A stretch of DNA of 34,437 nucleotides from assembly GCA_028707255.1 (NCBI GenBank), contig JAQTUQ010000015.1, positions 1-34,437 of the forward strand, written 5' to 3'. This document shows positions 1 through 34,437 of the stretch, one piece after another. Under the pieces are notes generated by a model. The model did not search any database, was not told the origin of the DNA, and worked only from the letters and a program-made list of their open reading frames with translations. Both the position numbers and the translations under genes were made by a program. The number at the start of each line of letters is the position of its first letter. Position 1 is the stretch's first letter. The stretch comes from Dehalococcoidales bacterium. Its GTDB lineage: Bacteria; Chloroflexota; Dehalococcoidia; Dehalococcoidales; UBA5627.

Positions 1-2132
1 ATAACCTCTTGAAGACGACTATAGCCAGAGCTACAAAAGAGATTGATAAACCGTGGTGTCTCTCGGTTTTTAAAGACAATGCCGGTGTGATTGAATTCGA
101 TGATAAATGGGCTTTGTGCTTCAAGGTGGAAACCCACAATCACCCGTCTGCCATCGAGCCGTACGGCGGAGCCTCCACCGGTGTCGGCGGCGTTGTGCGC
201 GATGTGCTGGGGACGGGGTTGGCTGCCAAACCTGTATTTAATACCGATGTTTTCTGCTTCGGCAATCCGGATATGGCTTACGAAGATGTGCCGGAAGGGG
301 TTTTGCACCCGCGCCGTATGCTCAAAGGCGTACGCGCCGGTGTCGCCGATTACGGCAACCGACTGGGAATTCCCACCGGCAACGGGGCAATCTGTTTCGA
401 TAAACGCTATACCGCCAATCCGTTGATTTACTGCGGAACAGTCGGGCTGATGCCTAAAAAATATTCGCAGATGGGGCAGCAAAAACCGGGAGACTTGATT
501 GTGCTTGCCGGCGGCAAAACCGGACGCGACGGCATTCATGGCGTTACCTTTGCTTCTGAGCAACTCAGCAAGGATTCTACACAGGTTTCCTTCAGCTCGG
601 TTCAAATCGGCAACCCCATCATAGAAAAGAAACTGATCGATACCATTCTGCAGGCAAGAGATAAAGAATTGTTTATAAGAATAACCGATTGCGGCGGCGG
701 TGGGCTTTCTTCGGCTGTGGGAGAAATGGGTGCCGAAACCGGCGCCAAAGTGTATCTGGACAGGGTCCCCTTAAAATATGCCGGGCTATCCTATTCTGAA
801 ATCTGGATATCGGAATCGCAGGAACGCATGATTATGGCAGTTCCGCCGGATAAAGTTGATCAACTGCTGAAACTCTTTGCCGATGAAAACACCGAAGCTA
901 CGGTAATCGGCGAGTTTACCGGTGATAAGAGATTACAGCTCTTCTATAACGATAACCCCGTTTGCGACCTAGATATGGAGTTTTTGCACGAAGGACATCC
1001 GCAACTGGAACTGCGGGCTTTATGGTGTAAAGCAAGCGTTGTAGAGCCCAGAGAAGGATGCCCCGACATTACGCAATCGCTTTTAAAAATACTCGGCTCG
1101 TGGAATGTTTGCAGCAAGGAATGGGTTATCCGCCAGTACGACCACGAGGTACAGGGAGGCAGCGTCTTGAAACCGCTGGTAGGTAAAAATAACGACGGAC
1201 CGGGAGATGCGGCGATTATCAGGCCGGTGCTGGATTCGGATATGGGCGTCATAATTTCCAATGGCATCAACTCCAAGTACAGCGATATCGACCCCTACTG
1301 GATGGCCGCTTCGGCTATCGATGAGGCTCTGAGACAAATTATAGCTGTCGGAGGCAGCCTGGATAGAGTGGCGCTGCTGGATAACTTCTGCTGGGGCAAT
1401 ACCAATAAACCGGAAAGGCTGGGGACGCTGGTGCGCGCCTGTCAGGCCTGTTACGATATGTCTATTGCTTTCGGCACGCCTTTTATATCGGGAAAAGACA
1501 GCCTCAACAACGAATTCCAATACCACGGCAGCACCATCGCCATTCCTGATACATTGCTTATTTCGGCTATGGGCGTTATGAAAGATAGCAGCAAAGCTGT
1601 CAGCATGGATTTCAAAAAGGAAGGCGATTTGATTTATATCGTCGGAAATACTTATAACGAACTGGGCGGTTCGGAGTATTATAAGAGTATGGGATATTTG
1701 GGAAACGATGCCCCCAAAGTCAACCCGAAACAGGCGAAAAAGATTATGGACAATCTCAGCAAAGCCACCGAAAAAGGGCTGGTTAAAGCCTGTCACGACC
1801 TCAGCGAAGGCGGCCTGGCTGTAGCCGTTGCCGAAATGGCGTTTGCCGGAAATAAAGGCGCCGTTATCGAATTGGGTAAAATACCGCTGGGTGAAGAAAT
1901 CACCAGAAATGATTATATTCTATTCTCCGAATCCAACAGCCGCTTCCTGGTCGAAGTGGCACCGTGCTACGCCGCTGACTTCGAGAAAATACTGGGCAAC
2001 GTGCCTTTCGCTAGAATCGGCGAGGTTACTTCAAATGATATGTTTCAGATATGCGGGCTTGAGAACGATACTATCTTAAATATCGAAATCGAAAAATTAA
2101 AGGAAGCCTGGCAAAAACCACTAGGCTGGTAG
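1..2132 (+). CDS. purL: Phosphoribosylformylglycinamidine synthase, synthetase subunit (PurL), 5'-truncated by window
   Basis: FGAM synthase converts FGAR, ATP and glutamine to FGAM in purine synthesis; this is the large ATP-binding synthetase part. Seen: the substrate-binding motif ETHNHPSA followed by a GGAST-GVGGVVRD stretch, a glycine-rich GGGGLSSAVGEMG loop, ISESQERM, GKDSLNNEF, and in the second half CHDLSEGGLAVAVAEMAFAG. These are AIRS-type repeats typical of PurL. The frame is open to base 1, so the TTG at position 9 is probably not the real start. The sequence around ETHNHPSA looks like the long PurL of about 950 residues (PurS-like N-terminus fused) rather than the short Bacillus type; that is from memory of the family. 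The stop lies 8 nt before purQ, so the two are co-transcribed and form one enzyme. Confidence 0.95.
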   Translation, partial: NLLKTTIARATKEIDKPWCLSVFKDNAGVIEFDDKWALCFKVETHNHPSAIEPYGGASTGVGGVVRDVLGTGLAAKPVFNTDVFCFGNPDMAYEDVPEGVLHPRRMLKGVRAGVADYGNRLGIPTGNGAICFDKRYTANPLIYCGTVGLMPKKYSQMGQQKPGDLIVLAGGKTGRDGIHGVTFASEQLSKDSTQVSFSSVQIGNPIIEKKLIDTILQARDKELFIRITDCGGGGLSSAVGEMGAETGAKVYLDRVPLKYAGLSYSEIWISESQERMIMAVPPDKVDQLLKLFADENTEATVIGEFTGDKRLQLFYNDNPVCDLDMEFLHEGHPQLELRALWCKASVVEPREGCPDITQSLLKILGSWNVCSKEWVIRQYDHEVQGGSVLKPLVGKNNDGPGDAAIIRPVLDSDMGVIISNGINSKYSDIDPYWMAASAIDEALRQIIAVGGSLDRVALLDNFCWGNTNKPERLGTLVRACQACYDMSIAFGTPFISGKDSLNNEFQYHGSTIAIPDTLLISAMGVMKDSSKAVSMDFKKEGDLIYIVGNTYNELGGSEYYKSMGYLGNDAPKVNPKQAKKIMDNLSKATEKGLVKACHDLSEGGLAVAVAEMAFAGNKGAVIELGKIPLGEEITRNDYILFSESNSRFLVEVAPCYAADFEKILGNVPFARIGEVTSNDMFQICGLENDTILNIEIEKLKEAWQKPLGW

Positions 2133-2140
2133 ATGTATAA

Positions 2141-2914
2141 ATGAGTAAAGCAAAAACGCTGGTATTAAGAGCGCCGGGAACCAACTGCGATATGGAAGCC
2201 GCCTTCGCCTTCGAGAAAGCCGGAGCGGATGTTTCGATGGTACATATCGGAGAACTGATACGCCGCGAGAAAAAACTGGCAGATTACCGGATTATGGTGC
2301 TGCCGGGCGGTTTCACTTACGGGGACGACCTTGGCTCGGGAAAAGTAATCGCCAATGAAATAGTCACAAAACTGGGAGACGATGTAAAACTTTTCGTTGA
2401 AAACGGAGGTTTGATTATCGGTATCTGCAACGGTTTTCAAATACTGGTTAAAAGCGGCCTACTGCCAGACCCTTCCCATTTAAACAAGATACAGAAAACA
2501 ACCCTTACCAACAACGATTCCGGGAAATTCGAGTGCCGCTGGGTAAACCTGAAAGTAAATCCTGAAAGCAACTGCATTTTTACAAAAGGAATCGCTAAAA
2601 TGTATCTCCCCGTCGCTCACGGAGAGGGTAAGTTCGTCGCCGATGCAGAGACATTGAAGGCTGTCGATGTTGCCGTATATTATGCAGACGCAAACGATAC
2701 GCCGACCATGTCATACCCGGACAACCCGAATGGTTCCTTAAACTGTATTGCCGGAATCTGCGATAGCAGCGGCCGGATCTTCGGGCTGATGCCGCACCCC
2801 GAACGTTATGTAACCGGCAGCCAGCACCCCAGATGGACTGATGAAAGCTTTAGTGAACAGGGAAACGGATTTAAAATCTTTGAAAATGCAGTGGACTGGG
2901 TGAAGCGCCTGTAA
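2141..2914 (+). CDS. purQ: FGAM synthase glutamine amidotransferase subunit (PurQ)
   Basis: Class I glutamine amidotransferase that hydrolyses glutamine and passes ammonia to PurL. Seen in the 257 residues: the nucleophile elbow GICNGFQ with Cys96, and the catalytic partners His219 and Glu221 in MPHPER near the C-terminus. The N-terminal RAPGTNCD and PGGFTYGDDLGSG motifs are typical of PurQ. It is somewhat longer than the roughly 227-residue Bacillus protein, as in the forms that pair with long PurL. It starts with ATG 8 nt after purL and closes the pur pair; the following gene has its own promoter. Confidence 0.96.
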   Translation: MSKAKTLVLRAPGTNCDMEAAFAFEKAGADVSMVHIGELIRREKKLADYRIMVLPGGFTYGDDLGSGKVIANEIVTKLGDDVKLFVENGGLIIGICNGFQILVKSGLLPDPSHLNKIQKTTLTNNDSGKFECRWVNLKVNPESNCIFTKGIAKMYLPVAHGEGKFVADAETLKAVDVAVYYADANDTPTMSYPDNPNGSLNCIAGICDSSGRIFGLMPHPERYVTGSQHPRWTDESFSEQGNGFKIFENAVDWVKRL

Positions 2915-2946
2915 TCTATGTTATAATGCGACGCAGATTATGAATA

Positions 2947-2976
2947 TTTACTACATAAAGTCGATTATGTTATACT
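2947..2976 (+). promoter_or_regulatory. Promoter of the rpsB operon, with a second extended -10 upstream
   Basis: A -35-like TTTACT (2947-2952), 18-bp spacer and TATACT (2971-2976) preceded by an extended-minus-10 TG (2968-2969) lie 40 bp before rpsB. A second extended -10, TG-T-TATAAT (2919-2927), lies 49 bp upstream at the end of purQ, without a clear -35. The two share TATGTTATA. Tandem promoters for the ribosomal-protein operon are plausible. Confidence 0.6.
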
Positions 2977-3015
2977 AATAAACTAACTAAAGCTCAACTA
3001 GAAAGAGGGATAAAA

Positions 3016-3771
3016 TTGGCGGATACTGCTACAATTAAAGAATTACTGGAATCTGGCGCACACTTCGGGCACCAGACAAGTCACTGGAACCCGCATATGA
3101 AGAAATATATCTTCACCAAGCGTAACGGGATCCATATCATCGACCTCGAACAGACGGCTACCATGCTTGAGGAAGCCTGCAAATTCGTTAAGGAACTGGC
3201 TGCTCAAGGCGGTAAGATTCTCTTCGTAGGAACCAAGAAGCAGGCACAGGACATCATTGAAGAAGAGTCCAAGCGTTGCGGAATGTACTATATCAATCAG
3301 CGCTGGATCGGCGGAGTGCTTACCAACTTCTCGGCTATTCAATCGAGAATAGATTACCTGGTAAAGCTTGAAGACCAGCAGGCCAAAGGCGATTTTGCCC
3401 GCTTGCCAAAGAAAGAAGCTTCTAAACTCGGTGAAGAAATCGAGCGTCTGAACAGGAATATGGGCGGTTTCAAAGAAATGACCGGACTGCCCGATGCCCT
3501 CTTTATTATAGACCCGGTTAAAGAAAAAATCGCTATCGTAGAAGCCCAAAGATTGGGCATTCCCATTATCGCAGTTGTCGATACCAATTGCCTGCCTGAC
3601 ATCATAGATTATCCGATACCTGCCAACGACGATGCCATCAGGGCTATCAAGCTGATTACCGGCAAGATTGCCAGCGCCGTCATCGAAGGCAAAGGCGGCG
3701 AAATGCCTGTTTCACAGGAAACGGCAGAAGCTATACTGGATAAAGCCGAACCTTCTCAGCCTGCTGAGTAA
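3016..3771 (+). CDS. rpsB: 30S ribosomal protein S2
   Basis: Small-subunit protein S2 (251 residues, usual length). Seen: N-terminal [20 protein letters not shown], the conserved [10 protein letters not shown] segment, and PDALFIIDP with VDTNCLPD and [11 protein letters not shown] near the C-terminus, all family hallmarks. Start is TTG at 3016, preceded by AAAGAGGG (3002-3009) at proper spacing; no in-frame ATG fits. It is first in rpsB-tsf-pyrH-frr, the classic bacterial order, with the promoter just upstream. Confidence 0.98.
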
Positions 3772-3804
3772 ATATTTTACAATTAATTGATAGGGGGATG
3801 AACC

Positions 3805-4326
3805 TTGGAAATCTCTGCTGCCTGTATTAAAGAACTGAGAGAACAATGCGGCGCCGGTTTTATGGATTGCCGTGCTGCTTTATTAAAAACCGAAGGTGAC
3901 ATGGATAAAGCCCTGGAAGTATTAAAAGAACAGGGTTTTGCCAAAGCTGCCAAAAAAGCCGACAGGGCTGCCGACCAGGGACTGGTTGAAGCTTATATCC
4001 ACTGCGGCGGGCGAATCGGAGCTATGGTGGAAGTCAATTGCGAAACCGATTTTGTCGCCAGAACCGATGAATTCAAGGAACTTGCGCATAACATAGCTAT
4101 GCAGGTTGCCGCTATGAACCCTAAATATATCACGGAAGAGAGCATTCCTGCCGATATGCCGGAAGCGGAAAGAGCGGAACTGGATGTTAACACCGCCTGT
4201 CTTTTAAATCAGGCATATATCAAGGACCCCTCGCTGACAATTAAGGATATTATCATCGCAAACATATCCAAAATGGGAGAAAATATCAAGGTTAGCCGTA
4301 TTGCGCGGTTCGATTTATCCGAATAA
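3805..4326 (+). CDS. tsf: Elongation factor Ts, short form
   Basis: Guanine-nucleotide exchange factor for EF-Tu. Seen: the N-terminal UBA-like domain with LREQCGAGFMDCRAAL, then GFAKAAKKADRAADQGLVE, and the core NCETDFVARTDEF motif that contacts EF-Tu. At 173 residues it is much shorter than the E. coli protein (283) and resembles the minimal Thermus-like form with a single core subdomain. The C-terminal KVSRIARFDLSE is conserved. Start is TTG at 3805 with AGGGGG (3792-3797) upstream; an ATG at 3798 is out of frame. Second gene of the rpsB operon. Confidence 0.96.
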   Translation: MEISAACIKELREQCGAGFMDCRAALLKTEGDMDKALEVLKEQGFAKAAKKADRAADQGLVEAYIHCGGRIGAMVEVNCETDFVARTDEFKELAHNIAMQVAAMNPKYITEESIPADMPEAERAELDVNTACLLNQAYIKDPSLTIKDIIIANISKMGENIKVSRIARFDLSE

Positions 4327-4338
4327 GCAGGATAATAA

Positions 4339-5061
<723 letters not shown>

Positions 5062-5065
5062 TGAG

Positions 5066-5623
5066 ATGATAGAAAAAGTATTACTGACAATGGACCAAAA
5101 AATGCAGACCACCCTGGATGTACTTAAAAAGGATTTGAGCGGCATCCGCACAGGTAGAGCCACTCCGGCTATGGTGGAACATGTCAGGGTTGAATACGCC
5201 GAAACCACTATGCCTATCAATCATATCGCCGGTATTTCTACTTCCGGCGCCAACCTGCTGATTATTCAGCCGTGGGACCCCGGCAGTTTGAAAGCAATCG
5301 AAAAGGCGATTCTCAAATCCAACCTGGGGCTGACCCCCAGTAACGATGGAATTGCTATAAGGCTGAACGTTCCTCCGCTCTCGAATGAAAGACGGCTGGA
5401 ACTGATTAAAATTGTCAAAGCAAGGGTGGAAGAAAGCAAGGTAATCATACGCAATATACGGCGCGATGCAGCGGAAGAGTTGAAAAAACTGGAAAAAGAC
5501 AAGGAAATATCGCAGGACGACCATAAGCGCGCACAGGATAAGGTGCAGAAGATTACCGATAGCTTTATCGACCTTGCGGATGTCGCCCGCCAGGATAAAG
5601 AAAAAGAACTGATGGAAGTTTAA
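5066..5623 (+). CDS. frr: Ribosome recycling factor
   Basis: Splits post-termination ribosomes together with EF-G. Seen: KDLSGIRTGRATPAMVEHV near the N-terminus, INHIAGIS, the LNVPPLSNERR loop, and a C-terminal helical hairpin with RRDAAEELKK and SQDDHKRAQDKVQKITD. I place the start at ATG 5066, giving 185 residues as in E. coli, with MIEKVLLTMDQKM aligning to the usual N-terminus. An upstream in-frame ATG at 5051 would overlap the pyrH stop and add five residues. Last gene of the operon; no clear terminator follows. Confidence 0.96.
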   Translation: MIEKVLLTMDQKMQTTLDVLKKDLSGIRTGRATPAMVEHVRVEYAETTMPINHIAGISTSGANLLIIQPWDPGSLKAIEKAILKSNLGLTPSNDGIAIRLNVPPLSNERRLELIKIVKARVEESKVIIRNIRRDAAEELKKLEKDKEISQDDHKRAQDKVQKITDSFIDLADVARQDKEKELMEV

Positions 5624-6240
5624 ATATTCTTGCTTCCACTTTAATCGACCATGTAAATTCGTCACCGCTTCTTTTGACACCGGCGTGCCGATTAATTGTC
5701 ATTCTGGAGGCCATAAGGGATGGCCGAAGAATCCGGGGAGTGGGAGAAATACCGATTAACCGGGAAAGGGTCTGTAGAGCGGAACAATAATTCTACTAAT
5801 TTTCCTCGCCGCTATGGATTCGACAGGCTCACCACGAGCGGCTTTATTAATATCCGCTCATCCTGAGTTTATCGAAGGACGCGAACGGTTCTATAATATC
5901 CGCGCAGCCTGAGCATAACAAAGGCATCTGCGGTACCTGCCCTCTTTAGAAAAGAGGGACTGAGGGAGATTTGCTGCGGATTTATCCATCTATTCCAATA
6001 ACCTGTGAAATCCCTCTTAATCTCCCTTTTCGAAAGGGAGAGAATTGCAGAGTGGTAGTTCCTGCCTTTATTTACATAAATCGTCGTTGCGAGGGCGCCG
6101 CAGGCGAACGAAGCAATCTCTACGATACAATCTAATTACCCCGCTCCGCATATATATAATAAAAGGCATTCATAATGAGGTTAATAAGACAGTTGCTGAG
6201 CCTGTCGAAGGACACTAATTCAGCATGACATTTATGATTT
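5624..6240. repeat. Intergenic repeat cluster between frr and uppS
   Basis: There is no gene in this 0.7 kb gap. It is a mosaic of short repeats seen elsewhere in the window. A TCATTCTGGAGG...GAAGAATC unit (5700-5745) matches 20102-20145. A composite (5770-5848) matches 12501-12578. REP-like dyads of the TTCGACAGGCTCACCACGAGCGGC type lie at 5808-5841 and a related unit at about 5855-5895. Two facing hairpin units built on CCCTCTTT/AAAGAGGG and TCTCCCTTTTCGAAAGGGAG lie at about 5940-5975 and 6008-6045. A GTTGCGAGG...CGAAGCAATCT unit lies at 6084-6119. Confidence 0.7.
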
Positions 6241-6267
6241 CGGAATGTATGCGGTTTAGTGTATAAT
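6239..6267 (+). promoter_or_regulatory. Probable uppS promoter with overlapping dyad
   Basis: TATAAT (6262-6267) has a weak -35 TTCGGA (6239-6244) at 17 bp. A dyad with 9-bp arms AATACCTCT (6265-6273) and AGAGGTATT (6319-6327) overlaps the -10. Its right arm carries the only AGAGGT Shine-Dalgarno-like sequence before uppS and is followed by T residues. Confidence 0.5.
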
Positions 6268-6336
6268 ACCTCTGTATCGCACCGGCCGAGGATGAATAAT
6301 CCTTAATAGCTGGTTTATAGAGGTATTTTTGTACCG

Positions 6337-7038
6337 ATGATGCAGAAGATTTCACCGCTGCCGAGCCACATAGCATTCATTATGGACGGAAACGGCAGGT
6401 GGGCAAAAAAACGCAATCTCCCCAGAAAAGCCGGGCACAAAGCCGGCACTCAAAACATACTTGCACTGCTGAAAACACTGGGGAAATACGGCATAAAATA
6501 TGTTACCCTGTATTCCTTTTCCACCGAGAACTGGAACCGCCCCGAAGAAGAAATTCGTGCTATTCTGGACATTCTGGGAAAATCGCTCGACAAAGAAGTC
6601 CCGGCACTCCATAAAAACGGAGTTAAAGTGTGCCATATCGGGCACCTCGAAAAGTTGCCCGAGAAAACCAGGGAGGCAATCGCAAATGCCGTCGAACTGA
6701 CTAAAAATAACACGGCTATGACCTTAAACCTGGCTTTCGATTACGGCGGACGCGCCGAAATCGTGGATGCCGTGAAAAAAATCGTTTCGGACAGGATTCC
6801 CGTGCAGAATATCGACGAAAAATTGTTCGACGGTTATCTCTATACGAACGGACTGCCGGAAGTAGACCTGGTTATTCGTACCGGCGGAGATCTGCGCATC
6901 AGCAATTTCCTGCTGTGGCAATCGGCATACGCCGAATTCTATTTTACCGATGTTTTGTGGCCGGATTTTGATGCCGAAGAAATCGAAAAAGCCCTGATAT
7001 CCTACAGCCAGAGAGAGAGGCGCTTCGGCGGCGTATAG
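6337..7038 (+). CDS. uppS: Isoprenyl transferase (undecaprenyl diphosphate synthase family)
   Basis: Cis-prenyltransferase that makes the C55 (or similar) polyprenyl diphosphate carrier lipid by condensing IPP onto farnesyl diphosphate. Seen: HIAFIMDGNGRWAKKR with catalytic Asp17, LYSFSTENWNRP, NLAFDYGGRAEI, DLVIRTGGDLRISNFLLWQ and YAEFYFTDVLWPDF, i.e. all conserved regions. Length 233 is normal. Two consecutive ATG codons open the frame at 6337; no strong Shine-Dalgarno sequence is close, and AGAGGT ends 12 nt upstream. It abuts cdsA with no gap and shares the isoprenoid/lipid theme with dxr and ispG downstream. Confidence 0.96.
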   Translation: MMQKISPLPSHIAFIMDGNGRWAKKRNLPRKAGHKAGTQNILALLKTLGKYGIKYVTLYSFSTENWNRPEEEIRAILDILGKSLDKEVPALHKNGVKVCHIGHLEKLPEKTREAIANAVELTKNNTAMTLNLAFDYGGRAEIVDAVKKIVSDRIPVQNIDEKLFDGYLYTNGLPEVDLVIRTGGDLRISNFLLWQSAYAEFYFTDVLWPDFDAEEIEKALISYSQRERRFGGV

Positions 7039-7845
7039 ATGCTGAAACAAAGAGTTGTAACCGCCGTTTTAATGTTACCGGTACTGGTGGCTGCCGTCTG
7101 GTTCGACCAACCGCTGCCATGGCTCGCAATCGCTGTTGCCGTATGGGGCGGGCTGGCTGCGCTTGAGTTCTATAAAACCGTCATTGCCTCCGGCTCGGGA
7201 GCCGTTCCCTTCACCCTATTCGGCATCATAATGACCATCGTCTTTGTTTTCTCACCCCATCTGGATTTCGCCTACATGATTCCCATACTTCTAACTATCG
7301 CTATCATCTTCCCGCCTGTCGGCATGATTCTGCGCCGCAACAAGGAGAATGCCTTTTTAAGCTGGGCATGGACGCTGGCGGGAATTCTATATATCGGCTG
7401 GCTTTTGAGCCATTACATATCACTCAGAGAGCTTGAGATGGGGCGCGAGTGGGTGTACTATGCTTTACTGGTTACCTTTGCAACTGATACCTTCGCCTAT
7501 TTTATCGGCAAGACCTGGGGCAAACACCTATTAGCACCTACCATCAGCCCCAAGAAGACAAAAGAAGGTGCGATAGGTGGAATGCTGGGCGCAGTCATCA
7601 TTAGTGTTTTGGCGGTGTGGCTGTTCTCCCTGCCGATAAATTACGGCATTGCCGTTTTGCTGGGTCTTGTTGTCAGTATTTTCGGACAACTGGGCGACCT
7701 GTTCGAATCGCTCTTCAAGCGCAATATGGGGATTAAAGACTCCGGCAAATCCCTGCCCGGTCACGGCGGCTTCCTTGACCGCATGGACAGCATCGTCTTT
7801 ACCGGCGTTGTTGTCTATTATTATGTAGTGTTGTTTGTTAACTAG
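7039..7845 (+). CDS. cdsA: Phosphatidate cytidylyltransferase
   Basis: Integral membrane enzyme that makes CDP-diacylglycerol from phosphatidic acid and CTP, the precursor of phospholipids. Seen: 268 residues with about seven hydrophobic segments, TFAYFIGKTWGKHLLAPTIS, the SPKKTKEGAIGG motif, and the C-terminal signature GHGGFLDRMDSIVFTG. The ATG follows the uppS stop directly, so the pair is translationally linked. After it the collinear gene run is interrupted by the AT-rich islet. Confidence 0.95.
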   Translation: MLKQRVVTAVLMLPVLVAAVWFDQPLPWLAIAVAVWGGLAALEFYKTVIASGSGAVPFTLFGIIMTIVFVFSPHLDFAYMIPILLTIAIIFPPVGMILRRNKENAFLSWAWTLAGILYIGWLLSHYISLRELEMGREWVYYALLVTFATDTFAYFIGKTWGKHLLAPTISPKKTKEGAIGGMLGAVIISVLAVWLFSLPINYGIAVLLGLVVSIFGQLGDLFESLFKRNMGIKDSGKSLPGHGGFLDRMDSIVFTGVVVYYYVVLFVN

Positions 7846-8211
7846 GTTTATGTCATTTGTAGTGACGGACATGGTCCGTCCGCCAATGTCCTTGTAAGGC
7901 GGCCCTCTACACTGTCACACTATTTATTCGCCGCCGCTATAATTCGACAAGCCCATGATGTTTGCCTTTCCATGCTTATATTGTGTGAAAGTAAGTATAT
8001 AGAACTGTTATTTCTATTAGAAATTGCGTAGATAATAACAAATCATTCCTATCTGTACATTGAGTTATAAATCTTTAAGACTATCTAAGAAAGTGGATTG
8101 GTTAAATACTTTTTCTTACTCCTTCATCTTACTGTATCCTTGAATAGGATTAAATGCATTCTTTGAATATGATGATATATAGATAATTTTATAATTCCTG
8201 TTTTTTTCTTT
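7846..8211. other. Intergenic: short repeat, then start of AT-rich islet
   Basis: The first part (7858-7885) holds a GACGGACATGGTCCGTCCGCC unit related to the GGGGCGACCAATGGTCGCCC unit at 22506-22525. From about 7975 the sequence becomes clearly AT-rich and stays so to about 8880. I see no further gene in it. Confidence 0.5.
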
Positions 8212-8703
8212 TTAACTTAGAGGAAAGTAGGATTCTACCTCTTTAAAAGTTTTTTGTGCACTTTTTTCAGTCTCTTGAAAAAAATTACGTTCAGAGATAA
8301 GTCTAGTTAACGCTGCACGTGCATTTATTCCTCCCCAATGTAGCCTTTGGTAGACATCACCTCGCAAATCCTCAAAATATTTTTTTCCATATTCTAAAGA
8401 AAATGAATAATCTTTTATTGCTGATTCTAAATGTTTTTTGGCTTGCCTCATATCTGAAGATTGGGGTGATGGGATTGACTTAATTGACGTAATAAGTGGA
8501 AAAAGTTTAGCATATGCAGATTGAAAGTCGCTTTCTAAGGATAAATCGTACCCAATATCATACGGCCTATCATTCTCTTGAAGTTCATATAGCGATGATA
8601 CTATTTTACTAATCTCCTCTGAAATTTGTAGTAAGGTTTTATAAATAGGAAAAACCTTATTTCGCCACTCTTCATCTGTAATTGATGTATCAAATATTCC
8701 CAT
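8212..8703 (-). CDS. Hypothetical protein in AT-rich islet
   Basis: I do not recognise this family. It is a 163-residue, probably soluble and mainly helical protein, rich in Glu, Lys, Ser and Tyr, with no signal peptide or membrane segment. Its start is well supported: AAAGGAGTG lies just upstream of the ATG (reverse strand), and there is a good promoter at 8771-8798. Base composition is visibly more AT-rich than in all neighbours and codons follow (many AAA, GAA, TTT, ATA). It is antisense to the surrounding housekeeping genes, between cdsA and dxr. This points to a horizontally acquired single-gene insertion; function unknown. Confidence 0.75.
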   Translation of the reverse strand: MGIFDTSITDEEWRNKVFPIYKTLLQISEEISKIVSSLYELQENDRPYDIGYDLSLESDFQSAYAKLFPLITSIKSIPSPQSSDMRQAKKHLESAIKDYSFSLEYGKKYFEDLRGDVYQRLHWGGINARAALTRLISERNFFQETEKSAQKTFKEVESYFPLS

Positions 8704-8770
8704 AATAACACTCCTTTTAATAAAAAGTAATTTTGACCATTACGCCTTAATTATTTATTGTCCGAAATAC

Positions 8771-8798
8771 AGTATATAACATTATCACTTCAAGTCAA
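8771..8798 (-). promoter_or_regulatory. Promoter of the hypothetical gene in the AT-rich islet
   Basis: On the minus strand TTGACT (8793-8798) is followed after 16 bp by TATACT (8771-8776). It lies about 70 bp upstream of the ATG at 8703. Confidence 0.6.
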
Positions 8799-8883
8799 TA
8801 CTTATACGATATTTCTAACAATAAATATTATATCTTCTTTTTAAATAGCCCCAAATCCCCAATTGTTGTATTATATTATTATT

Positions 8884-10026
8884 ATGACAGATACAATAAC
8901 CAACCTGGTCGTGCTGGGTTCCACCGGCTCCATCGGCAGGCAGACGCTCGACGTAGTGCGCGCCCTGCCCGGCAGATTCAGGATTACAGGACTTGCCGCC
9001 GGAGAGAATACCGGACTTCTCAAAGAACAAATAAAAGAATTCAAACCGCAATATTATTATCATTCCGCTGAAAAAGACCAAACCGATTTCCCGAATCAGC
9101 GTTATATTAATATGGAAGAGATGTCAGCCCTGCCGGAAGTGGATACAGTAGTAGTCGCCACACCCGGAGGCGCAGGACTTAAACCAACGCTGGCGGCGGT
9201 AAGAGCCGGCAAGAAAGTGGCCCTTTCCAACAAGGAATCTTTGGTCTCCGCCGGAAGTATTATCATGCCGGAAGCGGAAAAGTATCAAGCGGCGATTCTG
9301 CCTGTCGATAGCGAGCACAGCGCCATCTGGCAGTGTTTCGAGGGCGAGAACAAGAAACACGCTAAAATAATATTAACCGCTTCGGGGGGGCCGTTTCGAG
9401 GGTATGATAAAAAACAGCTTGAAGAAGTTACGCCGGAGCAGGCGTTGAAACACCCTTCGTGGAAAATGGGAAAGAAAGTAACTATAGATTCGGCGACGCT
9501 CTTTAATAAAGGGATGGAGGTTATCGAGGCGCACTGGCTGTTCGGCATCCCCTATGAAGATATCAGCGTGCTGGTGCATCCGCAGAGCATCATTCACTCG
9601 ATGGTGGAGTTTACAGACGGTTCGACCAAGGCGCAGCTGGGGTTCCCCGATATGCGCCTGCCCATCCAGTATGCTTTGACTTACGGTGAACGGGTGAATA
9701 ACCCCGAAATACCCGGAATCGACTGGACTAAAACTGATAAACTAGATTTCGAGCAGCCCGATATGGATACTTTCCCATGCCTGAAACTGGCAATCGATGC
9801 CGGAAAAGAGGGGGGGACTACTCCTGCGGTGCTTTGCGCAGCAGACGAGGTAGCCGTATCGCTCTTTTTAGAACACAGGATTAAATTCAACCATATCGCA
9901 AAATTGATAGAGAAAGCACTGGAAAAACATCGGAACATAAAGCGACCGACGCTGGAAGATATTTATACCGCTGACGAATGGGCAAGAGAGATAACCATCG
10001 ATTTGGCAGGGAGTATGAAGAAATAA
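8884..10026 (+). CDS. dxr: 1-deoxy-D-xylulose 5-phosphate reductoisomerase
   Basis: Second enzyme of the MEP pathway; converts DXP to MEP with NADPH and a divalent metal. Seen: N-terminal Rossmann motif LGSTGSIGRQTLDV, KVALSNKESLVSAG, the metal site in LPVDSEHSAIWQ, ASGGPFR, the ATLFNKGMEVIEAHWLFG stretch, and VHPQSIIHSMVEF. From ATG 8884 it has 380 residues; an upstream in-frame TTG at 8863 would add seven poorly plausible residues (LYYIII). No Shine-Dalgarno precedes either start and the upstream 20 bp is almost pure A/T, so a leaderless or near-leaderless transcript is possible. The stop overlaps the rseP start by one base. Confidence 0.96.
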   Translation: MTDTITNLVVLGSTGSIGRQTLDVVRALPGRFRITGLAAGENTGLLKEQIKEFKPQYYYHSAEKDQTDFPNQRYINMEEMSALPEVDTVVVATPGGAGLKPTLAAVRAGKKVALSNKESLVSAGSIIMPEAEKYQAAILPVDSEHSAIWQCFEGENKKHAKIILTASGGPFRGYDKKQLEEVTPEQALKHPSWKMGKKVTIDSATLFNKGMEVIEAHWLFGIPYEDISVLVHPQSIIHSMVEFTDGSTKAQLGFPDMRLPIQYALTYGERVNNPEIPGIDWTKTDKLDFEQPDMDTFPCLKLAIDAGKEGGTTPAVLCAADEVAVSLFLEHRIKFNHIAKLIEKALEKHRNIKRPTLEDIYTADEWAREITIDLAGSMKK

Positions 10027-11273
10027 TGAATATACTTATTGCTTTTATGGCGCTGCTACTGATAGTAGCCGTCGCCTCACTAATCTACAAATATAAAGTT
10101 TTCGACAGGCGGGAACTGCCGCTGATGGTCGTTCTGGTAGCTGCACTGGCATATTTCCTGATGGCGTTTATTGCCGTAATCGCCGGCGAACTTACCGGTT
10201 CCAATACAGTAATACCGGGTATGGGTACACTGACTACCATCGCAGCCTTCTTTTTCGTGCTGGCAATCGTGGTGATTGCTCACGAACTGGGGCATTTCGT
10301 CACTGCCAAAGCCTGTGGGGTAAAGGTCGATGAATTCGGCGTCGGATTTCCACCGCGAATTATTGCCGTAAAACACGGAGAGACCGAATATTCACTGAAC
10401 CTGGTGCCGCTGGGCGGTTTTACCAAGATGGCGGGAGAGGAAGACCCGAAGATAGAACGCAGCCTTGCCAGCAAGAGCATCGGCAAGAGACTGATTGTGC
10501 TCAGCGCCGGCTCTTTTATGAACTTTATACTGCCATTTTTACTGCTGACGATTGCTTTTATGATTCCGCACGATATCGTTACCGGCAATGTCAGCGTTGC
10601 CGAAGTGGTCGCCGATTCGCCGGCAGATATAGCCAGTATTCAGGCCGGCGACAAGATTCTGGAAATCAACGGTAAAACCATTAATAATACCGCCGATGTC
10701 AGCCGTTATATACAAATGTACCTCGGAAACGAGATGAGCATCCTGTTGGAGCGCGGTAACGGCTCTACGGAAACGGTAATTGTCGTTCCCAGGTGGAATC
10801 CGCCCGCTGGTGAAGGCTCCGTCGGTTTTGCTATCAGGACGGAGAATGCCGCTATAGAAAAAATCAGTTACAATCCATGGGTGGCCTTTAAGAAGGGCTC
10901 TACTGAAGCATTCGAGACGCTGGTGCTCTTTAAAAACGGCATCCTGAGCATGTTCATCGGCACCAGTTCGGCAGCAGATTTAGTAGGACCGGTAGGTATT
11001 GCGCAGATTACGGGAGAGGTGGCACGGGCAGGCATCAGCCCGCTTCTGCAATGGACGGCCTTCTTCAGCCTCAACCTGGCTATCATCAACCTGCTTCCGC
11101 TGCCGGCTCTCGACGGCGGCAGAATTATTTTCGTGCTGCTTGAATGGATTCGCCGCGGTAAAAAGGTGGCTCCCGAAACCGAGGGTAAAATACACTTTCT
11201 CGGCTTTGCCCTGCTGATTATGCTAATGATAGCTATTACTTTCCAGGATATCGGGCGTATAATAGGCGAATAA
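10026..11273 (+). CDS. rseP: RseP/SpoIVFB-type site-2 zinc metalloprotease
   Basis: Intramembrane protease of the M50B family that cleaves membrane-bound regulators or signal-peptide remnants. Seen: zinc motif HELGH (His86, Glu87, His90), GVKVDEFGVGFPPR and YSLNLVPLGGFTKMAGE after it, one PDZ domain at roughly 180-260 (VADSPADIASIQAGDKILEI), and the third zinc-ligand region NLAIINLLPLPALDGGR near the C-terminus. Start ATG 10026 overlaps the dxr stop (TAATG); an earlier in-frame ATG at 9978 lies inside dxr. Unusually, about 64 residues with two extra predicted membrane helices (about 2-21 and 32-54) precede the usual first catalytic helix. Part of dxr-rseP-ispG. Confidence 0.94.
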   Translation: MNILIAFMALLLIVAVASLIYKYKVFDRRELPLMVVLVAALAYFLMAFIAVIAGELTGSNTVIPGMGTLTTIAAFFFVLAIVVIAHELGHFVTAKACGVKVDEFGVGFPPRIIAVKHGETEYSLNLVPLGGFTKMAGEEDPKIERSLASKSIGKRLIVLSAGSFMNFILPFLLLTIAFMIPHDIVTGNVSVAEVVADSPADIASIQAGDKILEINGKTINNTADVSRYIQMYLGNEMSILLERGNGSTETVIVVPRWNPPAGEGSVGFAIRTENAAIEKISYNPWVAFKKGSTEAFETLVLFKNGILSMFIGTSSAADLVGPVGIAQITGEVARAGISPLLQWTAFFSLNLAIINLLPLPALDGGRIIFVLLEWIRRGKKVAPETEGKIHFLGFALLIMLMIAITFQDIGRIIGE

Positions 11274-11285
11274 GGAAAAAAGGAA

Positions 11286-12332
11286 ATGATGCAGCGCAGG
11301 GTTTCCAAAGCAATCAGAATCGGAGATGTAACCGTCGGCGGCAACGCACCTATAGCGGTGCAATCGATGACCAAGACCGATACGCGAGACGTTGCTTCGA
11401 CTGTCAGGCAGATTAAAGAGCTTGAGGAATGCGGCTGTGAAATCATCCGCTCTGCGGTGCCGGATATGGAAGCGGCAATAGCTCTGTCCGGGATAAAAAA
11501 ACAAATAAAGATTCCGCTGGTGGCAGATATACACTTCGATTACAGGCTGGCGCTGCAGGCGATTGAATCCGGAGTCGACGGGCTGCGCCTCAACCCGGGC
11601 AATATCAGCGAACCGGACAAAGTGGCCGCTGTTGTCAGTGCCGCTAAGGGGAGCGAGATTCCCATCCGCATCGGTGTCAATGCCGGCAGCCTGCCTCAGG
11701 ACATAGACCCAAAGCTCACCACAGCCCAAAAGATGGTTGTTGCCGCTATGAGGCATATCAAACTGCTTGAAGACCTGGATTTCGATTTAATAAAGGTTTC
11801 GCTCAAGGCTTTCGACGTGCCGACCACCATCGAAGCCTATAAGGATATCGCCGGAAAAGTCCCCTACCCGTTGCATATCGGCATCACCGAATCGGGGCCT
11901 GCTAAAAGCGGCATTATCCGCAGCGCCTGCGGTATCAGTCCGTTACTATATATGGGCATCGGGGATACCATCCGCGTATCGCTCTCCGCCAATCCGGTAG
12001 AAGAAGTGGTTACCGCTTACGAGATATTGAAGAGCCTCGATTTAAGGCATCACGGCGCCGTGCTCGTTAGCTGCCCTACCTGCGGACGCACTGAAGTTAA
12101 TTTGATAGAGATGGTCAAAGAGGTAGAGGAAAGACTGGCAAAGGTAGATAAGCCGATTAAGGTTGCCGTTATGGGATGCGTTGTCAACGGCCCCGGCGAA
12201 GCCAAAGATGCCGATATCGGCATCGCCTGCGGCAAAGGCAAGGGTGTGCTTTTCAGGAAAGGCGAAAAAATCGGGGTGGTAGATGAAAAGGACTTCGTGG
12301 ATGTGCTGATGAGAGAGGTGGAGGGGTTTTAA
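11286..12332 (+). CDS. ispG: 4-hydroxy-3-methylbut-2-en-1-yl diphosphate synthase (GcpE)
   Basis: Penultimate MEP-pathway enzyme; a [4Fe-4S] protein that reduces MEcPP to HMBPP. Seen in 348 residues: VTVGGNAPIAVQSMTKTDT and AVPDMEAA of the TIM-barrel domain, VADIHFDYRLAL, LRLNPGNI, and the iron-sulfur ligands Cys263, Cys266 (CPTCGRTE) and Cys298 (GCVVNGPGE, with Glu305). Length matches the two-domain bacterial form. It follows rseP after 12 nt with AAGGAAA before tandem ATGs. With dxr it places two MEP steps in one operon, next to the polyprenyl synthase uppS. Confidence 0.97.
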   Translation: MMQRRVSKAIRIGDVTVGGNAPIAVQSMTKTDTRDVASTVRQIKELEECGCEIIRSAVPDMEAAIALSGIKKQIKIPLVADIHFDYRLALQAIESGVDGLRLNPGNISEPDKVAAVVSAAKGSEIPIRIGVNAGSLPQDIDPKLTTAQKMVVAAMRHIKLLEDLDFDLIKVSLKAFDVPTTIEAYKDIAGKVPYPLHIGITESGPAKSGIIRSACGISPLLYMGIGDTIRVSLSANPVEEVVTAYEILKSLDLRHHGAVLVSCPTCGRTEVNLIEMVKEVEERLAKVDKPIKVAVMGCVVNGPGEAKDADIGIACGKGKGVLFRKGEKIGVVDEKDFVDVLMREVEGF

Positions 12333-12340
12333 TTTAATTT

Positions 12341-12463
12341 CCCTCATCCGCTATCCCTATCAATCGGAATAGCACCTTCCCCCGAGGGAAGGCTATTTAA
12401 AAAACCATGAAAAAAATGGCTTCCCCTTGGGGAAGCTGTCGAGCATAGCGAGACTGATGAGGG
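12341..12463. repeat. CCCTCATC-ended miniature element, copy 1
   Basis: The element is bounded by inverted termini CCCTCATC (12341-12348) and GATGAGGG (12456-12463). Inside are two hairpins, CCTTCCCCCGAGGGAAGG (12378-12395) and GCTTCCCCTTGGGGAAGC (12419-12436). It aligns in inverse orientation with the element at 28033-28138. Confidence 0.7.
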
Positions 12464-12800
12464 TGTATAAATAAAACTGTCACTCTGGGCGAAGCGAAGA
12501 GTCTGTAGAGCAGAATAATAATTCAACCATATTCCTCGCCGTTATGGTTCGACAAGCTCACCATGAACGGCTTTAGTTATCCTTTCCCGGTATGTCGAAA
12601 TTCCTCGCAAAGACATTAAACACAAAATCCCTCTCAATCTCCCTTTGCAAAGGGAGAAATGACTATTATGTCAAGTCTTTTTCTCTTTGATGACCGGCAC
12701 TCTTATAACGAATACCGTGTTCCTGTTTTATATTATATATAGACCTATTCTCCCACTTTGGAAAAGGGGGACTAAGGGGGATTTATATCCCCTATTGATA
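12464..12800. repeat. Further intergenic repeats between ispG and the small membrane protein gene
   Basis: There is no gene here. 12501-12578 matches 5770-5848 and includes a REP-like dyad (12538-12571). AATCCCTCTCAATCTCCC with TTTGCAAAG (about 12627-12658) and a facing GGAAAAGGGGGACTAAGGGGG unit (about 12750-12785) resemble the hairpin units at 5940-6045. Confidence 0.6.
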
Positions 12801-12900
12801 TGCTAATTCACAGAAAACGGCTAATCTTTCTGAGGAGGGACTGGCAAATTTCGATGCAATGTGGTTTAATTCATATCTGATAGTTTATAATAACAAGCAA

Positions 12901-13293
12901 ATGGAAGAACAGACTATAGAAAAGGACCAGCAGCCTTCGTACGGCTGGATGCCGGTAGCCGGAGGGGTGCTTAGCATCCTCTCGGGAATTATCGGAATTA
13001 TCGCCACGGCGTTTATAATCACCGTCAGCATTGCTTTCGGCGCCGAAATAGCCGGAGACGTAATTTCATCGCTGGGATTCTGGACTATCGGGCTGCCTTT
13101 GACCGTTATATGGCTGGTCGCCATCCCGATGCTGGTTATCAGCCTGTTAGCCATTATCGGCGGTTCCTTCGCCATTAACAAAAAGAACTGGGCGCTGGCT
13201 TTAACCGGAGCCGTATTTTCCATCGTTCCCACACAGGTAATCGGTATAATAGCCGTAATTCTGATAGTTATTTCTAAAAAGGAGTTCAAGTAG
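12901..13293 (+). CDS. Small multi-pass membrane protein
   Basis: Unrecognised function. From ATG 12901 the protein has 130 residues: a short polar N-terminus (MEEQTIEKDQQPSYGW) followed by three to four hydrophobic segments with a Gly/Ile/Val-rich pattern, and a short basic C-terminus (SKKEFK). Such small membrane proteins are common in this group. An in-frame ATG at 12859 would add 14 residues; I prefer 12901 because TATAAT (12886-12891) lies between the two, which would make the transcript nearly leaderless. A GAGGAGG at 12832-12838 is too far from either start. It ends 6 nt before proS and may be co-transcribed with it. Confidence 0.7.
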   Translation: MEEQTIEKDQQPSYGWMPVAGGVLSILSGIIGIIATAFIITVSIAFGAEIAGDVISSLGFWTIGLPLTVIWLVAIPMLVISLLAIIGGSFAINKKNWALALTGAVFSIVPTQVIGIIAVILIVISKKEFK

Positions 13294-13299
13294 AACCAT

Positions 13300-15000
13300 A
13301 TGCGTCTATCACAGCTATTCGGGAAAACCCAGCGGGAAATACCGGCGGAAGCCGATACTATAAGCCATCAATTGATGCTGAGAGCAGGCATGATACGCCA
13401 GCTTACGGCCGGTGTCTATTCATACCTGCCGATGGCTCTCCGTTCACTGCGCAAGATAGAAGATATTATACGCGACGAGATGAACAAGGCAGGCGGACAG
13501 GAAATATGCATGCCGGTACTGCAACCAATCGAGCTTTGGGAAAAATCCGGCAGAGGTGTCAGCTTCGGTAAAAACCTGTTCCGGCTTTTCGACCGCAAGG
13601 AGCGCGAACTGGCGCTCGGCCCCACCCATGAAGAAGTGGTTACCGACCTGATCGGGCGCAGCGTACAGAGCTACCGCGATTTGCCCCTCCTGTTATATCA
13701 GATTCAAACCAAGTTCCGCGATGAACCCCGTCCCAGAGGCGGGCTGGTACGCGTGCGCGAGTTCGTTATGAAAGACCTCTACAGCTTCGATACCGATGCC
13801 TCAGGACTGGACATCAGCTATCAGAAGATGGTTACCGCCTACAAGAACATCTTTTCAAGGTGCGGATTGCCGGTAATCGTCATTGAAGCCGACAGCGGCG
13901 CTATCGGCGGCAAGGATTCGAACGAATTCATGGCTGTTTCCGAAATGGGAGAGGATGAAATCATCTACTGTGAAAGCTGCAGCAAGGCTGCCAACGCCGA
14001 GAAGGCAAAGAGCGTCAAAGCCAAAGCCGGTTGCAGTGCCCCCCTGCCGATGGAAGAAGTATCTACACCGGGCTACAAGACCATCGAAGAAGTATGCGGC
14101 TATTTAAAAATCAATCCGGTTAATACCTTGAAGGCAGTCTTCTATATGGCAGACGATGAATTCGTTTTCGTCAGCATCCGCGGAGACGTAGATGTCAACG
14201 AGGTGAAGTTGAAAAACCTCCTGCACTGCGTCGATTTGAGGCTGGCTACCGAAGCTGAGGTTGCCGCCAAAGGCATTGTTGCCGGATTCGCCTCACCGAT
14301 AGGTTTAAAAGGAATAAAGATTGTCGCCGACGAATCGGTCGCTTCGGGAACCAACTTCGTAGCCGGCGGCAACAAAAACGATGCTCATATTAAGAACGTT
14401 AATTACCCGAGGGATTTTAAAGCCGACCTGATAGCCGATATTGCGCTGGCGGTAGCCGGAGACGCTTGTATAAAATGCGGAGCGAAACTGCTGGCAACAC
14501 GCGGAGTGGAAGTCGGTCATGTCTTTAAACTGGGGACTTTCTTAAGCGAAAAAATGGGAGCTTATTATATCGATGCCAACGGCGAATCGAAACCGATTGT
14601 AATGGGTTGCTATGGCATCGGCATCGGCAGGCTGATGGCTGCCACCATTGAAATCAATCATGATGATAAAGGCATAATCTGGCCGCTTAGTATTACCCCC
14701 TACCAGGTTTACCTGTGCCCGTTATTAGTTGAGGATGAGAGGGTTGCTGAAAAAGCCGAGAGCCTCTACAAGGAACTGAAGAATCTGGGAATGGAAGTTC
14801 TCTATGACGACCGTAACGAATCCACCGGCGTCAAGTTCAACGATGCAGATCTTCTGGGGATTCCGCTGCGCATCACGGTCAGCCCACGCTCACTGGAAAA
14901 AGGCTGTATTGAAGTAAAATGGCGCTCGGAAAAGAAAGCCGAACTGTTTCCGGTTGAAGAAGCGGTTAAAAAGATTCAAGAGATGTTAGCCGGCAACTAA
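13300..15000 (+). CDS. proS: Prolyl-tRNA synthetase, bacterial type with editing insertion
   Basis: Class II synthetase charging tRNA-Pro. Seen in 566 residues: class II motif 1 region (LTAGVYSYLPMALRSLRKIE), LGPTHEEVVTDL, motif 2 FRDEPRPRGGLVRVREFVMKD, motif 3 region GCYGIGIGRLMAA, and a C-terminal anticodon-binding domain ending EEAVKKIQEML. An insertion between motifs 2 and 3 (about residues 225-400) is the YbaK-like editing domain that removes mischarged alanine; it starts with the usual CESCSKAANAEKA. Start ATG at 13300 with AAGGAG about 15 nt upstream. Confidence 0.97.
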   Translation: MRLSQLFGKTQREIPAEADTISHQLMLRAGMIRQLTAGVYSYLPMALRSLRKIEDIIRDEMNKAGGQEICMPVLQPIELWEKSGRGVSFGKNLFRLFDRKERELALGPTHEEVVTDLIGRSVQSYRDLPLLLYQIQTKFRDEPRPRGGLVRVREFVMKDLYSFDTDASGLDISYQKMVTAYKNIFSRCGLPVIVIEADSGAIGGKDSNEFMAVSEMGEDEIIYCESCSKAANAEKAKSVKAKAGCSAPLPMEEVSTPGYKTIEEVCGYLKINPVNTLKAVFYMADDEFVFVSIRGDVDVNEVKLKNLLHCVDLRLATEAEVAAKGIVAGFASPIGLKGIKIVADESVASGTNFVAGGNKNDAHIKNVNYPRDFKADLIADIALAVAGDACIKCGAKLLATRGVEVGHVFKLGTFLSEKMGAYYIDANGESKPIVMGCYGIGIGRLMAATIEINHDDKGIIWPLSITPYQVYLCPLLVEDERVAEKAESLYKELKNLGMEVLYDDRNESTGVKFNDADLLGIPLRITVSPRSLEKGCIEVKWRSEKKAELFPVEEAVKKIQEMLAGN

Positions 15001-15079
15001 AGGACTGAATTATTAACTCCGCCTTTACTGCTAAATATTATTACGATAACTTTTACAGAAAAAAGAAGGATGGTTAAAT

Positions 15080-15544
15080 ATGTTTTCTAAAATGCGAAAA
15101 ATTATAATGTCATCGTTGGTCGGCGCAATCGGAATCGGCATTGCCGGGGTTCTTTTTGCTTATCTCCAAGAAATGGAGGAAGGTAGTACCTGGTTGTGGA
15201 TACTTGGGTGGCTTCTAATTGGACTGATTATCAACGTTACCCTGGGATTTATCATCGGAAGCAAAAAAATATCCAATTTTGCCATATGGGGAGTTTTGGC
15301 AGGTGTTGTAGGTGGTTTCCTGTCCGCTGACCCCGATTATGACCTCTGGATGAAAATAGGCATAATCGGGCTGGCTCTCGGTATCGGTATAGGGGCAGCC
15401 GGCTCATATTATACCCCTCCTGTAGTTAAACAACCTGAGCCCAAGAAAAAGGATGACAGAACCATTACCTGCGATGAATGCGGCGCTCTGGTAGCTGAGG
15501 ATGATTGCTATTGCCACGAGTGTGGCACCGAATTCGAAGAATAG
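15080..15544 (+). CDS. Membrane protein with C-terminal zinc ribbon
   Basis: The family is not recognised. The 154-residue protein has about four hydrophobic segments (roughly 9-28, 38-60, 67-82, 92-110), a Pro/Lys linker, and a C-terminal zinc ribbon with Cys131 and Cys134 (CDEC), Cys145 and Cys148 (CHEC), plus an extra Cys143. This layout of membrane anchor plus cytosolic zinc ribbon is common in Chloroflexota and archaeal proteins. GAAGGA lies 9 nt before the ATG. It stands alone downstream of proS and is followed by a long perfect hairpin. Confidence 0.8.
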   Translation: MFSKMRKIIMSSLVGAIGIGIAGVLFAYLQEMEEGSTWLWILGWLLIGLIINVTLGFIIGSKKISNFAIWGVLAGVVGGFLSADPDYDLWMKIGIIGLALGIGIGAAGSYYTPPVVKQPEPKKKDDRTITCDECGALVAEDDCYCHECGTEFEE

Positions 15545-15573
15545 CCCCTAAAAAACAGAGAAATCGATGTGTA

Positions 15574-15609
15574 AACAGAGAAGCCGCTCATACGAGCGGC
15601 TTCTCTGTA
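15574..15609 (+). terminator. Perfect 15-bp hairpin after the zinc-ribbon gene
   Basis: ACAGAGAAGCCGCT (15575-15588) pairs with AGCGGCTTCTCTGT (15595-15608), plus one inner C-G pair and a 4-nt loop. No T tract follows on the plus strand. It may be a factor-dependent terminator or an RNA-stabilising 3' end. Confidence 0.5.
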
Positions 15610-15716
15610 TTGAAAAAGGAACAAGCATAACAATATGCCTGTCCTTTATAATTATATCAAACTAACAATAAATTGTCCTTTGAACCCTCCCCTGTAATTT
15701 GAATGCCGGCTGGGTA

Positions 15717-16118
15717 TTAATTCCCCCATGAGAAAGAGTAGCTGCCCTTATGCTTGTCGGCATCGACGCGGACGGTATAACGTCCCGGCTCCGAGAGAGT
15801 TACCGTAAATGACATAGTCGGGATATCGTGCCCCTCGTAACTGCTATTGGCGATATCGTTGTCCTTCGCAATATAGGCATCGATGGAACCCTTTTCGGTA
15901 ACGATACTGACGACTACCTCTACAGTTTCATTTTGCCTGACATCGATGTGCGTCTGCTTGTATCCGCTGAATTCATCATACAGCATCGCCATCTTGGTGG
16001 ATGAATTATACTCTACACCGTTCTTTACTGTGCCGGAACCCACCGTACAGGCACTCAGCATAGACATCAGGACAATCAGGACTGTCATGAACATAGATAA
16101 ATAGCCATACTTTTTCAT
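15717..16118 (-). CDS. Putative lipoprotein
   Basis: Small secreted lipoprotein, function unknown. Seen: a basic N-terminus, hydrophobic stretch and lipobox LSAC with Cys24 as the lipidation site. The mature part of about 110 residues is probably beta-sandwich, ending in a pattern (FTVTLSEPGRYTVRVDADKHKGSYSFSW) seen in extracellular domains that bind or stabilise at the cell surface. AGAGG precedes the ATG and a promoter lies at 16171-16199 (minus). It is a single-gene unit. Confidence 0.75.
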   Translation of the reverse strand: MKKYGYLSMFMTVLIVLMSMLSACTVGSGTVKNGVEYNSSTKMAMLYDEFSGYKQTHIDVRQNETVEVVVSIVTEKGSIDAYIAKDNDIANSSYEGHDIPTMSFTVTLSEPGRYTVRVDADKHKGSYSFSWGN

Positions 16119-16170
16119 TTTTTATACCTCTATTTTTATTAAGGAAAAGCTGTGTATTTACAAATATAGT

Positions 16171-16199
16171 ATATTAGCATTCTTGTAGAATGTCGTAAA
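16171..16199 (-). promoter_or_regulatory. Promoter of the lipoprotein gene
   Basis: On the minus strand TTTACG (16194-16199), a 17-bp spacer and TAATAT (16171-16176) lie about 55 bp before the ATG. Confidence 0.45.
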
Positions 16200-16435
16200 T
16201 AGTATTATGAGCAGACTTATTAATCCCTCTCAATCTTCCTTTATGATTTCAGGATGGCAAATATGGTATTGGCATGCTGGAATCCCGATTTGTCGGGATG
16301 AAGTATCTTGGGAGGGGTGGAAAAATTAAAGCCGTTCGTGGTTACGATATACATAGCCGTTCGTGGAGCCTGTCCTGAGTTTGTCGAAGGAAGCATGTCG
16401 AACCGTGACCGCGACAGATAACATTAGTACAATAA
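16200..16435. repeat. Intergenic repeats between lipoprotein and pheT
   Basis: There is no gene. A AATCCCTCTCAATCTTCC unit (16222-16239), a CCCGATTTGTCGGGA hairpin (about 16286-16300) and two REP-like GCCGTTCGTGG units (16331 and 16354) with CCTGTCCTGAGTTTGTCGAAGG (about 16369-16390) are seen. Confidence 0.55.
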
Positions 16436-16442
16436 TAGAAAT

Positions 16443-16467
16443 CGCCCTACCGGTATTCGGCAGGGCG
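16443..16467 (-). terminator. Terminator of pheST
   Basis: An inverted repeat CGCCCT (16443-16448)/AGGGCG (16462-16467) with inner CCG/CGG pairs is followed on the minus strand by a T-rich ATTTCTATTATT stretch, about 30 bp after the pheT stop. Confidence 0.65.
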
Positions 16468-16498
16468 ACAATATGTTTACTGATTTGTTATCGGATGC

Positions 16499-18895
16499 TT
16501 ACGCCCTCAGCGTTGCCCCCAGGGCACCTTCGAGTTTTTTCAATAACTGTTCGAGTACTTTATCCACTTCCACATCCGTTAACGTATGCTCGGAAGACTG
16601 GAAGATAAGCCTGTAGGCTAGTGACTTCTTGCCGGACTCAACCTGCTTGCCGCTGTAAACATCGAACAGTGTTACTTCGTTTACCAGCGAGAACTTGCTG
16701 ATGATATCGACCACCTGCTTATGAGTGACGCTGCTATCAAGCACCAGGGCGATATCCCTTATTACCGAGGGGAAGCGTGCTATAACCTGATATTCATTAC
16801 TCTGTAATGCATACGGCAGAAGCGATGAAACGTTCAGTTCGAACATATAAACCTTTTCGGCAATATCGAAAGCGGCGGCCACTTTGGGATGTACTTCTCC
16901 GATAACACCGATTTTACTGCTATTTACGATTACTTCGGCCTGATAGCCGGGTCGCAAACTGTCATCATTGGTCTCGCGGAAATCCGCTTTTACATTAAGA
17001 GAGGAGAGCAGGCTTTCGATAATCCCCTTAACCGTGAAGAAATCGAACGGCGGGGTATGTACCGGCCACACTTTTTCCTGCTCGGGATTGTACATTAAAC
17101 CGCATACAATCTCCGGTTCCTCCGGCAGCTCTTTTTCGCGCTTGATATATATGCGGTTAAGCTCGAATATACGTATCGGACCTTCTTCATGTCTTAAGTT
17201 GGATTCCAAAACCGATAAAAGCCCGCTGCGTAAATTAGCGCGCAGATATTCCTGCTCGGCGCTCATGGCATTATCGAGCTTCAAGGGTTCTTTTGGCAAC
17301 GCATTTGAAGCATATGCCTTGGCCAGCGCTTCCCTGTTGGTTAAGGAATAGGTAATCACCTCATCGAACCCGAAACCGACCAGCGTCTGCCTTACCCTGC
17401 TCTTCAAATCCATCAAATGATTCGGCTCCTGGTGAGCAATCGAACCAGAAAGCAGCGTAGTGGGAATGTTTTCATAGCCGATGATACGCGCCAGCTCTTC
17501 GATTAAATCGACCTCGATATTGATATCGCTGCGCCAGTAAGGAGCTGTTACCATATATTCTTTACCAGGATGGATATCCACTTCAAAGCCCATTGAAGTA
17601 AGCGTATCGAATACCTGCTCGTCGCTGAATTCGACACCGAGAATGCGTTTAATTTCGCTGCGACGCAGATTTAGGGACTTGCGTTCCTGCTTCTGCGGAT
17701 AGACATCGACAATGCCTTTTGCCGCACACCCACCGGCAAGCTGTAGAATCAGCTGAGTTGCCCGTCTGAGCGCATGAACGGTCAAATCGGGGCGTATGCC
17801 CCTTTCGAAGCGCATACTGGCTTCGCTGACCAGTTTCAGATTATGGCTGGTATAGTGAATGCTGGCGGCATTGAAGTTGGCGGATTCTAAAAGTATGGTA
17901 GTTGTGTTATCGGTTATATCGCTGTTGGCTCCGCCCATAACGCCGGCAATCGCTACCGATTTTCCGCCGTCGGTAATCATAAGCGTGTTATCGCTCAGTT
18001 TGCGCTCGATATCGTCCAGAGTCTGCATTACCTCGCCGTTTTTAGCGCGGCGGACAACGATTTTCTTGGTCTTGATTTTATCGTAATCGAAACTGTGAAG
18101 CGGCTGCCCGTATTCAAACATCACATAGTTGGTAACATCAACAATATTGCTGATGGGGCGCAGACCGCAGGCCGTCAATCTTTGCTTCAACCATTCCGGC
18201 GACTCGCCTATTTTCACACCGGTAATAAGACTGGCGCAGTAGCGCGGGCATAAATCAGCATCGGCGATTGCTATTGAGACTTGCTTATCGATCACATCCC
18301 CGGCTTCTTCATATGCCAAATCGGGTAACTTCACCTTTTTGCCGGTGATGGCCGCCACTTCCCAGGCGACACCTATTACCGAAAGCAGATCGGGGCGGTT
18401 AGGGGTAACATCGATATCCAGCACGATATCGGACAGAAATTCGGCTAAAGGCTTGCCCAGCGGAGCATCATTAGCCAGCACCAGTATCCCCTCGTGGTTT
18501 TTGGAAAGTCCGAGTTCCATCTCGGAGCAGACCATGCCGCAGGATTCGACGCCGCGAATCTTGGCCGGTTTTAATACGGATTTTTCGCCGGTATGCCCGT
18601 CGGTAAGATAAGCCCCGACAGAAGCAAAAGCTATTTTATCGCCGATGGCCAGATTGGGAGCGCCGCAAACGACCGTTTGCATGCCGCTTCCGGTATTAAC
18701 GGTAGCCAATCTTAATCTATCGGCATTGGGGTGAGGGTCTATTCCGGCAATCTGCCCGATAATAACGCCCTCCCAGCTTTCGCCGATGTATTTGAGACCG
18801 GATTCGGTACCGGACATCGTCAGCACGTGCGCCAATTCCTTGGGAGACAAATCTATATCTATGTAGTCTTTAAGCCATTTAATAGGTACTTTCAT
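16499..18895 (-). CDS. pheT: Phenylalanyl-tRNA synthetase beta subunit
   Basis: Large subunit of the heterotetrameric PheRS; holds the editing and tRNA-binding domains. Seen in 798 residues (normal): MKVPIKWLKDYIDIDLSPKE start, tRNA-binding OB domain around 40-150 (HPNADRLRLATVN, VVCGAPNL), B3/B4 editing domain around 210-390, B5 domain with RRSEIKRILG, the catalytic-like core, and a C-terminal ferredoxin-fold anticodon-binding domain (FPSVIRDIALVLD and LTDVEVDKV). It starts 2 nt after the pheS stop, so the subunits are translationally coupled. A terminator follows. Confidence 0.97.
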   Translation of the reverse strand: MKVPIKWLKDYIDIDLSPKELAHVLTMSGTESGLKYIGESWEGVIIGQIAGIDPHPNADRLRLATVNTGSGMQTVVCGAPNLAIGDKIAFASVGAYLTDGHTGEKSVLKPAKIRGVESCGMVCSEMELGLSKNHEGILVLANDAPLGKPLAEFLSDIVLDIDVTPNRPDLLSVIGVAWEVAAITGKKVKLPDLAYEEAGDVIDKQVSIAIADADLCPRYCASLITGVKIGESPEWLKQRLTACGLRPISNIVDVTNYVMFEYGQPLHSFDYDKIKTKKIVVRRAKNGEVMQTLDDIERKLSDNTLMITDGGKSVAIAGVMGGANSDITDNTTTILLESANFNAASIHYTSHNLKLVSEASMRFERGIRPDLTVHALRRATQLILQLAGGCAAKGIVDVYPQKQERKSLNLRRSEIKRILGVEFSDEQVFDTLTSMGFEVDIHPGKEYMVTAPYWRSDINIEVDLIEELARIIGYENIPTTLLSGSIAHQEPNHLMDLKSRVRQTLVGFGFDEVITYSLTNREALAKAYASNALPKEPLKLDNAMSAEQEYLRANLRSGLLSVLESNLRHEEGPIRIFELNRIYIKREKELPEEPEIVCGLMYNPEQEKVWPVHTPPFDFFTVKGIIESLLSSLNVKADFRETNDDSLRPGYQAEVIVNSSKIGVIGEVHPKVAAAFDIAEKVYMFELNVSSLLPYALQSNEYQVIARFPSVIRDIALVLDSSVTHKQVVDIISKFSLVNEVTLFDVYSGKQVESGKKSLAYRLIFQSSEHTLTDVEVDKVLEQLLKKLEGALGATLRA

Positions 18896-18897
18896 AA

Positions 18898-19941
18898 TTA
18901 AAACTGCCTCAAAAATCTAAGGTCGCCGCCGTAAAAGAGGCGGATGTCATCAATGCCGTAGCGCAGCATGGGAATCCTTTCGATGCCCATACCGAAGGCA
19001 AAACCGGAATATACGCTCGAATCGATGCCGACACCCTCCAAAACCCTCGGATGTACCATGCCGGCACCCAGTATTTCAAGCCAGCCGCTGTTACTGCACA
19101 GTCGACAGCCGGCGCCTTTGCAAACGATGCACTCGATGGACATTTCCACTCCCGGTTCCACGAACGGGAAGAAATCGCAGCGGAAGCGCGCTTTCCTGTC
19201 CGAACCGAAGTAGCGGCGGGCAAATTCGTAAAGCGTACCCTTTAAATCCGCCAGGGTGATTCCCTTGTCGACTGCCAGCCCCTCGATTTGAGTAAACATC
19301 GGAATATGCGTGGCATCGATGGCTTCATACCTGTAAACTTTGCCGGGAACGACAATGCGCAGCGGCGGTTTGATTTTTTCCATCACGCGCACCTGCATCG
19401 GCGAGGTATGCGTGCGCAAAAGCATCGGGCGCTCCCCTTTTTCGTTTTCGTAATCCACCCATAATGTCTGCATATTGTCACGCGCCGGGTGCTCCTTGGG
19501 AATATTCAGCATATCGAAGTTATAGTAATCCCATTCCACCTCGGGACCCTCTACCGCCTGAAAACCCATGGAAACAAAGATGCGGCACATTTCATCGATA
19601 ACCTGTGAAATCGGATGCAGACGCCCTACAGGAGGCTTACGCCCCGGAAGTGTAATATCAATGGTTTCTTCGCCTTTAGCGGAAATTACCTTCTCACCAA
19701 GCGAAAGCTCTTTTTCTTTTAAGGCGGACTCAAGCTCTAGTTTAAGCTGATTGGCAGTGGCGCCGACCGTCTTCTTTTCCTCGATGGAGAGGGCGGACAG
19801 CCCGCGCAGGACTTCGTTCAGCCGGCTCTTTTTGCCCATGTATTGCACGCGCCATAAATCCAGCTTTTTATTATCTTCTACGGCAGCGAGTTCGCAAAGG
19901 GCTTGTGTTTTTAATTCTTCCAGTTGTTGTAATATGCTCAT
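18898..19941 (-). CDS. pheS: Phenylalanyl-tRNA synthetase alpha subunit
   Basis: Catalytic subunit of PheRS. Seen in 347 residues: an N-terminal coiled-coil arm (about 1-90), class II motifs [14 protein letters not shown] and [25 protein letters not shown], and the terminal [34 protein letters not shown] cluster (CX2CX4CX2C) precedes [14 protein letters not shown]. coli lacks these cysteines but many bacterial PheS keep them as a probable zinc site. No obvious Shine-Dalgarno precedes the ATG, although the promoter at 19976-20005 leaves only about 28 nt of leader. No PheM-like or T-box leader is evident. Confidence 0.97.
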
Positions 19942-19975
19942 ATCGTTTTTGTTCTTGCTTTATTTTTATCTATGG

Positions 19976-20005
19976 ATTATAGGCTATCGAGGCTAACAGG
20001 GTCAA
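19976..20005 (-). promoter_or_regulatory. pheST promoter
   Basis: On the minus strand TTGACC (20000-20005), an 18-bp spacer and a consensus TATAAT (19976-19981) predict a start near 19969, about 28 nt before the pheS ATG. No room remains for a T-box or peptide attenuator. Confidence 0.8.
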
Positions 20006-20094
20006 ATTACAGCGATTGATTATAATTATATAAAGTTGTTTGCTTTCTCTAATTCGATACCTGTAAGTCTTATCCCAATACATAAAAGCCCTTC

Positions 20095-20345
20095 TAGCCT
20101 GTCATTCTGGAGGGAGTGAAACGACCGAAGAATCTGGGGGGTGGTTTTTCGCCACCCAAGATGCGTCATTCGTCCTTCACGAATTCAGCATGACATTTCC
20201 CATTATCCGCCACCGTTATGGTTCGACAAGCTCACCACGAACGGTTTTGGTTGTTCTCCTCCAGGATGTTGAGTTCCGGCAAACCGGAACGAAATCCCGA
20301 TTTATCGGGACTTCGCTATCCCTTCGATAATGGACTCGCAATGAC
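20095..20345. repeat. Intergenic repeats upstream of pheS
   Basis: There is no gene. CATTCTGGAGG...GAAGAATC (20102-20136) matches the 5700 unit. CATTCGTCCTTCACGAATTCAGCATGACATTT (about 20166-20197) resembles 6208-6233. A REP-like dyad (about 20212-20245) and a CCCGATTTATCGGGA hairpin (about 20296-20310) follow. Confidence 0.6.
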
Positions 20346-20356
20346 GGTTGGGTGAT

Positions 20357-20391
20357 AAAAAAGGAAAGGACAGGGTTTTTATTCCTGTCCT
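20357..20391 (-). terminator. Terminator of the 51-residue protein gene
   Basis: On the minus strand AGGACAGG/CCTGTCCT arms (20384-20391 and 20367-20374) are followed by TTCCTTTTTT (20357-20366), a good intrinsic terminator directly after the small gene. Confidence 0.8.
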
Positions 20392-20414
20392 CTCCCCCGC
20401 AATTGTGGCTTTTA

Positions 20415-20570
20415 CTAGACTTCGTTCTCGAGAATCTTCTTTTTCAGGGTTTCCCATTCGCTCTTTTTCAGAACGCAGAGGTTACCCTCTTCCCCGATTT
20501 CGACCTTTTCCTCGTCGATTTTTACCACGGGGCAGCAACTCTTCTCGCCGCAAAGGGTAATAATTTTCAT
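20415..20570 (-). CDS. Small Cys-containing protein, 51 residues
   Basis: This short gene is well supported. ATG (20568-20570, minus) is preceded by GGAGG at ideal spacing, a promoter lies at 20616-20643, and an intrinsic terminator follows the stop. The protein begins MKIITLCGEKSCCPVV, goes on KIDEEKVEIGEEGNLCVL and ends in a charged helix WETLKKKILENEV. Four cysteines (7, 12, 13, 32) suggest metal or redox binding. The pattern of a Cys-rich beta hairpin plus helix is seen in small conserved proteins of Dehalococcoidia and Firmicutes, but I cannot name the family. Confidence 0.8.
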   Translation of the reverse strand: MKIITLCGEKSCCPVVKIDEEKVEIGEEGNLCVLKKSEWETLKKKILENEV

Positions 20571-20615
20571 TTTCCAACCTCCAAGATTAATTTATACATC
20601 CCAGTATATAAAAAC

Positions 20616-20643
20616 ATTATACAACATTAAAAGTACTTTGTAA
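20616..20643 (-). promoter_or_regulatory. Promoter of the 51-residue protein gene
   Basis: On the minus strand TTACAA (20638-20643), a 16-bp spacer and TATAAT (20616-20621) lie about 45 bp before the ATG. Confidence 0.6.
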
Positions 20644-20653
20644 TAGATAAAAG

Positions 20654-20702
20654 TCACAAATCGGCGACAATATCTCATATAATTACCAGAACATATGTGC
20701 TA
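20654..20702 (+). promoter_or_regulatory. Terminase operon promoter with 16-bp SOS-like operator
   Basis: TCACAA (20654-20659), an 18-bp spacer and TATAAT (20678-20683) point to a start near 20690. The start is covered by the imperfect dyad CAGAACATATGTGCTA (20687-20702). The same dyad with two changes occurs at 25590-25605. The core GAAC-N4-GTGC is one base off the Gram-positive SOS box GAAC-N4-GTTC. Confidence 0.55.
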
Positions 20703-20779
20703 TTATTATCGATGACAGATAACAACCCGCAAATTCCCCGCTATTTGTCTTTAAAGAATCGATGCGCAGGAGAAAAGAG

Positions 20780-21136
20780 ATGACCGAGAGAACAGGAAGA
20801 GGAGCACCGACAGGCAACCAGTATGCACGCAAGCACGGTTTTTATTCGCGCGTTCTGGATGAAGATGAGCAGAACGACTTCGAGCAGGCAACAGAAGTTT
20901 ACGGCATCGATGATGAAATAGCACTGCTGCGAACCAAAATAAAATCCGTTTTGAGGCACGACCCGGAAAATATAGAACTGGTTATGAAGGCTTTGACAAC
21001 CCTTGGCGGGCTGGTAAGAACCAAATACAACATCGGCAAAGAGGATAAAGCCGGACTCAAGGAAGCCATCTCGAACGTCTTGAAGGATGTCGCTCTGCCG
21101 CTGGGTATCACCATCGGGAAGCTCTTTGATAAATAG
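20780..21136 (+). CDS. Phage terminase small subunit-like protein
   Basis: Likely DNA-recognition subunit of the phage packaging motor. Seen: the N-terminal RGAPTGNQYARKHGFYSR motif, which matches the GAPxGNxNAxKHG(F/Y)YS signature of terminase-small-like proteins, followed by a helical body (118 residues in total). I choose ATG 20780 because AGGAG lies 7 nt upstream; an in-frame ATG at 20762 would add six basic residues. It comes first in the phage module, downstream of an SOS-like operator, and overlaps terL. Confidence 0.8.
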   Translation: MTERTGRGAPTGNQYARKHGFYSRVLDEDEQNDFEQATEVYGIDDEIALLRTKIKSVLRHDPENIELVMKALTTLGGLVRTKYNIGKEDKAGLKEAISNVLKDVALPLGITIGKLFDK

Positions 21137-22496
21137 GCTGCGCCTCTACCAGAAAGAGATCGCCGTAGCCGTGCTGGAGAGCATTTTTCACCATAAGGGG
21201 ATTACCTTTTCGGTGGAAATTGCGCGCCAGGGAGGCAAGAACGAGCTTTCCGCCCAGCTCGAACTGCTTTTATTAACATTATTTATGTCTAGCTCGAAGA
21301 ACCTGGTAAAATGCGCCCCGACCTTCAAACCGCAGGCTTTGATTTCAATGGCACGCTTGAAAGACCGGCTGAACGATGCCGGGTTTGGCAACATCTGGAC
21401 GGTGGAACAGGGACATATTATCAGGCTGGGCGACTGCCGCGCCGTTTTTCTTTCTGCCGAGCAGTCGGCAAATGTCGTCGGCAACACCGCCCATATTCTT
21501 TTGGAAATCGACGAAGCGCAGGACGTCGGCAAGGAGAAATACAGCAAGGACTTCAAGCCGATGGGCAGCACCACCAATGTAACCACCGTGCACTATGGCA
21601 CCGCCTGGGACGATTCTACCTTGCTGGAAGAGGTCAAGCAATGCAACCTGGAACTGGAGAGAAAAGACGGCGTCAAGCGGCACTTCCGCTACGACTGGCA
21701 GGAAGTCGCTAAATACAATCCGGATTATCTTTCATATATCGAAGCCGAGCGTGAAAGGCTGGGTGAAAACCACCCGCTTTTCCGCACGCAGTACTGCCTG
21801 CTCCCCGTCTGTGGCGGAGGCGGTTTTCTGGATGCACAGCAAAGGGCGCAATTACAGGGAATCCATCCGCGCCTGCATCAGCCGCAAAAAGGCAGGACGT
21901 ATATAGCAGGAATAGATATTGCCGGAGAAGCATCGGAAGATGCCCTGCTGAAGAACCTGAAGCCGATGCAGGATTCGACGATTGTTACTATCGGTGAACT
22001 GGACTTTTCCCGAACGGACGATATACAGAAGCAGCCGCAGATTAATATCGTCGAGCATTATAGGTGGACCGGAAAAAAGCACACCGATTTATATCCGCAA
22101 CTGGTCGATATACTGGGTAAGGTCTGGAACTGCCGAAGAATTGTAATCGATGCGACAGGCATCGGGCTGACGGTAAGCTCGTTTTTAAGAAAAGCGTTGG
22201 GGGCAAGAGTAATTCCTTTCACTTTTACTTCGAGTTCAAAATCCGGACTCGGTTTCAACCTGCTGGCCGCCGTCAACTCCGGCAGGTTGAAGATGTATAC
22301 CGCCGACGGCTCGCAGGAATACGGTGAGTTTTGGCAACAGGCGGAGAAAGCAAAAAGCTGCTACCGCCCCAATCAAACTATCAACTTTTTTGTCGAACAG
22401 TCTCAGGGGCACGATGATTTTTTAATGAGCCTGGCTCTGCTTGTCGAAGCTGGTAAAGACTGTGAGATGCGAAAGGCTAAGGGAATGGGTAATTAA
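21126..22496 (+). CDS. Phage terminase large subunit
   Basis: ATP-driven DNA-packaging motor with nuclease. Counting from TTG 21126 (456 residues): a Walker A variant ARQGGKNE at 33-40, Walker B ILLEIDEAQ at 124-132, and a RuvC-like nuclease with Asp264 (YIAGIDIAGEA), Asp342 (RIVIDATGIG) and Asp430/Asp431 (SQGHDD). All catalytic residues are present, so it looks intact. The TTG has GGGAAG just upstream and overlaps the end of the small subunit gene by 11 nt; an in-frame ATG at 21087 is the alternative. Closest in type to siphovirus-like terminases; no close relative can be named from sequence alone. Confidence 0.92.
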   Translation: MINRLRLYQKEIAVAVLESIFHHKGITFSVEIARQGGKNELSAQLELLLLTLFMSSSKNLVKCAPTFKPQALISMARLKDRLNDAGFGNIWTVEQGHIIRLGDCRAVFLSAEQSANVVGNTAHILLEIDEAQDVGKEKYSKDFKPMGSTTNVTTVHYGTAWDDSTLLEEVKQCNLELERKDGVKRHFRYDWQEVAKYNPDYLSYIEAERERLGENHPLFRTQYCLLPVCGGGGFLDAQQRAQLQGIHPRLHQPQKGRTYIAGIDIAGEASEDALLKNLKPMQDSTIVTIGELDFSRTDDIQKQPQINIVEHYRWTGKKHTDLYPQLVDILGKVWNCRRIVIDATGIGLTVSSFLRKALGARVIPFTFTSSSKSGLGFNLLAAVNSGRLKMYTADGSQEYGEFWQQAEKAKSCYRPNQTINFFVEQSQGHDDFLMSLALLVEAGKDCEMRKAKGMGN

Positions 22497-22601
22497 TATA
22501 TCCGTAGGGGCGACCAATGGTCGCCCGCCTGTTTCGTACGGACAATGACCTTCCCTACAGATGAAAATCAGACTATTCGGGTGAGATAAATTCATTTATT
22601 T

Positions 22602-22718
22602 ACCTCACCCCTAACCCCTCTCCGCATGCGGAGAGGGGTATTTTTGCTTTTCACCTAGCGCATATTAAATTTACCCCCTTCTCTGATTTCGGAGAAGGGG
22701 GACAGGGGGATGAGGTTT
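22602..22718. repeat. ACCTCACCCC-ended double-hairpin element, copy 1
   Basis: Termini are ACCTCACCCC (22602-22611) and GGGGGATGAGGT (22705-22716). Inside lie the 24-bp perfect palindrome at 22615-22638, followed by TATTTTTG (it may end terL transcription), and a second hairpin CCCCCTTCTC/GAGAAGGGGG (22674-22702). Bases 22674-22718 are identical over 45 nt to 29132-29176. Upstream, GGGGCGACCAATGGTCGCCC (22506-22525) is another palindrome. The rest of 22497-22855 holds no gene. Confidence 0.75.
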
Positions 22719-22853
22719 CCCACATCCCATATCCTTCGTCTCGACCAGTCGGGACTCCAGCATGACAATCCGAAATTATCTTTGCAAGCGTTCCTGGAAG
22801 GACAGCGAAGTCCCGATTTCATAGGGACTCATTCCTCGCAAAGACAGTGAGTC

Positions 22854-22890
22854 CTAAAAAAAATTACCCCCTCTGAAAACGAGGGGGTAA
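22854..22890 (-). terminator. Terminator of the IPT/TIG surface protein gene
   Basis: On the minus strand a 10-bp stem TTACCCCCTC/GAGGGGGTAA (22864-22873 and 22881-22890) with a 7-nt loop is followed by eight T residues: a strong intrinsic terminator. Confidence 0.9.
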
Positions 22891-22924
22891 CGTATATCTG
22901 ATTTATTTACTTGCGGGCTTAACT

Positions 22925-25390
22925 TTAGTAAGAGCTGTAAGCCATTCTTCTGCCCAGCCAGATGGCAAATATGAAGACTACCACGACACCTATGCCTATC
23001 CAGACCCACATCAGCCAACCGGGCAAGCCGCCGCCGACCGTAAAAGTGTTAACAGCGCTGGTTGAAGAGTTGCTGGCGCCATCCGTAGCAATTACTCTCC
23101 AGTAATACTGCCCGCCATCAGCCAGTTTCGGCAACTGTTCAGCCTCGGTTAAAGTATATGTGGATGCTGTTAAACCGGCTTTGTTCAATACAATATTGCT
23201 GAAACTGCTGTCTGTCGCAACCTGCAAGGTATAGGTTACAGGCAGACTGGGATCGGTAACATCGCTCCAGTCGAAGGTTACAATACCTTTTTCCTCGGAG
23301 GCCTGTAAAGGCAGGGACAGTGTCGGCGCTGCCGGAGCAGTTGACTCCATGGTAAACGTTAAATTGACCGTATTGATTCCGTCGGATACTTCAACCGTGT
23401 GAACGCCGCCGGTGCTTGCTGGAATCGGGAAGGTAGCGTTGGTAAAAGCTCCGGTTATCGGAAGTACACCTGTTGCGGCAACCGTGCCGTTATACTTAAT
23501 CGTCAGCTGTCCGCCTGCGCTAAAGCCGCTACCGTTTACAGTAACAGAAGTCCCCACGTTTCCACTTATCGGGGTCATGGTAGCGCTGGCAGTTACGGTA
23601 ATTTGAGCTGTTTTACTGGTAGTACCATCGCTAACGGCTAAGGTATGAAGACCGCCGGCAATGGAAGGAATGACAAATGGAGCTGTAAAGCCGCCGGTAG
23701 CATTGGTAGTAATGTTCGCAACACCCGGTATAGCTACTCCATCGATGGTAAAGGTAATATTTCTACCTGCACCGAAATTAGCACCGGTAACCGTAATCGT
23801 TTCACCGACTTTACCGCTGTTGACATCCAGAGCTATCGAAGCGTCTACTATGCTGAAATTGGCGGTCAGCGCGTTACCTGCTGTTATCGTTACAGTATGA
23901 GAGCCGGTTGCCGCAGCAGGAACCGTAAAACTGGCTACGAACCCACCGGTGGCATTCGTAACAGCAGGCGTAATCACTACTGAAGTACTATCGAACATCG
24001 CCATAATCGTAGTGCCCCCGGCAAAGCCTTTACCGGTTATGGTTACTGTCGTTCCGGCAATACCCTGTGTTTTATCCAGGCTCATTTTCGGTGTAACCGT
24101 ATATGTTTGTTGTATAGTCCCCACCTTTATAATATGAGCTCCGCATACGGCAGCCGGGACTGTGATTTGCTGGCTGAAATTGCCGAGCGCATCTGTAGTA
24201 ACGGTAGCTACAATCTGCGTATCGAACAGAATATTTACACTGGAATTGGGATTAAAATTAGTTCCGGTAACCGTCACGGTATCATCAACATTACCTGTGC
24301 TATGGCTTATTGTAAGAACGGAATTCAAAAGAACCTGGAAGGTAGTCTGCGCATTTATAGCAGTGCTGTCTTCGTCTTCCGCCTTAACAGTATACGTTCC
24401 GGCAGCTAATCCACTCGGAATGGGCATAGTGATTGTAAAACTGCCGAAATTAGTAGTCCTTTTATAAGTAGCATCAGTAACCCAGGTAAAATCGGTCGAA
24501 GCTACAGCAACCCCGTTTAAAAACAGGATTATTCCATTCCTGTAAGCAAAACCGGTGCCGTTAATTGTCAGCACGGTTCCCGCTTGACCGGATGTAGGTG
24601 TAATAATCAGATTAGATTTAACTGTAAAATTAAACTCGAATTCAGCGCCGGACTCTTCTCCGGTAATTTTTATTTTCTGTACACCCTTTATGCTTTCCGG
24701 AATCTCGAATATCAATTCAAAGGTGCCGTCTTCTTCAGTGAAAGGATTACCTACGGTGCCGCTGATATCCCTGTTGGCAAAGTTTACTATCAGGGCTTCA
24801 TCGGGGGCAAAACCGGAGCCGGTAACAATAACCTCATCGCCGACATAGCCGTTATCTTTATCGATTTCTGCTTCGGCGATACCCATTAATCCAAATTCCG
24901 CAATACCCAGTATCTTCGTATCATTATAAGCAGGTACACTACCCGATGTAGGGAAATATTGCACAGCATAGAAATAATAAATTCCGCCATGCAGACTCGT
25001 CAGATTTACTGGGCCGTCGGTAAGGCTACTCGGAATTGAAAGCGTGGTTATTTGAACGCTTCCGGGACTACTTGATGAAGTTAAAGCTAAGCCTTCCCAT
25101 TGCTTATAAGTAGTCACTTCCGTTCCTATATCGTCGCCTATATTTGCTTTCTGGTTAGAGAAATAGAAAGTAAAATGTGTTGTGGTGCTACCGGTTAATG
25201 TTAAAGAAAAACTATCTCCGGGTTGCCCCTTAGCTTGTCCGTAATATGGATTGGTTGCTATAGTTCCCTGTGTATTTACAATCACCAGACTATTAACAAC
25301 CGCCGCCGAAGCAATAGAAGCCGGAAGAACCGTCAGCATTAAAGCTAATGTAACAACCACTCCCAGCGTTCGCAATATTCCCTTTTTCAC
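22925..25390 (-). CDS. Secreted, membrane-anchored surface protein with IPT/TIG repeats
   Basis: Large envelope protein (821 residues). Seen: GTG start with GGGAGGA upstream; signal peptide 1-29 with ASA cleavage region; an N-terminal beta domain (about 30-170); six IPT/TIG-like units starting near residue 181, each marked by GxxG-x-x-V/I-x-V/I-x-G-x-x-F (e.g. GYVGDEVIVTGSGF, GIAGTTVTITGKGF, GNVGTSVTVNGSGF); a fibronectin-III-like domain (APTLSLPLQ to NTFTVGGG); and a C-terminal membrane helix with basic stop-transfer GRRMAYSSY. It is probably a cell-surface or S-layer-associated protein exposed outside. It lies antisense between terL and the HTH gene with its own promoter and terminator, so it is not part of the phage operon, whether resident host gene or phage-carried extra. 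Confidence 0.85.
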   Translation of the reverse strand: MKKGILRTLGVVVTLALMLTVLPASIASAAVVNSLVIVNTQGTIATNPYYGQAKGQPGDSFSLTLTGSTTTHFTFYFSNQKANIGDDIGTEVTTYKQWEGLALTSSSSPGSVQITTLSIPSSLTDGPVNLTSLHGGIYYFYAVQYFPTSGSVPAYNDTKILGIAEFGLMGIAEAEIDKDNGYVGDEVIVTGSGFAPDEALIVNFANRDISGTVGNPFTEEDGTFELIFEIPESIKGVQKIKITGEESGAEFEFNFTVKSNLIITPTSGQAGTVLTINGTGFAYRNGIILFLNGVAVASTDFTWVTDATYKRTTNFGSFTITMPIPSGLAAGTYTVKAEDEDSTAINAQTTFQVLLNSVLTISHSTGNVDDTVTVTGTNFNPNSSVNILFDTQIVATVTTDALGNFSQQITVPAAVCGAHIIKVGTIQQTYTVTPKMSLDKTQGIAGTTVTITGKGFAGGTTIMAMFDSTSVVITPAVTNATGGFVASFTVPAAATGSHTVTITAGNALTANFSIVDASIALDVNSGKVGETITVTGANFGAGRNITFTIDGVAIPGVANITTNATGGFTAPFVIPSIAGGLHTLAVSDGTTSKTAQITVTASATMTPISGNVGTSVTVNGSGFSAGGQLTIKYNGTVAATGVLPITGAFTNATFPIPASTGGVHTVEVSDGINTVNLTFTMESTAPAAPTLSLPLQASEEKGIVTFDWSDVTDPSLPVTYTLQVATDSSFSNIVLNKAGLTASTYTLTEAEQLPKLADGGQYYWRVIATDGASNSSTSAVNTFTVGGGLPGWLMWVWIGIGVVVVFIFAIWLGRRMAYSSY

Positions 25391-25457
25391 TAATTTCCTC
25401 CCCTAATAATTTCTTGTTTATCCGCCTTGAAGTTTTGTATTTAATATATTGTTATCT

Positions 25458-25486
25458 AGGATAGACTTCTAGAACATTTTTGTCAA
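25458..25486 (-). promoter_or_regulatory. Promoter of the IPT/TIG surface protein gene
   Basis: On the minus strand a consensus TTGACA (25481-25486), a 17-bp spacer and TATCCT (25458-25463) are seen. A TAGAACA half-site (plus strand, 25470-25476) lies in the spacer, matching one half of the dyad at 25590-25605. Confidence 0.65.
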
Positions 25487-25579
25487 GCTAATCCATACGT
25501 AATTAATAACGTATTCAGCTATAAAAAGATAGCTTCCTGAAGATAATATTTTTTACCATGACTTTATGACAAAATACTG

Positions 25580-25609
25580 TTGACCTTTTTAGAACATTTG
25601 TGCTATTTT
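25580..25609 (+). promoter_or_regulatory. Promoter of the Cys-cluster/HTH gene with SOS-like operator between -35 and -10
   Basis: TTGACC (25580-25585), an 18-bp spacer and TATTTT (25604-25609). The imperfect dyad TAGAACATTTGTGCTA (25590-25605) fills the spacer, the classic position for a repressor operator. Confidence 0.6.
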
Positions 25610-25662
25610 AATATCACTCGGCAGGATATGAGCTGAAAGAATCGAAAACGGAGTTGTAAGTT

Positions 25663-25941
25663 ATGGATATGGAAACAACGCTGGATGCTGAGACGGACTT
25701 ACTCCCCGAGCACTGTCACTACCGCGACGAAGGCTGCGAACTGGCAGAGTCTTGCCTTAACTGTCCTTTTCCGGAATGCATTTTCGATGAACCGGGAGGC
25801 AAAAGGAAGTTGCTTATGGAACGGAGAAACGGCGAAATCGCCCGGCTGTATGATAATGAAAAGAAGAGTGTTAAAGAACTGGCGCGCATTTTTAACCTCA
25901 GCATCCGCACCATTCAAAGAGCGCTCAAAGAACAACGTTAA
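25663..25941 (+). CDS. Cys-cluster plus helix-turn-helix DNA-binding protein
   Basis: Small regulator-like protein of 92 residues. Seen: an N-terminal cysteine cluster at 18, 25, 31, 34 and 39 (CX6CX5CX2CX4C, containing ESCLNCPFPEC), probably metal-binding, and a C-terminal helix-turn-helix (about 65-90, KSVKELARIFNLSIRTIQRAL) of the resolvase/Trp-repressor-like kind. GGAG precedes ATG 25663; ATG 25669 is an alternative. It sits between the terminase and the portal genes and has the SOS-like operator in its promoter. It could control late phage genes, or act with the terminase at a packaging site; neither is shown. Confidence 0.75.
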   Translation: MDMETTLDAETDLLPEHCHYRDEGCELAESCLNCPFPECIFDEPGGKRKLLMERRNGEIARLYDNEKKSVKELARIFNLSIRTIQRALKEQR

Positions 25942-25990
25942 AACTATGGTACTAATGGATTGCAGTGTTAAAACAAGAGGATAAATATAA

Positions 25991-26046
25991 ACCTCTCCTC
26001 TATCCCCTCTCCGCTGGCGGAGAGGGGAACTCAAAAGGGGTGAGGT
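25991..26046. repeat. ACCTCACCCC-ended hairpin element, single-hairpin copy
   Basis: A 56-bp element with ends ACCTCTCCTC (25991-26000) and AGGGGTGAGGT (26036-26046) around an 11-bp stem CCCCTCTCCGC/GCGGAGAGGGG (26004-26014 and 26017-26027). It ends 32 bp before the portal start. Confidence 0.7.
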
Positions 26047-26078
26047 AATAAAACGCTTTCGATTTAAAAAGGAGAGAT

Positions 26079-27464
26079 ATGGCAAGCGATAATTTTAACC
26101 CGTCTCATCTGGAACAACTGGATTTGGAACGTATGCGCAATTACCGCCAGATGCTGGATTTTTACAACGGCAGCCAGTGGCAAAACCGCAGCATCCGCAG
26201 CGAAAAACAGCTTTCCTTCAACTATGCGCGGGCAGTTATCGACAAGGTAACCGCCTATATGATGGCGGGAGCACTCTGCAAGGTGGATGCCGACGACGAC
26301 TCCGAAGAAGCAAAAGGGAGAGCCTTAAACGCGGAAAAGGCATTGCAGCAGGCATATGCCGATAACAACCTGGAGCAGCTGGATTTCGATACCGAAACCG
26401 ATTGCGCCATACTGGGCGACGCCTGCTATAAAGTAACCTGGGACACAATAAAAAAGCGTGTAAGAGTGACCGCCCCCGATGTATCAGGCATCTACGCCTG
26501 GTGGCTGGGAGACGATAGCTCCAAAATATGGCGCGTTGCCTCGAAATACAGCCTCACCGCCGATGAAAGCGTATTACTGTACGGCATTAAACCGGCAGGA
26601 AAGACGGCAAAAATAGTCGAGCTGTGGACGGACGGCCTCTTTGAATTGTGGCTGGACGGTAGCCTGATTGAGAAGAAAGCCAATCCCTACGGGTTTATCC
26701 CCTTCGTTATCTTTCCCAACCTGCGCGAACCCAAAAAGTTCTGGGGAAAATCGGATATCACACAATTGGCGGAACCTCAATGCGAACTCAACCGCGCTAT
26801 GAGCCAGCTATCACGCATCCTGGAGCTATCGGGCAACCCCATCGCCGTGCTGGAAAACGTGGAGGAATCGGAGGATATCGCCGTCAGCCCGGGGGCGGTC
26901 TGGAATATACCCGAAGAAGCCAAGGCCTACCTGCTGGACTTGTTGCAGGGTGGAGGGGTCAATCTGCATATCGAGTATATCAACCTGCTTTACCGCACCC
27001 TGCACGACCTCGGCGAATCGCCCCGCGCCACCTTCGGCAGCACCTCCGGCAACTCATCGGGAGTGGCGCTGGAAATCGAGATGCAGCCGCTCCTGCAAAA
27101 GGTCTGGCGTAAAAGGCTGATACGCAACACTGCCTACTGCGAGCGCAACAGGCTGATTCTAAGGCTGGTCTCGAAATATACGGGGCAGGACTTCGGGGAT
27201 TGCAGATTGCAAATGGTCTGGAGCCCGGTACTGCCGCGGGATATGACAGGGCTGGTTTCCAGCGAGCAGATACTCGTCCAGAACGGCATCCATTCCAGGC
27301 GCACCGCCATGTCGCAAATCGGCATCAAATCACCCGAATCCGAGTTTGCAAGCTGGCTGGAAGAGAGGGCTGCCATATTGAAGATGAATAATGAACACAA
27401 CACTAAGACTGCGGTCAAGATGCGGGAGAGAGCAGAGATAAATACCGCAGCGGAAGGGTTTTAA
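26079..27464 (+). CDS. Phage portal protein, SPP1 gp6-like
   Basis: Forms the dodecameric portal at the capsid vertex through which DNA is packaged. Seen in 461 residues: N-terminal YRQMLDFYNGSQW and NYARAVIDKVTAYMMAG, typical of the SPP1-type portal; a beta-rich wing (about 105-200), PNLREPKKFWGKSDITQL, then the stem/crown region with a long helix (AQPQCELNRAMSQLSRI-like) and SSGVALEIEMQPLLQKVWRKR. AAAGGAGAG lies before the ATG. Length and order are intact and it runs directly into the scaffold gene, so it looks functional. GC and codon use resemble the host, unlike a recent arrival. Confidence 0.9.
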   Translation: MASDNFNPSHLEQLDLERMRNYRQMLDFYNGSQWQNRSIRSEKQLSFNYARAVIDKVTAYMMAGALCKVDADDDSEEAKGRALNAEKALQQAYADNNLEQLDFDTETDCAILGDACYKVTWDTIKKRVRVTAPDVSGIYAWWLGDDSSKIWRVASKYSLTADESVLLYGIKPAGKTAKIVELWTDGLFELWLDGSLIEKKANPYGFIPFVIFPNLREPKKFWGKSDITQLAEPQCELNRAMSQLSRILELSGNPIAVLENVEESEDIAVSPGAVWNIPEEAKAYLLDLLQGGGVNLHIEYINLLYRTLHDLGESPRATFGSTSGNSSGVALEIEMQPLLQKVWRKRLIRNTAYCERNRLILRLVSKYTGQDFGDCRLQMVWSPVLPRDMTGLVSSEQILVQNGIHSRRTAMSQIGIKSPESEFASWLEERAAILKMNNEHNTKTAVKMRERAEINTAAEGF

Positions 27465-27465
27465 A

Positions 27466-27948
27466 ATGATAGCGGAGGTTTTTGGATTGGAAGCAGAAAC
27501 GAAGATACAGGAAGAGACTATGAATCAAGAGGAGGCAGAGAGCAGCGAAAACGAACTGAGCGGATTGAAAATCAAGCTTGGCGAACTTGAAAAAGCATCC
27601 GCTGGAAAAGAACTGAAAATCAACTTGCTTGAGCAAAAACTGAACGAGATATCGAAACAGCAAAAGGAAACGGAAAACAGGCTCTCAACTGCCGTTAACA
27701 GCTACCGGGCATTGATTACCGGTAATAATGCCGGGATACCGGACGAACTGATAAAAGGCGACACTATCGAGGAAATCGACGGCTCGCTGGTTAAGGCAAA
27801 AATACTGGTTAACCGGATAAAACAGGGATTGGAGAGCGAGATTGCGGCAACGCGCATCCCCGGCGGCGCACCCGTAAGAAGCGAGATGGATATATCGGGG
27901 CTGTCCCCCATTGAGAAAATCAAGTATGCCATGGGGAGAAAAAACTAA
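27466..27948 (+). CDS. Phage scaffold-like protein
   Basis: Probable capsid-assembly scaffold, called from its position between portal and capsid genes and from its make-up. The 160 residues are highly charged and mostly coiled coil (about 30-75, SGLKIKLGELEKASAGKEL and NLLEQKLNEISKQQKE), followed by a segment resembling the C-terminal part of scaffold proteins that ends SGLSPIEKIKYAMGRKN. It starts one base after the portal stop with GGAAGGG upstream; a second ATG at 27520 is possible. No protease motif is seen. Confidence 0.75.
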   Translation: MIAEVFGLEAETKIQEETMNQEEAESSENELSGLKIKLGELEKASAGKELKINLLEQKLNEISKQQKETENRLSTAVNSYRALITGNNAGIPDELIKGDTIEEIDGSLVKAKILVNRIKQGLESEIAATRIPGGAPVRSEMDISGLSPIEKIKYAMGRKN

Positions 27949-27950
27949 AA

Positions 27951-28008
27951 CCGTTCGTGTCCTTCGACAGGCTCAGGATGAGCGGGTCTTGTCGAATCCA
28001 TAGCGGCT
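27951..28008. repeat. REP-like unit after the scaffold gene
   Basis: A CCGTTCGTG...CCTTCGACAGGCTCAGGATGAGCGGG...CTTGTCGAATCCATAGCGGC unit, of the same family as 5808, 12538, 16354, 20212, 32569 and 33570. Confidence 0.65.
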
Positions 28009-28032
28009 ACGATTAAAGATTCAAGGAAATTA

Positions 28033-28138
28033 CCCTCATCAGTCTCATTACATTCGACAGCTTCCCCCGAGGGAAGCCGTTTTTAGCCTTCCCCTTGGGG
28101 AAGGTGTCATCCAGATGAATCTGGATGACGGATGAGGG
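28033..28138. repeat. CCCTCATC-ended miniature element, copy 2
   Basis: Ends CCCTCATC (28033-28040) and GATGAGGG (28131-28138). Internal hairpins are GCTTCCCCCGAGGGAAGC (28060-28077), CCTTCCCCTTGGGGAAGG and GTCATCCAGATGAATCTGG. Its reverse complement aligns with 12341-12463. It separates scaffold and capsid genes. Confidence 0.7.
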
Positions 28139-28190
28139 CGCCAATAACTGACACTAAATATATTAATAAATTTAAAAGGAGAAAAAATAA

Positions 28191-29111
28191 ATGGCTTTAA
28201 CTTTAACCGAAGCTTCGAAATTATCGAACGACCTGTTACTGCGGGGCGTGGTGGAAACCGTTATTAAGGACTCACCCGTACTGCAGCGAATGCCTTTTAT
28301 CGAGGTGATGGGAAACAGCCTGACCTATAACCGCGAGAACACCCTGCCCGGTATCGATTTCTACGATGTGGGAGACACGTGGAACGAATCGACGCCCACC
28401 TTCGACCAGAAGACCGCCAACCTGAAAATCATCGGCGGCGATGCGGACGTGGATAACTTTTTAAAAGCCACGCGCAGTAATATACAGGACCTGGAAGCCG
28501 CCGTCATCGAGATGAAAGCCAAGGCGCTCCGACACAAATTCGAAGAGATTTTCATCTACGGGGATTCGGAGACCAGCATCAAACAATTCGACGGCATCAG
28601 GAAATTAATCGATACCGAAAGCGAAAGCGGGCAGGTGGTAGCGATATCGGCAAGCGGAGACACGCTGACGCTGGATAAGCTGGATGAGCTGATAGACGCC
28701 GTTAAGGGAGGCAAACCGGATATGCTGCTGATGAGCCGCCGTTCGAGGCGCAAAATCAATTCGCTGGTAAGGGGAACGGGCAGTATGCTGGCAACCGACC
28801 GCGATAGCTGGGGCAATTTTATCCAGCTCTGGGACGGCATTCCCATCGGCGTCAACGACTGGATTCTGGATACGCATACCGTAGCCGATGGCGTTGAGAC
28901 CGCCACAACCGGCGGCAATTGCTCTACCATTTATGCCCTCCAGTTCGGCGAAGGCGCACTGTGCGGTCTTTCCAGCCCCGGCTTCTTACAGGTCGAACCT
29001 ATCGGGCAACTGGAAAACAAGGACGCCTCACGCACCCGCGTCAAGTGGTACTGCTCGATGGCGCTCTTTTCATCCGTCAAGGCAGCCGCACTGATCGGGG
29101 TACAGGATTAA
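28191..29111 (+). CDS. Phage major capsid protein, HK97-like
   Basis: Likely the capsid shell subunit. In 306 residues: N-terminal helical segment (LTEASKLSNDLLLRGVVETVIKDSPVLQ), an E-loop-like stretch with NTLPGIDFYDVGD, and the DVDNFLKATRSNIQDLEAAVIEMKAKAL helix typical of the HK97 spine region, then PDMLLMSRRSRRKINSLVRGTG and IPIGVNDWILD of the axial domain. Size fits a capsid protein without an attached delta domain. AAAAGGAG lies about 12 nt before the ATG. Assignment rests on position and pattern; fold not verified. Confidence 0.82.
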   Translation: MALTLTEASKLSNDLLLRGVVETVIKDSPVLQRMPFIEVMGNSLTYNRENTLPGIDFYDVGDTWNESTPTFDQKTANLKIIGGDADVDNFLKATRSNIQDLEAAVIEMKAKALRHKFEEIFIYGDSETSIKQFDGIRKLIDTESESGQVVAISASGDTLTLDKLDELIDAVKGGKPDMLLMSRRSRRKINSLVRGTGSMLATDRDSWGNFIQLWDGIPIGVNDWILDTHTVADGVETATTGGNCSTIYALQFGEGALCGLSSPGFLQVEPIGQLENKDASRTRVKWYCSMALFSSVKAAALIGVQD

Positions 29112-29131
29112 AAAAACGACATTTGTTCGTT

Positions 29132-29224
29132 CCCCCTTCTCTGATTTCGGAGAAGGGGGACAGGGGGATGAGGTTTTTATCTTTCATACCTCACCCCTAT
29201 CCCCTCTCCGCTGGCAGAGAGGGG
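29132..29224. repeat. ACCTCACCCC-family element, copy 2 (parts in swapped order)
   Basis: It carries the 45-nt block (29132-29176) identical to 22674-22718, then an ACCTCACCCC-hairpin unit (29188-29224). The two halves occur in the opposite order to the copy at 22602-22718. It lies between the capsid gene and the adaptor gene. Confidence 0.7.
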
Positions 29225-29251
29225 AACCGGACATACTATCAAGGAGTCATT

Positions 29252-29884
29252 ATGACACTAAACGAAATAAGGACGCTGGTCAGGCGCGACCTGCGCGATG
29301 AAGACGCCAATAATTATCGCTGGAACGATGATGAAATAAACAGGCATATTTTGCACGCCGTTAAGGATGTTTCTGAAGCTATTCCGTTGCAGCAGACCGT
29401 AATTATCCCTACCACCGGCGGCTCCAGAGAGCTGGATATATCGGGCATTGCCGACAGGATTGCGATAAGGGCAGTGGAATACCCCGTAAACCGCTTTCCG
29501 AAGCATTACCATCGTTTTTCCCTCTGGGAAAATACCCTGACATTAATCGATAGCAAAATCCCAGACGGCGGAAACGCCTGCATTTACTACGAAAAGGCGC
29601 ACACTATCGACGATTCCGGTTCCAGCATTCCGGCGTATATGGAAGAACTGGTAATTTGCGGCGCCTGCGGCTATGCCGCCATCGAATGGGCAGCCTTCTC
29701 CATAAACCGCGTCAATACAGGTGGCAAAAGTACGCCTCAGGAGTTTTTACGCTGGGGAAAAACCAAAATCGATTATTTCAGAAGCAAGCTGAAAAGGATG
29801 GGGAATAAAAACCGCGTTCGCATCAGCCGGATGTACCAAACGGGTTCTCAGACAGCCTTCGAGACAACGAGTCATATGCCTTGA
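29252..29884 (+). CDS. Phage head-tail connector/adaptor-like protein
   Basis: Probable adaptor ring protein joining portal to tail, from its place right after the capsid gene and from its N-terminus. 210 residues from ATG 29252 (AAGGAG upstream): a helical N-terminal segment (MTLNEIRTLVRRDLRDED, NRHILHAVKDVSEAIP) like gp6/gp15 connectors, then a beta-rich middle (QQTVIIPTTGGSRELDI) and a C-terminal basic tail (KLKRMGNKNRVRISRMY). A longer open frame extends upstream to 28919 inside the capsid gene, but the Shine-Dalgarno picks 29252. Moderately sure. Confidence 0.7.
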   Translation: MTLNEIRTLVRRDLRDEDANNYRWNDDEINRHILHAVKDVSEAIPLQQTVIIPTTGGSRELDISGIADRIAIRAVEYPVNRFPKHYHRFSLWENTLTLIDSKIPDGGNACIYYEKAHTIDDSGSSIPAYMEELVICGACGYAAIEWAAFSINRVNTGGKSTPQEFLRWGKTKIDYFRSKLKRMGNKNRVRISRMYQTGSQTAFETTSHMP

Positions 29885-29944
29885 ATCTGGGGGTTTTGAA
29901 ATAAGTGGCGACTGCGACAGCGATTGATAAAGGAGTTAATTCAA

Positions 29945-30187
29945 ATGAGCATTTATAAAGCTGTCTGGAAAGTAATCGGCGGCAGACCATGGACATATAT
30001 ACTGCGCGATATCTGGCACAAATACGAAGGGCTGTGCATCATCGCGCTGGTAGCCGTCGGGGCTTTGCTGGGGCACTGGTTCTGGCCGCAGCTCTCGTGT
30101 TTATTTTTAACATTCACCGGCGGTTATATTGCCGGGCACCTCTTTTGGGGCAAAGAGTATATCCCCGACCAGAAAGGAGATGAGTGA
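29945..30187 (+). CDS. Small phage-module membrane protein
   Basis: Unrecognised, 80 residues from ATG 29945 with AAAGGAG upstream (an in-frame TTG at 29924 would extend it). Two hydrophobic helices (about 31-47 and 51-67) around a short loop GHWFWPQLS, with a charged C-terminus EYIPDQKGDE. A holin-like role is possible from size and topology, but holins rarely sit here without an endolysin. Its end overlaps the start of the hub-like gene by 4 nt (GTGA), so the two are translationally coupled. Confidence 0.65.
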   Translation: MSIYKAVWKVIGGRPWTYILRDIWHKYEGLCIIALVAVGALLGHWFWPQLSCLFLTFTGGYIAGHLFWGKEYIPDQKGDE

Positions 30188-32193
30188 ACCGCATGAAAAA
30201 TCTTTCCGATACTCTGATTAAGACACAAAAACAGGCGAGCCATATTCCGTACGTCGAACTGGAAGCGGTCAACAGGATAAACGGAGTTACAAAGCTGCAT
30301 TGGCAGAGGCTGTATAGCGGAACAGAGGAGGAATACTTTCATGCCGTAACGTTAGCCGCGGACGGCTCTTTAATCCGGGCAAGAATCACTCCTACTTCAG
30401 ATTCCCGTAAATTATATGTACAGCGCATTGTAAACCCCGGGGAAGATTCCGCTTTCGGCTCATGGCATTATACCGGCCAGTATAATGCCGTAATTGTCGC
30501 CGCCGCATCACTGGGAGCAACCGTTTCCATCTTCTGGATTAAGAGCGACCGCAAGATACAATGCATTATAAGCAATGATTACGGAGCGACATGGTCGGAC
30601 GCACAGCTTGTCGACTATTCCCCGACTACCGCCATTAACGGCATCTCCGCCTCTTATAAGCCAAACGGCGATTTAGCGCTATTTTTTGCCGACCAATCTG
30701 CTCTTTACGTTAAAAAGCTGGTTAACGGACAGTGGCAGGCAAAATCCGCCTGGGATAAGACGACCGGGAATCTTTCGGGGGTATCGGCTGTTTATGATAA
30801 CGATTGGAACCTGTTCGTTACCGGGAAAGACTCCAATGGCAACTTCAGGTTATGGAGCATTGTTTATGGAGACGGCGGAAACATCCCCGCCGGCAGTTGG
30901 GGAGAACTGCAAACGCTGGCCGAAGCGCCTTCCGACGGCAATTTCAGCTATCATCATGCGTTTTTAGATAAACCGGATGCTTTCAGGTGTTTCTATATCG
31001 AAAAGTACGGCGGCAACGAGACTTATTCCCAACCTTTTTCAACCCATACCATAGGAAACTTCGCAGATAACCTCTGGCTCGAACCGCAGCCGTTCAACCT
31101 GTCTTCAGAGTACGGACTGGCAATCGCCCATAATGAAAATTATTGCTGGTTATCCTGCGCAAACAGTGTCTGGAGAGCACCGCTTTCCGAACAGAGATTT
31201 GACATTACAAACGATATTCTTTCACTGAAACAGGAAACAATCGGATTCGAAAGCAGGCTTACCGTCGAACTTGTAAAAGATGACACAAAACATTCCTCCC
31301 TGCCGCCCCCGCTCGATATCGGCTGCCGGCTGAACTTCAACCCGGGTTATATAACCGAAAACGGATGCGAAGTCTGCGGCGGACAATCGTATACTCTGCA
31401 AGCATACGAATATATTAATTCGAAAGGCTCGGCAAAACTGGTTTTGTATGCGGTAAACGGATGGGACAACTTAAACCGCTGGACGGCAAGACAGCAGTAC
31501 TGCTGGAACCGGGATTCAGAAGATATGAGCGTTAAGGATATACTGGCTTTTATACTGGCAAGAGCCGGATTAAAACTGGAGGTTATCTCGGCATCGGATG
31601 CTATCGGGAGTTTCTATCCGGACTTCAATATCAATCCCGGTACAAAGGGCGACAGTATCGTTAAAAAGCTGCTGTCGTTCGTGCCCGACCTGCTTTTCAT
31701 AGAGGGGTATACTGCCCGTCTGGTAAATCCGCTGCCGGATGATAATCCGGTGTATTCATATTCCGCACCGCAGATTGACGGCATGCATCCGATTCTCGCA
31801 GGCAGATACAGAACCGAAGCCTCCGATTATAATCATATCCGGGTGGAGGGACTCGACGACATCAACAACCAAGCCCTGATTCTTAATTGTTATGAATATG
31901 CGGACATAGAAAATAGCTATGCCCGCTTTCTATCCGTCGAGGACGTCAATATCGGCTCTATCGATGCGGCAAGAAGCCGGGGCGAGGCGATACTGAGACG
32001 CTATGAGATAGAAAATTTAACAGGATATATCGAAATCCATCCGAACTGCGGGCAGCAGTTATATGACGTTATCGATATAACCGATAGCAAAGCGGGGCTG
32101 GTAAATGAAAAGAGACGTATTACCGGTTTAAAAACCCTTTTTCTTCCCGCCTGCGGCAAGTATCTGCAAACACTGCTGTTGGGAAAAGTATAA
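30184..32193 (+). CDS. Beta-propeller plus tail-hub-like phage structural protein
   Basis: The 669-residue protein joins two parts. The first (about 40-330) is beta-rich with an Asp-box S-x-D-x-G-x-T-W at 130-137 (SNDYGATW) and repeated YNDN-like blade motifs, i.e. a sialidase/BNR-type propeller. The second (about 340-669) resembles baseplate-hub or tail-tip domains: an LQAYEYINSKGSAKLV strand pair, SVKDILAFILARAGLKLEVIS, and a DSIVKKLLSFVPDLLFIEGYTARLV segment. It may bind cell-surface sugars and form the distal tip. Starts GTG 30184 with AAGGAG; overlaps the upstream stop. Functional call is inference. Confidence 0.65.
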   Translation: MNRMKNLSDTLIKTQKQASHIPYVELEAVNRINGVTKLHWQRLYSGTEEEYFHAVTLAADGSLIRARITPTSDSRKLYVQRIVNPGEDSAFGSWHYTGQYNAVIVAAASLGATVSIFWIKSDRKIQCIISNDYGATWSDAQLVDYSPTTAINGISASYKPNGDLALFFADQSALYVKKLVNGQWQAKSAWDKTTGNLSGVSAVYDNDWNLFVTGKDSNGNFRLWSIVYGDGGNIPAGSWGELQTLAEAPSDGNFSYHHAFLDKPDAFRCFYIEKYGGNETYSQPFSTHTIGNFADNLWLEPQPFNLSSEYGLAIAHNENYCWLSCANSVWRAPLSEQRFDITNDILSLKQETIGFESRLTVELVKDDTKHSSLPPPLDIGCRLNFNPGYITENGCEVCGGQSYTLQAYEYINSKGSAKLVLYAVNGWDNLNRWTARQQYCWNRDSEDMSVKDILAFILARAGLKLEVISASDAIGSFYPDFNINPGTKGDSIVKKLLSFVPDLLFIEGYTARLVNPLPDDNPVYSYSAPQIDGMHPILAGRYRTEASDYNHIRVEGLDDINNQALILNCYEYADIENSYARFLSVEDVNIGSIDAARSRGEAILRRYEIENLTGYIEIHPNCGQQLYDVIDITDSKAGLVNEKRRITGLKTLFLPACGKYLQTLLLGKV

Positions 32194-32207
32194 GTAAGGA
32201 GCTATAT

Positions 32208-32420
32208 ATGATAATAGAAAAAGGGCTGCTTAAAAGTTTCAACTCGGTAGACTATATAGCCGATGTCATGATTAACGGAAGTTATAAGACACCTATGGAA
32301 AGAGTCTCTGTGGCCCGCAATATCCCTTCTGCCGCGATGATTGACGAAAGGCAGGTCGCAGTGCTCTTTTACGACGGGTATAATTCCAGAAATGCCGTCA
32401 TAATAGCTGTTTACGATTAA
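32208..32420 (+). CDS. Small OB-like phage tail/spike protein
   Basis: 70 residues, unrecognised by name. AAGGAG lies 8 nt before ATG 32208, 15 nt after the hub-like gene. The pattern (DYIADVMINGSYKTPMERVSV, ARNIPSAAMIDERQVAVLF, DGYNSRNAVIIAVYD) is that of a small beta-barrel, resembling the OB domain of phage spike or baseplate proteins. It is the last gene of the phage module; it probably works with the hub-like protein. A structure prediction would settle it. Confidence 0.6.
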   Translation: MIIEKGLLKSFNSVDYIADVMINGSYKTPMERVSVARNIPSAAMIDERQVAVLFYDGYNSRNAVIIAVYD

Positions 32421-32684
32421 GGATTATGAAAAGTTATTTTTCCACCCGCTCTCAGACCTTGTCTTGATGCGTCGGGGAATAGACGGGGAGCGAAAAAACG
32501 AGATGGATAATGATATAAAATCGGGTTTCGTTCAATCATAGTTTCTTCCACTCTAAGACCCTTCGACAGTTTCAGGACGAGCGGAAGAAATAGATAGCCG
32601 CTCGTGGTGAGCTTGTCGAATCCATAGCGGCGTCAAACAAATATCTACAGCAACCAAGATTAAAAAATCCAAAATCGGCACTCC
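32421..32684. repeat. Intergenic REP-like unit between phage module and rpsU
   Basis: There is no gene. A REP-like pair CCCTTCGACAGTTTCAGGACGAGCGG and GCCGCTCGTGGTGAGCTTG...CCATAGCGGC lies at 32569-32633. Confidence 0.6.
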
Positions 32685-32714
32685 TTGACACTTCACTCAG
32701 TTTTAACATAAAAT
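32685..32714 (+). promoter_or_regulatory. rpsU promoter
   Basis: TTGACA (32685-32690), an 18-bp spacer and TAAAAT (32709-32714). The leader holds a CTTTGC/GCAAAG hairpin (about 32723-32742) and GTAG...CTAC (about 32747-32760) before the Shine-Dalgarno. Confidence 0.75.
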
Positions 32715-32790
32715 TAAATGTTCTTTGCCCGTTCAGCAAAGGCATGTAGTTGTTTCTACGATAATCAGAACACAAAGGAGGCTGATGCTA

Positions 32791-32991
32791 GTGGCCACAG
32801 TTATGAAGGCCAATGAGGGTGAAAGCTTCGACAGTTTGCTTAAACGGTTCAACAGGAAGGTCCAGCAGGACGGAATCCTGTCGGAGGTTCGCCGCAGAGG
32901 GCGCTACCAGAAACCGTTAACCAGGCGTGCACGTAAAGATGCAGCCAGCAGACGTCAGGCAAACAAAGCTGCCAGAGCGAATAAGAGATAG
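32791..32991 (+). CDS. rpsU: 30S ribosomal protein S21
   Basis: Small ribosomal protein near the 3' end of 16S rRNA. Seen: GESFDSLLKRFNRKVQQDGI, then SEVRRRGRYQKPLTRRARK and a basic tail ending AARANKR, the S21 pattern. I choose GTG 32791 (66 residues) because AAAGGAGG ends 9 nt before it; an in-frame ATG at 32785 is too close (3 nt). The rpsU-yqeY pair is a conserved arrangement in many bacteria; here it follows a consensus promoter. Confidence 0.93.
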   Translation: MATVMKANEGESFDSLLKRFNRKVQQDGILSEVRRRGRYQKPLTRRARKDAASRRQANKAARANKR

Positions 32992-33006
32992 GGAGAGTTA
33001 AGTAAG

Positions 33007-33459
33007 GTGTCATCGATTTTAAAACAGAAACTTAACGAAGACCTTAAACATGCGCTCAAGAGCAGTGATAAGCTCTCGTGTTCTGTAATTCGCATGCTTC
33101 TTTCTGCCATCCACAACGCTGAAATTGCCAAGCGCGGTGAACTAGAAGAATCCGAGATAATCGGCGTTATTGCCAAGGATGCCAAGCAGCACAAGGAAAG
33201 CATTCTTGCTTTCAAGCAGGGCAACCGACAGGATTTGGTAGATAAAGAAACAGCCGAATTGGCAATTATCGAAAAATACCTGCCGGAGCAGGTCAGCCGT
33301 GAAGATGTTGTAGCTGCCGCCCGCAAGGTAATCGAAGAAGTTGGCGCCCAGGGACCCAGAGACAAGGGTAAGGTAATGGGCAAACTGGTAGCGCAACTGA
33401 AAGGGAAAGCCGAAGGGCAGGTAATAAACGAGGTAGTTAACGAACTGCTCGAACAGTAG
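33007..33459 (+). CDS. yqeY: GatB/YqeY domain protein
   Basis: Stand-alone protein of the GatB/YqeY family, which shares its C-terminal domain with the tRNA amidotransferase B subunit; possibly tRNA-related, exact role unsettled. Seen in 150 residues: LNEDLKHALKSSDKLSCSVIRMLLSAIHNAEI, the SEIIGVIAKDAKQHKESI stretch, EKYLPEQV, and a C-terminal GKVMGKLVAQLKGKAEGQVIN that matches the family. GTG start at 33007 with GGGAGAG upstream. Co-transcribed with rpsU and followed by a terminator. Confidence 0.94.
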   Translation: MSSILKQKLNEDLKHALKSSDKLSCSVIRMLLSAIHNAEIAKRGELEESEIIGVIAKDAKQHKESILAFKQGNRQDLVDKETAELAIIEKYLPEQVSREDVVAAARKVIEEVGAQGPRDKGKVMGKLVAQLKGKAEGQVINEVVNELLEQ

Positions 33460-33481
33460 TTTTTCAAAGCGTTTTTATTAA

Positions 33482-33509
33482 AAGAGGGTCTAACAGCCCT
33501 CTTTTTTTA
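33482..33509 (+). terminator. rpsU-yqeY terminator
   Basis: AAAGAGGG and CCCTCTTT arms with an 8-nt loop are followed by a run of T residues: an intrinsic terminator about 20 nt after the yqeY stop. Confidence 0.88.
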
Positions 33510-33569
33510 TGCCTTTATGGCATGCCCTAACATTTCGGGACTAAGTATCCAGAGAAAAGAAAACACCAA

Positions 33570-33720
33570 AGCCGTTCGTGGTGATTAATTTAAGCCATTC
33601 GTGGTGCCTGTCCTGAGGCTCTCGAAGGAAGCCTGTCGAGCCATAACGGTGATGATTAAGAATGTCATTGCGAGTTTTCCCAAAGGGAAAGCGAAGCAAT
33701 CTTTCTCGAATAGCCTGACT
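33570..33720. repeat. REP-like and GAAGCAATCT repeats after yqeY
   Basis: There is no gene. GCCGTTCGTGGTG, CCATTCGTGGTGCCTGTCCTG and CCTGTCGAGCCATAACGG (33570-33652) are REP-like. CATTGCGAG...AAAGCGAAGCAATCT (33664-33702) recalls 6084-6119. Confidence 0.6.
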
Positions 33721-33730
33721 TCATGTTAAC

Positions 33731-33755
33731 CCCAAGGTGTTGGGATTTTTATTTT
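33731..33755 (+). terminator. Weak terminator between convergent genes
   Basis: A 5-bp stem CCCAA/TTGGG (33731-33735 and 33740-33744) is followed by ATTTTTATTTTATC on the plus strand. It lies between yqeY and the converging radical SAM gene. Confidence 0.35.
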
Positions 33756-33759
33756 ATCT

Positions 33760-34437
33760 TTACAAAGATAACGCCCTGTTCAGTTCGATTACCAGTTTCT
33801 CTTTTGCAGTGCCCGATTCGATAAAATCCCAGGGCAATTCCGCATTGGTATCCCATTCCTCGACGGTATAATGGTCGAGGTCTATTTTTAACTCCCTGGC
33901 TTTCTGCCGCCATTCGGCAAGCGAGACATTATCGATAGCAGCCAGCAGTCCGACAATCCTGTTGTCTCCGCGCGAGAGAACCGCCTGCACGCTGCTCCAT
34001 GCCACGCTCTCATTCTTAACCTGCACCCCCAGCGGAGCCAGCTTTCTCTTCAGGAAATTTAAACGGCGATTGAGAGTTTTTTCATCCGCCATCGGCATCC
34101 ACTGGAAAGGCGTCCCCGCCTTGGGAATGAAAGGAGCCACATTGATATCGATACGGCAGCCGATTCTCTTGCTGTTTAAAATCGCGCGGCATTTAACGAT
34201 AAGCGATACGATTTCTTCTATATCTTCATCGGTTTCCGACGGCAATCCGACCATAAAATAGAGCTTCAGCGTTTTTACCGGATACTCTGCCACCTTCGCC
34301 ACCGCTTTCATTATGTCATCTTCATCTATACGCTTGTTGATGACATTGCGCAGGCGTTGCGAGCCGGCTTCGGGCGCCAGTGTTACAGTATGCGCTCCGC
34401 TTTCGACAATGGCTTTCAATACAGTTTCATAAAGGGG
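33760..34437 (-). CDS. Radical SAM protein, C-terminal part (runs off window)
   Basis: Partial gene; the frame is open to the right edge, so the N-terminus is outside. Seen: THTVTLAPEAGS-type motif near the edge (GAHTVTLAPEAGSQRLRNVINK), which is the SAM-binding core region of B12-binding-type radical SAM proteins, then LKLYFMVGLPSETDEDIEE, INVAPFIPKAGTPFQW and a C-terminal helical domain. The catalytic CxxxCxxC would lie upstream, not visible. The TTG at 34419 is not the real start. Convergent with rpsU-yqeY. Confidence 0.85.
   Translation of the reverse strand, partial: PLYETVLKAIVESGAHTVTLAPEAGSQRLRNVINKRIDEDDIMKAVAKVAEYPVKTLKLYFMVGLPSETDEDIEEIVSLIVKCRAILNSKRIGCRIDINVAPFIPKAGTPFQWMPMADEKTLNRRLNFLKRKLAPLGVQVKNESVAWSSVQAVLSRGDNRIVGLLAAIDNVSLAEWRQKARELKIDLDHYTVEEWDTNAELPWDFIESGTAKEKLVIELNRALSL

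Follow-up and report, generated by a model that had tools for sequence, protein, structure and literature searches.

Putative LexA operators at the promoters of a phage-derived gene module in Dehalococcoidia

Gene transfer agents are known experimentally in a handful of groups, and most lack a clear induction protocol (PMC11841831). In work cited in PMC6363796, LexA is stated to act on the Rhodobacter agent through CckA. For the gene transfer agent cluster of Dinoroseobacter a LexA site has only been predicted (PMC6473078), while the repressor of the Caulobacter agent, RogA, is LexA-like and without the cleavage residues; in Caulobacter the agents help cells survive DNA damage (PMC9632790). 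A small terminase subunit (TerS) without a DNA-binding domain is a trait of the known gene transfer agents (PMC11841831). To judge from its title, the 2009 report of Stanton (cited in PMC11841831) describes VSH-1 of Brachyspira as a gene transfer agent whose gene set is divided. The Gram-positive LexA box, GAAC-N4-GTTC, has been described in Bacillus and Mycobacterium (PMC3323433). The literature searched, which was open-licence only, yielded neither a report of a gene transfer agent in Dehalococcoidia nor a description of a LexA box for that class.

The window analysed here is a stretch of 34,437 nucleotides from a Dehalococcoidales bacterium, contig 30 of a 1.64-Mb assembly that is 98% complete. 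It carries a module of phage-type structural genes with two LexA-box-like dyads at its promoters (Table 1).

The two dyads and the module behind them

A first-pass annotation of this DNA had claimed two 16-bp dyads, and both were confirmed at exactly the positions that it gave. It had placed the second in the spacer between the -35 and -10 elements of the gene for a helix-turn-helix (HTH) protein, which is borne out by the TTGACC and TATTTT (25604-25609) hexamers around dyad 2 and by 59 loci of relatives. The first dyad had been drawn over the start of the terminase transcript, a claim that probably does not hold; it apparently used TATAAT at 20678-20683 as the -10 hexamer. That candidate was rejected, as TATAAT is absent from relatives outside the genus, whereas a TGC-TAnnnT directly after the box is kept. 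Because of this conservation, the terS -10 is likely TATTAT at 20701-20706, and dyad 1 would then lie in a spacer as well. With up to three mismatches to the consensus allowed, the window contains five strand-matches where 1.1 are expected, a number reached by 1 of 100 shuffles; each dyad scores on both strands in this count.

Table 1. Promoter elements and genes in and around the module (window coordinates)
Feature	Position	Strand	Remarks
Dyad 1, LexA-box-like, CAGAACATATGTGCTA	20687..20702	+	terS-terL promoter; core AGAACA-TA-TGTGCT at 20688-20701
Probable extended -10 of terS promoter, TGC-TATTAT	20698..20706	+	Overlaps 3' half of dyad 1; from sequence and relatives
terS, terminase small subunit	20762..21136	+	124 aa; aligns with no more than the central part of full-length TerS profiles
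terL, terminase large subunit	21087..22496	+	In the terS-terL operon
TIG-domain surface protein	22925..25390	-	Divergent; lacks its own LexA box; probably outside the regulon, merely adjacent
-35 of HTH-portal promoter, TTGACC	25580..25585	+	From sequence; TTGAC kept, with at most slight variation, in 59 aligned loci
Dyad 2, LexA-box-like, TAGAACATTTGTGCTA	25590..25605	+	In 18-bp spacer of HTH-portal promoter
Extended -10 of HTH-portal promoter, TGC-TATTTT	25601..25609	+	Overlaps 3' half of dyad 2
HTH gene	25663..25941	+	92 aa; five invariant Cys, then HTH; phage late activators match weakly
Portal protein, SPP1 gp6-like	26079..27464	+	In the operon headed by the HTH gene
Scaffold-like protein	27466..27948	+	160 aa; conserved in module; role inferred from position
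Major capsid protein, epsilon15 gp7-like	28191..29111	+	Equivalog model match, E 4e-58
Head-tail adaptor	29249..29884	+	Weak SU10-adaptor-like match
Holin-like hydrophobic protein	29924..30187	+	87 aa; role inferred from sequence
Baseplate-hub-fold protein	30184..32193	+	669 aa; Mu gp44 / T4 gp27 / VgrG class
Conserved protein, end of module	32208..32420	+	70 aa

The TerS matches start at profile position 76 or later and no HTH or other DNA-binding domain was detected in the protein; its N-terminal DNA-binding part seems, from these alignments, to be missing. In the HTH protein the N-terminal half contains the invariant residues C18, C25, C31, C34 and C39, possibly a metal site, and structure prediction is poor in this Cys-rich half; the protein is a candidate second-step activator. 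The fold of the hub protein rests on an AlphaFold model (mean pLDDT 81.8) with Foldseek E-values down to 5e-18. Neither an integrase nor other phage replication or integration genes were found among the main open reading frames tested in the window, the small ones being only partly covered. One of the short frames, Cys-containing and about 50 codons long (about 20421-20573, minus strand), lies divergently before terS. In relatives (for example loci L054, L077 and L082) the gap between the capsid and adaptor genes ranges from 0.1 to 3.5 kb with variable gene content, possibly fibre or decoration genes.

The first-pass annotation had also noted a TAGAACA half-site in the promoter of the divergent surface-protein gene. 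The half-site is present, at 25470, but it does not appear to belong to the system: none of the 22 relatives with both the TIG and the HTH gene has a separate box before the surface-protein gene, and what was listed as boxes before TIG genes is the HTH box seen from the opposite strand. This promoter was therefore rejected as a member.

The box in the genome and among relatives

The exact pattern AGAACANNTGTNC (AGAACA-N2-TGT-N-C) has six strand-matches in the genome, against five for the reversed control pattern. Absence from lexA and recA together with random occurrence genome-wide would have refuted the original proposal. The count by itself is hardly above the control; yet the matches fall in only four places (the terS promoter, the HTH promoter, lexA and C49:92262), each a short way upstream of lexA, of a particle gene or of a relative of one. 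Under strict matching, the regulon here consists of lexA plus particle genes. A box at lexA was found both here and in the order at large, where AGAACA-N2-TGTTC with up to two mismatches occurs before 48 of 56 lexA-family genes (no farther than 120 bp from the matched start and mostly 20-60 bp from it). Other SOS genes gave a divided answer: recA here lacks an upstream box and the genome yielded no Y-family polymerase gene, while boxes do precede Y-family polymerase and AlkZ-like glycosylase genes in relatives.

A single gene of the genome scored over the cut-off as lexA. Its box, CAGAACAGATGTTCTT at C42:24430-24445, reads AGAACA-GA-TGTTCT and stands directly before the start codon; AGAACAGATGTTCT precedes that codon on the 3' side of a TTGACA-N17-TAAAAT promoter. 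The module dyads differ from this box systematically at one core base and are otherwise identical to it. The encoded protein matches the LexA equivalog TIGR00498 (E 2e-45) and aligns with solved LexA structures, including Thermotoga LexA (3k2z); in our own reading of the alignment, Ala-Gly, Ser and Lys sit where self-cleavage requires them.

Conservation of the box in orthologous modules, a further point on which the first-pass proposal could have failed, is extensive. Upstream of the HTH gene the box is present in 59 of 61 orthologous loci with up to two mismatches, and in 57 with no more than one; about 2% of shuffled regions match at the looser threshold. In every case it falls between the elements of a TTGAC promoter, in a spacer of 17-18 bp, so that its placement between -35 and -10, one that would block RNA polymerase, recurs in 59 loci. 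In the alignment most box positions carry about 2 bits, and TTGAC and TAnnnT are kept around them, while most other positions carry about 0.2 bit. A box also precedes terS in 7 of 8 scanned loci, and a motif-only scan found it at 21 terS genes. One module promoter in the order (L062) has a perfect LexA box. In class-level relatives the module boxes are perfect or near-perfect AGAACA-N2-TGTTCT, and in the same genomes the boxes found upstream of lexA are themselves less regular. Seven genomes of family f9 have lost the exact box at the HTH promoter, and diverged sites remain. At L345-L351, loci from complete genomes of this family (possibly Dehalogenimonas), the spacer box is diverged, and some 90-120 bp farther down, before the HTH gene, stands a second site of the AGAACA type. 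What takes the dyads beyond chance is site position and conservation, rather than the genome-wide motif count.

Scanning 50 genomes with AGAACANNTGTNCT alone gave 137 strand-matches, whereas the reversed pattern gave 20 (our own sums). A hand tally distinguished 116 sites, of which at least 82 could be assigned: 41 to HTH genes (partly by distance to the capsid gene), 24 to terS, 9 to lexA, 6 to Y-family polymerases (392-407 aa, PF00817) and 2 to an operon of the kind found on contig C49 (see below). Further targets were DUF72 genes, an AlkZ-like glycosylase and ribonucleotide reductase. Since canonical repair genes are among the targets, LexA is, on sequence grounds, the natural reader of the box. 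One genome, G029, accounts for about ten of the scan sites, several of which belong to a promoter-like sequence that is repeated. There (L298, L299, L302, L303) near-identical promoters with the box followed by ATTATGTTTTGACG or similar stand on several contigs, as if a repeated element bore a LexA box. The DUF72 genes with a LexA-type box belong to two genomes (L292, L295).

The systematic difference between module and lexA boxes lies at box position 11, which is G in 47, A in 10 and T in 2 of the 59 HTH boxes and T in 45 of 48 lexA boxes. All 59 HTH promoters have the TA and the final T of a TAnnnT -10 element, and Y-family polymerase promoters keep TGTTCT together with a consensus TATAAT. 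We infer from these patterns that TGTGCT is an operator/promoter compromise, in which the G completes the overlapping extended -10 (TGC-TAnnnT). AGCACA half-sites occur in lexA operators too (for example G008 and G086).

The remaining exact match belongs to contig C49, where a box at 92261-92276 lies upstream of two genes, C49a and C49b. The C49b product is homologous to that of a gene in the capsid-adaptor interval of loci L101, L167 and L199 (E 1e-21 to 5e-31), and the same interval in the genus of the window lacks those genes. In another species of the genus, G005, a box stands directly in front of a C49a homologue (81%). On the strength of these three observations, a particle operon appears to have been relocated and to have kept, or regained, the same box. 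A tyrosine recombinase gene (C49:90115-91245; L017:18116-19246) lies about 1 kb before it, and the 215-aa frame between the two has no phage-family hits.

Inheritance of the module

A capsid match was obtained in 105 of 200 relatives, usually as a single copy where present, and 80 module loci were named, mostly in Dehalococcoidia genomes. The capsid protein is mostly 70-80% identical across the order, compared with about 40% to the top match among 50,697 phage records. Capsid and RecA distances are correlated: a Mantel test on 26 genomes gave r 0.82 (p 0.0001), or 0.74 when family f9 was left out. Calculated against two congeneric genomes, dN/dS is 0.07-0.19 for module genes and 0.08-0.11 for the neighbouring yqeY. 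In 11 of the 35 loci with room downstream rpsU or yqeY was flagged, nine times within about 3 kb. The module thus tracks its host, by vertical inheritance and under purifying selection, and the whole class Dehalococcoidia appears to have kept it.

Proposed LexA control, its alternatives and related systems

We put the probability that the dyads are LexA operators and the module is under LexA control at roughly 0.87, in the absence of binding or expression data. The first-pass annotation had offered LexA as a possible repressor, and the lexA box, the conserved modules and the DNA-repair targets in relatives support that identification; binding and induction by damage remain inferences. In an undamaged cell, a LexA dimer on AGAACA-N2-TGTGCT would fill the spacer between the -35 and the extended -10 and exclude RNA polymerase, repressing the terS-terL operon and the HTH-portal-scaffold-capsid-adaptor-hub operon, with the C49 operon under the same control. 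DNA damage would produce RecA filaments and hence LexA self-cleavage, and lexA and the particle operons would be expressed together. Next, the terS promoters, which may need an activator because their -35 is degenerate (TAGCC-like), may be boosted by the HTH protein. This HTH step is inferred, as are particle formation and DNA transfer. The inferred product is a phage-derived particle passed on with the host chromosome, most likely one resembling a gene transfer agent; no particle has been demonstrated, and we give the gene-transfer-agent reading about even odds. The fuller proposal, to which we give slightly less than even odds, is an independent gene transfer agent lineage, class-wide in Dehalococcoidia, with structural-gene promoters directly repressed by LexA, such that after damage part of the population packages and distributes chromosomal DNA.

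The departure of the module box from the lexA box at a core position (TGTGCT versus TGTTC) is one argument against LexA, as it may mean lower affinity or another binder; the recA gene without a box, the diverged f9 sites and the own-genome motif count are others. The dyads could be operators of some other repressor or activator, such as the HTH protein of the module, which is encoded behind one of the boxes, or a LexA-like repressor not yet recognised, and owe their likeness to LexA boxes to shared half-sites. The variant base does recur systematically (57 of 59 HTH boxes have a base other than T), LexA-like genes number two or three in some relatives, and the module box has diverged in family f9. 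This explanation seems improbable to us, however: the genome has only one lexA over the cut-off, the lexA and Y-family polymerase genes use the same AGAACA half-site, spacing and promoter position, perfect LexA boxes occur at the L062 promoter and at several class-level modules, AGCACA half-sites are found in lexA operators, and the extended -10 accounts for the variant base. That two similar 16-mers arose by chance in AT-rich promoters can hardly be entertained, even with an own-genome count barely above the reversed control; it is refuted by order-wide conservation at orthologous promoters and by the targets of the motif-only scan.

A more substantial doubt accepts LexA control and concerns the module, which might be nothing more than an SOS-inducible prophage, or a remnant in decay, rather than a host-kept particle. 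Every named part is a phage gene, about half of the relatives gave no capsid hit, and gene transfer agents are hard to distinguish from remnants (PMC11841831). A prophage or remnant is nevertheless the less likely reading, given one copy in most bearing genomes, a capsid far closer within the order than to any phage record, capsid distances that follow RecA, selection like that on yqeY, rpsU/yqeY neighbours that recur in several loci, and no integrase among the window proteins tested.

If LexA does control the module, its presence across the class and its legible SOS operator lead to a direct prediction, namely that particles should appear after mitomycin C. The box also supplies a LexA consensus for the Dehalococcoidia group. 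Dehalococcoidia include organohalide-respiring bacteria, and movement of chromosomal DNA by the particle would bear on the spread of their genes.

The system resembles the Gram-positive LexA/SOS regulon in half-site, spacing, placement of the box over the promoter, lexA autoregulation and, in relatives, a Y-family polymerase target. It differs in a recA without a box, in a strict regulon of lexA plus particle genes, and in TGTGCT for TGTTC in the module. Like epsilon15-type tailed phages it has a capsid matching the epsilon15 gp7 equivalog model; unlike them, its capsid is at most about 40% identical to any phage record, and no replication or integration genes were found in the module. VSH-1, which is induced by mitomycin, shares the divided gene set, but Brachyspira belongs to another phylum. 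With the Rhodobacter, Dinoroseobacter and Caulobacter agents the locus shares a host-inherited, phage-derived structural cluster spread over more than one locus, a short TerS without a detected DNA-binding domain, and a link to LexA or LexA-like regulators. Its capsid fits the epsilon15 gp7 model, and it is set apart from them by a putative operator that, across a whole order of Dehalococcoidia, lies in the promoters of structural genes.
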